A stretch of DNA of 64,000 nucleotides from Saprospiraceae bacterium (GTDB lineage Bacteria; Bacteroidota; Bacteroidia; Chitinophagales; Saprospiraceae). The position numbers and the translations under genes are program-made. Every line of letters begins with the position of its first letter. Positions within the stretch are counted from its first letter, which is position 1. Shown here in pieces: positions 1 through 64,000 of the stretch. The DNA lies in assembly GCA_029263015.1 (NCBI GenBank), contig JAJCYI010000163.1:1-64000 (forward strand). The letters run 5' to 3'. The notes beneath the pieces were generated by a model that did no database searches, was not told the origin of the DNA, and saw only the letters and a list, made by a program, of their open reading frames with translations.

Positions 1-137
1 GCCTACCGGCAGGCAGGTTTTTTCGTCAGACAAGGCAAAAAAAATTAGCATAGCCATAGCTACGGTCATTTTTTTTAACAAAGTATGGCGGAAAAAGAGG
101 CCGCCAAAAGTGTCGATTATTTGAGTTCACCTACTTA
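1..137. repeat. Palindromic dispersed element, family A copy 1 (left end rearranged or cut by the window edge)
   Basis: Core GGCAAAAAAAATTAGCATAGCCATAGCTACGGTCATTTTTTTTAACAAAGTATGGCGGAAAAAGAG and right end AAAGTGTCGATTATTTGAGTTCACCTACTTA align by eye with copies at 50357 and 60704. Confidence 0.75.
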
Positions 138-1167
138 TGTACACAACTTCCCCCCTTTTGATATTTTCTGGATCATCAAAAAAACCTCTCAAATAGTCAA
201 CCATTTCTGATCTAACCTCATATCGTAAAAGCTTGAATTCGAGTATGATAGATTCCAGTTTAGGCCGCTTGCCAACAAGCTGGTAAACTGTACTATGCAT
301 TTGATCGGTATTTTCGACAAACCCTAGGTAAGCCCGATCTTGTACAGAAGTCAACCCAAGATTACTGTTTGGAACGGCGTAGGATGCGTTCACCAAACCC
401 GAAAAATCGAAATCGTATGGCACCGGAATGGCCTTTCCCTTTCTGACCATGTATTTCACATTCTTCATGGTCCGAAAACTCCAGTCTGCATTGCCGATCA
501 TGTATTCAAAAAGGGCAACCGTACGCGCCTGCCCCTGGTAAAAACTATCAATTGGTAAGTTGAACGACCGGTCTCCTTTTTCCGCACCAATCCGGTCACA
601 AAGCTGCGCTGAATCTTCGATCAGAAATGCCCATTGTTTCTCCTTTTTACCTGTGGAAATATCTTTATAGGTGATTCGCAGAAGCTGTACCCGAAAGCTA
701 TAAGCAGAAATTTCATTATAAAGCTTGTAGGTAAGGTACTCCTTTAGGACTATTTCTTTCGCAATTGCTTTTTCTTCCACACATTGAGGCACCAGCTTCA
801 AGTCATCAAAAGGTGCCAATCCAGCAGCCTTGAGATCTGATTTCTTAAAGTTCAATTTCAAAGGAGGAATATCAGAACATTTCATCCGGCGGAAAGCGCC
901 CCTCAGTTTCACCTTCAGTCCCCAACTTTGTACCTGGCCATTTACATCCTTAAATGTCAAATGCGCCTTTTGATATTCATTGCTGTGGAGGTTGCCTTTC
1001 AACATTTCAAAATCTGTCTCCAAAGTCAGGTCGAGTACCTCCCCGTATGTCATCAAGTCAAAAATGCTAGGATTCTCTTCCCTGGTATTTCCATAAAGGG
1101 GCAATAACATTGCACAGAACAGGAGCAATAAGAGTGTCTTTTCTTTAATATTAATAATCGATTTCAT
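127..1167 (-). CDS. Secreted protein of unknown function (346 aa, N-terminal signal peptide)
   Basis: Long ORF with hydrophobic signal sequence LLLLLFCAMLLPLYGN; no family confidently recognised. Confidence 0.75.
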   Translation of the reverse strand: MKSIINIKEKTLLLLLFCAMLLPLYGNTREENPSIFDLMTYGEVLDLTLETDFEMLKGNLHSNEYQKAHLTFKDVNGQVQSWGLKVKLRGAFRRMKCSDIPPLKLNFKKSDLKAAGLAPFDDLKLVPQCVEEKAIAKEIVLKEYLTYKLYNEISAYSFRVQLLRITYKDISTGKKEKQWAFLIEDSAQLCDRIGAEKGDRSFNLPIDSFYQGQARTVALFEYMIGNADWSFRTMKNVKYMVRKGKAIPVPYDFDFSGLVNASYAVPNSNLGLTSVQDRAYLGFVENTDQMHSTVYQLVGKRPKLESIILEFKLLRYEVRSEMVDYLRGFFDDPENIKRGEVVYISR

Positions 1168-1738
1168 AAAAAAACGGATCGGAGAATCAATAAATCACTG
1201 TTAAAAAGAGTGAGCCATTGATCTACCAATTTTAGTTTCAAAAAACAGGAAACAAAGTGTTCCCTTCATTGGCATTTAGAAATGCAAAAATGCAAGAGAA
1301 GTTTTTATTGTACAAATCTATGTGTGATGATAATGGGACTTAATTAAAATGGCTCAATATTTTTTAATAATATTTTCAACTCAGACAGTAAACCAATCAA
1401 CAAATTATCGAGAATATTTATCAATATGATACCAAATAATTATAGATAAATAATATTTTTTCAAAATAATATTCTGAATATCAAATATTATCAATAAAAC
1501 AATACTCTACTTTGTGTTCTTTTTACGCAAAGAAAAATAATTAGTAGGTTTATGATTAAATACGGACAAACGAATTGGCAGACACGATCCTATCCAAGGT
1601 ATGTACTACAATGTCAAGTGGATAGGATGCAAAGTGAATCAGGCGTCTATTCGACACATTTTGGTGGCAAATTCTTATCGATCATTTCTTCAGTCCACCC
1701 TTTCGCAGTTTCATAATGGGGTGGTTCATTGCTCATTA

Positions 1739-2287
1739 TCATCGCAGTGGCAACAAGACCACTTCCCATTCTTCCCCATCTCGGTATTTCAGAATGGTTT
1801 CAAAGCCAACTTTTCGGTGTGCTTGGATAGAACGGGTATTCCGTGTGGCAACTTCGGTTATAATAAATTCAAAATCCTTAGCCATTCGCTTTTTCATTTC
1901 ACCATAAAGCCCAGCAAAAACACCTTTCCCTCTGTAAAGCTTGCCAATACATACCTGACCCATAATGAAATAGCTGGTATCGCTCAATTTTTTTCCACCG
2001 TATTCAATACCGTTAATTCGATCGAACATGGGCACCAAAACTGGGATTTCTGCTGCGAACGACCGCATCATGACCAAGGTATAGCCAATAACCTTAGTTC
2101 CTTCTTTAGCTATAATGTGTGAGAAGGGTGTGTTCATCCGCTTCAACAAATCAAAGTCGTGGTTGATAGTGACGAAGCCTTGAGATTGGGCTTCTTGAGT
2201 AGATATATTCTCGGGAAGATTGCAAGACTGTAGGTCAAGGATCTGCTGAAAGTCTTGATCTGTAGAGGCTGTTCCATAGATTATCAT
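1739..2287 (-). CDS. GNAT-family N-acetyltransferase
   Basis: QVCIGKLYRGKGVFAGLYGEMKKRM (acetyl-CoA binding motif) and TRNTRSIQAHRKVGFE. Confidence 0.8.
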   Translation of the reverse strand: MIIYGTASTDQDFQQILDLQSCNLPENISTQEAQSQGFVTINHDFDLLKRMNTPFSHIIAKEGTKVIGYTLVMMRSFAAEIPVLVPMFDRINGIEYGGKKLSDTSYFIMGQVCIGKLYRGKGVFAGLYGEMKKRMAKDFEFIITEVATRNTRSIQAHRKVGFETILKYRDGEEWEVVLLPLR

Positions 2288-2453
2288 GGCTGAAATTGTA
2301 GATTTTTATAGATTGATATATTTGCCCTGTTCTTAGTTTGTTTGGTAGCGTTCACAGCATTTCTCAATTTTCAAAAATTATTATATTCTTCAATAAGGCA
2401 CGCTGACTAAAGATGCTGGTCAAACTAATTGTATGACGAACCAATAATTCAAT

Positions 2454-3404
2454 ATGAAAAAATACTTCACACTCTGCCTCTGCCTCCTTTCCAGTTTCAT
2501 TGTCGATGCCCAAACCTACGCCGAAAAACTCGGCTTTCCCACAGGAGCAAAAGTTGTCATTTTACATGTTGACGATGCCGGCATGAGCTATGATTCCAAC
2601 CTTGGCGCCATCCGTGCAATAGAAGAAGGTGCCGCCACATCCATGAGCGTAATGATGCCCTGCCCGTGGGTGCCCGGCATCGTTCGATTCCTCAAAGAGC
2701 ACCCCAATACCGATGCAGGGCTGCACCTGACACTGACTTCCGAATGGGAAGATTACCGCTGGGGGCCACTCTCTGGAAATTGTTCCCCCAATCTACTGGA
2801 CGGGGAAGGCTGCCTCTGGAGCGATGTCCCAGAACTTGTAAAACACGCCACGCCCGACGATGTGGAGCGGGAATTCAACAGCCAGTTGGAGCGAGCAAGG
2901 CGTATGGGTTTCGAACCGACGCATGCTGACACCCACATGGGATCGGCTTTCGGCACACCGGAATTCTTGGAACAGTACCTGCGATTTGGTATTAAAAACA
3001 AAATCCCAGTCATGTTTCCTGGAGGGCACAACAGCATGATTACCAAACAAATACAAGGATCGGGCTTGTCGCCCGAAAAAGCCCGCACCATCGGGCAAAT
3101 GCTCTGGGATGCTGGCCTACCTGTTCTCGACGACCTCCACAACATCAGTTACGGCTGGCTGTACCCTATCGACCATGGCTTGAGGGATGAGGAACTGCAA
3201 GCCGTCCATACCAATAAATACATAGAGTCTTTTGGTGAGTTGCAGGCTGGCATCACAATGGTCATCATGCATTGCTCCGCGACCACTGAAGTTTTTCCAC
3301 ACATCTCTGATTCCGGTCCATGGCGTCGGGGTGATATGCTGGCGATGCTTTCCCCGAAATTGAAAATTTTCATTGAGGACAATGGTATTATCTTGACAAC
3401 TTAG
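2454..3404 (+). CDS. YdjC/ChbG-like carbohydrate deacetylase, secreted
   Basis: VVILHVDDAGMSYDSNLGAIRA, AGLHLTLTSEW and THADTHMGS motifs; signal peptide. Confidence 0.85.
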   Translation: MKKYFTLCLCLLSSFIVDAQTYAEKLGFPTGAKVVILHVDDAGMSYDSNLGAIRAIEEGAATSMSVMMPCPWVPGIVRFLKEHPNTDAGLHLTLTSEWEDYRWGPLSGNCSPNLLDGEGCLWSDVPELVKHATPDDVEREFNSQLERARRMGFEPTHADTHMGSAFGTPEFLEQYLRFGIKNKIPVMFPGGHNSMITKQIQGSGLSPEKARTIGQMLWDAGLPVLDDLHNISYGWLYPIDHGLRDEELQAVHTNKYIESFGELQAGITMVIMHCSATTEVFPHISDSGPWRRGDMLAMLSPKLKIFIEDNGIILTT

Positions 3405-3652
3405 AAAGAATTGATGGAGCGGAGGGGACAAATGAAAGAGTGAGTTAAGGGGAAAGACTCAAAAGTAATGTTGAAATTGGGGTTGCGAAAAAATCGTAAT
3501 TATTAAAAATTTATTTTTACAAATAATGAAAAATAATTTTCGTAAAATCTTAAAATAGAATATCTAAAATTTTTCTGAGCTTGCCCAAAAAGAAATAAAC
3601 CAACGTCTTTCTTGTCTTAAAAACCACTACATTTGTAAAAACTTCAGCGACA

Positions 3653-3886
3653 ATGAATATTCTTCTGAAAAGGATTACACTAAACCCTAAGGTCTGTAAC
3701 GGCAAGCCGACCCTGCGCAACATGCGCTTCACGGTGGCACAGATGTTTGATTTGCTCGCTTCCGGGATGACCCAGGAGGAAATCTTAGAAGACTTTCCTT
3801 ATTTAGAGAAAGAGGATATTCATGCTTGTCTGCTCTACGCCTCCAAAATGGCAAGCGCCCAATCCATCATTCCTCTGGCTGCCTGA
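3653..3886 (+). CDS. DUF433 antitoxin
   Basis: NPKVCNGKPTLRNMRFTVAQMFDLLASGMTQEEILEDFPYLEKEDIHACLLYAS is typical DUF433; directly upstream of a DUF5615 ORF. Confidence 0.9.
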   Translation: MNILLKRITLNPKVCNGKPTLRNMRFTVAQMFDLLASGMTQEEILEDFPYLEKEDIHACLLYASKMASAQSIIPLAA

Positions 3887-3901
3887 TTAGATTAGCCACA
3901 C

Positions 3902-4258
3902 ATGAAATTTATCGTTGATACACAACTTCCACCCCGTTTGGCTAAATCACTCGTTGACAAAGGCTTCGATGCTATCCACACAACATACTTCACTGACGGA
4001 CACTTGCTTGACGATGAGTCGATCCGACAAATTGCTATTTCCAAAGACCGGATCATCATATCAAAAGACAGCGATTTTTTTGACAGTTTCTTGATAAGAG
4101 GAGCGCCACCTCGGGTACTTTTGCTACGTTTTGGAAACATCACCAACAAAAATTTGATAGCATTATTTGAGGCACAACTACCACTCATTGAACAATTGTT
4201 TGACAAGGATGAAACTACATTAGTAGAATTCTTTGCCGACAAGTTAGTGCGGTTTTAA
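3902..4258 (+). CDS. DUF5615 PIN-like toxin
   Basis: MKFIVDTQLPPRLAKSLVDKGFDAIHT..DESIRQIAISKDRIIISKDSDFFDS. Confidence 0.9.
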   Translation: MKFIVDTQLPPRLAKSLVDKGFDAIHTTYFTDGHLLDDESIRQIAISKDRIIISKDSDFFDSFLIRGAPPRVLLLRFGNITNKNLIALFEAQLPLIEQLFDKDETTLVEFFADKLVRF

Positions 4259-4483
4259 TTCAAGTATCCCTAATCTCACCTTCTCGCTCCATCACCAACT
4301 TTAGACCACTGTCATAAAATGCTTTTCAAAACGTCTCCTCAAAATGATAAAGGCGAATTATTGGTTTTCGCAATAGAAATTCCTTGAAAAATTATGATAT
4401 TTATGGTTAAATTCTGTTTTATTACGCTTTGAAACCACAACCTTAAAAAACCTTCGCTTTTTCACAAACCTAATATAATTCAG

Positions 4484-6139
4484 ATGTCAAAAAACATCAC
4501 TTCACTTTCAGAAAGAAAAGGACTTGTTGACAACCTATTTGAAAAAATGGGGAACCTCACCGAACCAGAAGGAATCCTCTCCGACAAAGACACCCAATCA
4601 TTGGCCGAAGAATACCTCGTCGGTGATGCAAGTGTGTATGGTGCAGCTTCATTTTATGACTTTACCCGACCCGAAAACAAAGGAAAAAAGGTGTATGTCT
4701 GCAATGGCACTGCCTGCCTTTGCGCTGGCACTCAGGATAAACTGAAAGAGGAACTGGGCCGGCATTTCAAGAAGGAAGAAATTGGTGAAATGTGCTGCCT
4801 GGGCCGCTGCCACGAGAATGCCGCCTTTTATTATAATGGCCACAATTACTCCGGTAAGCTCGAATTTCCCGGGAACTTCAACAGCACGCCTGAAAAAATG
4901 TCGCACGAAGACCAGTATAATGTTGCATCAACCGGAGCAGGCATCCTTACTTCCCCTTCCCCGATGCTGGAGGATTATCGCCAAGACCTGCAAAAGGTAC
5001 TCGCTTCTTCTCCCGAAGAAGTACTGATAGAAATCAAGGCATCAGGTTTGAGGGGTCGCGGTGGTGCTGGCTTTCCCATCGGCATCAAATTAGAAGGATG
5101 CAGCAAGGCAAAAGGGGATCGGAAATTCATCGTCTGCAATGCGGACGAGGGAGATCCAGGCAGCTATTCCGACCGCTATATACTTGAAAAACAGCCACTT
5201 AAAATGCTTGTGGGCATGATCATCGCTGGCTATGCTGCTGGGGCAGACCGTGGAGTTGTTTACATTCGTTTTGAATATCCAGAGAGCATTGAGATCAATA
5301 AAAAAGCGGTGGAGCAATTGCGGGAAGTAGGCCTGATCGGTGAAAATATTTTGGGGAGCGGGTTTAATTTTGAATTTAAAATCATCGAAGCCCGTGGTGC
5401 CTACATCTGCGGTGAAGAAACTGCCCTATTAGCCAGCATCGAGGGCCAACGGCCAGAAGTGCGGGTGCGCCCCCCCTACCCTGTCACCTACGGCCTTTTT
5501 GGCAAACCAACATCGGTGAACAACGTGGAAACGCTTGCCAACCTGCCCTATATCTTGAAACACGGTGGCGCTGCTTTTGCCGAAATAGGGACGGCCACAT
5601 CAACCGGCACCAAGCTGGTCTCGCTCGACAGTGCTTTCAACAAGCCAGGCATCTATGAAGTCGATATGGGTACGTCCCTTTCGTCGGTTGTAAATGATCT
5701 TGGAGGTGGATTCCGTCGTCCTGTCAAAGCGATCCATATTGGTGGGCCGCTCGGAGGCCTGATCCCAACTAGCAAGATTGATGACTTGACCGTTGATTTT
5801 GAAAGCTTTAAAAACAACAACTTCCTGCTCGGCCACGCCAGCATTGTGAGCGTGCCCGAGGAATTTTCGATGATTGCCTATCTGGAGCATTTATTTGCCT
5901 TCACGGCACATGAGAGTTGTGGGAAATGTTTCCCTTGCCGGATCGGTTCTGTGCGTGGAAAAGAGATGTTGCAAAAAGCCCAAAAAGAAGATTATAAAAT
6001 TGATAATGAATTATTTAGCGACCTATTGAATACATTGCAGACTGGTTCTTTGTGTGCATTGGGCGGTGGAATGCCATTACCCGTTTACAATGCAATGGAG
6101 TATTTTAAGGAAGAGTTAGCCATTTATTTTAAGAATTGA
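4484..6139 (+). CDS. NAD-dependent formate dehydrogenase beta subunit: NuoE-like [2Fe-2S] domain fused to NuoF-like flavoprotein
   Basis: N-terminal CNGTACLCAG..CCLGRC; NuoF motifs GLRGRGGAGFPIGIK, CNADEGDPGSYSDR, GAYICGEETALLASIEG, ESCGKCFPCRIG. Confidence 0.9.
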   Translation: MSKNITSLSERKGLVDNLFEKMGNLTEPEGILSDKDTQSLAEEYLVGDASVYGAASFYDFTRPENKGKKVYVCNGTACLCAGTQDKLKEELGRHFKKEEIGEMCCLGRCHENAAFYYNGHNYSGKLEFPGNFNSTPEKMSHEDQYNVASTGAGILTSPSPMLEDYRQDLQKVLASSPEEVLIEIKASGLRGRGGAGFPIGIKLEGCSKAKGDRKFIVCNADEGDPGSYSDRYILEKQPLKMLVGMIIAGYAAGADRGVVYIRFEYPESIEINKKAVEQLREVGLIGENILGSGFNFEFKIIEARGAYICGEETALLASIEGQRPEVRVRPPYPVTYGLFGKPTSVNNVETLANLPYILKHGGAAFAEIGTATSTGTKLVSLDSAFNKPGIYEVDMGTSLSSVVNDLGGGFRRPVKAIHIGGPLGGLIPTSKIDDLTVDFESFKNNNFLLGHASIVSVPEEFSMIAYLEHLFAFTAHESCGKCFPCRIGSVRGKEMLQKAQKEDYKIDNELFSDLLNTLQTGSLCALGGGMPLPVYNAMEYFKEELAIYFKN

Positions 6140-6200
6140 TCTGAGGAATGCGAGGTCCCATGTTTTGTTAGGTAAACCAACTTTTTCACCTATATTTTAA

Positions 6201-6360
6201 GGGGGCGGGAAATAAACAGCCTACCCGTTATGGCGAATTTATTTTTTCTTGTAAAAGTGTTTGAAAAACTAAGCGTAGCATAGTTACGGTTCTTTTTTCA
6301 AGTGCTTTTAGAAGGAAAAAGAATGGGTCAGAATGGGTAGGTTATTTGTTTCCTGTCCCC
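6201..6360. repeat. Palindromic dispersed element, family A copy 2
   Basis: Ends GGGGGCGGGAAATAAACAGCCTACCC / GGGTAGGTTATTTGTTTCCTGTCCCC pair 21/26 (the rest are G-T compatible); core AAGCGTAGCATAGTTACGG aligns with the other copies. Confidence 0.7.
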
Positions 6361-6380
6361 TAACATTAAAACAAAACAAC

Positions 6381-6794
6381 ATGAGTACCAACAAAATCGC
6401 AGTTGCAGGCCTCATAGGAGGTATTGTAGCATTTTTTTTAGGCTGGCTTGTTTATGGCATGCTGCTTACTGACTTTTTCAAAGCCAACGGTGGAGGAGCG
6501 ACCGGGGTTGACAGAGCCCCAGAAGAAATGGTCATGTGGGCAATGATTGTAGGGCATCTTGCTTTTGGGCTACTGGTCGCAATCATATTTGGGCGATGGG
6601 CGAGTATCAGTACACCTGCAACAGGTGCAAAAGCTGGAGCCGTTCTTGGATTCTTGGTGGGTTTGACTGCCTTAATTGATTATGGCGTAACAAATATCAG
6701 CAACCTCACAGGAGTACTTGTCAATGCAGTTGTTCTCGCTGTTATTACTGCAATTATGGGGGCAGCCGTGGCTTGGTGGCTGGGACGGGATTAG
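6381..6794 (+). CDS. Small membrane protein, DUF1761-like
   Basis: Hydrophobic 137-aa ORF with several predicted TM segments; start moved to the ATG at 6381, after the repeat element. Confidence 0.6.
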   Translation: MSTNKIAVAGLIGGIVAFFLGWLVYGMLLTDFFKANGGGATGVDRAPEEMVMWAMIVGHLAFGLLVAIIFGRWASISTPATGAKAGAVLGFLVGLTALIDYGVTNISNLTGVLVNAVVLAVITAIMGAAVAWWLGRD

Positions 6795-6923
6795 CCATTG
6801 AATTGTCGCAGGTCTGCCAGTGTGGTTTACGCTGGCAGGCTTGTAACAATTGGAAGTTCCAAAAGGAAGCCGGTAGCATTGAAAGGTAAGAAGCATTATA
6901 TCACAAACAAAAAACCAAACATA

Positions 6924-7427
6924 ATGGAACTCCAAATTATCCACGAGAAAATCATTGTGATCCGGGATCAAAAAGTGATGCTGGATTTTGACTTGGCTGA
7001 ACTTTATGAAGTGCAAACAAGAGTCCTCAATCAAGCTGTAAAACGAAATATTGACCGTTTTCCTGAGGACTTTATGTTTCAATTGACCATTGAAGAATGG
7101 CAGGCTTTGACCAACCGATCACAAATTGTGACCGGTTCACAAAAACATCGAGAAAAGAAATCATTGCCCTTTGCTTTTACAGAACAAGGAGTTGCCATGC
7201 TTTCCAGTGTTTTACGAAGTCCAAAAGCAATTCATGTAAACATTGCGATCATGCGCACATTTGTAATGCTCAGAAAATATGCTTTGACTTACGAAGAACT
7301 CGCCCAGAAAATCGGAGAGCTGGAATCAAAATACGACGATGTTCATGAGGTGTTGAATCAATTGTTGATGAACAAGGAACAGGAAAGTGATTGGGAAACG
7401 AGAGAGCAAATTGGTTTTAGGAAATGA
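6924..7427 (+). CDS. ORF6N-domain DNA-binding protein
   Basis: IIHEKIIVIRDQKVMLDFDLAELYEVQTRVLNQAVKRNIDRFPEDFMFQL..FTEQGVAMLSSVLRS. Confidence 0.9.
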   Translation: MELQIIHEKIIVIRDQKVMLDFDLAELYEVQTRVLNQAVKRNIDRFPEDFMFQLTIEEWQALTNRSQIVTGSQKHREKKSLPFAFTEQGVAMLSSVLRSPKAIHVNIAIMRTFVMLRKYALTYEELAQKIGELESKYDDVHEVLNQLLMNKEQESDWETREQIGFRK

Positions 7428-7498
7428 TGAGGGCAAAGGTCGTTGCAAGTAACACTTAGAAAAGCTGCAAGTGACAAACAATAACTTATCTTAAAACG

Positions 7499-7732
7499 AT
7501 GACTGCAGGAGAATTAATTAGAAAACTCAAACAAATACACCCTGAAACCAGAATTGTAGTAGCTGGTTATGAAAGTGGCTTTAATGATATTGCTACCCTA
7601 AAACAGATAAACCTAAAATTAAATGCCAGCGACAAATGGTATTATGGTCAGCACAGGGAGGAGGATGACTTTGAAAATGCCATTTCTGGAGTTGCGTTGA
7701 TTGGAGAAAATAAATTGGCAAAGGATGGGTGA
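7499..7732 (+). CDS. Hypothetical 77-aa protein
   Basis: ATG ORF with plausible composition; no family recognised. Confidence 0.5.
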   Translation: MTAGELIRKLKQIHPETRIVVAGYESGFNDIATLKQINLKLNASDKWYYGQHREEDDFENAISGVALIGENKLAKDG

Positions 7733-7738
7733 ATCAGT

Positions 7739-7769
7739 GGACACAGGGCGCAGTCCTGCTCCAACGGGT
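7739..7769. repeat. 31-bp dispersed repeat, copy 1
   Basis: GGACACAGGGCGCAGTCCTGCTCCAACGGGT; 28/31 identical to 8458-8488. Confidence 0.8.
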
Positions 7770-7858
7770 GGAATCGGACGCAAGTGGGACCTTGCCTAAA
7801 GAGTTAAAATTGAATTTGGAGGAAGTAGAAAAGTTAATGGCGGTCTGAAAAATGAACC

Positions 7859-8152
7859 ATGACAACAAAAGCAAAAATTCAAGAAATAATAGCTGATTGG
7901 AAAAAGCAAGAATCCGAGACAGACAAGGAATTATTTTTGGCAAAAATAAAATCTGATATTGATGCTAAAAATGGGGAAGAATTAATGGAAGGGGTAAAGG
8001 CCCTTGGTGAATTGGCGCACGACCTGCATGAGGAAGTGATGCAGTCTGCCCCCGTGACGAAAGCGATTAAAGTTTTTCCAAACGATGCCAAAGAAGCACG
8101 GCTGATCGAGGAGCTGCTTTCGAGGATGAGGGTGAGGTATAAGGTGGGGTAA
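7859..8152 (+). CDS. Hypothetical 97-aa protein, possible antitoxin-like
   Basis: Charged helical ORF; C-terminus EARLIEELLSRMRVRYKVG resembles short Bacteroidota antitoxins. Confidence 0.5.
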   Translation: MTTKAKIQEIIADWKKQESETDKELFLAKIKSDIDAKNGEELMEGVKALGELAHDLHEEVMQSAPVTKAIKVFPNDAKEARLIEELLSRMRVRYKVG

Positions 8153-8197
8153 GTTTTTAAAAATAACTGTAACTTTGAAAAATTCAAATTAAACAAA

Positions 8198-8293
8198 ATG
8201 GACACTTTAGTCATAAAACTAAATCAACCTGAAAAAGCAAAGCTCTTGATGGAATTGCTAAAATCATTGGATTTTATTTCCAATGTAGAATAA
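8198..8293 (+). pseudogene. Antitoxin-like remnant (31 codons)
   Basis: MDTLVIKLNQPEKAKLLMELLKSLDFISNVE* then stop-interrupted FDKYVKAKKLFDEINK*. Confidence 0.5.
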
Positions 8294-8424
8294 TTTGACA
8301 AATATGTAAAAGCCAAAAAATTATTTGACGAAATAAATAAATAAATTGGCTTCGCATACACCTTTGGCGAAGATGGCACAAGAAGAAATAGGCAAAGAAA
8401 TCAGCGATTATAGGCACGGAAAAT

Positions 8425-8488
8425 AACAAAGTGGTCATTGACACGAATGTTTTCAGCGGACACAGGTCACAGTCCTGCACCAACGGGT
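8425..8488 (+). pseudogene. N-terminal stub of a PIN-domain toxin truncated at the 31-bp repeat
   Basis: [12 protein letters not shown] (VIDTNVF is the PIN N-terminal motif) runs into the repeat at 8458 and stops. Confidence 0.55.
8458..8488. repeat. 31-bp dispersed repeat, copy 2
   Basis: GGACACAGGTCACAGTCCTGCACCAACGGGT. Confidence 0.8.
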
Positions 8489-8492
8489 AAAT

Positions 8493-8666
8493 ATGGAACG
8501 GTTTCCAGATATCCCATGGCGAGCCATCGCAGGTATGAGAGATAAGTTGATCCATGATTATTTTGATGTGGATTTAGAGACCGTTTGGAAGACGGCTACT
8601 GAAGATATTCCGGTGTTGGTGTCTGAAATTGAAAAGGTGATTAATGAATTGGAAGAGGGGCTATGA
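8493..8666 (+). pseudogene. C-terminal fragment of a HepT/DUF86-family toxin
   Basis: [52 protein letters not shown] matches the HepT C-terminal half (RDKLIHDYF). Confidence 0.8.
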
Positions 8667-8775
8667 GTTTAATTGGATAAATTACAAGTGAACTGTAATC
8701 AATATTTTTTCAGGACAGATTTCTGATGTTAAGTGGGCGCAGGTTGGAAGGCTATTTTTCTCCGCTCCTTAAACA

Positions 8776-8984
8776 ACTGGACTTTTGACGCAGTTTTTTT
8801 CAAAGTAGCCAGGTAACGAATGTTCAATATGGCAGTGGATTATACATTGTTAAAATAATTATTTGGGGTTTTGGGAAAACACCCCGTTTTCCCAAAACAT
8901 CAAAAAATAATTTTCCAAATGTGTTTTCATCTGAAAATCAGACATATCTGTTTTTTCAATTTTAAATCACGTCAAAAGTCCAGT
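8776..8984. repeat. About 209-bp segment bounded by 15-bp perfect inverted repeats with an internal hairpin
   Basis: ACTGGACTTTTGACG (8776-8790) / CGTCAAAAGTCCAGT (8970-8984); internal GTTTTGGGAAAAC(8868-8880)-ACCCC-GTTTTCCCAAAAC(8886-8898). Confidence 0.7.
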
Positions 8985-9010
8985 AAACAACTTAAAACAA
9001 AATGTAAATC

Positions 9011-9661
9011 ATGTCAAAACCGAAGCCAAGGGAACCGTTTGATAGCATTGAAGAAGCTATTAAAGTATTAAAGCCATTTGGTGAAAATTTTGAAATCCCT
9101 TCAAGAGTCTTATCACGAGAAGAAATAATCCATAAGTTGGTAGGAGGCAATATTACAAGGTCATTTGCAAATCTTCCAACCCGCCCCTCTGAAGTTTTTA
9201 GAGGTTGGGGGGAAAGTATTTATGATAACTTTTTAAGTGAATTGCAATCTTCAAACAATGAGGTGAAGTTCAAAGAATTAATATTCAAATATGCTGATAG
9301 TTTAATTGAATTTTGGTACAATTTGTATGGAAAGCAAAGTGAAAAAATAGGATTCGGCCCAGCAACAAAAATCACAAATCTACTTGTGAAGACTATCCAA
9401 GAATCAGGATACTCAAATCCTGGTCAAATAAAGTTGATGCACGTTCCTTTTGATGTTTATACCCTTCGACCCCTAAAAAAAATCATCAACGAACTTACAA
9501 TGGTAAATTATGGTGTAAGGATGCCTCCTTACCCAACCATGAGCTATGTCGTCAATAAAGAACACTATATACTGCTTCAAAAAGCTATTCAACAATTATC
9601 TTTTTTGTCAGGAACTGTCCCTATAGCATTTGAATATCTATGCTGGAATCTTGAACACTGA
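9011..9661 (+). CDS. Hypothetical protein, 216 aa
   Basis: Intact ORF; no family recognised. Confidence 0.65.
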   Translation: MSKPKPREPFDSIEEAIKVLKPFGENFEIPSRVLSREEIIHKLVGGNITRSFANLPTRPSEVFRGWGESIYDNFLSELQSSNNEVKFKELIFKYADSLIEFWYNLYGKQSEKIGFGPATKITNLLVKTIQESGYSNPGQIKLMHVPFDVYTLRPLKKIINELTMVNYGVRMPPYPTMSYVVNKEHYILLQKAIQQLSFLSGTVPIAFEYLCWNLEH

Positions 9662-9833
9662 TCACAATAATCAAGTTTCTAACTTAGTCCCAATATTACT
9701 GACAATTATAAAATAAACCGAAATATAGCTATTCCAGCAAATAACCTTAACTGTCCGTTCTTCCAAGTTTGTAACTTGCAACCTTCCATAAAACCTAAAA
9801 AACACCCATTGAAGAATTTCTAAAAATAATATC

Positions 9834-12581
9834 ATGTCAATAGAATCCTTGACCACCACTATCGCCCCAACCATCGCCACCAAAACCGCTCTAATCAACA
9901 ACCAATCCTTCGCCATAAAACCCGGCGAAACAATCCTCCAGTTCGTCCGCCGCTACAAAGGTGACGACTACGTGCCCACCCTCTGCGATGCGCCCAACCT
10001 GGAAGCATTTGGCTCCTGCAGGGTGTGCAGCGTTGAAGTTGGCAGAGTGGGGAACGGGGCACAGTTGAAGACCGTCGCCTCTTGCCACACGCCCGTGGCA
10101 GAGGACATGATGATCTTCACCGAAAGCGAAAGCATTCAAAAGCTCCGGAAGAACATCATCGAACTGGTGCTCACCGACCACCCGCTCGACTGCCTGACCT
10201 GCGAGGTGAACGGTAACTGCGAACTGCAAGATGTAGCAGCACGGGTAGGTATCCGAAAAGTGCGCTACCCAGCAGGGGAGGTGCATACCGACCGGGAAAA
10301 AGACCTCAGCCACCCATACATGACTGCCGACCTATCGAAGTGCATTATGTGCTACCGATGTGTTCGCGCATGTGACGAAGTGCAAGGTCAATTTGTGCTG
10401 GGTATCACTGGAAGAGGATTTGACAACAAGATCATCATGGGGCTGGATGATAGTTTCCTCAACTCCGACTGTGTATCCTGCGGGGCTTGTTCACAGGCTT
10501 GTCCGACGAGTGCGATCCACGATGTTTTTCAATCGAAAGCAGTGGTCGGACAAGACAAGGTACGTACCACCTGCACCTATTGTGGTGTTGGCTGCAACCT
10601 TGAAGTGAGCGTGAAAGATGGCTCTATCCTCAGCATCCAAGCACCTTACGACGCAGAAGTCAACCAGGGGCATACCTGCCTGAAAGGACGTTATGCATTC
10701 AAATTTTACAACCATCCTGATCGCCTGACACATCCAATGATCCGTCGCGATGGGAAGCTGGAAAAAGCAACTTGGGAAGAGACTTACGACTACCTCGCTG
10801 AAAAATTAACCAGCATAAAAGATAAATACGGCCCTGACTCCATCGCCGGCATTTCCTCTGCCCGCACGACGAACGAGGAAAATTATCTGATGCAAAAAAT
10901 GATCCGGGCGGTCATCGGCACCAATAATATTGACGGTTGTGCCCGGGTATGCCACTCGCCAACGGCGCTTGGCATGCAGCGCACTTTTGGTACAGGGGCT
11001 GCCACCAATTCCATTGAAGACCTGAAATTCACAGACTGCATGATGGTCATCGGTGCCAACCCAACGGTAGCGCACCCCGTCACTGGCGTGAAAATCAAGC
11101 AGAATGCGATGAAGGGCAAAACACTCATTGTCATTGATCCGCGCCGTACGGAAATGGCGAAATATGCCCACCACCACTTGCAACTCCGGCCCGGCACCAA
11201 CGTTGCGGTGCTGGACATGATGCTCTATTACATTATTTCGGAAGGGCTTGTTTCACAGGAGTTTGTAAACTCCCGCACGGAAGGTTTTGAGGATTTCAAA
11301 CAGGGAATTTTAAGTTTAAATATTGGTGACTTGGAAAAAGTCTCGGGCGTGCCACGGGAGCAAGCACGAGCTGCCGCAATCGCTTATGCAACGGCCAATG
11401 CCGCCATGAGTTTCCATGGGCTGGGGGTAACGGAACACTATCAAGGTACTTATGGCGTCATGCTCATCGCCGACCTCGCTATGATTACCGGGAACATTGG
11501 GAAACGGGGCTGCGGGGTGAACCCATTGCGAGGACAAAACAACGTGCAGGGCATGGCCGACATGGGCGTGCAACCTTACCAAGGCGCTGGCTATCTTCAT
11601 GTGGAAGACCCACAGCACATTCAGCGTTATACCGATTTCTATGGAGTAGAAAAAATGCCAGAAAAAACGGGCTACACCATCCCCGAAATGTACGATGAAG
11701 CTCTTACCGGCAAACTGAAAGCCATGTGGATCACAGGCGAGGACGTGGTTCAAAGCGATCCAAATTCAAAGAAAGTAATGCAAGCCCTTGATGCACTTGA
11801 CCTTTTAGTAGTCCAAGAAATATTTGAAACGGAGACCACCAAACATGCTCACGTTGTGCTGCCAGGCGCATCATTTTTGGAAAAAGATGGCACTTTCACC
11901 AATGGTGAGCGACGTATCCAAAAAGTGCAACAAGTCGTTGATCCTATTGGAGATAGCAAGCCCGATGGTCAGATTTATGTGGAAATGATGAACCGCCTCG
12001 GCTACCAACAACAGCCATACACGGCCAAAGGCATGTTGGAGGAGATCAGTCAAATAGTGCCGTTTTTCGCTGGTGTGAAATGGGATGAATTGGGCAAAAT
12101 GGGCAAACAATGGCCCGTTGCTCTAGATGGCACCGATACACAGATATTACATGGTGAATCTTTCAAACGGGGTAAAGGAAAGTTCGTTTTCCGTGAATTT
12201 ATCGAAACAAATGAAATTCTCGACCACCAGCAGGACTACCCATACATCCTGACTACAAATAGAAACCTAGAACATTACAACGCTGGCACCATGACCCGCC
12301 GAACCGCCAATGCCAAAATCGTACATGAAGATGTACTGCTTATCAACCCCATTGACGCAGCCACCCTTGCGGTGAAACGGGGAGACCTCGTGCGAGTAGA
12401 ATCACCACGTGGCCATGTTAACGTGAAGGCTAAAGTAACGGACGAAGTTAAGCCGGGTATTTTGAGCACCACTTTCCACTTCCCTGAAGTACTCCTGAAC
12501 TTGGTGACTGGGGACGTACACGATGACATTGCAAATTGTCCGGAGTATAAGGTGGTTAGTGTAAGGATTGCGAAAGTTTAG
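9834..12581 (+). CDS. Formate dehydrogenase alpha subunit (FdhA/FdsA-like molybdopterin oxidoreductase with NuoG-like Fe-S N-terminus)
   Basis: CRVCSVEVG, CLTCEVNGNCELQD, CIMCYRCVRACDEVQG, CVSCGACSQACPT, CTYCGVGCNLEV, CARVCHSPTALGM (Cys-type active site), C-terminal molydopterin-binding domain. Confidence 0.95.
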   Translation: MSIESLTTTIAPTIATKTALINNQSFAIKPGETILQFVRRYKGDDYVPTLCDAPNLEAFGSCRVCSVEVGRVGNGAQLKTVASCHTPVAEDMMIFTESESIQKLRKNIIELVLTDHPLDCLTCEVNGNCELQDVAARVGIRKVRYPAGEVHTDREKDLSHPYMTADLSKCIMCYRCVRACDEVQGQFVLGITGRGFDNKIIMGLDDSFLNSDCVSCGACSQACPTSAIHDVFQSKAVVGQDKVRTTCTYCGVGCNLEVSVKDGSILSIQAPYDAEVNQGHTCLKGRYAFKFYNHPDRLTHPMIRRDGKLEKATWEETYDYLAEKLTSIKDKYGPDSIAGISSARTTNEENYLMQKMIRAVIGTNNIDGCARVCHSPTALGMQRTFGTGAATNSIEDLKFTDCMMVIGANPTVAHPVTGVKIKQNAMKGKTLIVIDPRRTEMAKYAHHHLQLRPGTNVAVLDMMLYYIISEGLVSQEFVNSRTEGFEDFKQGILSLNIGDLEKVSGVPREQARAAAIAYATANAAMSFHGLGVTEHYQGTYGVMLIADLAMITGNIGKRGCGVNPLRGQNNVQGMADMGVQPYQGAGYLHVEDPQHIQRYTDFYGVEKMPEKTGYTIPEMYDEALTGKLKAMWITGEDVVQSDPNSKKVMQALDALDLLVVQEIFETETTKHAHVVLPGASFLEKDGTFTNGERRIQKVQQVVDPIGDSKPDGQIYVEMMNRLGYQQQPYTAKGMLEEISQIVPFFAGVKWDELGKMGKQWPVALDGTDTQILHGESFKRGKGKFVFREFIETNEILDHQQDYPYILTTNRNLEHYNAGTMTRRTANAKIVHEDVLLINPIDAATLAVKRGDLVRVESPRGHVNVKAKVTDEVKPGILSTTFHFPEVLLNLVTGDVHDDIANCPEYKVVSVRIAKV

Positions 12582-12763
12582 TGCTAATCGTTCAGGTTTG
12601 CCTAAGAGATATGTCTAGTTTTATTTGAACTGAAAATCAATAATTGTAGGATGAAGAAGCAGAACTACTGAAGGAATTTGTTGGGACAGATGACTGAATT
12701 AATTCGAAATTAGCGTCTAAAGTGTTGGTTTTCAGAAAGAAATAACTATACATACCTTAATTT

Positions 12764-12801
12764 AAAGGTTCACGGATTGGGAAATCCGTGAACCTTTTTT
12801 T
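12764..12801 (+). terminator. Rho-independent terminator
   Basis: AAAGGTTCACGGATT-GGGA-AATCCGTGAACCTTTTTTT; perfect 15-bp stem plus T-run. Confidence 0.9.
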
Positions 12802-13159
12802 ACGCACCAATGAAGTTTTGTTAAATTTTACGGGAGGAGTTTGATGTCGAACAATAAATGTTAAATTTCAATATATAATAATTTTTTCTAATAAACTGAA
12901 AAGAACTTCTACTCACTGCGAACAAACTTGAATCCGCTTACCTGTATAGGACTTTGGCAACTTTTATTATCTTTGCTATTCAATTGCCTCCCGATTCCTA
13001 AATCCCCTTGCTCGACATCTATCAAAGTTCACAAAACAAGCACTTTACGCAACCTAAGCAATATAAAGGCTTATAATCAGCCCAACACAATGACCTAACT
13101 GTATATTAAAAGCGGGAATACCCAAATCCTATTCCGTTTTATTACAGTGAGAATGAAAA

Positions 13160-14848
13160 ATGTTGATGAACCGAATTAAATATTTCTTGATATCCCAAAT
13201 ATTATTTCTGTCAACTACTCTTGTTTCACAGGCCTATTTTAACGCGTCTTCCAAAGTATATGAGCTGTACAGCAACGGCAGTTTTGCTAAGGCACTCGAC
13301 ATGGGTCGCGACAAGTTGAAAGTTTACAGAGACGATCCGGCACTGCTGTTTTATACTGCTGAATCCGCCCGAAGGCTTAGGTATTACCCAACTGCGGAAG
13401 TCTATTTTAACCTGATACCTGATGCCGCAAAAAGAGGCTCGCTATCAGAGGTGGATTTTTTTATTGGCCAGACCAAAAAGTCATTGGGCAAATACCAAAC
13501 AGCAGTCGAATATTACCAGAAATACCTGACTGACCACGATGATGAAACGGATCTTCTTATGCACTTGGCAAAAGATGAGATCAACCATTGTGAATGGATC
13601 ATCAACAAACTGTCTGAAAATGAACCTGATTTGTTCGATGTAGCTACGCTGGGCAGTAACATCAATACACTTCATTCCGAAATAGCTCCGTTGCGTTATG
13701 CCGACAAGATTTATTTCACGGCCATTTACCCAGATGAAGAAAACAAAGTCAACGTCAGCCGGATATATTCAGTTATAAAAGACCACCAATCGCGGCTCGA
13801 ATCCTTCAACCCATCTAAAGACCAGCTTCACGCTGCCCACATTGCCTTGATGCCCGATGCCAGCAAAATGTTTTACACCATTTGCCAGGATCAAAAAAAA
13901 TCAGAACAGTTACGCTGTGAGATTTGGAGCCGTGACCGCATGTACGAAGGTGGATGGGGGCCTCCCGTCCGACTGCCCAAGCATATTAACCATCGCTCGT
14001 CCACCATGCTCCACCCTACCATCGGCTGGGATATGTTCCTTAAATCTTATGTGCTTTACTTCTCGTCCGACAGGCCAGGTGGCGAAGGCGGACTCGACAT
14101 TTGGGGCAGTGTCATCAACAGAAAAGGGCAATTCAGTGAACCATTCAATGCCCCATTCAACTCGCCCCAAGACGAAGTTACACCGTTTTTCCACATGCCT
14201 TCCCAAGCCATTTTTTTTAGCTCAAATGGTTTCCCTGGCGTTGGTGGATTCGATGTTTTTAGAGTAACGAAAGTCGGCGAAGCCCAGTGGGAACTGCCTG
14301 TGAACATGGGGGAACCACTGAACACGCCATATGACGAATATTATTATTCCTATCATACCCGAACTGGCAAAGGCTATTTTGCATCCAACCGCAATTGCAA
14401 AGAAAAAGACCCCTTTGCCAATGATTGCCATACTGACATCTTTGATGCTTCCATTTTTGCTGAGTTACAATTGATGGCCTATAGTGGAATCAATGAAACA
14501 AAACTTGCCTTGCCCAACATTACCATCATGGATCTGAACCAGGGCACGGTCCAAGTACTTGCCCCCGATCCAACCGGCAACTATTTCCGTTGCCGATTGG
14601 CAGCCGACCGATTGCACCACTTGGCCATTTTTGCTGATGGATACCGCCCTGCAAGAATTATCCTTTCGACCAAAAACCTTCCGTATTCTGAGGTATTGAA
14701 AAAAGAAGTTTATTTGTTTGAAGGTGAAGCCACTGCCATGGAGCAACAGGAAATGGATAAATATTTTGAAAAAGTTGGCGTAGGCTCAGGCAACCCTGAA
14801 GTGGAAGCACTGCGAGCAAGGTTGAATTCAAAGGTGGTCAAGCCTTGA
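13160..14848 (+). CDS. TPR plus PD40/WD40-like beta-propeller protein (PorE-like, T9SS/gliding associated)
   Basis: TPR-like N-terminus (YPTAEVYFNLIPDA..SLGKYQTAVEYYQKYL) and PD40 motifs (LYFSSDRPGGEGGLDIWGS, IFFSSNGFPGVGGFDVFRV, GYFASNR). Confidence 0.75.
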   Translation: MLMNRIKYFLISQILFLSTTLVSQAYFNASSKVYELYSNGSFAKALDMGRDKLKVYRDDPALLFYTAESARRLRYYPTAEVYFNLIPDAAKRGSLSEVDFFIGQTKKSLGKYQTAVEYYQKYLTDHDDETDLLMHLAKDEINHCEWIINKLSENEPDLFDVATLGSNINTLHSEIAPLRYADKIYFTAIYPDEENKVNVSRIYSVIKDHQSRLESFNPSKDQLHAAHIALMPDASKMFYTICQDQKKSEQLRCEIWSRDRMYEGGWGPPVRLPKHINHRSSTMLHPTIGWDMFLKSYVLYFSSDRPGGEGGLDIWGSVINRKGQFSEPFNAPFNSPQDEVTPFFHMPSQAIFFSSNGFPGVGGFDVFRVTKVGEAQWELPVNMGEPLNTPYDEYYYSYHTRTGKGYFASNRNCKEKDPFANDCHTDIFDASIFAELQLMAYSGINETKLALPNITIMDLNQGTVQVLAPDPTGNYFRCRLAADRLHHLAIFADGYRPARIILSTKNLPYSEVLKKEVYLFEGEATAMEQQEMDKYFEKVGVGSGNPEVEALRARLNSKVVKP

Positions 14849-14966
14849 TCAGGAAACCAGAGAGAACATTTTATTTTGCACCTCCAAGGTCTTGCCAGGC
14901 CAAAAGCAAAGTTTATCATCTTCAGCACTTTGAGTATATTGCGCCCTCATATACTCATTCCTTCCA

Positions 14967-17900
14967 ATGCACTACATGAAAACCCAATACTGGCAATTCC
15001 TATTCCCGCTACTCTGTTTCTTTTTCATTTCAAAAGTACTCCAAGCCCAATGCTCCATAACAGTGGATGCTGGTCAAGATCAAGTGGTCTGTAATCTTGG
15101 AGAAACTGTTTCCTTAAACGGCTCGGTAAGCGGTAATTTTTTAGATTTCAACTGGACTCCAATAGCTGGGCTGGACAATCCGCTAAACTTAACTCCCAAT
15201 GCAACCGTCACAGGAACAGCGACTTACACCCTCACGGCATACGCCGAAGACCCCAGCGCTCCGAACCTGGTCAACAATCCAGCATTCGAAGCTGGCAATG
15301 CGGGATTCACTTCTACCTACACTTATAACCCAGCCCCTATTACCCCAGGCACTTATTTTATTACGACTTCACCTTCGTTGGTGTTTTCCTCTTTCCCTCC
15401 CTGCGACGACCACACTTTTGGCAACGGCACAGGCAACATGATGCTGTGCAACGGGACTGGCAGTCCAGCTGATGTTTGGTGCCAGACGATTCCGGTGGCA
15501 CCAAACACCTATTATGTAATGAGTGGGTGGGTGACAGCCTCTCCTATTTCCCCGCCCATCATGCAGTTTTCAGTAAATGGCATATTGGTTGGGACGCCCT
15601 TTTCATCTAATGGCGTACCATGTGGTTGGGAGCAATTTTCAGCTATTTGGTTTTCAGGGGCAGCCGTTTCTGCTACCCTGTGCGTTACTGACCAGAACTC
15701 TTCTGGCAACGGCCTGTTCGGCGATGATTTTGCGATTGATGATATTTATTTTGCGGAAGCATGCTCCGTTTCTGATGAGGTAGAAGTCTCCATTGCCGAG
15801 GTGGACGCCGTGCTGCCGTTAACGACTATTCTTCCATGTAATTCCCTACCAAATGGAATAGTCCTTGACGGGAGTGCCTCAACGACTGGGCCAAACATTT
15901 CCTATCAATGGGACGGTGCAAATATCGTATCTGGAGCCAACACTCACAGTGCAACAGTCAATGAACCAGGCAGTTACACATTGACAGTAACCTATAACGA
16001 CGGCTTTACCACCTGCACCGATATGGCCTCCATAGAGGTGCTGGACGATCCCAATTTTGTGCTCGCATTTGCCGTAGCGCTAGAAGATATTGACTGCTTT
16101 AACACCATCGTCACGATAGACGGAACAGGCACTTTTGAAGGCCCGACCATTAATTATTCGTGGACGCCAATGGCTGGGATTGTTTCAGGTGAAAACACCT
16201 TGTTCCCAGAAGTCAATCAAGGCGGCACATATACCCTTTTCGTTACCAATTCCATCACGGGATGTACTGCCACCGCCGAGGTAACGGTAGAAGAAGATAC
16301 AGAAGTACCAACCGCTACCGCAGAAGGGTCAGGCGTTATTTCTTGTATGGATACGATCCAAATACTTGATGGAACGGGAAGTAGCGCGGGTAGCGATTTT
16401 GAGTATGAATGGACGGCACTCAATTTTGGAAACATCATTTTTGGGGCGAATACAATTGACACCTGCGTCGTGGATACGGCAGGGACTTACCAGTTGCTTG
16501 TCACCAATATTGTGAATGGCTGCACTGCTACCGACACCATCGTTGTTGAAGAAAATGTCAATTTGCCAGAAGCTTTTGCAGAGGTGCAATCCAACATTGA
16601 TTGCATCAATAATAGTTCATCCATAACTGGAAATGGCAGCAGCATTGGTGATAGCATTTTATATCTCTGGACCACCATCAACGGGAACATCGTGAGTGGG
16701 GACTCCACCCTCACGGCCATCGTTGATCAAGGTGGCGATTACGTCTTGACAGTCAGCGATACGCTCAGCGGTTGCTCTGCCATCGATACTATTTCTGTTC
16801 TGGAAAATTCAGCCCTGCCATTGGCCAACGCCATTTCACCGGAAGAACTGACCTGCCTTGCCAGCGCTGTGCAATTGGATGGCACTAGTTCCAGTACGGG
16901 TGTTGATTTCATGTATTTATGGACAACTGTAAATGGCAATATTTTGAATGGAGACACCAGCCTGATGCCAATGGTGGACGCTGCTGGCCATTACCTGCTC
17001 ACCGTCACCGATACCACCAATGGTTGTACTGCCACAGATACGGCATTTACCATCAGCAACCTCACGCCGCCAATTTCAGAAGCGGGAAATGGAGCGACAA
17101 TTGACTGTGCCAACAACCCTGAATTCTTGGATGGAAATGGTTCAAGTCTTGGGGCAGACTTCACTTATCTGTGGACAACCAATGATGGCAATATTTTGAG
17201 TGGTGAAACAAGTCTGATGCCCCAAGTGAGTGCTGCCGGAATTTATTTTCTAACAGTAACCAATACTCTAAATGGCTGCATATCAACAGATAGTGTCGTC
17301 GTCTCAGCAGAGGGGAATGCGCCAACGGCCACGGTCGAAGTGTTGGATATTTTAGATTGCAACACCGGCACTTTGACAATAGATGGGAGCGGATCGTCCA
17401 GTGGCCCTGATATTTCGCTTTCTTGGTTCACCCTTTCGGGAAATATAATTAATGGCGAAACGACCCTGACACCCGAAGTGGATGCTCCCGGCACCTATAC
17501 CCTGACCCTCATTGACCAGACCAACAACTGTTTGACAAGTGTGAGCATAACCGTTGAACAGGACACCATGACACCGACAGTGAATATTGCCCAGCCAGTG
17601 CTGCTGAATTGCTACCAAGCACTGGATACGCTAGACGCAACAGCTTCCAGCCAGGGTGCTAATTTCACACAAAATTGGACGACCCAAAACGGAAATATCG
17701 TCAACGGAGCAACGACCCTGCAACCTCTCATTGCCGCTTCTGGCATTTATGTTCTGACCATAAATAATTCAGATAATGGTTGCCAAGCCACACAGCAGAT
17801 AATGGTTTTAGAGGATTTTCTGGAGCCAGTTGCCGATGCTGGGGTTGCCCAATCGTTGACCTGCAACGATCCTACCGCCCAGTTGGACGGTACTGCTTCC

Positions 17901-20870
17901 AGTCAGGGAAATGAATTTGATTACCAATGGACTTCGGTCATCGGCAATTTTATTTCAGGGCAAAATACGCTCGAACCAGTCGTCGATATGGAAGGAACGT
18001 ATATTTTGGAAGTCACCAACCTGAACAACGGGTGTTCAGCAGTTGCTGGTGTTTCGGTAAATATATTCACAGATTTTCCGCAGGTAAACATTGAAGAACC
18101 AGATACGCTGGGCTGCATCAACAAAGAGCTGACACTGTCGGCAACTGCTTCCACAGGAACGGATTTTCAATATTTATGGACAACACTCAACGGCAATATT
18201 TTGGACGGGGGATCGGGCCTCTCCCCGATCATTGATGCGGCAGGACAGTACGAGTTGATCGTCACCGACACTTCCAATGGATGCGCCGTCGCCGATACCG
18301 TATTGGTTTTTGAAAATAGCGATGTGCCGACTGCTCAGGCTGGTGCTGCTTTCACCCTTTCTTGTGCGGTTACAGACGTCATATTGGATGGAACCGGCTC
18401 CAGCACTGGAACAAGCTTCTCCTATTTATGGTCGAGCCAAAACGGGAACATCGTTTCTGATGAAATGACCCTGACACCCACCATCAATGCTCCTGGAATA
18501 TACCTGCTCACTGTCACCGACAATAGCAACGGCTGCACCGCTACCGACATTGTCATCATTTCGCAAGATGCCAATGCCCCAACTGCTAATGCAGGGCAGC
18601 CAGACTCACTGACCTGCAATATCCCCGCCCTCGACCTCAATGGAACTGGCTCTTCAACGGGAGGTGATTTCTCTTATTTATGGACGACGCAAAATGGGAA
18701 CATCGTCTCCGGAGAAACGATTTTGACACCTCAAATTGACGCTCCCGGCACTTACTTGCTCACGGTTTTCAATAATACAAACAACTGTCAGACCATCTCC
18801 AGTGTACAAATTTTAGATGCAACAGAAGGGCCGGATATTTTTTTGTTGGATACGGTCAGCCTCACTTGCATGGACACAGTTTTGGTATTATCCGCTACTT
18901 CTTCTGTCAGTAATGCAAGCTATTTTTGGACGACTACAAATGGAAATATTATTGCTGGTGAAATGACTCCAACGCCCTTGATCGATGAACCAGGAGAATA
19001 CTTGCTCACGGTATCAGATCTGCTAACTGGTTGCACGTCGATTGCCTCATCTATGGTTATCGAGGACACGAACATGCCGTTCATCAATTTGGATTTCCCA
19101 ATGCCGTTGACCTGTGAAATGGATTTTGTAAACCTTGCAGGTTGGGGTTCAAGTTCAGGGCCTGACTTTAGTTATTTATGGACAACTCAAAACGGAAACA
19201 TCCTTGGCGATGATACCCAAATTTTTGCGACAGCAAACCAACCCGGCGATTATACTTTCGCTGTAACCGATGTAACAAATGGCTGCACAGCTTCCGCAGG
19301 ACTGACCGTTGTTGAAGACAAAGACCTGCCTGACGCTGTGGCAAATGCACCTTTTCAACTTGGTTGTAATCAAACCGAAGTTATGCTGGATGGCTCAGGT
19401 TCGAGTACCGGGCCAGAATTTTCTTACCTGTGGATTACGAACGGAAATATTGTCAGTGGTGAAAACACTCTCTCCCCCATCGTGGATGCCTCTGGCGATT
19501 ATTTATTAATTGTCACCAACACGGAAAACAGTTGCTCCCAAACCGACACTGTCACCGTCACTGAAAATGGTGATGCACCTGAAATCATTCTTTTGCAACC
19601 CGAACTGCTAACCTGTTTGACAACAGAAATCATCATTGATGCAAGTGGCTCTGTGTCAGGTTTGGATTATTTGAACGAATGGACGACAACCAGCGGGAAC
19701 ATTATTTCCGGCGCCACGACCCTCCTGCCGACAGTAGATGCCCCAGGCGAATACACGCTCACCATCACCAATACCCAAAACGGCTGCACCGCTACTTCAA
19801 CCACTACGGTTTTTGGAAACACAACACCTCCTGTGGCTACCGCAGGCATTGATCTGGTGCTCGACTGTGACAATATGGAAATCGAAATTCAGGGTAATTT
19901 AACTGCTCCTCAGATGGCAGTCCCAAATTGGACTTTCGTTCTTGAACCAGGCTATTCTGGAAATCCTTTTGTTGCGAATCAACTGACACTCAATCCTATC
20001 ATCAACTTGCCGGGCATTTATACTTTGATGGTTACAGATCCGATCAACGGCTGCACGGTGGAAGATGAAATGACCGTGACTTCCAGTTTGTTGACTGGTT
20101 TTTCTTTTGAAATGACTGAGCCTGATTGCCTCACCTCAGCCGGAACTATTACGTTTACGGGCCAGCAGGGAGGAACGCCCCCCTATCTATATTCGGTGGA
20201 TGGACTTGTTTTTTCATCTCAAACCGTGTTCGATAACTTGCCTCCTGGCGCCTACTCCCTCACCGTGCAGGATGATGCTGGTTGTGAAATTTCAGAAGAT
20301 GCAGTGATTCCTCTTTTTCAACCATTCGAGGTCTCCCTCGATCCAGAAATTACTGTTTCACTCGGAGAGGAAATCCATCTTGTCCCATTGCTTACGCTAC
20401 CCATTAATGAAATTTCAAACTTCATTTGGTCGCCAGCTGAAGGGTTAAGCTGCACCGATTGCCTCGACCCTTTTTTACTGCCGACTCAAAACAATATTTA
20501 CCAGATCGAAGTCATCGATTCCAATGGTTGCTCGGCCATTGCGAGTGTGTCTATTATGGTAAAAGAACCGAACATTAATGTTTTCGTCCCAAATGTCTTT
20601 TCCCCAAACGGTGATGGCATCAACGACCTCTTCTTCATTTTTGCGAACGAAAAACTGGTTGTCATTGTCAGCCAATTCCACATCTTCTCCCGTTGGGGGG
20701 AGACGGTATTTGAAAATTTCGATTTCCCACCCAATGACGTTGAACATGGCTGGGATGGAACGCATCGAAGCAAATCACTTGACAGCGGTGTGTTCACCTG
20801 GTTCGCCGAAATTGTATTGGTGAATGGGGAAACGAAGATGTTTCAGGGAGATGTGACTATTATAAAATAG
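14967..20870 (+). CDS. Giant PKD/Ig-like repeat surface protein with T9SS type-B (CHU_C) C-terminal domain
   Basis: About 17 repeats of the form 'C..LDGTGSSTG..FSYLWTTQNGNIVSGE..L.P.IDAPGTYLLTVT...NGC'; C-terminus NVFVPNVFSPNGDGINDLF..IFSRWGETVFEN..GWDGT..GVFTW. Confidence 0.95.
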   Translation: MHYMKTQYWQFLFPLLCFFFISKVLQAQCSITVDAGQDQVVCNLGETVSLNGSVSGNFLDFNWTPIAGLDNPLNLTPNATVTGTATYTLTAYAEDPSAPNLVNNPAFEAGNAGFTSTYTYNPAPITPGTYFITTSPSLVFSSFPPCDDHTFGNGTGNMMLCNGTGSPADVWCQTIPVAPNTYYVMSGWVTASPISPPIMQFSVNGILVGTPFSSNGVPCGWEQFSAIWFSGAAVSATLCVTDQNSSGNGLFGDDFAIDDIYFAEACSVSDEVEVSIAEVDAVLPLTTILPCNSLPNGIVLDGSASTTGPNISYQWDGANIVSGANTHSATVNEPGSYTLTVTYNDGFTTCTDMASIEVLDDPNFVLAFAVALEDIDCFNTIVTIDGTGTFEGPTINYSWTPMAGIVSGENTLFPEVNQGGTYTLFVTNSITGCTATAEVTVEEDTEVPTATAEGSGVISCMDTIQILDGTGSSAGSDFEYEWTALNFGNIIFGANTIDTCVVDTAGTYQLLVTNIVNGCTATDTIVVEENVNLPEAFAEVQSNIDCINNSSSITGNGSSIGDSILYLWTTINGNIVSGDSTLTAIVDQGGDYVLTVSDTLSGCSAIDTISVLENSALPLANAISPEELTCLASAVQLDGTSSSTGVDFMYLWTTVNGNILNGDTSLMPMVDAAGHYLLTVTDTTNGCTATDTAFTISNLTPPISEAGNGATIDCANNPEFLDGNGSSLGADFTYLWTTNDGNILSGETSLMPQVSAAGIYFLTVTNTLNGCISTDSVVVSAEGNAPTATVEVLDILDCNTGTLTIDGSGSSSGPDISLSWFTLSGNIINGETTLTPEVDAPGTYTLTLIDQTNNCLTSVSITVEQDTMTPTVNIAQPVLLNCYQALDTLDATASSQGANFTQNWTTQNGNIVNGATTLQPLIAASGIYVLTINNSDNGCQATQQIMVLEDFLEPVADAGVAQSLTCNDPTAQLDGTASSQGNEFDYQWTSVIGNFISGQNTLEPVVDMEGTYILEVTNLNNGCSAVAGVSVNIFTDFPQVNIEEPDTLGCINKELTLSATASTGTDFQYLWTTLNGNILDGGSGLSPIIDAAGQYELIVTDTSNGCAVADTVLVFENSDVPTAQAGAAFTLSCAVTDVILDGTGSSTGTSFSYLWSSQNGNIVSDEMTLTPTINAPGIYLLTVTDNSNGCTATDIVIISQDANAPTANAGQPDSLTCNIPALDLNGTGSSTGGDFSYLWTTQNGNIVSGETILTPQIDAPGTYLLTVFNNTNNCQTISSVQILDATEGPDIFLLDTVSLTCMDTVLVLSATSSVSNASYFWTTTNGNIIAGEMTPTPLIDEPGEYLLTVSDLLTGCTSIASSMVIEDTNMPFINLDFPMPLTCEMDFVNLAGWGSSSGPDFSYLWTTQNGNILGDDTQIFATANQPGDYTFAVTDVTNGCTASAGLTVVEDKDLPDAVANAPFQLGCNQTEVMLDGSGSSTGPEFSYLWITNGNIVSGENTLSPIVDASGDYLLIVTNTENSCSQTDTVTVTENGDAPEIILLQPELLTCLTTEIIIDASGSVSGLDYLNEWTTTSGNIISGATTLLPTVDAPGEYTLTITNTQNGCTATSTTTVFGNTTPPVATAGIDLVLDCDNMEIEIQGNLTAPQMAVPNWTFVLEPGYSGNPFVANQLTLNPIINLPGIYTLMVTDPINGCTVEDEMTVTSSLLTGFSFEMTEPDCLTSAGTITFTGQQGGTPPYLYSVDGLVFSSQTVFDNLPPGAYSLTVQDDAGCEISEDAVIPLFQPFEVSLDPEITVSLGEEIHLVPLLTLPINEISNFIWSPAEGLSCTDCLDPFLLPTQNNIYQIEVIDSNGCSAIASVSIMVKEPNINVFVPNVFSPNGDGINDLFFIFANEKLVVIVSQFHIFSRWGETVFENFDFPPNDVEHGWDGTHRSKSLDSGVFTWFAEIVLVNGETKMFQGDVTIIK

Positions 20871-20880
20871 GGAGGCGTGC

Positions 20881-20929
20881 CGATGCTAAAAGGTGACACC
20901 TTTCCGAAAGGTGTCACCTTTTAGCATCG
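20881..20929. repeat. Perfect 23-bp inverted repeat, nested palindrome AAAGGTGACACCTTT
   Basis: CGATGCTAAAAGGTGACACCTTT-CCG-AAAGGTGTCACCTTTTAGCATCG. Confidence 0.9.
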
Positions 20930-20939
20930 TTCCCCATAA

Positions 20940-20972
20940 ATTTAGGGCGCAACTTTAAGTTGCACCCTAAAT
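20940..20972. repeat. 33-bp near-perfect palindrome around GCAACTTTAAGTTGC
   Basis: ATTTAGGGCGCAACTTTAAGTTGCACCCTAAAT; related copy at 63746-63778. Confidence 0.8.
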
Positions 20973-21037
20973 GGCTTGCCACTCCCAAAATCCCCGCTCA
21001 CTTTATAATTTAGCGCTCCGAAATTAAAACCACAATA

Positions 21038-21757
21038 ATGGGAAGAGCATTTGAATACCGCAAAGCACGTAAAATGAAACGCTGGGCCAACATGGCCAAG
21101 TCATTCACGAGGGTAGGCAGGGAGATCGCCATCGCTGTAAAAGAAGGCGGCGGCGATCCAGAATACAACCCACGCCTGCGCATGGCCATCCAAAATGGCA
21201 AGGCAGCCAACATGCCCAAATCCAACATTGATAATGCCATCGCCAAGGCATTGGGTAAGGATTCTGCAAACTACGCTGAAATCGTTTACGAAGGCTATGC
21301 CCCGCACGGAATAGCGGTGTTGGTAGAAACGGCAACCGACAACTCCACCCGCACAGTCGCCAACGTGCGACACGTCTTTTCAAAATATGGCGGCTCGCTC
21401 GGCACTTCCGGCTCGGTGGATTACATGTTTTCCCGGAAAGGTATCTTCACGATAAAAAAAGACACCGCCGGCGATCTCGAAGAATTTGAATTTGAAATGA
21501 TCGACCACGGCCTCGAAGAAATCAAACCGGAGGATGACGACCTTTTGCTCTTTTGCGATTTTGCCGACTACGGCTCACTCTCCAAAGCCCTTGATGATAA
21601 AAGCATCGAGCCTTCTGAATCAAAACTCGACCGAATTCCTTCAATACATAAAAAGTTAAATGACGAACAGGTGGAGGAAGTCATCAAACTCATCGAAAAA
21701 ATGGAGGAGGACGAGGATGTACTGCAGGTGTTCCACACGATGGATATGGAGGAGTAG
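21038..21757 (+). CDS. yebC: YebC/PmpR-family transcriptional regulator / translation factor
   Basis: MGRAFEYRKARKMKRWANMAKSFTRVGREIAIAVKEGGGDPEYNPRLR..GKAANMPKSNIDNAIAKA. Confidence 0.95.
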   Translation: MGRAFEYRKARKMKRWANMAKSFTRVGREIAIAVKEGGGDPEYNPRLRMAIQNGKAANMPKSNIDNAIAKALGKDSANYAEIVYEGYAPHGIAVLVETATDNSTRTVANVRHVFSKYGGSLGTSGSVDYMFSRKGIFTIKKDTAGDLEEFEFEMIDHGLEEIKPEDDDLLLFCDFADYGSLSKALDDKSIEPSESKLDRIPSIHKKLNDEQVEEVIKLIEKMEEDEDVLQVFHTMDMEE

Positions 21758-21793
21758 TTGTTTTAGAACGCAGAGGTGCGGAGACGCTGAGTG

Positions 21794-21882
21794 AGGTGTC
21801 CGACGCCTCGCTGGGCGTCCGACACATAAATTCAAGGCCGGGAAGTTCTGGTGTCGGACGCCCTACGAGGCGTCGGACACCT
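21794..21882. repeat. Nested inverted repeat (32-bp arms, 30/32) overlapping the 3' end of hutI
   Basis: AGGTGTCCGACGCCTCGCTGGGCGTCCGACAC / GTGTCGGACGCCCTACGAGGCGTCGGACACCT; each arm is itself nearly palindromic. Confidence 0.9.
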
Positions 21883-23113
21883 TCGAGACGAAGCTCCTTT
21901 CTATCAAGTTAGACCCAAACGCATAAGGCAGGTAGGCCACCGAAGGCATCGGCTTGGTGATGAAAAAATTAGCCCGTTTGCCACGGGCAATGCTCCCGTA
22001 TTCATTGGCAGCTTCGAGGGCAAATGCACCGTTGATGGTTGCTGCATTGATGGCTTCTTCGGGTAGCATTTTCATTTGAATGCAGGCCAGTGACAATACA
22101 AAAGACATGCGCCCCGATGGGGTTGTGCCAGGATTATAATCCGTCGCCAAGGCCACGGTCAGTCCCGCATCAATGAGTTTCCGGGCAGGTGGGATGTGGT
22201 CGTTGAGGAAAAATGGAGCCGATGGCAGCAGCGTAGCAATGGTATTTGCCTTTTTCAAGATATCAACATCCGCATCGTCCACCACCTCTAGGTGATCGAC
22301 AGAAACAGCACCGTGTTTTACAGCTGCTGCGATTCCGCCAAGGCAATAAAATTGGTTGACGTGGATTTTTGGTTTGAGTCCGTATTTCGCCCCGGCTTCC
22401 AAAACCTGCTCGGTCTCCGCCACGGAGAAGGCAACTTTTTCGCAAAAAACATCGATGTAGTCAGCCAGTCCTTCGCCAGCTATTTGCGGAAGCATTTCAT
22501 TGACAATCAGGTCAATATATCCTTGTCGGTTGCCATTCCTATATTCCATTGGAACGGAATGTGCCCCCAGAAAAGTAGCCTTGACACCCATCTTCGTGGA
22601 CTCTTTGAGACGGCGGATGATCCGCAACATTTTTAGTTCACTTTCGACCGTTAGGCCGTAACCGCTTTTGATTTCGATGAGGCCGGTACCATAGTTTTTT
22701 ACTTCTTCCAGCCGTTCATAAGCTTGTTCAAACAACAATTCTTCCGGTGCCTCCTGCAAACGGCGGGCAGAGTTGAGAATACCACCGCCTTTATTTGAAA
22801 TTTCTTCATAGCTCAACCCTTTGATGCGATCAACCCATTCTTCTTCCCTGCTTTTGGCGAATACCAGGTGGGTATGCGAATCGCACCAACTGGGAAAAAC
22901 CATCCGGCCAGTGGCATCCACCTCCTCGTCAGCACGGTCTGGGCAGTTTTCCATTTTACCAAAATCCTTGAACCGTCCATTTTCAACCAAAAGAAAAGCG
23001 TTTTTGATAGTAGGCAAAATGGCCAGATCTGCGCCGGCAATGGGTTGGCTTCGTGGTGCGTCTTCGACTTGGACGAGTTCTTTAATGTTTTTGATTAAGA
23101 GGGTTTTAGGCAT
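21863..23113 (-). CDS. hutI: Imidazolonepropionase
   Basis: SWCDSHTHLVFAKSREEE, KSGYGLTVESELKMLR, FLGAHSVPMEYR, DVFCEKVAFS, DHLEVVDD, ALATDYNPGTTPSGRM. Confidence 0.95.
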   Translation of the reverse strand: MPKTLLIKNIKELVQVEDAPRSQPIAGADLAILPTIKNAFLLVENGRFKDFGKMENCPDRADEEVDATGRMVFPSWCDSHTHLVFAKSREEEWVDRIKGLSYEEISNKGGGILNSARRLQEAPEELLFEQAYERLEEVKNYGTGLIEIKSGYGLTVESELKMLRIIRRLKESTKMGVKATFLGAHSVPMEYRNGNRQGYIDLIVNEMLPQIAGEGLADYIDVFCEKVAFSVAETEQVLEAGAKYGLKPKIHVNQFYCLGGIAAAVKHGAVSVDHLEVVDDADVDILKKANTIATLLPSAPFFLNDHIPPARKLIDAGLTVALATDYNPGTTPSGRMSFVLSLACIQMKMLPEEAINAATINGAFALEAANEYGSIARGKRANFFITKPMPSVAYLPYAFGSNLIERSFVSKVSDAS

Positions 23114-23150
23114 GGAAATGATTTTTTAAACAAAATAGATGAACAACAAA

Positions 23151-23240
23151 TGTATTGCGAATCCCCAGATTCGCTCTGAACCACTACTATGTCTTGTGCG
23201 AATCTGGGGATTCGCTATACATCTAGGGATTCGCGATACA
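23151..23240. repeat. Nested inverted repeat plus third half-site between hutI and the PH-domain gene
   Basis: TGTATTGCGAATCCCCAGATTCGC / GCGAATCTGGGGATTCGCTATACA (23/24) plus AGGGATTCGCGATACA; the arm itself contains GCGAATC..GATTCGC. Confidence 0.9.
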
Positions 23241-23284
23241 TTCCGCAACTGCTTACCTTTACCAATTAAATTACGCCGCAAGAT

Positions 23285-23944
23285 ATGATTTTAGAAAATC
23301 CTCAAATAGAAATGGGGCAACTTCCGTCGGTAAACAACATTGAATTCAAGAAATTGGCACCGACATACAAGAAAACGGAATACATCGGCACCTCCATATT
23401 ATTTGGCTTTTTGCTGATTGGCTGTTTCATTGCCTTTTTCAATATCCCTGCTGACTATTCAAGCATCAGCTATGGTATTTTTGTAGCCTGGGCAGTGTTT
23501 TTTGCCTTGAGCATGTACCTCGCTGGCAAACAATACGACTTGGCCGGGTACGCCGTGCGTGCCCACGATGTGGTTCACAAACATGGCGTTTGGTGGCGGA
23601 CCGTCACGACCATCCCTTTCAACCGGATGCAACATTGCGAAATCAGCCAGGGGCCTGTGCAAAATATTTTTGGACTTGCCACTTTGCGGGTCTTTACAGC
23701 AGGCGGCACAAGCAGCGACCTTACTATTGATGGGCTGGAGCATGAAGAAGCAAAAAAGATCAAAGGTTTTATCACCGGGAAGATCGGTCCCCAACCCACA
23801 GTCGAAAGTCCAGCCACAACAGATGTCGAGTCCAGCCCTCTCACATTTGATGGCATAACTGAAGAGGAATTTGGAGAGGTCAGGGATGCCACAGGAAGTG
23901 AATACCCGCCTGATGATGCAACACAAATCTCTCCTCTCCCATAA
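23285..23944 (+). CDS. YdbS-like bacterial PH (bPH2) domain membrane protein
   Basis: TM segments followed by HKHGVWWRTVTTIPFNRMQHCEISQGPVQNIFGLATLRVFTAGG. Confidence 0.85.
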   Translation: MILENPQIEMGQLPSVNNIEFKKLAPTYKKTEYIGTSILFGFLLIGCFIAFFNIPADYSSISYGIFVAWAVFFALSMYLAGKQYDLAGYAVRAHDVVHKHGVWWRTVTTIPFNRMQHCEISQGPVQNIFGLATLRVFTAGGTSSDLTIDGLEHEEAKKIKGFITGKIGPQPTVESPATTDVESSPLTFDGITEEEFGEVRDATGSEYPPDDATQISPLP

Positions 23945-23972
23945 CTCAAAACCCAAAACTCAAAAATAATCA

Positions 23973-25484
23973 GTGAACCGCTTCGAACACCCAACCAGAC
24001 AAGCATCCATCGCCATTTTGTTCATCCTGGGCAAATTGTTCAGGATATTGTTCCGGCAACTCTGGGTGGTAATATTGGTGGTGATGTTCAACCCGAAAAA
24101 GAAAGTTTTCACCACCTTCACTTTAGGGCTGCTTGCCATCGCCGCCATTGGGGCGGTCACTTCTATCATTTCCTACTTCCGCTTATATTATTATGTAAAA
24201 GATGGCGAGTTAGTTTTGGAAAAAGGGATTTTGCAAAAAAAGAAAATCGCAGTGCCACTCGACCGCATCCAGACTGTAAACTTCAAACAGGGCATCATCC
24301 ACCAGGCATTCAACGTGGTGAGTATCGAAATAGACACTGCAGGTTCAGTCGGAAAAGAATTTTCGCTGGAAGCCCTGAGGAAAGAAGACGCTGAGGCACT
24401 GCGGTCATTCATCGAGAACGCCAAGCCTGCGACTGCCCAAACGAGTGATAAAGAAACCGAGGTTCATAGCAATTTTGATACAGCAAGTCCCGGAGTAAAA
24501 ACCCCTCCCAAACTGCTATTTGAACTCAGCCTGCTCGATTTGATAAAAATCGGTGTCAGCCAAAACCATCTCCGCACGGCTGGTATCATCATGGTGTTTT
24601 TCCTCAGCTTTTTTGACGAGTTGGAAGATGCCTTAGATTTGAAGTTGACTGAAAGGGTGGAAGAGTTTTTTGGGCTTGCGCAAGAGGCAGAATTTCTGCC
24701 TTACCTGCTCATTGGCATCCCTTTTTTCCTGACCATTTCATTTTTTCTGACCTTGTTCCGGACGATGCTGCAATATTTTGCACTCCGTTTTTGGCGCACA
24801 GGGCAAGGTTTTAAAATGGAAAGCGGGCTGCTCACCAAACAGGAAGTTTCCGCTAATTTGAATAAAATCCAATATATCAGGTGGGACAGCAGTCCCATGA
24901 AAAGGCTCTTTAAAATGGTAGCTGTCCGCTTGCCACAAGCAGCCAGTGTGCAAGTATCCAAGAAGTTGTCTGCGAACCTCCCAGGCTGTTACGATCACCA
25001 TCTACAGGCTATCCGCCAAGCATATTTCCCCAATGAAATGCTGCTTGAGGAAACCCACCACGGCGTAAATTGGCGCATCATTTATCGGATGTTCCTCCTG
25101 CAAGGTGTGTTGCCGGTTGGTTTGCTCATAGTATTCTCCTATTCCTGGTTGGCGACCGATATTTGGATATGGCTACTCTGGTTACCCGTTGCACTTTGGC
25201 TGAGTTACCGCTACCACGATAACTGGCAATGGCATATCAGCGAAGAAGGCCTCCTCACTTCGTGGGGGGTCGTGAACCAACATTCCATCCTTTTGCAATG
25301 GTATAAGGTACAGGCCGTCACCATCCGTCAGCATTATTTTCTTCGTCGTCGGGGCTTGGCACATTTAATTTTGGACACAGCAGCGGGATCGGTGCGCATT
25401 CCTTATATTCCGGAAGAAAAGGCCAAGGAAGTGCGGGATTTTGTGCTGTATAAAGTTGAGGTGGATGGGCGGAGTTGGATGTGA
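23973..25484 (+). CDS. YdbT-like PH (bPH2) domain membrane protein
   Basis: LVLEKGILQKKKIAVPLDRIQTVNFKQGIIHQAFNVVSIEIDTAG and a second PH block QWYKVQAVTIRQHYFLRRRGLAHLILDTAAG. Confidence 0.85.
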   Translation: MNRFEHPTRQASIAILFILGKLFRILFRQLWVVILVVMFNPKKKVFTTFTLGLLAIAAIGAVTSIISYFRLYYYVKDGELVLEKGILQKKKIAVPLDRIQTVNFKQGIIHQAFNVVSIEIDTAGSVGKEFSLEALRKEDAEALRSFIENAKPATAQTSDKETEVHSNFDTASPGVKTPPKLLFELSLLDLIKIGVSQNHLRTAGIIMVFFLSFFDELEDALDLKLTERVEEFFGLAQEAEFLPYLLIGIPFFLTISFFLTLFRTMLQYFALRFWRTGQGFKMESGLLTKQEVSANLNKIQYIRWDSSPMKRLFKMVAVRLPQAASVQVSKKLSANLPGCYDHHLQAIRQAYFPNEMLLEETHHGVNWRIIYRMFLLQGVLPVGLLIVFSYSWLATDIWIWLLWLPVALWLSYRYHDNWQWHISEEGLLTSWGVVNQHSILLQWYKVQAVTIRQHYFLRRRGLAHLILDTAAGSVRIPYIPEEKAKEVRDFVLYKVEVDGRSWM

Positions 25485-25536
25485 TGGTTTTCTAATGTCT
25501 AACCTCTATTTGTCTAATGTCAAAAGTCCAGTAAAT

Positions 25537-26076
25537 ATGCCCGACCCCCTTTTTCTCATAGCCATTCTCCCCGACCTGGAAATCCAGCAGGAAGTTACTG
25601 CTTTTAAGCAGGAGTGCGCCCAATTATTCCAAGCGAGCCATTCATTGAATGCGCCTCCTCACATTACCTTAATCCCTCCTTTCCGCTGGCCGCTGGAACA
25701 ACTGGAAAGTTTAAAAGACGTCCTGCTCGATTTTTCTTATGACCAACTTTTTTTCAATATTTCACTGGATGGATTTAATAGTTTCCCCCCACGGGTGGTT
25801 TTTGTGGGAGTAAAAGAAAACGAAGATTTGACAGAATTACAATCGGGATTAGTAGGTCACTTATTTCAAAAGCTAAATTTGAAAAGCAAACGAGGTCATG
25901 GTTACCATCCTCATATGACCATCGCTCACCGTGATCTTCAAGAATCTGTATTCCCAATGGCCTGGGAGCATTTTTCGGCAAAAAATTACAAGCGGTTGTT
26001 TCGAGCAGAGGGTGTTTCGCTGATGGGACATCGAGGTGGGAAATGGGAAATTTTGGAGCAGTTTGCCTTTGGATAG
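25537..26076 (+). CDS. 2'-5' RNA ligase / 2H phosphoesterase family protein
   Basis: Two H-x-[TS]-h motifs: PPHITLIPPF and HPHMTIAH. Confidence 0.85.
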   Translation: MPDPLFLIAILPDLEIQQEVTAFKQECAQLFQASHSLNAPPHITLIPPFRWPLEQLESLKDVLLDFSYDQLFFNISLDGFNSFPPRVVFVGVKENEDLTELQSGLVGHLFQKLNLKSKRGHGYHPHMTIAHRDLQESVFPMAWEHFSAKNYKRLFRAEGVSLMGHRGGKWEILEQFAFG

Positions 26077-26137
26077 TAAAACCGCTTCCATTGATATTTA
26101 CCTCAACATTGATTATTTTTACGAAAATAGAATAGCC

Positions 26138-26428
26138 ATGCCAAAGGAAATCGCAGCGATTATCGTTAAAAATAAAAACATCAGAAATGGACGCCCAATC
26201 ATTTCGGGAACTGGAATCACAGTTCATAGAATTGCAATTTGGTATAACTTGGGACACTCTCCTGAAGAAATCGTTGCCAATCTGCCCCACTTGACACTCA
26301 CCAATGTTTTTGCCGCATTAACCTATTACTTTCAACATAAGCAGGAAATTGGCCTGGAAATCAAAAAAGAAAATGAGCTAGCTGAAATGCTCGAATCTCA
26401 ATTTGAAAAGACTTCCAAAGCAGCTTAG
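26138..26428 (+). CDS. DUF433 antitoxin (partner of an interrupted toxin)
   Basis: NIRNGRPIISGTGITVHRIAIWYNLGHSPEEIVANLPHLTLTNVFAALTYYFQH. Confidence 0.9.
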   Translation: MPKEIAAIIVKNKNIRNGRPIISGTGITVHRIAIWYNLGHSPEEIVANLPHLTLTNVFAALTYYFQHKQEIGLEIKKENELAEMLESQFEKTSKAA

Positions 26429-26475
26429 ATGTCTGTAAAATTCTATTTTGATGAAGACTCGATGTCTCATCGTTT
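26429..26475 (+). pseudogene. 5' fragment of DUF5615 toxin
   Basis: MSVKFYFDEDSMSHRL..., one base after the DUF433 stop; homology then ceases. Confidence 0.8.
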
Positions 26476-26530
26476 AATCGGGGAGTTCTCAGCAAGCGAA
26501 GAACAACGGAGAAACAAATAACATGAAGAA

Positions 26531-27364
26531 ATGAAAATTTTATTATTAATTCTGCTTGTGGTTATAACAAGTTGCAATGGAAATAATCCTGTCAGGGAAA
26601 TTTCAATAATAAACACAAATGGGTTAGCAAATGGTAATGATCTTGGCAACTTGGTCAAAATAAACAATATAGAGTTCATCAATATGGTACGACCTGTTGG
26701 ATTAGGATACGATACTACAATATATGAATTGGCTCGAAGAAATTGCTATTTTGGGCCTCGGATAATAACAATTGGCAACGAATGGTACCACACTCGGGAC
26801 TTAAACCCCAAAATAATAATTAATGAAAAAAATCTCACGATTAGAAATAACTCCCAAGCATTTAATTATGGTAGTGGATTCAACCAAAAGTATGTTGATA
26901 ATTATTGGGAAAGAGACAACCATGTTTTATTGAAAAAAACAATTCCTAAAGTTGAAGGAAAACAATTTAATGGAGAAGAATTTGTTTTGGACAGAGAGGA
27001 TATTGGAGATAAAAAAATACTGTTACACTTTGGGTTTTTGGCATGTCAAGGATGCCAATCTGAGCTTGCAGAATTAAACAAATTAGAAGTGAAAAGGAGG
27101 GATTTACAAATTATTTATATAACGCCAGACTCGTCAGAGAAACTGCAAAGATTTTTAAAGGTTGAAGAAGACAGGTATGTCATTCAACCTCCATATAATA
27201 AATTTGGAAAAAGCTATTCAAAAAAATTGATATTGGATGATGGTAGGATAGTTGAAAAATTTCATATTAGAGGGTATCCGATGAATTTTCTAATCAATAG
27301 AAATGGTGCGATTGATTCTGTAGGGGGATTGGCAAACATATTTATAAATGATTTAACAGAATAA
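26531..27364 (+). CDS. Lipoprotein with thioredoxin/peroxiredoxin-like (TlpA/AhpC-TSA-like) domain
   Basis: Lipobox-like VVITSCNG; KKILLHFGFLACQGCQSELAELNKLEVKRRDLQIIYITPDS..YPMNFLINRNGAIDSVGG. The gene sits inside a disrupted toxin gene. Confidence 0.7.
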   Translation: MKILLLILLVVITSCNGNNPVREISIINTNGLANGNDLGNLVKINNIEFINMVRPVGLGYDTTIYELARRNCYFGPRIITIGNEWYHTRDLNPKIIINEKNLTIRNNSQAFNYGSGFNQKYVDNYWERDNHVLLKKTIPKVEGKQFNGEEFVLDREDIGDKKILLHFGFLACQGCQSELAELNKLEVKRRDLQIIYITPDSSEKLQRFLKVEEDRYVIQPPYNKFGKSYSKKLILDDGRIVEKFHIRGYPMNFLINRNGAIDSVGGLANIFINDLTE

Positions 27365-27429
27365 AAAGGCCTGCTGAGAACGATGCACCTACCCATGCCT
27401 CCCAAAAGGTCGGCAAGTCAGGTATGCGA

Positions 27430-27736
27430 ATAGGTTACAGACAAGGGTTATTGGTGTTATTTCTGCTCTTGATGCTGATATGGTCGCACAACCAGATAAT
27501 GCCCACCTTGAATTTGCAACTTCCCAAAACAGGGTTTATACTCTTTCAATGTGAAAGACTTCCATGCCATCCATTTCGACTTTCTAGGTAAAGGTCAGGA
27601 TCATTCCGGTTTGATTTTGTCGCAACAAAAGAAATATTCGATTGGTGAGCAGTTAAGAAGATTGATCAGGTTTTCAACATTAACAAACGCCAAAGAAATG
27701 AAAAACAGGTTGGAGTTTTTAAGCGCTTGGGAATGA
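27430..27736 (+). pseudogene. 3' fragment of DUF5615 toxin, additionally frameshifted
   Basis: RLQTRVIGVISALDADMVAQPDNAHLEFATSQNRV, frameshift near 27540, then SFNVKDFHAIHFDFLGKGQDHSGLILSQQKKYSIGEQLRRLIRFSTLTNAKEMKNRLEFLSAWE*. Confidence 0.85.
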
Positions 27737-27900
27737 GTTGCCTACTCCGCAAATGTCACTTTTTTCCTATTCTCCATTATTTCCTTTGGAGTTTTCTTTT
27801 CTTTGTAAAATAATCCTCACTCCAGTCGTTATATTACGGCCAAATTCCACCAGGCTAAAAACAAAGAAATCAACCTTTGCACCAACATTTTTATCACCGT

Positions 27901-30900
27901 ATGCGAAAGCAAACAACACCTAACCGTTTCCCATTGTTAACAGCAGCAGTATTGTTGCTGCTGTCAATTGGTGCAACTGCTCAGTCGCTTTTCCCGATCA
28001 AAAAAGATAAAAAATGGGGTTTGATGGATGCCGATGGCCGCATCGTCAAACAACCAATTTATGATGCCATTGGGGAATTTAAGGAATTTGGCTTTGCCAT
28101 CATGCAGAGAAATGGAAGGGTCGGAATGCTGGACAACAAAGGCAGGGAGGCCGTTCCCCCCAAATACGATGATGTGAAAATGCTGGACAACAGATTGGTG
28201 TCCGTGATGGAAAATGGCCAATGGCAGGTGCTCAATATAAACGGCAAAATGGTGCTGCCCCCAGGCTACGAGCGGGTGGAAGTCCTCAAAGGGGAACAGA
28301 GCAAAGCCTATCTCGCCTATCAGATGGACAGCAAATGGGGCATCGTGGACGAACAGGGCAAAATAGTCGCCAAGCCTAAATTTGACGAAATAGTTGTGCT
28401 GGAAAACGTGCCCAAAAAAGTAAAAGGGCTGTATTTCCAGACCAAAAAAGAAAACCTACTCGGACTACTTTTGCCCATCGGAAAAGAACTACTAATACCT
28501 TCAGTAGATGAAATCTGGGTGTATAATGAGAACCTAGTATTTTATAAGAAAGAACTAAGATGGGGCGCCATTAACATAGCCGGCCAAGAAGTACTCAAAC
28601 CCCTGTACAGCCATTTCAGCCGATTGTCCGATAATTTCATCAAACTGATCTCCAACAATTCGCCCTCCCTCTTCTCTTTGGTGTATAACAAATTGGTTTC
28701 TAAAGAAGCTTTTGAGGCTTTTTATCCTTTTTCCGATGAATACGTGCTGTGCAAGAAGAACCGCCTCCTCGGCCTTGTTGACCATTGCGGAAGCGTGGTG
28801 CTTTCTGCCCAATACAATGAAATTCAACCATACGATGGGGATGTTTTCAGGGCTAACTTACAAGGCCGCTGGGGTATCGTAACGCTCGATGACCTCACGC
28901 TGATACCATTTGATTACGACTACATCGCCCCCATGAAACAGGGGCTATGCGTGGTTATTCAAAACAAGCAGTTAGGCATTGCCAACCACCTAGGAGAGGT
29001 TGTGGTTAAGCCTCGTTTCAACCGAATCTTGTTGGAAGATGATCAGGCCAAGGCATATCTTGGGCGAAAGCTTACGCTTTTTAATTTTGATAAAAAAAGG
29101 AGACTGGAAGACGAGAACAAGTTTGGCAAACATTTCACCATAAAAATTACCAGGGAATCCGAGCCACCAACTCAGCTATGGGGCAATGCTACCAGCCCCT
29201 ACCAACTCGACAAATTCGAGTGGTTTTATTCTCCAAAATACGATAAATGGGGGCTTCGCAGACTTGACAACGGGGAAGTCCAGATTGAACCATCATTTCA
29301 TCAAGTACAGGTGGAAAAGGAGGTCGGGCTGACTTTGGTAGGTATTGAAATAAAGCAAGAGGTATCGTTCGACCGCACTTCATACCGCTATGAAATGGCT
29401 TATGGATTGGTGCAAAATGACACGGGTTTGCTCGTACACGAGGTTGATTTGTTCGATATCCGTTTGCAAGATTTTGACGAGGGCCTTCCCGTGGCACGTT
29501 GTATTTTTACCAATGGCAAACATGGCCTGGTGAACCGCATTGGCAAGATCATCCGCAAGGACTTTTCTTTCCTCGGCGAATTTGAAAATGGCGTAGCAAG
29601 GGTCGCTACCAAAGGGCGGATTTCGGCTTCTTTAAAAGGGCGGCCCCATCATTTGGGCCGATTACGGGAATATTTTGTCCAACAACTGCCTCCCATCACA
29701 TTGACCGATTATACACAGTTTGATCTGAACATCGACCGCTTTGGCTACCTCACCTGCGATGAATGCAATTGGGGCTACATTGACACACTCGGTGAATATA
29801 CCGTAGCACCGCAATACACCTTTGCCCGTGATTTCACGAACAACGTGGGCATCGTTGCAGATGGTGAGAAATGGGGCATGGTCAACAGCCGCGGCAAAAC
29901 TCTCCTACCCTGCCAGTTCGACGATTTAGGGTTTATTGACAAAACAGGAAACCAAGTTCTCCGTATTTTCAAGAAAGAAGAAAAATATGGCCTGATTGAC
30001 ACACTTGGCCGCTTGGCTGTCGGTGTGCAATACGATAAAATAGGATCGTTCAGCAATGGCAGGTTGGCTGTCATGCGGCATGGACGGTGGGGTTTCGTTG
30101 ATGCAAATGGACTGGAAGTTGTGCCTTGCCGTTTTGATGAAGTTGGTACTTACAGCGAAGGTTGGGCTCCGGCCAGGTTGGGGAGCAAATGGGGTTTCAT
30201 TGATAAAAATGGCGAGGTCGAACTCGAATTTACCTTTTCAAAAGTGGGCTTCTTCCGTGATGGCCTTGCACCAGCCAAAAAGTCCGGCCCCCGCTTTGGC
30301 TATATAGACAAGCTGGGCAATTGGGCCATTCAGCCTCAATACGTTCGGGCAGCCGAATTTGACAGGGGAGTCGCACAAGTAGTTGAATTACAAGGAAGTA
30401 GCTACCGAACAGGATTGATTGGAACCGACGGAAATCACGTCGTCCGTCCAAAATATGTATCTATTTCCGCTTTCAACCAGTTTGGTATTGCAGTCGCCTG
30501 TCTTGGAGGCAACCCCAACCGATTTACACTTATCAACCTTCACGGCACAAACATCACCACTCAATCGTTCCGCAGCATTGAACGTTTCTCAGAAGGGTTG
30601 GCCAGGGTGCGCAAAAAAAGTGGTTACGGCTTCGTAAACCTACAAGGTGAAGTGGTCATCGAAGCCAAATATTCAAAAGCAAGTGATTTCATAGAAGGTC
30701 GGACCGCTGTATGGGAAAATGGCCGGTGTGGGTTCATCGACACTGAAGGCAAGTATGTGGTTGAGCCGGAATTTTCACGCTGTATGGATTTTAAAGATGG
30801 CAAAGCTATCGTTTTTAAAGGCAACCAACGTGCAGGCCTGATCGACCTCGATGGCAATTTTGTCATTGAACCTGGTATCAACCGGTTGCTCGACTTTGCT

Positions 30901-31290
30901 GAGGGACGAGGACTGGTCCGTGACGAACAGTATAAATTTTACTACATCACCGAACAGGCCCGCTTTTATGATGGGTATTACGAAAAAGCAGGAGAGTTTC
31001 AGCATGGGGTCGCGGTGGTGCAAGTGGATGGGCGCTGGGCAATTATCAACCAGCAGGGCATTGAAATTATCCCTCCAAAATACGATAAGATCGAGCAGTT
31101 TGAAAATGGCTTTGCTAAAGTCCGCATTAAAGGTTTTAATGGCCTGTCAAATACCCAAGGTGAAATGATTGTGCAGCCCGATTACGAATACATCAGTTAT
31201 GCAGGAGAAGGATTGTTCCGTGTAGAGCAAGGCGACAAAGTTGGGTATTTTGACATGGCAGGAAAATGGGTTTGGGGACTACAGGAGTAG
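27901..31290 (+). CDS. WG-repeat protein, secreted (start placed at the ATG 27901)
   Basis: Many copies of W/YG-[LIF]-[IV]-D-x-x-G-x-x-[VI]-x-P-x-[YF]-D, e.g. KKWGLMDADGRIVKQPIYDAI, GRWGFVDANGLEVVPCRFDEV. Confidence 0.95.
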   Translation: MRKQTTPNRFPLLTAAVLLLLSIGATAQSLFPIKKDKKWGLMDADGRIVKQPIYDAIGEFKEFGFAIMQRNGRVGMLDNKGREAVPPKYDDVKMLDNRLVSVMENGQWQVLNINGKMVLPPGYERVEVLKGEQSKAYLAYQMDSKWGIVDEQGKIVAKPKFDEIVVLENVPKKVKGLYFQTKKENLLGLLLPIGKELLIPSVDEIWVYNENLVFYKKELRWGAINIAGQEVLKPLYSHFSRLSDNFIKLISNNSPSLFSLVYNKLVSKEAFEAFYPFSDEYVLCKKNRLLGLVDHCGSVVLSAQYNEIQPYDGDVFRANLQGRWGIVTLDDLTLIPFDYDYIAPMKQGLCVVIQNKQLGIANHLGEVVVKPRFNRILLEDDQAKAYLGRKLTLFNFDKKRRLEDENKFGKHFTIKITRESEPPTQLWGNATSPYQLDKFEWFYSPKYDKWGLRRLDNGEVQIEPSFHQVQVEKEVGLTLVGIEIKQEVSFDRTSYRYEMAYGLVQNDTGLLVHEVDLFDIRLQDFDEGLPVARCIFTNGKHGLVNRIGKIIRKDFSFLGEFENGVARVATKGRISASLKGRPHHLGRLREYFVQQLPPITLTDYTQFDLNIDRFGYLTCDECNWGYIDTLGEYTVAPQYTFARDFTNNVGIVADGEKWGMVNSRGKTLLPCQFDDLGFIDKTGNQVLRIFKKEEKYGLIDTLGRLAVGVQYDKIGSFSNGRLAVMRHGRWGFVDANGLEVVPCRFDEVGTYSEGWAPARLGSKWGFIDKNGEVELEFTFSKVGFFRDGLAPAKKSGPRFGYIDKLGNWAIQPQYVRAAEFDRGVAQVVELQGSSYRTGLIGTDGNHVVRPKYVSISAFNQFGIAVACLGGNPNRFTLINLHGTNITTQSFRSIERFSEGLARVRKKSGYGFVNLQGEVVIEAKYSKASDFIEGRTAVWENGRCGFIDTEGKYVVEPEFSRCMDFKDGKAIVFKGNQRAGLIDLDGNFVIEPGINRLLDFAEGRGLVRDEQYKFYYITEQARFYDGYYEKAGEFQHGVAVVQVDGRWAIINQQGIEIIPPKYDKIEQFENGFAKVRIKGFNGLSNTQGEMIVQPDYEYISYAGEGLFRVEQGDKVGYFDMAGKWVWGLQE

Positions 31291-31301
31291 TACTTTTTAT
31301 T

Positions 31302-31366
31302 AATGGTGAATGGTGAATAACGGAATTTATTATTTTCATCCAAACACAGATTCACCATTCACCATT
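31302..31366. terminator. Inverted repeat, possible bidirectional terminator/hairpin
   Basis: AATGGTGAATGGTGAAT (31302-31318) / ATTCACCATTCACCATT (31350-31366); perfect 17 bp. Confidence 0.5.
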
Positions 31367-31369
31367 ATT

Positions 31370-31470
31370 TCATTCCAATACTCTCACCGCTCTTTTTGCA
31401 GATGGAAAGTCAGGATCGACCTCCTACGCCTTTCGGTAATATTTCAGCGCATTGTTTTTATCTCCAATAT
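31370..31470 (-). pseudogene. TPR-protein C-terminal remnant
   Basis: Minus-strand reading IGDKNNALKYYRKA*EVDPDFPSAKRAVRVLE*; TPR-like with an internal stop. Confidence 0.5.
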
Positions 31471-31631
31471 TTAAGTAGGGTTTCCTCAGAAATAGGAATG
31501 CTGAAGAATGCACTAAAGAATGCGATTTTCCATAAAAACCCTTGCATTTGGTATGTTATTTTTCAATATAAATAGCTGACATTCAGTATATTAACCCCAT
31601 AATAAGAAAACCACAATTAGGATAAAAAAAA

Positions 31632-31746
31632 GCGGCTCTTTGACAAATCCTGTGAAAATGTTCAAATTAAATTGAAAGAAGAAATTCAAAAGGTGACACC
31701 TTTGACCCGCTCCGAAAATCAAAATCACGGGATTAGTCAAAGAACC
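31632..31746. repeat. Palindromic dispersed element, family B copy 1
   Basis: Ends GGCTCTTTGACAAATCCTGTGA / TCACGGGATTAGTCAAAGAACC pair 19/22; central AAAGGTGACACCTTT; homologous in inverted orientation to 50553-50683. Confidence 0.8.
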
Positions 31747-31751
31747 AAAAA

Positions 31752-31792
31752 AGCCCACAAACCAAAATGGCTTGCAGGCTTTTTTTAGAGTT
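31752..31792 (-). terminator. Possible terminator of the giant adhesin gene
   Basis: AAAAAAGCC...GGCTTTTTTT hairpin just beyond the minus-strand stop at 31804. Confidence 0.5.
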
Positions 31793-31803
31793 TTAGGTTC
31801 TTA

Positions 31804-34800
31804 CTATTGCTCAATAACAATTCTCTTCACAACTGACTGCTGGCCCTCAATTTTAATATCCAAAAGATATAGGCCATCAATGATTCCGTTCATGTCAAAT
31901 TGGTGGACTTTGCTACTTTCAGTTATTTCATAAACCGCTACTTTCCTTCCCATAATATCCATCAATTCTACTGTACCTTCCTCGACTATTCCTGAAAAAA
32001 GAATATTCAGAACAGAGGAAACAGGGTTTGGATACACTTCAACGACACTGCTTTCAGTTGGCAGATCACAGCCAGCACAGTTGCCTGGATTGACAAGTGC
32101 CTGGTCAACAGGTTCGGTGAAAGGACTTGGACAGCTATTATTGATGTCTGTGACGCTGTTGCAACCAGAAGCGTTGAAGAAGATGGTAACGCTACCACTT
32201 ACCCCACCATTTACCGGGTCTACCAGGTCCTTAACTGCACAGCAATCTGTCAAAACAAAATTGTAGTACATGAGGAAACTTCCACCTACTGTGCCCAAGG
32301 TCTGCAAACCGTTCAAAGAAGTCAGAGAAGAATTGAAATAAATAAACAATGTTCCTCCCACTTCCGCGAGATTGTCCAGACCCGACATACTGGTCAGACC
32401 TGTAAACTGAATAGTCAGGCTGCCAGTCACTTCAACAATATTAGCGAGTGAGGAAAGATTGGTTATTCCAGCACCTTGAATGGTGACAGTGCCGTCAATG
32501 ATAGCGTAACACGCTGGCCATTCATCCAAATCTGCTTGTGTGGCGAAAGTAACATTTCCAGTAAACGTTTCTCCAGAAAGGCCTTCATCAACATTGCCAT
32601 CGCAATTATCGTCGATGCCGTTGCAGACTTCCGTTTCGCCAGGATTGACATCATCATCATCATCATCACAATCGGTATCGATCGCTGTCAGTTCCGCTGC
32701 GACTTTATGACCTGTTGGGCGTTCGCATTGGACTACAAGTGTGAGAGGACTTTCACCATAACCGTCATCATCCGTATCGGGATACCATTCCTGTCCTGGT
32801 CTTTCCAATGGATCATTATCGTCACAATCTGTTTCAGGACCAACTAGGTCACCTTCCAATTTATAACCAGTAGGCTGGGTACAATTCTCCTCTGTCGTTC
32901 CATCAGAATAACCATCGTCATCTATATCCTTGAACCAGATTGGGATTACACCAGTTGCTGGATCGACGACTACTGTAAATGTTACTTCACAGATAGCAGC
33001 AATATTGAAAACTTTCAGTACCACATTATAAGTCCCAGGTGTCAGTGGACCAAAAAATCCAGTAAACTGGAAGTTCGTACCACCGTCAATGGAATAACCC
33101 AATTGGCCGCCGCCTGCCATCCCATCTATATCAATCGTGCCGTTGGCCTCACCTTCACAGGTCTCGTGTGTAACCTCAAAGGTGTAAGTGATAAACTCCT
33201 CTATTGTAACCTTGGCAGTACAGGTATTGGTATTGCCGCAGACATCCTCGCCTGTTAAGGTCACGGTGTTTTCACCTTCATCTAAACAAGTAAATAAATT
33301 TGGTGAAACTGAAACAGGTGTAACCCCGGAACAGTTATCAGTTGAATTGGTAGCATCAAATACTTGTGATGGCGTGATCGTGAGGTCTCCAGTAGCGGTC
33401 AGGGCTACAGAAATATCCTGGCATACTACTGTAGGAGGAGTAGTGTCGTCCACCGTAATGATCTGGTCACAGGTATGCATGTTCCCACAAATATCTTCTG
33501 CCTTCCACGTCCTTGTGATGGAATAAGAATAATCCGTACACGAGCCATCCATTGTCTGGGTGCTCACATCTGTTGAACTAATAGCTGGAGCCCCATCACA
33601 ATTATCCGTTGCGGTAGCCTCCCCAGTATCCATTGGATCAGTGCTCGCATCACATTCCACCGTAACATCGGCAGGGCAAGTAACAACAGGATTCGTAAGA
33701 TCTCCCACGGTAATCACCTGATCGCAAGTATGCATGTTTCCACAAACATCCTCGGCCTTCCACGTTCTGGTGATGGTATAAGAATAATCCGTACACGAGC
33801 CATCCATCGTCTGGGTGCTCACATCTGTCGAACTAATAGCTGGATTCCCATCGCAATTATCTGTTGCGGTAGCCTCCCCAGTATCCATTGGATCTGTGCT
33901 CGCATCGCATTCCACCGTAACATCTGCTGGACAGCTCACAACTGGATTGGTTTCATCAACCACGGTTATAATCTGGTCGCAAGGAATCATGTTTCCACAA
34001 TTATCTTCCGCTTTCCAAGTCCGAGTTATTGTGTAACTGTGATCGTTGCAGCTACCATCGCTTGTCTGTGTGCTCACATCTGTTGATGAAATAGTCGGAC
34101 TGTCATCACAATTGTCCAATGCCGTGGCTTCGCCTGTATCAGCAGGATCAGTACTCGCATCACATTCAACAGTGACATCAGTTGGGCACGTTATTTCTGG
34201 CGCTTTGGTATCCACTACCGTAATGACCTGGTCACAAGTCGTGCTCATGTTGCCACATACATCAGTCGCTTTCCAGGTGCGGACAATCATGTAATTCTGA
34301 TCGGTACACAGGCCAGTATTTGTTTGGTTGCTATCATCATCGAAACTAGGCACTGGGTTAGGGTCACAATTATCCATTGTCGTAGGATAACCTGTATTAA
34401 TAGGCCCTGGGCTCCTGTCACATTCAATCGTGATAGGAGGAGGACAAACCACTGTTGGAATAGTGTTGTCAACAACAGTAATGGTCTGGTCACAGGTAGT
34501 GCTCATGTTGCCACAGATATCGGTGGCATGCCAGGTCCTCGTAATGGTATAACTGAAACTAGTACAACCTGCACCTGGTCCACCTGCATCACTGGAATCG
34601 AACATCGGATTAGGATCACAATTATCCACCGCTGTTGGTGTGCCAGTATTGATAGGATCAATGCTCTCCTCACAACTTATAGTTTTACCCGGTGGGCAGG
34701 TTATGGTTGGAGGAGTGGTATCGGTGAAATGGATGAGCTGCATCTGTGGAGCGCTCTGGTTTCCACAGCCGTCATGGGCTGTCCAGGTCCGCTCAACCAC

Positions 34801-37800
34801 CCATAGTCCGGTCGGGCAATCGTTAAGGAATGGCCCGGTCAGCACATCTTGGAAAGCCATTTTCGGCAACGGATCGCAATTATCAGTTACAGGAATTGGA
34901 ACCGTCTTATGCACCGCCTCGACGAGACTGGCAAAGAGGTTACCCATTCCTGGTATTGGATTGTCGAACAATCCAACACAGAAACCTGGAGGGAACAGAT
35001 GTACGTATTCCGCCTGTGGCGGCACCCTATCTATTTCATCAAGTATAACAAGTGGCTGCTGATTGTAAAGGAAGAAAGGAGGAAACGGCATTTCCAACTC
35101 GAAAAAGACATCGAAATAACTACATGCCTTGGTATTATCACCAGGCACCTGGCCAACGATATGGCCGGTAGAAGGAGGCAGTGGTGCGCCAGGGCCTACG
35201 CCTGCACCAGCACCGACACGGAGTGTAAAACCTCCACCCGTCAGTTCCATCTGAATTATTTCCGTAGGAATCACGTCATTTTGGCCATTCAGCACAGCCG
35301 GACATGGTGCCGTCGGCAAAGCCAAATCCTGCGCAGCACCACGGTTCACCAATACAGGCCCAGAAAGCATAAGTTCTTGTTGTCCAGGTAAAGTGCAATC
35401 CAGTACGCCGCCAAGGTTGATACTCACTTCACCTGTGGACTGTATGACATCCTGCCCTGCGGGCAGGTCAAGGAACCAATCGGGCACTGGAGGCCCAAAC
35501 TGATCCTCTACCGACAGGCAAGAAGGATCGATGCGTGGATCTTGTGGTACGCCTGGAGGTACAGGGTTCAAATTAAAATTATCCGGCCATTCGAGGGTCG
35601 TATTGCCAGGTGCTGTGAACGTTGGTGCTTCTGTATCCTTAAAAGGAATCGTCTGTACACAAGTCATCATCAAACCGCAGGCATCGGTTGCTTTCCAGGT
35701 ACGGGTTACGATCCACAGGCCAGTCGCACAGTCGTTCGGGAATGGCCCAGTCAGTACATCCTGATAGGTTACTGATGGCGTTCCACAGTTGTCAGTAGCC
35801 GTAGGATTACCTGTTACGCTCGGATCGATGCTTGGATCCTGAGGGGTGTCTGGCCCTACTGGGCTAAAGTTGAAACCAGCAGGCCATTCAATCGGTGCCG
35901 GATCGGGCGGACAGGTTATACCTGGAGGGGTTGTATCTGAAAAAGTAAAGGTTTGTACACATGGGGAAGAGGTGTTGCCACAGGGGTCCATATTCGTAAA
36001 GGTCCGCTGTACAATCCAAAGGTTTGGACAATTGGCCGGAGTCGGCCCAACAAGCACATCTTGGAAACTAAATGCAACTGTACCACAATTATCCACACCA
36101 CTCGATTCACCAAAGGTACTTGTAGGAATGCTCGGGTCCTGTGGCGTGTTTGGCGGCACAGGGTTGATATTGAACCCAGTTGGCCACTCGATCACTACAG
36201 GGTTCACTGGGCAGGTGATGCTTGGTCCGGCGTTATCCTCAACTGTAATAGTCTGGTCGCAAGTCGTGCTCATATTATTACAGGCATCGGTCGCTTTCCA
36301 AGTACGGGTAATCACATAAGCAGCGTCGGTGCAACTGCCGTCCATCGTCTGTGTGCTGACATCTGACATGGAGATCATTGGATCCGGGTCACAATTATCG
36401 GTAGCGGTCGGCTCAATCAATTCTTGCCTGGCTTGAATAGGAGCGGTTGCTTGAGTAGAGCCAGACAACCCATCCAAAACACTTCCAGGTGCACCTACAA
36501 AATCTATCTGGTAAGAAATATCAAAAAAACTGTCCACATTAAAGTCACCACTTGGAAGCTGGGTCAAGGTAGTGTGTCCAGGACTCGGCAGTCCAAATCC
36601 CAACCCAGCTGTAATTTGTAATTGATCAAAATCCGGGTCGCCAAATATGGCCCCCTGCAATTGAAACATTTCGGTATCAAAATCCTGTACCGGATCGCCT
36701 GGGGTGCGAGGGCCTGAATGCATTTCGCCAGATACCGGCACCATAATCATCCTGCTAAACCCAGCCAAAGAACCAGTACCGGTCATATTCATTTCCAATA
36801 CAGCATCAAATATATGAACCTCTCCTCCAAGGCCTCCACCTGGCGCTGATGAGATAAGGCTCATTGAAACCATTTCTGTCTCTATCAATATCTCAGTCCC
36901 TGGAGGTAGCCCATCAATAATCAGAAATGGATCAAATGGTTGAGTTGCATAACCACAAAGTGGCGGCAGATCGATGGTACCAGTTCCATTATCTGGTTGT
37001 ACACAGCCCGTTGCTCCCAGAATTGGGTCGTCACATGCTACTGTCACATCTGGCGGGCAGGTGATTCCTGGAATAGTATTGTCAACCACCGTTATCGTTT
37101 GCACTTGATTGGGTGACGCAAGACCGCTACAGTCAACCAATGACCAGGTCCGTCTGATGGTACCTGTACCATTGCATCCAGTCAGACTAGGAACGTCAGT
37201 AAAAGTCGCATCCAAACCAGTACAGCAATCATGCATTTCGTCGGTTACATCGCCCGTATTTGCAGGAGAAGTATCATCTTCACAACTAATGGTTACATCA
37301 GGAGGTCTGGTAAAGGTCGCTGCTGGCAGGCTCGTTACCATCAGGTCCGCAGTAGCAGCAGGGGCAGGTATTTCACCCTGAACACCATCTGCCGACACCT
37401 CACTAGTGGTATTGGTATAGGTACCGGTACTTGCATCGCAAGGAATCAATATTTTAATACTGAACGAACAACTTGCTCCTGGTTCCAAATTACCATTCTG
37501 GAAAGAAAACATACCCATTCCATCTGCCGCTACAAAAGCGCCTTCTCCACAAGCACTTACGTCCGCTACGATTGGTGTGTTGACAGTGGTACCGGGAAGC
37601 ATCGCACCCAGGTCATCCATAAAGTCAATATCCTGAATGGCATTGACAGCGTCCAGGTTTTCTAAAGTAAAAGTGAGCATGGCCTCGCCTGCGGCAACAG
37701 CAGGCCCATCAAATGATTTACTCAAGTTCAAAGTCCTTACCTGTAAGTCATCAGTGGCAGTACCACCTTCAACAGGTACACCCATTAATTCCCCAGTTAC

Positions 37801-40710
37801 CTCGCCCGTCGTATTGGTAAATGTGTTCCCCGCTACCGTAGCAGGTAATTGCAAAGTCACGGTAAACGTGCAGGATGCCCCGCCAGCAAGTGTGCCACCG
37901 CTCAGGGTAAGGGTCGAACCACCGGTCAAAGAAGAAGCCCCTCCACAAGGCATTGCTGGTAAAACAGAAGTTACCAAGCCTGACAAAGTAGCATCGAGGT
38001 CATCTATGAAAGTGATATTGTCAATTTGCCTGGCAGGATCAAGATTTGTTATCGTAAATTCCATATCTACCGTGCCACCTGCCAATACTGGGTCATCGGT
38101 GAATTCTTTGGTAATGTCAAGCAGATTTGTTTCAACGATCAGGTTATCAGTGGCAGGAGGGAGACTTACAAAGCTACTACCAATTTGAACGAATGGATTT
38201 GAAGTCGAATTAATATAGGTATCAGAGGCGGCGCCGGGTGGGATCAGCAATTCAATATCAATGGTACAGCTATTCCCCGGGGTTATAGGAGTAGCAGTAC
38301 CGAGACCATTGAAACTAAGAAAGGTCGTTCCACCCATAGTACCACCACAGGTATTTGTGGCGGGAGGTAAGGTAGCGGTCGATCCAGGCAGGAAAGCTAA
38401 ATTATCTTGAAAAAGGAGAAGTGTAGCATCTTCAGCCCCCATTGTATTATCCAAGGTAAAACGCAAGATGACTGTTTCGCCCGGCAAAGCTGGATCTGGG
38501 GCATAGATAAGTTCTTTGGTGAAAAACACGTTTGTGACCACCAGATCGACTGCTGCTGCACCGCCCGTAACGGTTTGCCCACTGGAGGTGGCCGTCACAG
38601 TGCTGGTGTTATTGGTATGGGTGCCGAGTGTGGCCCCTGCCGGGATGTCCACCGTCACGGTGATGGTACACGAACCACCAGGGGTCAATGTCCCGCCCAT
38701 TAAAGAAATGAAGCTTGAGCCAGCGGCGGCGGTGACTGTACCACTACAATCAGTCACCAGATTATTAGGAGTTGCAACTACAGTCCCTGTTAAAAAAGCA
38801 TCCAAATCATCGGAAAAGGCAAGATCCGTTGCGTCAGTAGTTGATAGTGCATCCAGGCTCAACGTAAAGGTCAAATCAACTTGGTCGCCCGGAGCTACCT
38901 GGACAAGGGAAAATTCCTTGCGGATGCTCGGCGCAGTCAATATCTCAACATCATCGGTTGCCGGAGAACCTGTTACAGCTTCCCCATTTACCATTCCTGT
39001 AACTTCAGAGGTGGTATTATTGTAATTACCAGGAGGCGCTCCTACTAGGACATCAAGTGTAATACTAAACGTACAGCTACTACCTATAGGAATACTTCCC
39101 CCAGTGAGGGTTAGCCTTGCCGGGATTGTAGCGTCCCCCGGAGGATTGAAAAGAGGGGAGAAGGTAAATATTGACCCCATGCCACAGTCGTCATTGGCTG
39201 GAAGAACCGATGCTGTTTGGAATATCTGATCAAACATATCCGTGAAACTTATATCAGTCAGTTCATGAGTCAAGCTGGTATTAGTGATCGTAAATTCCAA
39301 TACGGTTGTCCCGCCGGGTGTGGCAGGATCAGTCAGGAAAGTTTTGGTAATAACCGGATGTGGAGACACAACAAGATCGGCCTCAGCGGTGTTGCCCGTT
39401 ACCGTACTTCCATCTACCGTTCCACTCACCATATTGGTCACATTTGGATAAGTGCCAGATGCAGTACCAGCTGGAACATCGCAAGTAACCGTAAAAGTGC
39501 AAGTTCCACCATTGGATGGCACCGTTCCTCCAGTCAATGTCAATACGCCGCCAACAAATGTCAACATAGAACCTGTGCCGCAAGGATCGGTAGGCAGCGC
39601 ACCAGCAGGAGCCAGACCCGTCAAAACCGCATCCAGGTCATCTGTAAAAGTGACATCAGTCGCTTCAAAATCCCGGTCATAGTTGGTTATGTTAAATTCC
39701 AGGTCCACTGTTCCGCCAGGAGCAACAGGGTCATTGGTAAAATTCTTGATGATGTGGATATCTGATCTGGTCACTTCCAAGGTGGCACTTGCTTTTCCAG
39801 CAGTAATTAGTGGATTAGATTGTACCGTCAGCTCAGAAGTTACGTTTTCTAGTTGCCCAGTCCCTGTTGATAAAACGTCTATTGTTACGGTACAACTTCC
39901 GCCACCAAGGATAACTTCAAAACCAGGGAATACAAATCCAACTGCCTGATAGAAGAACTGGGTACTACCAGGTGTCGCGGAAACGGTTTCTCCTGAAGGT
40001 GCCATACATGTTGAGGAAAAATTAGCAGGGCTGGCAATCTCCAGGCCATCCGGCAAATTGTCGGTAAAAGCCAGGAAGGTCACTGCCGCCGCGTTTGCCA
40101 TATTATCAATGGTGAAGGTCAGGGTAGCTGTTTTACCTAAATCTATTGAGGACGGAGAAAAGGTTTTTGTAAATCCAGGCCGGTCTGTTACGACTATTAA
40201 ATCAGCCGTACCAGAAGTTGGAGGATCTCCCATAAAATCGGAGGTCAACGTAACGGATGGGTTTGTATTCGTACCCACATTAGAGCTGGTTACGTTCACC
40301 GTCACGGTACACGAACTTCCTGCCCCTACCCTACCATTGGAAAAGGTAATGGTTGTGCCACTTGCGGGAGCGGTCATCATGGCTTGTCCTGCCGAACAAT
40401 TCGTAGATGTTGCTGGGGCATCGGCAATGGTGATTATGCCAGCAGGCAGCATACTGGGCAGGGTACTGGTAAAGGCCAGGTTCTCAAGTGGGGTTGGATT
40501 TCCCGTATTATCAATGGTAAAAACCAAGGCTGCCGTACTGCCCGGACCGATAGTGCCGGGCGTGAATGCTTGCGAAAAACTAGGCTGTGCCATGCCATTT
40601 ACAGCAAATAGAAAAAGTGCCAGCAAAGGCAGCGCTATTTTTTTATAGATCGTAGAATTTCCCATTTGGATTATCTTTTTGATTTCTTTTTTTGGTGTAG
40701 AACTTTTCAT
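31804..40710 (-). CDS. Giant surface adhesin: DUF11-like repeats, HYR/Ig-like repeats, MopE-type Asp/Cys motif, receptor-L-like domain, T9SS type-A sorting domain
   Basis: DUF11-like repeats (FTKTFSPSSIDLGKTATLTFTIDN..), 85-aa HYR-like repeats (VTCPADVTVECDASTDPMDTGEATATDNCD), DTDCDDDDDDVNPGETEVCNGIDDNCDGNVDE, L-domain-like region, C-terminus VEVYPNPVSSVLNILF..VKRIVIEQ. Confidence 0.95.
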   Translation of the reverse strand: MKSSTPKKEIKKIIQMGNSTIYKKIALPLLALFLFAVNGMAQPSFSQAFTPGTIGPGSTAALVFTIDNTGNPTPLENLAFTSTLPSMLPAGIITIADAPATSTNCSAGQAMMTAPASGTTITFSNGRVGAGSSCTVTVNVTSSNVGTNTNPSVTLTSDFMGDPPTSGTADLIVVTDRPGFTKTFSPSSIDLGKTATLTFTIDNMANAAAVTFLAFTDNLPDGLEIASPANFSSTCMAPSGETVSATPGSTQFFYQAVGFVFPGFEVILGGGSCTVTIDVLSTGTGQLENVTSELTVQSNPLITAGKASATLEVTRSDIHIIKNFTNDPVAPGGTVDLEFNITNYDRDFEATDVTFTDDLDAVLTGLAPAGALPTDPCGTGSMLTFVGGVLTLTGGTVPSNGGTCTFTVTCDVPAGTASGTYPNVTNMVSGTVDGSTVTGNTAEADLVVSPHPVITKTFLTDPATPGGTTVLEFTITNTSLTHELTDISFTDMFDQIFQTASVLPANDDCGMGSIFTFSPLFNPPGDATIPARLTLTGGSIPIGSSCTFSITLDVLVGAPPGNYNNTTSEVTGMVNGEAVTGSPATDDVEILTAPSIRKEFSLVQVAPGDQVDLTFTLSLDALSTTDATDLAFSDDLDAFLTGTVVATPNNLVTDCSGTVTAAAGSSFISLMGGTLTPGGSCTITVTVDIPAGATLGTHTNNTSTVTATSSGQTVTGGAAAVDLVVTNVFFTKELIYAPDPALPGETVILRFTLDNTMGAEDATLLLFQDNLAFLPGSTATLPPATNTCGGTMGGTTFLSFNGLGTATPITPGNSCTIDIELLIPPGAASDTYINSTSNPFVQIGSSFVSLPPATDNLIVETNLLDITKEFTDDPVLAGGTVDMEFTITNLDPARQIDNITFIDDLDATLSGLVTSVLPAMPCGGASSLTGGSTLTLSGGTLAGGASCTFTVTLQLPATVAGNTFTNTTGEVTGELMGVPVEGGTATDDLQVRTLNLSKSFDGPAVAAGEAMLTFTLENLDAVNAIQDIDFMDDLGAMLPGTTVNTPIVADVSACGEGAFVAADGMGMFSFQNGNLEPGASCSFSIKILIPCDASTGTYTNTTSEVSADGVQGEIPAPAATADLMVTSLPAATFTRPPDVTISCEDDTSPANTGDVTDEMHDCCTGLDATFTDVPSLTGCNGTGTIRRTWSLVDCSGLASPNQVQTITVVDNTIPGITCPPDVTVACDDPILGATGCVQPDNGTGTIDLPPLCGYATQPFDPFLIIDGLPPGTEILIETEMVSMSLISSAPGGGLGGEVHIFDAVLEMNMTGTGSLAGFSRMIMVPVSGEMHSGPRTPGDPVQDFDTEMFQLQGAIFGDPDFDQLQITAGLGFGLPSPGHTTLTQLPSGDFNVDSFFDISYQIDFVGAPGSVLDGLSGSTQATAPIQARQELIEPTATDNCDPDPMISMSDVSTQTMDGSCTDAAYVITRTWKATDACNNMSTTCDQTITVEDNAGPSITCPVNPVVIEWPTGFNINPVPPNTPQDPSIPTSTFGESSGVDNCGTVAFSFQDVLVGPTPANCPNLWIVQRTFTNMDPCGNTSSPCVQTFTFSDTTPPGITCPPDPAPIEWPAGFNFSPVGPDTPQDPSIDPSVTGNPTATDNCGTPSVTYQDVLTGPFPNDCATGLWIVTRTWKATDACGLMMTCVQTIPFKDTEAPTFTAPGNTTLEWPDNFNLNPVPPGVPQDPRIDPSCLSVEDQFGPPVPDWFLDLPAGQDVIQSTGEVSINLGGVLDCTLPGQQELMLSGPVLVNRGAAQDLALPTAPCPAVLNGQNDVIPTEIIQMELTGGGFTLRVGAGAGVGPGAPLPPSTGHIVGQVPGDNTKACSYFDVFFELEMPFPPFFLYNQQPLVILDEIDRVPPQAEYVHLFPPGFCVGLFDNPIPGMGNLFASLVEAVHKTVPIPVTDNCDPLPKMAFQDVLTGPFLNDCPTGLWVVERTWTAHDGCGNQSAPQMQLIHFTDTTPPTITCPPGKTISCEESIDPINTGTPTAVDNCDPNPMFDSSDAGGPGAGCTSFSYTITRTWHATDICGNMSTTCDQTITVVDNTIPTVVCPPPITIECDRSPGPINTGYPTTMDNCDPNPVPSFDDDSNQTNTGLCTDQNYMIVRTWKATDVCGNMSTTCDQVITVVDTKAPEITCPTDVTVECDASTDPADTGEATALDNCDDSPTISSTDVSTQTSDGSCNDHSYTITRTWKAEDNCGNMIPCDQIITVVDETNPVVSCPADVTVECDASTDPMDTGEATATDNCDGNPAISSTDVSTQTMDGSCTDYSYTITRTWKAEDVCGNMHTCDQVITVGDLTNPVVTCPADVTVECDASTDPMDTGEATATDNCDGAPAISSTDVSTQTMDGSCTDYSYSITRTWKAEDICGNMHTCDQIITVDDTTPPTVVCQDISVALTATGDLTITPSQVFDATNSTDNCSGVTPVSVSPNLFTCLDEGENTVTLTGEDVCGNTNTCTAKVTIEEFITYTFEVTHETCEGEANGTIDIDGMAGGGQLGYSIDGGTNFQFTGFFGPLTPGTYNVVLKVFNIAAICEVTFTVVVDPATGVIPIWFKDIDDDGYSDGTTEENCTQPTGYKLEGDLVGPETDCDDNDPLERPGQEWYPDTDDDGYGESPLTLVVQCERPTGHKVAAELTAIDTDCDDDDDDVNPGETEVCNGIDDNCDGNVDEGLSGETFTGNVTFATQADLDEWPACYAIIDGTVTIQGAGITNLSSLANIVEVTGSLTIQFTGLTSMSGLDNLAEVGGTLFIYFNSSLTSLNGLQTLGTVGGSFLMYYNFVLTDCCAVKDLVDPVNGGVSGSVTIFFNASGCNSVTDINNSCPSPFTEPVDQALVNPGNCAGCDLPTESSVVEVYPNPVSSVLNILFSGIVEEGTVELMDIMGRKVAVYEITESSKVHQFDMNGIIDGLYLLDIKIEGQQSVVKRIVIEQ
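33455..33964 (-). repeat. Recent in-frame 255-bp (85-aa) tandem duplication within the adhesin gene
   Basis: GTAATGATCTGGTCACAGGTATGCATG (33455) and GTAATCACCTGATCGCAAGTATGCATG (33710), near-identical downstream sequence, 255-bp period. Confidence 0.85.
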
Positions 40711-40801
40711 AAAATCCTATTTATTTCTTTCCCCTTTCGGGAAATGAGCGTTTTTAAAATAGTGAAAACTTCATTTATTGCTCAGTGAGCAATTCTATAT
40801 T

Positions 40802-42688
40802 TTACAGCTTGACTATCTTTCTGACAATCAGCCTGTCTTCCATCCTGATCTGCAAAAAATACAGTCCAGCATTCAATTTTTCGTTCAGGTCCAGTTCAAA
40901 TCGGCTTGTTCCTTTTTCCACCCTTTGTTCCAAAACCACCCTGCCGTCAGCTGTTGTCAATTTCACATCAGCATCCTGCGTCAGGATATTTTGAAAAGAA
41001 ACTTTTAGGTTTGAGTGAAATGGGTTGGGTGCGATTTTTACTGAAAATGTATTTTCGGGTTCGTTCACCGCATTTGGACCAATTTGAAACTCCTCGATCA
41101 TGTGCAAAGAATCAATTGCCAGTGGGCCGATGTGATCCACATGCCCGTTCGGCCAATCAATCCTCACGCTGTCAACCTGCTCGATGTTCCCCAACCCAAA
41201 ATGCACGATGGAAGTATTTTGGGAAGCATAGGTATCACCTCCGCCGTATATCTCCCGGACAAATGTTTTGCCGCCAGCAAACAGCCACACTTTTGAGCCA
41301 TAAGCATCGCGGTTGGATTCTACGCCCTCCAATTTGAACTGGATAAAATGGTTGTCGTTCTCCGTTTCATTGACATAAAACTTGGAGTGGAAATCCAACT
41401 CGTCCAAGGTCACGATAAAAATGTCGAGGTCGCCATCGTGGTCGAAATCCGAATAAACCATGCCCCGATTGTAATCTGTATCGGCCACGCCCGCTGCTTC
41501 TGATACATCAGTAAATGTTTTGTCACCGTTGTTCAAAAAGAGCTTGTCGGGATCTTGCATGGCAGTCGCCCAGGCAGCAATCGCCGACATCCGGCCATTG
41601 GAAACATAGAGATCAAGTAGTCCATCGTTGTCAACATCAAGAAAAGCAGTGCCCCAGCCAGTGGTATTTCCCTCACCAGGAACGGTCGGGTTTTCCACGC
41701 CAGCAAATACGGACACATCGTCGAAAGTGCCATTGTTGTTATCGATCAGGATATTCCTACCAATACTAGTGGTGTAATAATCGAAGTCAAGGTCTTGGTC
41801 GTAATCGCCTGCGGCAATGCCCATCCCAAAAGCCTGAACATCGGCACCGCTTGCTGCACTTATGTCAACAAAAGTTCCCTCGCCGTCTGTGTTTTCGTAC
41901 AGCACATTTGCCTCCAGCCAATAACCAAAATCATTGGCCAGGTAAATATCGAGGTCGCCGTCCATATCAAAATCAGAGGAAACACCCGCGATGGTGCAAC
42001 CATTTATGCCAGTGACGTTGAGTTCCTGTGAAACTTCCGTGAATGTCAGGTCGCCATTGTTCCGATAAAGATAATTGGGAAAACAGTCGTGAGCGTAGCC
42101 ATTGAGCACGCCAGAGGAGTCTTGCGTAAAAGCCACATTTTCGATGTGGTTCATCACAAAAATATCCAAAAAGCCGTCCTTATTATAATCCAGGAACATC
42201 GCCGCTTCCGAGAAGGAGGTTTCCGTTAATCCAGCTTGAAGGCCAAATTCGGTGAAAGTGCCATCGCCATCGTTGAGGAAAAGCAGGTTGCGGCCCAGTG
42301 GAATCGTCGGCCCGTTGAACATTTCCCAAGTTGAAATGAAAACGTCCCGGTCACCGTCGTTGTCAATATCGCCCGTGGTCACCGCCATGGTATTGAACTG
42401 CACCGTGGCAAACAAGCCGATGTCATTGTTGATCCTGGAGAAAGTGCCGTCGCCATTGTTTTCGTACAAAAAATCTTTCGATTGACCCCTCACCAAATAC
42501 AAATCCTCATCGCCATCATTGTCATAATCGAAAAAGGCTGCTCCGCCGCCAGTCAAGTCCCGTGCCTTGTAAACATGGTCTATCCCCATGGCAATGCTCT
42601 GCTCAGAAAAGATCTGGGCTGTCGCAATGTCACACATTAAAAAGACACAAGCGACGCTGATGACTGATTTGTATAAAAATGGCTGCAC
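40802..42688 (-). CDS. FG-GAP/VCBS plus ASPIC/UnbV (CRTAC1-like) surface protein with T9SS sorting domain
   Basis: Repeated D-x-D-x-D-G-D-x-D motifs; VRIDWPNGHVDHIGPL (ASPIC); C-terminal VKIAPNPFHSNLKVSF..RLIVRKIVKL. Confidence 0.9.
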   Translation of the reverse strand: MQPFLYKSVISVACVFLMCDIATAQIFSEQSIAMGIDHVYKARDLTGGGAAFFDYDNDGDEDLYLVRGQSKDFLYENNGDGTFSRINNDIGLFATVQFNTMAVTTGDIDNDGDRDVFISTWEMFNGPTIPLGRNLLFLNDGDGTFTEFGLQAGLTETSFSEAAMFLDYNKDGFLDIFVMNHIENVAFTQDSSGVLNGYAHDCFPNYLYRNNGDLTFTEVSQELNVTGINGCTIAGVSSDFDMDGDLDIYLANDFGYWLEANVLYENTDGEGTFVDISAASGADVQAFGMGIAAGDYDQDLDFDYYTTSIGRNILIDNNNGTFDDVSVFAGVENPTVPGEGNTTGWGTAFLDVDNDGLLDLYVSNGRMSAIAAWATAMQDPDKLFLNNGDKTFTDVSEAAGVADTDYNRGMVYSDFDHDGDLDIFIVTLDELDFHSKFYVNETENDNHFIQFKLEGVESNRDAYGSKVWLFAGGKTFVREIYGGGDTYASQNTSIVHFGLGNIEQVDSVRIDWPNGHVDHIGPLAIDSLHMIEEFQIGPNAVNEPENTFSVKIAPNPFHSNLKVSFQNILTQDADVKLTTADGRVVLEQRVEKGTSRFELDLNEKLNAGLYFLQIRMEDRLIVRKIVKL

Positions 42689-42717
42689 AATATGGATGTT
42701 GACCGAGTTCAGAAATC

Positions 42718-42773
42718 AGGAGTCAGGGGTCAGAGCCGCCAATTTCTTTCGTGGCTTCTGACCCCTGACTCCT
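42718..42773. terminator. Intergenic 17-bp perfect hairpin
   Basis: AGGAGTCAGGGGTCAGA (42718-42734) / TCTGACCCCTGACTCCT (42757-42773). Confidence 0.5.
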
Positions 42774-42789
42774 CGCTCCTGATCCCTCC

Positions 42790-43458
42790 CTACTGCTGGA
42801 TCATCACTTTGGAATCAATGATTTTCCCGTCAATAGAAAGTGTGTAAACAAAGGTTCCTTTAGCGTATGTCTTGCTGTCCAACCTCAGTTCGCCGAGGCC
42901 CCTTTGGTCCAGGTCAAAAGATTTCAGCAGTACTCCGTCAATGTTCCTTACTTCCAATGCCGCATCCGTTGCCGAATCGGAAATGAAAAACTGGACTGTG
43001 GTCGCATCCGTATATGGATTGGGTGAGTTTTGCAGTAAATAGGAATTGGCGATGTTCAAGTTCGCCGCCGCTTCGCTGCAGCAATTCGCCATTTCCATTT
43101 TCATGGTCTGGTTTTCATTTGCCAACTGCTCATTGTACAAGCGCAATTGACTCAGTTCCGCCTCCATGTTGTCCAGCCTTTCCAAAAGGAGTACCGCTGG
43201 GCTTGTCTCATCGCCGATGATTACATCAGTTTCTGCGCCGCCGCCCAGAAAGTAGGTGCCCGGAATGTCCGCGTCGTCAATTTCCGTCAGGTCATCCCCG
43301 CCGCTTTTCAATACAGGTGGATCTACGACGCTTGGTTTTTCAGGAGCCGTGCCCAGCACACGCCCGTTTTTGTCAGACTGGGTTTGGCTTTGCGCCACAA
43401 CCAATTGCAATACAAACAGTTGCAAAAAAAGAAGGATAGTATATTTTATATTTTTCAT
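42790..43458 (-). CDS. Small secreted protein with T9SS type-A sorting domain
   Basis: Signal peptide; LLQNSPNPYTDATTVQFFISDSA..YTLSIDGKIIDSKVMIQQ. Confidence 0.85.
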   Translation of the reverse strand: MKNIKYTILLFLQLFVLQLVVAQSQTQSDKNGRVLGTAPEKPSVVDPPVLKSGGDDLTEIDDADIPGTYFLGGGAETDVIIGDETSPAVLLLERLDNMEAELSQLRLYNEQLANENQTMKMEMANCCSEAAANLNIANSYLLQNSPNPYTDATTVQFFISDSATDAALEVRNIDGVLLKSFDLDQRGLGELRLDSKTYAKGTFVYTLSIDGKIIDSKVMIQQ

Positions 43459-43506
43459 TTTATTCTTTTTTAAATATTGAAGGATTTGGTTTCAAAACGA
43501 ACCCGA

Positions 43507-45651
43507 TTATTCGTCCCCTACTTGGGTGTTGGCTTTTGCACCAGTCTCAGTTTGCTTCATCACCATCTGCGTCAACGCTGCTACCTGCGCTTTCAACTCT
43601 TGCAGGGAAGCGAGTTCGCTTTGCAGGGAGTTGATTTGGTTTTGTTGGGCGTTGATGATGGCTTGTTGTTCTTTTATAGCTTCTGCCAATACAGGTGTCA
43701 GGCGTGAATAATCAACTGATTTGTAGCCTTCTTTGTCTGTCTGAACTACTATTGGCAGTACTTCCTCGATTTCCTGAGCGATGAAACCAAGCTGTTGTCC
43801 TTCATTGAAATGCTTATTTGGGAACTCATCAATTCTCCAGTCGTAATTGACGCCTTGGAGGTTGAGCACTTTTTCCAAGCTGTTTTGTAGTGGGGAGATG
43901 TTTTTCTTGAAGCGTTTGTCGGAGGAGCAGGTGATGCTGGTGGTGACGGTGGCTGATGTAGTACCAATAGAGCCACATACTTCGAGTTTGTGGGAGGGAG
44001 CTGTGGTGCCAATGCCGACGTTACCACTTGTTAGTATCCTCATCACCTCATTTGTTGGGGTACCACTTGTCCCAACTGAACTTTGGGTATAAAACCTCAT
44101 ACCAGCAATCGCGGCAAAGAGGAAATCATTGGTGGTAGTGGTCTCTAAACCTATGGTCCCCATAGTGACCCCTCCTCCTTCTTTAAAGGAAAGGTGCGAG
44201 TTATTGGCAGCACCTAAACCAGCTTGGATGGATACCCGTCTGTCCGGGTTGTTTGATCCTAATCCAAAATTCCCAGTGGCAGTAATTCTCCCCCTTTCCA
44301 TTCCTGCTGCTGTAAACCCTAAAATATCTGTACCGATCCTATAAATCCCGAGATCAGGGTCACTGGCAAATGAAATAGATGGTGTGGCTGCCGATCCATC
44401 AGATGCAGATACATCTCCCCCTCCTGCGCTTATAGGTTGCTCTATCACATTCCCATCCACATCCACCGCCAATAACTTCGTAGCCGTACCAGTCTCATTG
44501 CCATCTCCATAACGAATAAACTGGAGACCTCCATCCGCCTTAATATCCAAACTGCTCTGAGGAGCACCTGGCCGAATCCTAAACGGCAGCTTCGACCCAT
44601 TCGTCGCATCCCTGATAAAAAAGTTGGTTTCATTAGAAGCAACATCCCAAGTCTGAGGACCAAATCCAGATGAACCATCCTGCTCCAGACGCAATGTTGG
44701 TGTATCACCATCTTTCACGTGCATTTCAACTACAGGAGTTGAAGTGCCAAGCCCTATCCGCCCTGCATCGTCCACATATAAAGAGTGGGACGGCGCACCT
44801 GCCTCAATGGTGAAAGGCGTCCTGCCGCCGTCAATGTCATCAATGCTGAATTTATTGGCACCGCCATTGGATGAATCGTTGGCCGTAATTTGCCAATCAC
44901 GGGTGGGGAAGCTGGCCGAGGTACTGGTATCCTGGAATTTTATCCTTAGGTTGTTTTCCTTGAGCCTAAGTGTATCAAAACCAAAGCTCTCTCCATTCAC
45001 GCAATCAAATCCGGCACAAATACTGCCTTGCACGATCAGGTCATCAAGGATTACCTGGTCAACTACAGTATTGGTATGATCCATTGCCCGGTTGGGCTTA
45101 TAGGTCATCTGTTGCATGTTGACAGAAGCATAAAGCGTCGGGTGGTCTTGTTCCCATGCACTGGAATAGGAGGGCATATTCAGTCTGCCTTCCGTCAGAT
45201 CTGGCGAAACAAACTTGCCATTTTTTATGCTGAAATTAATGGAATACCCATCCACCACATCGGGCAGGTCGTTGTCGCGCCGGAACTTGGCCATCGCTTC
45301 AACATCGTTGATCGCCCGTAATTGGGTAAGTAATTTTCTTTGTTCTTCTGTTAAAGTTATGATGGGCGTAATTTGTAACGTGTAAACCCCATCCTCGAAT
45401 TTCTCGCCCTTCGTATTCAAGTTGCTCAACGACAAAGTGTTTTTGTAATCCACCCTTTGTTTCAAGTAATAATTCTCAGGGCCTGCAATTTCTACGAAGT
45501 AGGAGTTGGGCGTTTCATCCGAAAATTGAACTTTTGCCTCTTCGGAAGTTATATCGACATCTTTTACGATGGATTGGCCAATGGCAGTTTCACTGATTAG
45601 CAATAAACAGAAAAACGCCATGCTTAACATGAAGATGTTCCTAATTTTCAT
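43507..45651 (-). CDS. Surface protein with C-terminal S74-type intramolecular chaperone domain
   Basis: CSSDKRFKKNISPLQNSLEKVLNLQGVNYDWR..QQLGFIAQEIEEVLPIVV..VDYSRLTPVLAEAIKEQQ followed by a coiled coil. Confidence 0.9.
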   Translation of the reverse strand: MKIRNIFMLSMAFFCLLLISETAIGQSIVKDVDITSEEAKVQFSDETPNSYFVEIAGPENYYLKQRVDYKNTLSLSNLNTKGEKFEDGVYTLQITPIITLTEEQRKLLTQLRAINDVEAMAKFRRDNDLPDVVDGYSINFSIKNGKFVSPDLTEGRLNMPSYSSAWEQDHPTLYASVNMQQMTYKPNRAMDHTNTVVDQVILDDLIVQGSICAGFDCVNGESFGFDTLRLKENNLRIKFQDTSTSASFPTRDWQITANDSSNGGANKFSIDDIDGGRTPFTIEAGAPSHSLYVDDAGRIGLGTSTPVVEMHVKDGDTPTLRLEQDGSSGFGPQTWDVASNETNFFIRDATNGSKLPFRIRPGAPQSSLDIKADGGLQFIRYGDGNETGTATKLLAVDVDGNVIEQPISAGGGDVSASDGSAATPSISFASDPDLGIYRIGTDILGFTAAGMERGRITATGNFGLGSNNPDRRVSIQAGLGAANNSHLSFKEGGGVTMGTIGLETTTTNDFLFAAIAGMRFYTQSSVGTSGTPTNEVMRILTSGNVGIGTTAPSHKLEVCGSIGTTSATVTTSITCSSDKRFKKNISPLQNSLEKVLNLQGVNYDWRIDEFPNKHFNEGQQLGFIAQEIEEVLPIVVQTDKEGYKSVDYSRLTPVLAEAIKEQQAIINAQQNQINSLQSELASLQELKAQVAALTQMVMKQTETGAKANTQVGDE

Positions 45652-45976
45652 CTTGTTAAATATTTAATGATTAGTTAATATGATTTATAATTGACCTTCG
45701 TCAATTTCGAATCTGGATAATTCAAATAGGAATAAAGCCACAGGAAATGAAAGATCATATTTCAACTTCAAAGCCTATGCATAAATCGGTTGGGATAGAT
45801 TTTTGTCCTTTGGTAAAGTGTAAGTCGAAAGGTGTAAGGTGTAAGTCCAGATAGAAGTTCTGGTATAAACTATGTTTAGCCGCCGCTAAGGTATTACTAA
45901 ATTTAGGAGTGACAAAATTTATTCCTAAAAACCTAATTCTCAGATACAACGCTCCCAAATATGCCAATTGATGTTT

Positions 45977-46377
45977 CTATTTTGAAAATATGATCATCGT
46001 ATTGACATCGTTGTTTGGGATCAGATACTTTTCCTTATTGGTTTTCGCATCTATCAACGAAACCACATCCCTAGCTTCCTTTCTTGCCCAAAAATCAGAA
46101 ATAGTGGGGGCACTCGCAAAACCTCCTTTGCTATCCCCAATAACAAGCAAACAGGGGAGGTCTCCAATGACCCAGTCTGCACTTCAAAACCACCGTCGTT
46201 GCCCACCAATAAAATATCCATGTTTCTTCCATCGCTGTTAAAATCCTTGGCTAGGATGCCGTGAGTATGGGAAACTTGAGCAGCACTATGCAAATCATGT
46301 GCGATGAATTTCCCATGGTCATTTTCAAACCAGGTTGTAGCTAAAATATTGGTAGGCAAATACTGCGCTTCCTCCAA
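45977..46377 (-). pseudogene. Degraded C-terminal remnant of an UnbV/ASPIC FG-GAP protein
   Basis: Frame 1: FENDHGKFIAHDLHSAAQVSHTHGILAKDFNSDGRNMDILLVGNDGGFEVQTG; frame 2: CLLVIGDSKGGFASAPTISDFWARKEARDVVSLIDAKTNKEKYLIPNNDVNTMIIFSK*. Confidence 0.7.
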
Positions 46378-46425
46378 TTCACTTTGTCATCCACTGGGTA
46401 TATGGTATAGCATTCTGAAAGCTTG

Positions 46426-46521
46426 GAGGTGATGCCTTTGCGTATGGAAGGAGGGCAGGAAGGCGTTGCCTCAAAGGTTGCTCCGAGGCAACCCGCTACA
46501 TCAATACAAAGGCATCACCTC
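46426..46521. repeat. Nested hairpin locus
   Basis: GAGGTGATGCCTTTG (46426-46440) / CAAAGGCATCACCTC (46507-46521) enclosing GTTGCCTC / GAGGCAAC. Confidence 0.75.
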
Positions 46522-46629
46522 TGCCGCAAAACAATCAGAAAAGGAACTTGTACTCTAGCGTCTTAAAGTAGAGCTAAAATATTATAATCTATGACATATG
46601 GCGCAAAACAGCTACGGTGCGCTGCTCCT

Positions 46630-47250
46630 TTATAAATCTTCATTTTTCGGAAATAAACCACCCTCCACCAACTCGCAGACAGTATGCCCGATCAAAATAT
46701 GGCATTCCTGTATGCGCGGTGTATCCGTGGAAGGGATTTCGATGAGGCAATTACAGATAGACCTCATTTGGCCGCCACCTTTGCCAGTCAAGCCAACCGT
46801 CGTCATACCTTTTTCTTTGGCGGTCAGAAGTGCCTTGACCACATTTGGCGAATTGCCCGACGTGGACAGACCAACCAGCACATCCCCTTCCCTGCCCATC
46901 GCTTCCGTGAGCCGGGAAAAAACATCATCGTAAGAATAATCGTTGGCAACCGCGGTAAGATGGGAAGTATTGGCGTGTAAAGCTGCCGCAAAAAGCGGTG
47001 GACGGTCGTAATAATACTTGCCTGAAAGCTCTGAAGCGAGGTGCTGGGCATCAGCGGCGCTGCCCCCATTTCCACAAAAAAGCACTTTGCCCCCATCGTT
47101 GAAACAACCAATGAACAACCTCGCCATTTCATCGACCCTGGCCAGCAAGGTTTTGTCTTCCAACAATTGTTGCTTCAGCGATATGGCTATCTGCAAATTT
47201 TTTTTGATGGTAGAAAATGTGTCCATGTGTTCGAGTATTATTGCAGGCAC
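46630..47250 (-). CDS. gmhA: SIS-domain phosphoheptose isomerase (GmhA-like)
   Basis: VLFCGNGGSAADAQHLASELSGKYYYDRPPLFAAALHANTSHLTAVANDY..LVGLSTSGNSPNVV. Confidence 0.85.
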   Translation of the reverse strand: MPAIILEHMDTFSTIKKNLQIAISLKQQLLEDKTLLARVDEMARLFIGCFNDGGKVLFCGNGGSAADAQHLASELSGKYYYDRPPLFAAALHANTSHLTAVANDYSYDDVFSRLTEAMGREGDVLVGLSTSGNSPNVVKALLTAKEKGMTTVGLTGKGGGQMRSICNCLIEIPSTDTPRIQECHILIGHTVCELVEGGLFPKNEDL

Positions 47251-47381
47251 AATATTAGGGTTTGCGCGAGGATATTTTTATTTGAACCATAAAAGGAACA
47301 AAAGTGACACATAAGTAGCGCTGTCTTTATGATTCCTCTAATGGCTTTGCAAGCCCGTAAACTGTGAGTTCGTAATTTGGC

Positions 47382-48203
47382 GTGTCTAAAGAACAGTTCA
47401 AAAATAAATTAATGGAAAAAACGAAAATCGACCAAGGCCGCCCTTATGATTGGGCCAAAGCATCGAAAGACTACGCCGCATACCGCGATATTTATCCCAA
47501 AAGCTTTTACCGGAAACTAATCGACTTTGGGATCGGCAATGCCGGACAGGTCGTGCTGGCGCTGGGTACGGGTACAGGCGTGTTGCCGAGGGCCATGCAT
47601 CCTCATGGTGCAAAGTTTCATGGCATCGACATCAATGCTGGACAGATCGAACAGGCCAGAATTCTGTCAGAAGCACAGGGCATGGACATTGAGTGGAAAA
47701 CCTGTCCCGCCGAGGACACCGGATACCCTGACGACAAGTTCGACGCAGTGACCGCCATCCAATGCTGGCATTATTTCGATAAAAAAATCATCGTCCCCGA
47801 AATTCACCGACTATTGAAAAAAAGCGGTCGACTAGCCATCGGGTTCATGATCTGGCTGCCCAATGAATCAGCAATTGCAGCTGCCTCGGAAGCACTTGTT
47901 TTACAACACAACCCACATTGGACCGGTGGCGGTTTTGATCGCTTGGCACTTGAAATCCCAGACTGGCTGGAGGATCGGTTCACCCTTGAAACCCTGCATA
48001 CTTATGAGGAAGACTTGCCATTCAACTACGACACCTGGAGGGGAAGGTTCAGGTCATGCCGGGGCATCGGCGCTACTTTGGACAAAGTGGAGGTGGATCG
48101 TTTTGATCAGGAACATTTACAAATGTTGATGCAACTGACACCAGATAATTTCACCATCCCGCACCAATTGACCATTGAAGTTTATAGAAAATGTAAAATG
48201 TAA
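47382..48203 (+). CDS. Class I SAM-dependent methyltransferase
   Basis: VVLALGTGTGVLPRAMHPHGAKFHGIDINAGQIEQAR..DDKFDAVTAIQCWHYFD. Confidence 0.85.
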   Translation: MSKEQFKNKLMEKTKIDQGRPYDWAKASKDYAAYRDIYPKSFYRKLIDFGIGNAGQVVLALGTGTGVLPRAMHPHGAKFHGIDINAGQIEQARILSEAQGMDIEWKTCPAEDTGYPDDKFDAVTAIQCWHYFDKKIIVPEIHRLLKKSGRLAIGFMIWLPNESAIAAASEALVLQHNPHWTGGGFDRLALEIPDWLEDRFTLETLHTYEEDLPFNYDTWRGRFRSCRGIGATLDKVEVDRFDQEHLQMLMQLTPDNFTIPHQLTIEVYRKCKM

Positions 48204-48278
48204 AAAATCGTCAAAGAACCAAATTTTGAAGCAATCAGGTGGGCAAGTTTTATATTCCTCCTTTTACATTTTACATTT
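48189..48278. repeat. 17-bp perfect inverted repeat
   Basis: AAATGTAAAATGTAAAA (48189-48205) / TTTTACATTTTACATTT (48262-48278). Confidence 0.6.
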
Positions 48279-48306
48279 GCACCCAATTTCAGGAAATTGA
48301 ATTCCA

Positions 48307-49047
48307 TTGAAATTCCCAATAAAAATGAAAAAACACCTGTTCCTTCTCGTTCTCGTATTTATTTTTCAAAATATCTTAACTGCTCAAGGCTCACACGAAC
48401 TTGATGGCAAATTAGATGGCAGTTTGCTCGGCAGTGGCGGCGTTTCTTTTGGGCTTGGCTTCTACTTTATGGGCAAGGTGGAGCCGCTTACAGAGGAACA
48501 AATCCGAAAACTGGACCCATTGAACGTCAATTCAATTGACCGCCCGACCACCCGAAAATGGAGTACTAAGGCACACCATTTCAGCGACATTGCCTTGCAC
48601 ACCTCTTTTTATAGCCAATTTGCTTTGCTGCTCGATAATAATTCGAGGGATGAGATCGGCACTGTCGGTACTATGATGGCAGAAGTAATAATGATAAACA
48701 ACGGCATCACCAACATACTGAAAGGTACTGCCAAACGGAAAAGGCCATTCACCTATAATCCCAATGCACCGCTGGATTTGAAATTGCACAAAAATGGGCG
48801 CTTTTCATTTTTCTCGGGCCACGCTTCCAATTCGGCAGCCTTTTCCTTCTTTACTGCCAAAGTTTATTCTGACAACAACCCTGGTTCAAAATGGAACCCA
48901 TATGTCTGGTCGGCAGCGGCAACACTTCCAGCATTGACTTCTTTGTTGCGCGTAAAGGCTGGGAAACATTTTCCGACAGATGTTATAGTCGGATATGCGG
49001 TCGGCGCAGCTGTGGGCTTTTTGGTGCCTGAGCTTCACAAACTTTGA
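48307..49047 (+). CDS. PAP2-family phosphatase
   Basis: KGTAKRKRP..FFSGHASNSAAFSFF..RVKAGKHFPTDVIVGYAVGAAVG. Confidence 0.9.
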   Translation: MKFPIKMKKHLFLLVLVFIFQNILTAQGSHELDGKLDGSLLGSGGVSFGLGFYFMGKVEPLTEEQIRKLDPLNVNSIDRPTTRKWSTKAHHFSDIALHTSFYSQFALLLDNNSRDEIGTVGTMMAEVIMINNGITNILKGTAKRKRPFTYNPNAPLDLKLHKNGRFSFFSGHASNSAAFSFFTAKVYSDNNPGSKWNPYVWSAAATLPALTSLLRVKAGKHFPTDVIVGYAVGAAVGFLVPELHKL

Positions 49048-49061
49048 GATGGGCAATTTGA

Positions 49062-49120
49062 TGTAACCGGAAGTTGTACTTCCGAGACGATTTGGCCCGG
49101 AAGTACAACTTCCGGTTACA
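49062..49120. repeat. Perfect 23-bp inverted repeat, nested palindrome
   Basis: TGTAACCGGAAGTTGTACTTCCG / CGGAAGTACAACTTCCGGTTACA; the arm contains GGAAGT-TGT-ACTTCC. Confidence 0.9.
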
Positions 49121-49312
49121 GATGGCTGAAAGTGGCATACAACGCCGAGCCGTTTATTTTTCCACTATATTATTGGAAGCTGACTGACCGATTGCGCAAC
49201 TTTGCAAAGGCTCTGGGCAACGAAGCCATTTTCGAAGCGTTCAGAGCATGTTTTTTATTTTGAAACTAAAACTATTCAAACAGTCATAAACTGTTTGCTT
49301 AAAAACCTATTG

Positions 49313-50224
49313 ATGAAAAAAATAATTACGGAAAGTATGCTGGCAGCAGTGTTTGTGTTAACGACAGCATTCCTGTTCATAGGCTGCGATGGGGAGGACG
49401 AACCAATCCCTGCCTATATCCAGATCAATGATTTTGAGACGGTATCAAACAACCCTACCTATCATGGCAGCGTTTCGCATAAAATCACCAACGCAACGGC
49501 TTTTGTTACGGACAAAACAACCAATAAGACATATAGCTTGGGTATGTTGTCCTTGCCGGCAAAAGTGCCCGTCATTGTAACTGGGGAATTCGACATCTCT
49601 CTTGACCCTGTTATAAAATCCAACGGCAACAGCTTTTTCTTGGAGGTTTATCCATTTTACGAACGGTTCACGGGGCCAGTCACGCTTCAGCCCACCGTTG
49701 AGTCAATTGTAAACCCGACGACCTCATACATCCCAGATGCCAACTTCCGACTGATTGAAAATTTTGAGGGCACTGGTCACCTTTTTTCAGTGGACCGAGA
49801 CAACAACCCAGCTACTTCCCTTGAAATTTCTGATGAAGATGTTTTTGAGGGAGAATCCTCAGGTAGAATAGTATTGGATACTTCGAATAATGTATTCGTG
49901 GTGGCCAGCAACCAACTTTATGAAATCAATATGCCAGAAGCTGGGAAAGTTTTCATGGAGGTAAATTACAAAACCGACATCCCCCTCGAATTTGGGGTAT
50001 TGGCCATCAACGCCCTCAACGACGAGACCCCAAGTTTTGAATTTGGCGTGTTTGCCAAAGAAGAATGGAACAAGATTTATTTTAACCTGACCAACCTTGT
50101 TGCAACCGCTGGCGTAAATCGTTTTGTGCTCGTCATTCGTGGCGGCCTTCCTATTGAAAACGGTCAGTTCGCACTTAATGAAGCCAAAGTTTACCTCGAC
50201 AACATTAAGTTGATACACTTTTGA
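49313..50224 (+). CDS. Putative lipoprotein of unknown function (start placed at ATG 49313)
   Basis: Signal with lipobox-like FLFIGCDG; no family recognised. Confidence 0.65.
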   Translation: MKKIITESMLAAVFVLTTAFLFIGCDGEDEPIPAYIQINDFETVSNNPTYHGSVSHKITNATAFVTDKTTNKTYSLGMLSLPAKVPVIVTGEFDISLDPVIKSNGNSFFLEVYPFYERFTGPVTLQPTVESIVNPTTSYIPDANFRLIENFEGTGHLFSVDRDNNPATSLEISDEDVFEGESSGRIVLDTSNNVFVVASNQLYEINMPEAGKVFMEVNYKTDIPLEFGVLAINALNDETPSFEFGVFAKEEWNKIYFNLTNLVATAGVNRFVLVIRGGLPIENGQFALNEAKVYLDNIKLIHF

Positions 50225-50356
50225 GCATTGAGTAGGCAACCATTTCGGTAGTACTTGCAAGGGTGTACACTCCGCGTTAATCATTTGAGCTTGACATATA
50301 CAGGATTTGGGCAAATAGGATTACGGCGCACTGCACCTTTGTTTCTATACAGTATA

Positions 50357-50517
50357 TAAGTAGGTGAGTGTATATAATCGACACTTTGAACGAGGCTATT
50401 TTTTCGCTAATCGAGGCAAAAAATATTTGAATAGCCAAGTTATGGAAATATTTTTTAACGAGGAGTATCGGAAAAGGAGTCCGTTCAAAGTGTCGATTAT
50501 ATATGCTCACCTACTTA
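50357..50517. repeat. Palindromic dispersed element, family A copy 3
   Basis: 35-bp terminal inverted repeats at 33/35 (AAGTAGGTGAGTGTATATAATCGACACTTTGAACG); core GGCAAAAAATATTTGAATAGCCAAGTTATGGAAATATTTTTTAAC. Confidence 0.9.
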
Positions 50518-50552
50518 ATTGGAATAGAAACTTTAAAACAGCAAAGGATTTT

Positions 50553-50683
50553 GGTTATTTGACTAATCCTGTGATTTTGATTTTCGGAGCTGGTCAAAGG
50601 TGACACCTTTTAGAAAGGTGTCACCTTTTGGCTTCCTTATTTCAATTTGATTTGAAGATTTTAACGAGATTTGTCAATGAGCC
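50553..50683. repeat. Palindromic dispersed element, family B copy 2
   Basis: GGTTATTTGACTAATCCTGTGATTTTGATTTTCGGAGCTGGTCAAAGGTG..; homologous to the reverse complement of 31632-31746; central palindrome duplicated. Confidence 0.85.
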
Positions 50684-50777
50684 AGGATTTTAACACAAAA
50701 AACATTGTAAAACAATACCTTACCCAGCAAACCAAAAACTCCGAACCAAAAACCAAAAGAGCACAACTCCAAACCTT

Positions 50778-52199
50778 GTGAACATGCGCCAAAAAGACAC
50801 CTATTTTTACCGCATTGCCGATTTCCTAACAGCAATGGTTGCTTGGGCGTTGTTTTTCTTGTGGCGTAAGTGGATGGAAGGGGTCCCCCCGGGCTGGGAA
50901 GCATTTCAGGATTTGAATTTTTACTACGGCATTTTCATTGTTCCTACTGGCTGGTTCATGTTTTATTCCCTGTTCGATGACTACAAAGATATTTACCGTT
51001 TGGCCAGGTTATCCACATTGGCCAGGACATTTGTGCTGACTTTCGTTGGTGTCTGTTTTTTGTTTATCACTTTGCTGATGGACGACGTGGTGCAGAAATA
51101 CACTTCCTATTTTGCTTCGTTCATTGTGCTGTTTGGCCTTCATTTTTCACTGACTGCCATTGTCCGCATGATCTTATTGACCAGGGCGCACCACCGCCTC
51201 AAAAAAGGTACGGTATCCTTCCCTGCCCTAATGATCGGGGGCAGCCAAAGGGCCATTGAACTTTACCAAGAACTAAAAGGAAGAAAGGAAGGAGTGGGTT
51301 ATCATTTTGCAGGTTTTGTTGAAACGAGCCCGCATTTGGATGAACAAAATCAGCCTAAGTTAAACTTGCCTTTTTTGGGAAATATAGCTTCCTTAAGTGA
51401 TGTCATCAAAAAAAATGGGATCGAAGACGTGATAATAGCTATTGAGGATTCAGAACATGGAAAACTAAAATCCATCCTCAACCTGCTATTTGATTTTGAT
51501 GATAAAATCCACATCCGCATTGTTCCCGACATGTACGATATTATGCTGGGCAACGTGCATATGAATGAAGTCATGGGAGCCGCACTCATCCACATCAAGC
51601 AAGAACTGATGCCCAAATGGGAACGTTTACTCAAGCGCCTAATGGATGTTGTGTTTTCGTCAACAGTGCTCGTGGTACTTTCCCCTTTCTATCTCTGGCT
51701 TTTTTTCAGAGTAAAAATATCGTCTCCCGGCCCGGCGTTTTACACACAAGAACGGATCGGCCTGAACGGCAAACCATTCCACCTGATAAAATTCCGCTCT
51801 ATGTACACCGATGCCGAAAAGCACGGTCCACAACTCGCCTCTGACAACGACCCCCGCATCACGACCGTTGGCCATTTTATGCGCAAATACAGGTTGGACG
51901 AACTGCCAAATTTCTGGAATGTGGTAAAAGGAGATTTGTCGCTCGTCGGGCCCCGTCCCGAACGACAATTTTTCATCAACCAAATCGTGGAGCAGGAGCC
52001 ACATTACCGACAATTATTGAAAGTCCGACCAGGCATCACTTCCTGGGGGCAAGTAAAATATGGCTATGCCAGCAATGTAGATGAAATGCTCCAGCGCCTG
52101 AAATTTGACATTCTGTACATCGAAAACATGTCGCTTCTGCTGGACGTGAAGATTATGTTTTATACCGTGCTGGTACTGGTGCAGGGGAAGGGGAAGTGA
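50778..52199 (+). CDS. Undecaprenyl-phosphate sugar phosphotransferase (polyprenyl glycosylphosphotransferase)
   Basis: N-terminal TM bundle; KRLMDVVFSSTVLVVLSPFYLWLFFRVKISSPGPAFYTQERIGLNGKPFHLIKFRSM..KYRLDELPNFWNVVKGDLSLVGPRPE. Confidence 0.95.
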   Translation: MNMRQKDTYFYRIADFLTAMVAWALFFLWRKWMEGVPPGWEAFQDLNFYYGIFIVPTGWFMFYSLFDDYKDIYRLARLSTLARTFVLTFVGVCFLFITLLMDDVVQKYTSYFASFIVLFGLHFSLTAIVRMILLTRAHHRLKKGTVSFPALMIGGSQRAIELYQELKGRKEGVGYHFAGFVETSPHLDEQNQPKLNLPFLGNIASLSDVIKKNGIEDVIIAIEDSEHGKLKSILNLLFDFDDKIHIRIVPDMYDIMLGNVHMNEVMGAALIHIKQELMPKWERLLKRLMDVVFSSTVLVVLSPFYLWLFFRVKISSPGPAFYTQERIGLNGKPFHLIKFRSMYTDAEKHGPQLASDNDPRITTVGHFMRKYRLDELPNFWNVVKGDLSLVGPRPERQFFINQIVEQEPHYRQLLKVRPGITSWGQVKYGYASNVDEMLQRLKFDILYIENMSLLLDVKIMFYTVLVLVQGKGK

Positions 52200-52240
52200 T
52201 TCATGGTTTCAATGCTTGGCTTGATGATATGCATGGTTTT

Positions 52241-53134
52241 CTACAACTTTTCAATTTCTTCTTTTGACAACCCCGTTAGCCCTACGATTTGGTCAATTGG
52301 GAAATCCTCGGTTATCATTTGTTTTGCTATTTCAGTATTGCGCTTTTCCATTCCTTTTTCCATCCCCTCTGCCAAGCCTTCTCCCCTTGAAGTATCCACT
52401 ACATTTTTAATGTCCCGGAAATATTTGAGACTTTCTTCATAAGCCACTCTTTCTTGGTGGGAAAATTTCGCTATTTCTGCTGCTTCGAACAATCTCAAAA
52501 ATATTTTCTCCTGTAATTTAGGAGGCCTGTTTTGCAATTCTGATAAATGTTTGAACACATAGAGCCATTTGTCAAAATGTGTTTCCAATTCTTCTTCCGT
52601 TTTTTTGAATTTGGGAAGCTCAATGTAAATGAACTTCAACTTATCGTAAAACACTTCGCAGTTTTGATTTTTCAGTTCCACAAAATGCAACAATTCACTA
52701 TCAGACTTATGATCATCAAATATAAAATCCAATATCCCTACCGTATAAACTGGGTCCAGCCTGAAATCCCAATCACCCTTTTTGGCTTGTTCCTGAATCG
52801 GGAACGACGAATAATACACACTTCTGTCTTTAAAATAATTTTGCTTGGCTTTTTGTAATTCAACAATGAACCGTTCGCCCGATTCCCCAGTGCAATACAA
52901 GTCGAAAATGGCTTTTCTGTCCAATTGGGCGTGCCCTGACTGCTCATTTCTTGAGTAAGTCAAGTCTTTTATCTTATGACGTTCCGGTAGGATTTGGTTG
53001 AGGAAATCTATCAACAGTTCCTTGTTCGGTTCACTGCCAAAAAGTTTTTTGAACCCAAAGTCCGTAAGAGGATTGATGTATTTTTCTTTTGAAGCACTCA
53101 TTTTTTGATTTTTGATTTTGTGCTGTCCATACAA
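52241..53134 (-). CDS. Rpn-family / PD-(D/E)XK nuclease transposase-like protein
   Basis: YINPLTDFGFKKLFGSEPNKELLIDFLNQIL..FDLYCTGESGERFIVELQKAKQNYFKDRSVYYSS. Confidence 0.9.
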   Translation of the reverse strand: MYGQHKIKNQKMSASKEKYINPLTDFGFKKLFGSEPNKELLIDFLNQILPERHKIKDLTYSRNEQSGHAQLDRKAIFDLYCTGESGERFIVELQKAKQNYFKDRSVYYSSFPIQEQAKKGDWDFRLDPVYTVGILDFIFDDHKSDSELLHFVELKNQNCEVFYDKLKFIYIELPKFKKTEEELETHFDKWLYVFKHLSELQNRPPKLQEKIFLRLFEAAEIAKFSHQERVAYEESLKYFRDIKNVVDTSRGEGLAEGMEKGMEKRNTEIAKQMITEDFPIDQIVGLTGLSKEEIEKL

Positions 53135-53196
53135 ATTTAGTCATTTTCAGGCTCTTTGGCAGTAATAAGTTGAATGAACTAAATGTAATTCGAGCC

Positions 53197-53227
53197 ATTC
53201 TCAATTCTCAATTCTCAATTCTCAATT
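53197..53227. repeat. 7-bp tandem repeat (ATTCTCA, about 4.4 copies) overlapping the antiporter stop codon
   Basis: ATTCTCAATTCTCAATTCTCAATTCTCAATT. Confidence 0.9.
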
Positions 53228-55068
53228 AACTCCTTCCCAATATAAACCAAACTGTGCCCCTCTCCAATTTTCAATTGGTCAAGTTCTTTTGGGAGAACTT
53301 CAATAACGTCATCGGGAGACTTGACGAACAACGGCATGCGCTCCTCCTGCAAACTGAACTTGTCGGTCAGCAATTCCAACTGTCCCACCGAGTTGATCGG
53401 CAATTCGTGGATGGTGGGGAAATCCCGGGCAATTTCATTTAAGTTGAGGAAATCATCGGAGTAGGAAAAAATCCCTTGGGGTGGGAGGTCTTCTTTTGGC
53501 AGCCCCATTTCATCAGATGACAATAAGCGAAAAGCGCCCAGTTCACCGAAAGTATCCTTGTATTTTTCTATGGCAAATTTATTCACGGCCTGACTGCTCG
53601 TCATGGCCATGAGGTAGCCAACATCTGATAGTTCAAAGTATTGTTCCAAATCATCAGAATAAATGTTTTCGCTGATGGCTTCGAGTCCAAGTGCCCGTGC
53701 CTTGCCAACGTTTTCCAAATTCATATCCAGCATTACAACATGGCGGCCATTTTCTTGTAGGTATTTGCCGATAAGGAGTGCCGCTTTGTTTGCCCCGACC
53801 ATAAGGATACCTTTCGAATCGGTTTTGGTGACATTTAACAACTTGGCGACCAGCCTGGCGGTAGAAGCATTTAACAATACCGTGCCCACCACGATCATAA
53901 AAACCAGCGGCATGATGTACTCCGCCCCTTCGACACCTTTTTCTATTAGTTTGAAACCAAACAACGAGGCAATTCCCGCGGCCACGATCCCACGCGGCCC
54001 GATCCATGAGATGAACAGTTTTTCATTAAGGTTCAAATCCGACTTGCGGGTGCTGAGAAATACCGCCAAAGGACGAAGTACCAGAATGACTAGGCCAAAC
54101 AACAACAGGCATTGCCAGTTGAGCACAAGGTACAGGCTCTCCATGTTCACATGTGCCGCCAACACGATGAAAAGGATGGAGATCAATAAAATGCTAATGG
54201 ATTCTTTAAAAATGATGACCTCCCGGAAATTCGGAACATCCAAGTTGCCCAGCACGGTACCCATGACAACCACCGTCAAAAGACCTGATTCGTGCGCCAG
54301 CAGGTCGGAGAAGACAAATATGCCCAGCACAAAAGCCAGTGTCCCGACATTGAGCAGGTAGTGCGGGATGAGTTCTTTTTTTATGGCAAAATACAAAGCA
54401 TAAGCAGCAAGAGCGCCGAGCGCCAGTCCTATCAAAATGATTTTCACAAATTCAAGGAAGGCATGGCCTCCATACTCCCCAACCGAGCCACCTGATACGA
54501 TGAACTCAAACATCAAAACAGCGGCAGTCGCTCCGATGGGATCTATCAGGATGCCTTCCCATTTGAGCACATTGGATACACGGCGGGTCAATGGCACATT
54601 TCTCAGGATGGGGGTAATGACCGTTGGTCCCGTGACAATGATAAGGGCCGAGAACTGAAGTGAGATGGCCCAGCTCAACCCCATTACATAATATGCTGCC
54701 ACAGCCCCTCCCGCAAACGTCACCAACGAACCCAGCGAAATTAATGAGCCAACTGTTGGCCCAATGGATTTTATCTCCGACCGTTTCAAAGTCAAACCAC
54801 CCTCAAACAAGATGATGCCGATGGCGAGGGAAACAAAATGGAAAAGGTACTGCCCAGGGAACAACCCTGCCCCACCACCATCGCGGTACATGGGTTCGAG
54901 CAGCTTGGTACCGTCTGCTGTCCAAAACGTTGACAAAGGCCCAACTGCAAGGCCGATCAAAACCAATGGAAGGATGGCCGGGACTTTCAGCCTCCAAGCA
55001 ACCCATTGTGCCAATATTCCAAGAAATATAATGCCTGCAAGTTCGTACATGGGAGCAAAAATACTCAT
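53215..55068 (-). CDS. Cation:proton antiporter (NhaP/CPA1-type) with C-terminal TrkA-N-like domain
   Basis: Multiple TM helices; FITVTGPTVITPILR-type region (SALIIVTGPTVITPILRNVPLTRRVSNVLKWEGILIDPIGATAAVL), SWIGPRGIVAAGIASLF, GILMVGANKAALLIGKYLQENGRHVVMLD. Confidence 0.9.
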   Translation of the reverse strand: MSIFAPMYELAGIIFLGILAQWVAWRLKVPAILPLVLIGLAVGPLSTFWTADGTKLLEPMYRDGGGAGLFPGQYLFHFVSLAIGIILFEGGLTLKRSEIKSIGPTVGSLISLGSLVTFAGGAVAAYYVMGLSWAISLQFSALIIVTGPTVITPILRNVPLTRRVSNVLKWEGILIDPIGATAAVLMFEFIVSGGSVGEYGGHAFLEFVKIILIGLALGALAAYALYFAIKKELIPHYLLNVGTLAFVLGIFVFSDLLAHESGLLTVVVMGTVLGNLDVPNFREVIIFKESISILLISILFIVLAAHVNMESLYLVLNWQCLLLFGLVILVLRPLAVFLSTRKSDLNLNEKLFISWIGPRGIVAAGIASLFGFKLIEKGVEGAEYIMPLVFMIVVGTVLLNASTARLVAKLLNVTKTDSKGILMVGANKAALLIGKYLQENGRHVVMLDMNLENVGKARALGLEAISENIYSDDLEQYFELSDVGYLMAMTSSQAVNKFAIEKYKDTFGELGAFRLLSSDEMGLPKEDLPPQGIFSYSDDFLNLNEIARDFPTIHELPINSVGQLELLTDKFSLQEERMPLFVKSPDDVIEVLPKELDQLKIGEGHSLVYIGKELIEN

Positions 55069-55190
55069 CCTAAATTGAACACCACTACTCTTTTTGTTTT
55101 GTCGCCGCGTTTTTTCTCTAAAAGCGCACAGCGCTTTTGGAATGGAATCGATTTCGATTAAAGGATGTGACTATTAAAAAGGGAAAGCAC

Positions 55191-55676
55191 TCAATTCAAT
55201 TTCTTCAGGATACTGTCATTTATTAGATACGAATCGGTTTGTTCCATATTCCACGATTTTTCCTGCGATTCATTCAATCCATCTACTTTGATGGTGATAG
55301 TCAAGGTGTCTGATACCCGATTCAAAATTATTTTTTGGAAGGAATTCTGTATTGCAGCGTTAACAGGAAGATTCGGACAGCGCTGTAATTTATTGTTCAT
55401 ATATATATCGTCGGCAAACCACAGTTTTAAAAAGCGGGTATGTTTTTCACTACATTCATTTTCGACATCCAATAAAGTCAATAATTTGCACTTGCTTTTT
55501 TCTGAACTCGCAATACATTCATTTCCATAGGCAAACAAATACCAGCACAACAATGCTCTTTCCGGCTCATCAATCGTCTGGAAAAAATCAGCATTTACCA
55601 TACCGTTCTCCAAAATAATTGTCGTGGATTCTCTTGCGTTTTGTTTACAGGATATTTGCAATAAAAAAAGCAGCAT
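55191..55676 (-). CDS. Putative lipoprotein, unknown function
   Basis: MLLFLLQISCKQN lipobox-like start; no family recognised. Confidence 0.55.
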   Translation of the reverse strand: MLLFLLQISCKQNARESTTIILENGMVNADFFQTIDEPERALLCWYLFAYGNECIASSEKSKCKLLTLLDVENECSEKHTRFLKLWFADDIYMNNKLQRCPNLPVNAAIQNSFQKIILNRVSDTLTITIKVDGLNESQEKSWNMEQTDSYLINDSILKKLN

Positions 55677-55866
55677 AACGGTTGGGGAATTTCATGATCG
55701 AACAAGCTTTTCTTTGAAAATTTGATTGCCAAAATAATTGGGCATTCATTTGAAATACAAAAAGTAAGAAACAAAGGTTAATTATCTGGGTAAATCCGAT
55801 TATGTATGCCCCCGAAAGTCAAACAATTAAAACCCACACATTCTCAAAATGAATTAAGAGCAAAAA

Positions 55867-55909
55867 GGGCAACTTTTCAGTCAGTTAACATCTGACCGCA
55901 AAGTTGCCC
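55867..55909 (-). terminator. Terminator-like hairpin downstream of the porin gene
   Basis: GGGCAACTTT (55867-55876) / AAAGTTGCCC (55900-55909). Confidence 0.6.
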
Positions 55910-55930
55910 AAGGCTTATTAATCGCTCATA

Positions 55931-57208
55931 TTATTTTGCTGGAGAAGTGTACAGCTTCGGTTTAAATGTAAACATTATCCATCCCCAGCTATTGGTTTCG
56001 TCTTTATCTCCCCCTTTTAAAACTTCCATGGTTTCGGTGGCAAACATCATGGAAAATCCGCCGCTTAAAGTGATGTTATTGGCAATCTTATAGCCCAAAG
56101 TAAGATCAACTTCAGTTCCCAAATTGGAATCCATTTTAGTCGAACCGTCATATAGGTCAGCAGCAGTTGAGAAAAAATGGGGGATCAATTTCGCAGAAAA
56201 TTTATCCTTTTTATAAGCCAGTGTTGCATTAATATCGGTCAGGCCAACAGAACCTCCATGATTGCCAACATAAAAGTAATCCATCCAGCCGTTGAATTTA
56301 TGGTTCGTACCAAAAAGTGGCGCAAAGGATTTAAAATCAGCCTCTTCATCGTTAGAATCTTTGCCTGACAGGTATTCCATTCCTGCACCTACGGAAAAAT
56401 TATCCGTTACTTTAAAACCAATATTCCCTGTAAAATAGGATGAACTGACATCGACATCCCGAACTTTTCCAGTCTGCCCATAAGCAGCTGCATTGGCACT
56501 AAACTTTCCAGATTTATAGGTAATCCTTGGACCAAAAGTTTGCATGTAGTCCAACGTTTGGTCGCCGTTATCCAGATACTCGATACCCGTGTTCAATAAT
56601 AAGAAGCTCACACCAACTTTTTCAAATTTACCATGATACCAGGCATATTGGAATGTTTTGTAGCCAGCAGCATTACTGTACAAAGCATCTATTCCTCCTT
56701 GTCCATCAGCATTGAGGGCCAAACCAATATCCAATTTTTGATTGTCCTTAGGGCTAAATTTGAACAAAAATGCATCGTGGCTGCGAGCCTGTTGCGCCCA
56801 GCCTACATTTCCAAAAATCCGGTGGTCGTCGTACACGATTTCCTGACGTCCCATTTTCAAAGAAACCTTATCCGACAATAAAGCTTCGGCCCAAGCTTCG
56901 TGGAATGATGTTGCCCTGTCATCACTTGACAAAGTGCCCACATCTCCCCATACCCTCACGTTTTGCAATGTAAGACCGAATTTTATTTTTTCATGTTTGT
57001 ATTTAAAGTTTAGCCGCGAACGTTGTGAAATAAAAGTCGCTCCGTCAGCATCCGTAGGAAGGAGTGTTTTAAAGCCATGTTGGTTTTCCAAACGAGGCCT
57101 GATCTCAGCAGACATCTCAAATTGTTGGGCCATCAGTCCGGTTACGAACAACGTGGCAAAAAACGCAGTAAGTAATAAATTTTTCATGATTGCACTTTTA
57201 ATTATCAA
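55931..57208 (-). CDS. Alginate-export/porin-like outer membrane beta-barrel
   Basis: Signal peptide; EIRPRLENQHGFKTL..ISQRSRLNFKYKHEKIKFGLTLQNVRVWGD..LKMGRQEIVYDDHRIFGNVGWAQQARSHDAF. Confidence 0.8.
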   Translation of the reverse strand: MIIKSAIMKNLLLTAFFATLFVTGLMAQQFEMSAEIRPRLENQHGFKTLLPTDADGATFISQRSRLNFKYKHEKIKFGLTLQNVRVWGDVGTLSSDDRATSFHEAWAEALLSDKVSLKMGRQEIVYDDHRIFGNVGWAQQARSHDAFLFKFSPKDNQKLDIGLALNADGQGGIDALYSNAAGYKTFQYAWYHGKFEKVGVSFLLLNTGIEYLDNGDQTLDYMQTFGPRITYKSGKFSANAAAYGQTGKVRDVDVSSSYFTGNIGFKVTDNFSVGAGMEYLSGKDSNDEEADFKSFAPLFGTNHKFNGWMDYFYVGNHGGSVGLTDINATLAYKKDKFSAKLIPHFFSTAADLYDGSTKMDSNLGTEVDLTLGYKIANNITLSGGFSMMFATETMEVLKGGDKDETNSWGWIMFTFKPKLYTSPAK

Positions 57209-57702
57209 TGGACTTGCCTACAAATAATAATTGACCCCTAAAAAAATTTATTGAAACCCTAATTTTAGTACTCAATTTTCATTTACGAACAAATCTAATT
57301 TATCCTAAAAATTTATAGCCGTTTGTAACTACTCAGGTGGTCAAAAATTCATAATAAAAGACAAATTAGTCTTAATTAGGGACAAAGCTACCTCCGTAAA
57401 AAACTGGAAAAAATGATGTAGATCACCTTTATTTATTCATATTTATTCCAAATAAAGACACATTTGACATTCATGAAAAGTGAAATGTTCACCGCGCTCA
57501 TTTCCAAAAAGGGCAATTTGAACAGCGGTAAGATTCAAAGAAATAGGAAGTAATAAAATGGCAAAGAGGTGGTGAGGGATCAAACTTGTAAAAAAATCCA
57601 GATACTTAATTTGGGGAGACAACTTGAATATCCAATCAGCACAATATATTTGCCAATCACTCCCCTCGTTTTCGAGAATCCTCTTTTCTACAATTTTTAA
57701 TA

Positions 57703-59022
57703 ATGAGCATCAACAAGACGGATTTAATCCAAAAGGCAAAAAAAATACTATCCAATAATTTAAGGGCTGGATTCACGATCCCCACTGATGGGCTTTATCC
57801 ATTCCAATGGAATTGGGATTCAGGGTTTGTAAGTATCGGTTTGAGCAACTACGATATTGATGCTGCGTTTTCCGAAATCCGTTCGTTGGTCAGTGGACAA
57901 TGGGAAAATGGAATGGTACCCCATATTATCTTCCACAGTCAGAATGAAACCACCTATTTCCCCAATTGGGATTTTTGGGACGCCGCTGTCAATCCTGGTG
58001 CTCCGCACAATCCAAAAACTTCCGGTATCACCCAGCCACCCGTTTTGGGGTTTGTTTTAGAATGGATTTTCAACAATCACCCCAATAGCCAAAAAGTATT
58101 CGGCTTTGTAAAAGAAATGTACCCCAAAATCGTTGGGAGCCACCGGTTTTGGTACCAATACCGAGATCCCCATGAGGAAGGCCTGGTATTTATTTACCAC
58201 CCCTGGGAATCAGGACGTGACAACTCCCCGCTCTGGGACGATGCACTTAATACGATTGATTTGGACAGGGCGAAACTTCCAATATATAAACGTAGGGATA
58301 CAACCATAGCTGATGCCAGCGAACGGCCAACGAGCAAACAATATGACCAATATGTGTACCTAATGCTATTGGGTAAAAAGCATGGATATGACGGCCAAGG
58401 TATTGTGGAAGAAAGTGAGTTCCTGATTCAGGACAGCCTGATAAACGCAGTACTTATTCGCTCAAATGAAAGTTTGATAAAATTGGGGAAAATACTGGGA
58501 GAGGATGTGGGGCAATTGCAAGAATGGCAGCAACAAAGCATCAGCAGTTACGGGACTAAATTGTGGAATGAAGAACTGGAAATGTACACAGGTTATGATT
58601 TACGCCATGAAAAACAACTCCCCTATCGGGAAATTGGAGGCTTGACCCCGCTATTTGCAAACATTCCTTCCGCTGAAAAAGCATTAAAAATAAAATCCTA
58701 CCTTGAGACTTTAGTCAACAACAATTATTTGCTTGTACCGAGTTTTGATGTTGAGCATAAATTGTATGATCCCAAAAGATATTGGCGAGGCCCGGTCTGG
58801 CCACAAATGAATTGGATGATTTACAATGGCCTGAACAGGTATGGCTATACCGATTTGGCGACTATTGTAAAAGAAAACCTGTTGGAGTTGGTTTCAAGGT
58901 ATGGATTTTATGAATATTTTGATGCCCAAAAACAAATACTGGACACCAATCATGGCGGTTATGGTGGTGATAAATTTTCCTGGACTGCTTCTTCTGTAAT
59001 TGATTTAATTTTATCAGAATGA
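57703..59022 (+). CDS. GH63-like (mannosyl/glucosylglycerate hydrolase-like) (alpha/alpha)6 glycosidase
   Basis: LYPFQWNWDSGFVSIGL, ENGMVPHIIF, QPPVLGFVLEWIF, HPWESGRDNSPLWDDAL, RYWRGPVWPQMNWMIYNGL. Confidence 0.8.
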   Translation: MSINKTDLIQKAKKILSNNLRAGFTIPTDGLYPFQWNWDSGFVSIGLSNYDIDAAFSEIRSLVSGQWENGMVPHIIFHSQNETTYFPNWDFWDAAVNPGAPHNPKTSGITQPPVLGFVLEWIFNNHPNSQKVFGFVKEMYPKIVGSHRFWYQYRDPHEEGLVFIYHPWESGRDNSPLWDDALNTIDLDRAKLPIYKRRDTTIADASERPTSKQYDQYVYLMLLGKKHGYDGQGIVEESEFLIQDSLINAVLIRSNESLIKLGKILGEDVGQLQEWQQQSISSYGTKLWNEELEMYTGYDLRHEKQLPYREIGGLTPLFANIPSAEKALKIKSYLETLVNNNYLLVPSFDVEHKLYDPKRYWRGPVWPQMNWMIYNGLNRYGYTDLATIVKENLLELVSRYGFYEYFDAQKQILDTNHGGYGGDKFSWTASSVIDLILSE

Positions 59023-60662
59023 ATTATTTAGACTTTGCAATTATTGCGCTATATCTTTTTGGTTTTTTGTCTTTGGGCTATTTTTTTAAGGATAACAAAA
59101 CCTCAAAAGATTATTTTTTAGGTGGAAAATCACTGGGGTGGTTTCCATTGAGTTTGTCAACCATGGCGACCCAGCTTTCCGCCATCAGTTTTATTTCTGC
59201 CCCTGCCTTTGTCGGCCTGAAACTCAACGGAGGAATGAAATGGCTCACCTTTGAACTCGCTGTTCCGCTCGCCATGATTTTCATCATGTTGGTTATCATT
59301 CCCCCTCTTTTTCGTTCAGGGGTAGTCAGTATATATGAATTTGTAGAAAAGCGGTTTGATGCTTCCACCCGGTTTATTTTGAGCATCGTATTTCAAATTA
59401 GCCGGGCTTTAGGGACAGGTGTTATGGTATATACGGTTGCTTTTATTCTGCAAACAGTCTTGAACATTGATTTCGTTTATACCATACTTATTATCAGTGT
59501 CATTACGATTATTTATTCCTGGCAAGGAGGAATGAAAGCGGTGGTTTGGGGCGATACCATTCAAATGATTATCCTCTTTTTCGGATTGCTGGTTTGCCTT
59601 TATTATGGGTGGGATTTGCTGCAAGACCATGGCGGACTAACCAATGGTTTTGATCCTGCACGCCTGAATGTGATTGACAATAATTGGGGCCTAAAAGAAG
59701 GCCAGGAATATGGCATTTGGCCAATGGTTATTGGCGGGTTTTTCCTATATGCTTCTTATTATGGATGCGACCAGACGCAGGCCCAGCGAATGCTTTCAGC
59801 AAAAAGTGAAAAAACAATCAGGCAATTATTGCTCGCAAATGGGCTGCTGAGATTTCCGATCGTCTTGGTGTATTGCATCATGGGGCTGATTATTGGAGGT
59901 CTCGTCACCATCGCTCCAGATTTCTTGCAGGAAATTACAGATATTACAAAAAATTCCTTTCCAGAAGAATACGCCAAAAGTGGCATCAAACCTGACTTAA
60001 TGCTACCTGTATTTATTCTAAAATATTTACCAAATGGAGTGATCGGAATTCTAATGGTAGGAATATTATCAGCAGCAATGTCTTCTTTAAGTTCCACCAT
60101 CAATTCCTTGTCGGCAGTAACAGTAGAGGATTTTTTCAACCGGGGCAAAAACAAACTAAGCAATGAAAAATACATGCTGATTTCTAAAGTCTCGGTTATT
60201 TTTTGGGGTCTTGTTTGCATTGGCGCAGCTTTTTTATTTGGAGGCAGCGACAGCCCTGTCATTGAAATTATCAATGCAATTGGTTCCGTTTTTTATGGGC
60301 CAGTGCTGGCCACATTTGTACTCGCCATATTTTCAAAAAAGGTAAACAGGCACGGCATGAAGGCGGGAATAATAATTGCCGTTTTGGTGAATCTTGTCTT
60401 TTCAAAAACGATGCAGGACATCATCGGATTCGACCCTGGGTTCAATATCTTTTGGATGTGGTTGAACTTTACAGGTTTCGCTCTGGCCGCGGCAATCGCA
60501 TATTTGGTCAGTTATTTTAAACAGGACAGCCACAACAAACCCATGAGTGTTGATTTTAATTTGATCAAGTCTAGACTTACGAGCAAAGAGCCTATTCTCT
60601 TACTGGTATTTTTCTTTCTGATATTGATTTTCGCTTTGATGGTGCCAGAGATCTTTAGCTAA
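59019..60662 (+). CDS. SSS-family sodium:solute symporter
   Basis: DYFLGGKSLGWFPLSLSTMATQLSAISFISAPAFVG..GGMKAVVWGDTIQMII..CDQTQAQRMLSAKS..GILSAAMSSLSSTINSLSAVTVEDFF; overlaps the upstream gene by 4 bp. Confidence 0.95.
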   Translation: MNYLDFAIIALYLFGFLSLGYFFKDNKTSKDYFLGGKSLGWFPLSLSTMATQLSAISFISAPAFVGLKLNGGMKWLTFELAVPLAMIFIMLVIIPPLFRSGVVSIYEFVEKRFDASTRFILSIVFQISRALGTGVMVYTVAFILQTVLNIDFVYTILIISVITIIYSWQGGMKAVVWGDTIQMIILFFGLLVCLYYGWDLLQDHGGLTNGFDPARLNVIDNNWGLKEGQEYGIWPMVIGGFFLYASYYGCDQTQAQRMLSAKSEKTIRQLLLANGLLRFPIVLVYCIMGLIIGGLVTIAPDFLQEITDITKNSFPEEYAKSGIKPDLMLPVFILKYLPNGVIGILMVGILSAAMSSLSSTINSLSAVTVEDFFNRGKNKLSNEKYMLISKVSVIFWGLVCIGAAFLFGGSDSPVIEIINAIGSVFYGPVLATFVLAIFSKKVNRHGMKAGIIIAVLVNLVFSKTMQDIIGFDPGFNIFWMWLNFTGFALAAAIAYLVSYFKQDSHNKPMSVDFNLIKSRLTSKEPILLLVFFFLILIFALMVPEIFS

Positions 60663-60703
60663 AAATTATGTCAAAGAATTTTATTTGGTATGGAATGATG
60701 GAT

Positions 60704-60874
60704 CAATTAAGTAGTTGAGTTTAAATAAGTTCCGAATTTTAGCGAATTGATTTTTTTGTATAGCAAGGCAAAAAAAGAGAGCATAGCCATAGCTACGTGA
60801 GCTTTTTTTAACACAGCTATACGGAAAAAGTAGGCGATAAAAGCGGAAATTATTTAGGCTCAACTACTTAATTG
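60704..60874. repeat. Palindromic dispersed element, family A copy 4
   Basis: 31-bp terminal inverted repeats at 28/31 (CAATTAAGTAGTTGAGTTTAAATAAGTTCCG); core GGCAAAAAAAGAGAGCATAGCCATAGCTACGTGAGCTTTTTTTAAC. Confidence 0.9.
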
Positions 60875-60918
60875 TAAAGTATCGCTGATCATTTTGCATC
60901 CAGTCAAACATATTAAAA

Positions 60919-62037
60919 TCATGACTTCCGTTTAAATAAAGTATATACATATTCCCTCGTTTCCCCAGAAGGCATTCGATAGGTATAATCAAAGGCTTCA
61001 ATTAAATCAAAGCCATATCCTAATTTCTCTTGCAGCATTTTTTTATCATACCTATAAACCGGTAGTCCACTGCATTTTTCTGCCCCATCTAAATTAAAAG
61101 TGGCGATTATAACATAGCCATTTGGTTTTACCAGTTTTTTCAATAAATTAAAATAAGCGTCTTGTTCTTTTATATGAGTAAAAAAATGAAGTACCGCCCG
61201 GTCATGCCATAAATCAACCTGGCCAATTTTATCCAGTTCATTTGGTTGGGTTAGGTCGTCCAAAATCCATTTTATATTATTTTTTTTCGCTCCTATACGA
61301 TTTTTTAATTTCTCCAACGCAACCGAACTGATATCATTTGCGATGATATTTTTATAACCAAGTTTGAAGAGTTCATCAACAAGGGTAGTTGCCCCGGCCC
61401 CGACGTTCAAAAGAGCGGCGCCTTTATCTAAATCACAGTCATGGATGAGTTGTAAGGATGGTTTTGGAGCGTTTTCATACCAACCGAGCATGTTGATTTC
61501 GGCATTTTCATAGGCATTGTCCCAATGGGATTTAATGTCCTTTTCGGAAATGATTTCCAAAGAACAACAATGGTTTTTTGCGTTGATGTCACAAAATTGA
61601 AGTTCGGAGTTCGTTTCCGTAGTTTTGATATTCGTTTTATAAAATTCGAATATTCCTATTTCGATTTCATCCCGAACCTTCCTAAATTCAGATAGAATTT
61701 CGTCTTCTGTTCCCATCGCTTCGGCTGGATCATCAAAACCAATATGCAATCTGTTTTTCACTTTGCCGGAAAACACAGGGCAGTTTTTTTTTGCGCCGCC
61801 ACAGACCGTGATGACAAAATCAAACTCATCGTTCAAAAATTGATTGACTGATTTTGGGAAGTTGTCGCTGATGTCAATCCCAATTTCTTTCATGGCTTCA
61901 ATCGCTTTTGGATGTACCGCTTTAGCAGGGTTCGTACCAGCGGAATACACTTCCAATGTATTGTCAAAATATTTTAAAAAACCTTCCGCCATTTGGCTGC
62001 GGCAGGAGTTGCCAGTGCATAATATCAATATTTTCAT
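60919..62037 (-). CDS. Fusion: LMW-PTP-type arsenate reductase (ArsC) plus SAM-dependent methyltransferase
   Basis: N-terminal [34 protein letters not shown]-terminal [67 protein letters not shown]. Confidence 0.9.
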
Positions 62038-63065
62038 GCGTAATATTTTTTCTTTAAAAATAAGGAGATGTTTACCAATGCAATCAAAACCGGAACTTCG
62101 ACCAATGGCCCAATAACCCCTGCAAATGCTTGTTGGGAGTTTAGTCCGAATACACCAATCGCAACAGCGATGGCCAATTCAAAATTATTTCCAGTAGCGG
62201 TAAAGGCAACAGAGGCGTTGCGTTTGTAATCTATTTTCATGGCGAGCCCAATAAAAAAACTAATAAAAAACATGACCAAAAAATAAATGATTAACGGTAC
62301 AGCTATTTTTAAAACATCGAAAGGAATTTCCACAATCATTTCACCTTTTAAACTGAACATTAAAACGATAGTGGCCAATAGGGCAATGAGCGTTATTGGA
62401 GAAATAAAAGGGATAAACTTAGTGCTGTACCATTTTTCGCCTTTATATTTCGTCAAATATTTACGGCTTAAAAATCCGGCAAGGAATGGGATGCCCAAAT
62501 AAATAAATACGCTCTTTGCTACTTCCGAAATGGATATATTTACGTCGAAACCTTCCAGCCCAAAATATTGAGGCAACACCGAAATAAAAAGCCAGGCATA
62601 AAAACTATAAGTGAGTACTTGAAATACACTGTTTAATGCCACCAGCGTGGCACCATATTCCCTGCTGGCATTCGCCAAATCATTCCACACCAAAACCATG
62701 GCAATACAGCGGGCCAGACCGATGAGTATAAGCCCAGCCATATAACCTGGTTCGTCCCGCAAAAAAACAATGGCCAGCCCAAACATTAATAGCGGCCCTA
62801 TTATCCAATTTAATACAAGCGATAAAGTCAATAAACGGGAGTCTTTGAGAACAGTAGGTATTAATCCATAATTTACTTTTGCCAGCGGCGGGTACATCAT
62901 CAATATCAAGCCGATCGCCAATGGGATATTGGTGGTGCCGACCGATAAGGCATCTGTCGCATCGGCAATTTGAGGAAAATAATACCCCAGTCCCACACCG
63001 ATCAGCATGGCCAGAAATATCCATAGGGTCAAAAATCTGTCAAGTAGTTTCAATCGTTTTTTCAT
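62034..63065 (-). CDS. ACR3-family arsenite efflux permease
   Basis: [69 protein letters not shown]. Confidence 0.95.
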
Positions 63066-63068
63066 CTG

Positions 63069-63170
63069 TTATCTTTTTAACAGTACCGGAAATGGAACAT
63101 GCTTTTTGCACGGTGTTGTGGTCTTTTTGCATTTGGGGCAGCCAGTACCGAGGATTTTTAGGTTCTTCAT
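63069..63170 (-). pseudogene. Truncated thioredoxin-like (redox-active disulfide protein 2-like) gene in the ars locus
   Basis: MKNLKILGTGCPKCKKT is the CxxC N-terminus of the family, but the ORF ends after 33 aa. Confidence 0.6.
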
Positions 63171-63255
63171 TTTTTTATATTTTGAGAAATTAGAATTTGA
63201 GAGCCTTTCCTTAATAGTCAATCGCAAATAAACGATTTGATTGGGCAAAAAAATA

Positions 63256-63561
63256 TCACTCAAAAAAAGCAGCAAATAGTAGCTTGGCTTTTTGCCAGTT
63301 TTCTTTATTGATACAGTACTTTATTTTGGGCGGATTGATTTCTCCCTGTATCAACCCTGCGTTTTTCAGTTCTTTCAAATGCTGGGAAACGGTGGATTGA
63401 GCAATGGGCAGCACCTCTACCAAATCGCCCGTAAAACAACAACTCTGCGTATTCAAAAGGTGTAAAATCTCAATCCGAGTAGGATGGGCAAGGGCTTTGG
63501 CGAATTTGGCCAATTCCTCTTTTGTATTTACTGAAACGACTTGTTCTGCTATTATTTTCAT
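63256..63561 (-). CDS. arsR: ArsR-family transcriptional repressor
   Basis: [63 protein letters not shown]. Confidence 0.95.
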
Positions 63562-63745
63562 TCTTTCTTTTTAATACCAATCGCAAATCTACGATAGGCG
63601 ATTACGAATGCCAATTTATACTGAATAAATTTCATCTAAGTAATCGGACATATTTATGTTGATATTTCCAAAACCCCAACAAGTCCTAAGTTCCTATCTT
63701 CCTCAAACCTCCAAAAATCCCTAACTTGCGCCGTTTTCGTAATTA

Positions 63746-63778
63746 ATTGGGGCACAGCTTTAAGTTGCACCTTAAACT
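63746..63778. repeat. Diverged copy of the GCAACTTTAAGTTGC palindrome
   Basis: ATTGGGGCACAGCTTTAAGTTGCACCTTAAACT aligned to 20940-20972. Confidence 0.6.
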
Positions 63779-63838
63779 CAAGTTACACACCAATCAAAAG
63801 CATAGCCAATATAATCTCCGTTCTCTTCCATCCTTTAT

Positions 63839-64000
63839 TGATGGTGACCTACATGCTGATCCTCTTGTTATTGGTCAATCCTTATCAATTTGGGGTGTAC
63901 AGTATTTCCGATCAATGGAAACTGATCATGCTCGTTTTTTTGTCCTCTTTTGTTATGCCCGCTTTTGCTCTTTTCCTAATGCGGCAACTAAAAATGGTAT
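63839..64000 (+). CDS. Partial membrane protein running off the window edge; start uncertain
   Basis: Open frame (S)IANIISVLFHPLLMVTYMLILLLLVNPYQFGVYSISDQWKLIMLVFLSSFVMPAFALFLMRQLKMV. Confidence 0.5.

Follow-up and report, generated by a model that had tools for sequence, protein, structure and literature searches.

Four hairpin elements in the window

The window, the 64-kb stretch of Saprospiraceae DNA analysed here, starts at base 1 of contig C163 and contains all four of the palindromes named in the original prediction. The features, all on the + strand, are as follows.

1..137, + strand: copy 1, 3' part only; covariance-model match at 7-106, 86.3 bits
about 6198..6362, + strand: copy 2, a divergent member, TTAAGGGGGCGGG...CCTGTCCCCTAA; covariance-model match at 6231-6330, E 4.6e-6
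50357..50517, + strand: copy 3, complete element; hairpin TA-AGTAGGTGAG...CTCACCTACT-TA; fold z -12.8
50357..50392, + strand: left outer arm and terminal inverted repeat of copy 3, 94% complementary to 50482-50517 over 36 nt (pair I5)
50388..50486, + strand: core of copy 3; match to covariance model R1 over its full length, 76.7 bits, this core being a member of the training set
50482..50517, + strand: right outer arm and terminal inverted repeat of copy 3, the partner arm in pair I5
60704..60874, + strand: copy 4, complete element; covariance-model match at 60740-60839, 86.8 bits

The limits first given for copy 3 and the right end of copy 1 at position 137 were correct, but those of copy 2 moved to about 6198-6362, and copy 4, whose terminal inverted repeat (TIR) reaches 60704-60874, ends at 60708 and 60870 when the TA is included. 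The TIR of copy 4, TA-AGTAGTTGAGTTTAAATA, resembles the IS630 end AGTAGTCAAGTTTAATTA. Copy 1 has no left end because the contig starts inside its left arm, which is an effect of assembly and not of biology; contig ends coincide with many of the element copies in this genome.

Folding and a shuffle test were carried out on copies 2, 3 and 4, and all three folds were far more stable than the shuffles, lying 38-50 kcal/mol below the mean of dinucleotide-shuffled sequences. None of 200 shuffles was as stable as copy 3, copy 4 (z -10.8) or copy 2 (z -10.7). The centre, expected to be near-invariant, is so in copies 1 and 4, which carry AGCATAGCCATAGCTACGG, but not in copies 2 and 3, where it reads GCGTAGC-ATA-GTTACGG and GAATAGC-CAA-GTTATGG, respectively, with pairing still kept. 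Copy 2 retains the tip but lacks the GGC/AAC bulge motif, GGCAAAAA and the AAC bulge both being absent, and the segment is paired there. Copy 2 was nonetheless recovered, at the E value listed above, by a covariance model trained without it.

The left arm of copy 1 contains an inserted palindrome, which reads CCTGCCTACCGGCAGGCAGG in full-length sister copies. A 20-bp palindrome, CCTGCC(TG/TA)CCGGCAGGCAGG, occupies the same left-arm region in two element subfamilies (copy 1 at 1-17; L023, L025, L029, L167, L168 and L172-L181), as if it were a mobile unit itself.

Mobility and partner insertion sequences

The original prediction depended on further copies and on covariation, and both were found: a covariance-model search puts the number of copies in this genome at 150 or more, and the covariation, described below, is very strong. 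BLAST with copy 4 alone marks about 40 places in the 6.95 Mb genome, and no match among plasmids and phages. When the copies of this genome were aligned, they showed sharp ends (TAAGTAGTCGAG...CTCGACTACTTA) and unrelated flanks. The elements are short (about 160-185 bp), non-coding and bounded by TIRs, as miniature inverted-repeat transposable elements (MITEs) are. Their ends show TA, which is itself palindromic, so that a duplication cannot be told from the element end. A clearer case is Aquimarina sp. RZ0, with dozens of near-identical loci, where an identical TNA trinucleotide stands on both sides in 44 of the 46 complete copies and the length is 160 bp in 45 of them; this is a signature of transposition. 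Copy number is patchy among relatives, from 0 to more than 60, and some members of a genus have no match.

TIRs are shared with an insertion sequence (IS) of the same genome in three cases. At four places in our genome, found by a search with the end sequence, a near-identical TIR (TA-AGTAGTCAAGTTTAATTATTCGG) runs into an open reading frame (ORF) starting MVQIHSLSEEEILDL; the fragment begins 40-odd bp inside the TIR, and the contigs end within the ORF. Its 78 amino acids represent the N-terminal region of a transposase of the IS630 type (NCBIfam IS630, E 1.4e-6, a score below the model cut-off) and also match the Pfam helix-turn-helix families HTH_23 and HTH_29. In G180, a GC-rich complete genome, the core-bearing elements carry the ends CTAGTGCTGCRTCAA, which match those of an IS630 that scores 129 bits with NCBIfam (cut-off 100). 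The G203 ends, TNA-GAGCCTGTTTAA, match an IS5 with a score of 140 bits against a cut-off of 110. IS630 ends with a TA target, as in RUP, are thus not common to all members, since the G203 ends are those of an IS5 and the Aquimarina copies duplicate TNA. We looked for an autonomous partner of the Aquimarina TIR and found none. A multi-copy IS630 of G104 (8 copies) could be linked to none of the four types of MITE end in that genome, and a search with joined flanks gave no empty site within the fetched loci.

Taken together, the transposon nature of the family is well supported, and the MITE identity proposed at the outset is established by the IS-shared TIRs and the target-site duplications. 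Movement would be in trans by an IS transposase, as we infer from the known behaviour of IS630 and IS5.

At L147 (G000:C219:51000-51900), a copy of the hairpin element in this genome has a member of a second MITE family (TIR CTGGACTTTTGACG, 9-bp duplication TATATGGAA) inserted in it, and a palindrome related to this second family is found in the window at 8833-8933. Core-bearing elements also occur as tandem pairs about 160 bp apart (L127 1053-1315, L045 5247-5506, L037 25-298), which suggests that a new copy inserted at the target site bordering an older one.

Distribution across phyla and variety of ends

A pattern search of GTDB starting from the centre (GGCAAAAA, GCATAG, GCTACG) found at least 101 loci, in Aquimarina, Arenibacter, Saprospiraceae, Flammeovirgaceae, Chlorobiota, Prolixibacteraceae and two gammaproteobacterial genomes. 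The outer ends of these loci are entirely different, among them TACGATTT, TACCAATTT, CTAGTGTC, TTAGGATCTG and GACTTTATTC; G104 alone has four end types. With a refined covariance model (E<=0.001, ten candidates scored per genome), matches were obtained in 63 of 399 Pseudomonadota genomes, about one in six. Inspection of 29 Pseudomonadota loci showed that nearly all are palindromes with CAAGGC...AACGCnG-like motifs, again with different ends. Matches in 7 of 399 Bacillota genomes, several copies each in some, have the form ACAAGGC...AACGCAGT.

Across phyla and irrespective of the ends, the hairpin mostly spans 159-169 bp; larger values mainly reflect local alignment entering A/T-rich flanks, and smaller ones degraded or shorter copies. 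Pattern matches in Opitutus and Emergencia (L035 and L081) were set aside as chance, having no palindrome and zero model matches in either genome. L343, which lies inside a coding region, seems to be a spurious match of the covariance model.

A conserved core within variable stems

The inner part of the element, about 100 bp, follows one plan: A/T helix, variable stem, AGGC, variable stem, GCATAGC-n-GCTACG, variable stem, AACGnAG, variable stem, A/T helix. Among 43 family representatives, AGGC, GCATAGC and GCTACG are 90-93% identical; for roughly half of the sequences in the alignment this figure is inflated, as they were found with a search pattern containing these motifs. AACGnAG, which was outside the pattern, is 78% identical, and AAGGC is also retained at the loci that the covariance model found in Pseudomonadota and Bacillota. 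The stems and outer arms of the same representatives are 28-34% identical, near the 28.5% expected from composition.

Although they diverge in this way, the stems stay paired. In 71 distinct sequences, aligned by fitting to the covariance model, which itself favours pairing, 91.9% of cells are paired against 70.2% when shuffled and 45-55% when slid; double changes fill 392 cells against 125 when shuffled and affect 23 of the 27 pairs. A structure-free MAFFT alignment (A2) still shows double changes in 17 of 27 pairs.

Rfam gave no match in the 64-kb window at gathering thresholds, and at E<=5 seven element-bearing loci gave only weak overlaps with eukaryotic microRNA and snoRNA models, far below gathering scores. 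We consider the core a strong candidate for a structured motif, of RNA or DNA, that is new and has no Rfam entry. A kink-turn at the bulge was rejected, as the expected G.A steps beside the C-stem are missing.

Evidence that one strand is kept foldable

Isolated mismatches within the hairpin were counted under a symmetric scoring scheme in 72 dissimilar families. In the outer arms, G.T outnumbers A.C by 48 to 15 (p 4e-5), and in the middle zone by 38 to 1; A.G and G.G likewise exceed C.T and C.C. Polarity of this kind does not arise from a DNA duplex or from a neutral palindrome, and therefore the strand carrying GGCAAAAA is kept foldable. These results, the covariation and the bias of G.T over A.C, support selection on the core as a folded single strand, in agreement with the original proposal that a folded DNA or RNA is selected. 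RNA would be the simplest carrier of a strand-specific fold.

The same counts can be read in terms of DNA, in which G.T, G.A and G.G are likewise the least disruptive mismatches. The + strand might fold as single-stranded DNA, either as a cruciform or when replication, repair or DNA uptake exposes it, and a host or transposon protein might recognise the bulge and tip as a structural signal. That G.A and G.G join G.T in the polarity fits the ranking of mismatches by their stability in DNA, and a hairpin held to about 160-169 bp in most families, whichever the phylum, would fit a geometric constraint on DNA. We nevertheless regard this explanation as unlikely: the commonest mismatch in the outer arms is G.T, as RNA predicts, the boxes of integron attC sites are absent from the ends, and hand counts show no bias in replication direction (18 to 19 in G199, 10 to 4 in G104). 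An integron attC identity as such was also rejected, as the GTTRRRY/RYYYAAC boxes are missing and the ends, judged by eye, are IS TIRs (AGTAGTC, TACGATTT, GTGCTGC, GAGCCTG).

Orientation relative to the flanking genes is unbiased among the scored copies, 129 with neighbours on both sides against 3 in an ORF. This counts against a read-through RNA function, which would probably produce a bias. It also speaks against a structured RNA or 3' UTR element, such as a terminator or mRNA stabiliser, domesticated by the host to serve many genes. The very stable fold and the position of nearly all scored copies outside ORFs (3 inside against 129) would suit such a role, but a terminal U run is absent, some members of a genus lack any match, and the dozens of near-identical Aquimarina loci represent recent bursts, so that we consider this role very improbable.

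Template switching can yield double changes in quasi-palindromes. The family might consist of ordinary MITEs without function, descended from one ancestor, spread by horizontal transfer and kept complementary in their arms by template switching in replication. Transposon behaviour, patchy copy number and the lack of an orientation preference agree with such an origin, and template switching could account for the double changes. Not predicted by it, however, are unpaired bulge and tip motifs at about 0.8-0.9 identity beside stems at background, a mismatch polarity on one strand, or a single core on both IS630 and IS5 ends, and we think it improbable, if less so than domestication by the host.

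A probable modular element with exchangeable ends

The explanation that we favour, and hold to be probably right, is a lineage of modular hairpin MITEs with exchangeable ends, in which the core is selected as a folded strand, probably an RNA, which may engage a widespread factor. Each element, some 160-170 bp long, folds end to end as a single hairpin. Its outer 15-30 bp are the TIRs of an IS element, on which the DDE transposase of that IS would act in trans to cut and paste the element, of the IS630 family here (TA duplicated) and of the IS5 type elsewhere (TNA duplicated). The inner ~100 bp comprise an A/T helix, a variable stem, the bulge motif CAAGGC / AAC(G/A)nAG, a further variable stem and the GCATAGC-n3-4-GCTACG tip, and this core occurs with many different IS ends. 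One strand of defined polarity would be selected in its folded form. If that strand is RNA, the element would be transcribed into a stable hairpin, whose bulge motif may bind a widespread cellular factor and so aid the persistence or tolerance of the element. That the core has a function at all is inferred from conservation, covariation and polarity.

A broader proposal, which we put forward tentatively and judge slightly less probable than its contrary, is that a hitherto unreported structured motif found across phyla (CAAGGC - stem - GCATAGC/GCTACG tip - AAC(G/A)nAG) persisted by switching between unrelated transposon ends. It would be a modular hyperparasite of insertion sequences, with an RNA or single-stranded DNA fold that interacts with a conserved factor of three phyla, the Bacteroidota, Pseudomonadota and Bacillota.

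The interpretation originally given for the window is supported overall; the most surprising part, a core common to several phyla and transposase families, lies beyond its view. MITEs are usually viewed as decayed IS elements, each with one parent and a meaningless interior. Here the situation is reversed, with a conserved interior and variable ends across three phyla and two transposase families, and it seems that an old conserved fold has spread on many different transposons. This would imply that, in a bacterial repeat that is very widespread, the core has an overlooked role, whether for the element or for the cell. How a non-autonomous element passes from one transposase to another likewise becomes a question that can be tested.

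Comparison with known elements

One close parallel is RUP of Streptococcus pneumoniae, a MITE of 107 bp that IS630-Spn1 is believed to mobilise (PMC2229807). Like RUP, the present elements are short, non-coding hairpins with IS630-shared TIRs, a TA target and many intergenic copies; unlike RUP, which was reported for one species, they form a hairpin of ~160 bp with a core in three phyla and ends of at least two transposase families. In size, single long hairpin and intergenic position they resemble YPAL/RU-2 of Yersinia (about 168 bp) and ERIC/RU-1 (127 bp), enterobacterial elements for which TA ends and TA duplication are reported (PMC2759123, PMC2229807). The printed RU-2 sequence, examined by eye, lacks the GCATAGC tip, and a cross-phylum core is unreported for either element.

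QMITE2 of Coxiella (150-190 bp; PMC5896051) is also a hairpin MITE of similar size at gene 3' ends and in intergenic regions, but is set apart, by its description, by target duplications of 7-11 bp and an internal GTAG REP. Nezha of cyanobacteria and Chunjie of Geobacter, compared by description, are likewise intergenic MITEs with TIRs and direct repeats (PMC3733652, PMC10969869). REP/REPIN sequences are high-copy intergenic palindromes too, yet they are GTAG-tagged units of 20-40 bp moved by Y1 tyrosine transposases (RAYTs) (PMC3733652). REP hairpins carry this tag at the 5' end and make no target duplication. The REP-like nature once suggested for our elements was rejected on their size of 160 bp, their DDE-type duplications (TNA) and their ends, families with TACGATTT or TACCAATTT ends being without GTAG. 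In the literature covered, mostly outside subscription journals, no MITE interior common to different transposases or phyla is described, nor is this core, and a key-term search of a 2024 MITE review gave no mention of one.

Other repeats in the window

Next to copy 3, at 50549-50683, lies a repeat of 117-135 bp that has an inverted counterpart at 31634-31750, the two being 86-94% alike. This repeat contains the palindrome AAAGGTGACACCTTT, present also at 20881-20929. Two small palindrome families were seen besides, TTAGGGCGCAACTTTAAGTTGCACCCTAAA at 20942-20971 and 63747-63776, and GCGAATCCCCAGATTCGC at 23150-23222 and also in L144. Two very long ORFs, at 14967-20870 (1967 aa) and 31804-40710 (2968 aa), have internal repeats of about 84 codons, and their products are probably secreted or surface proteins.
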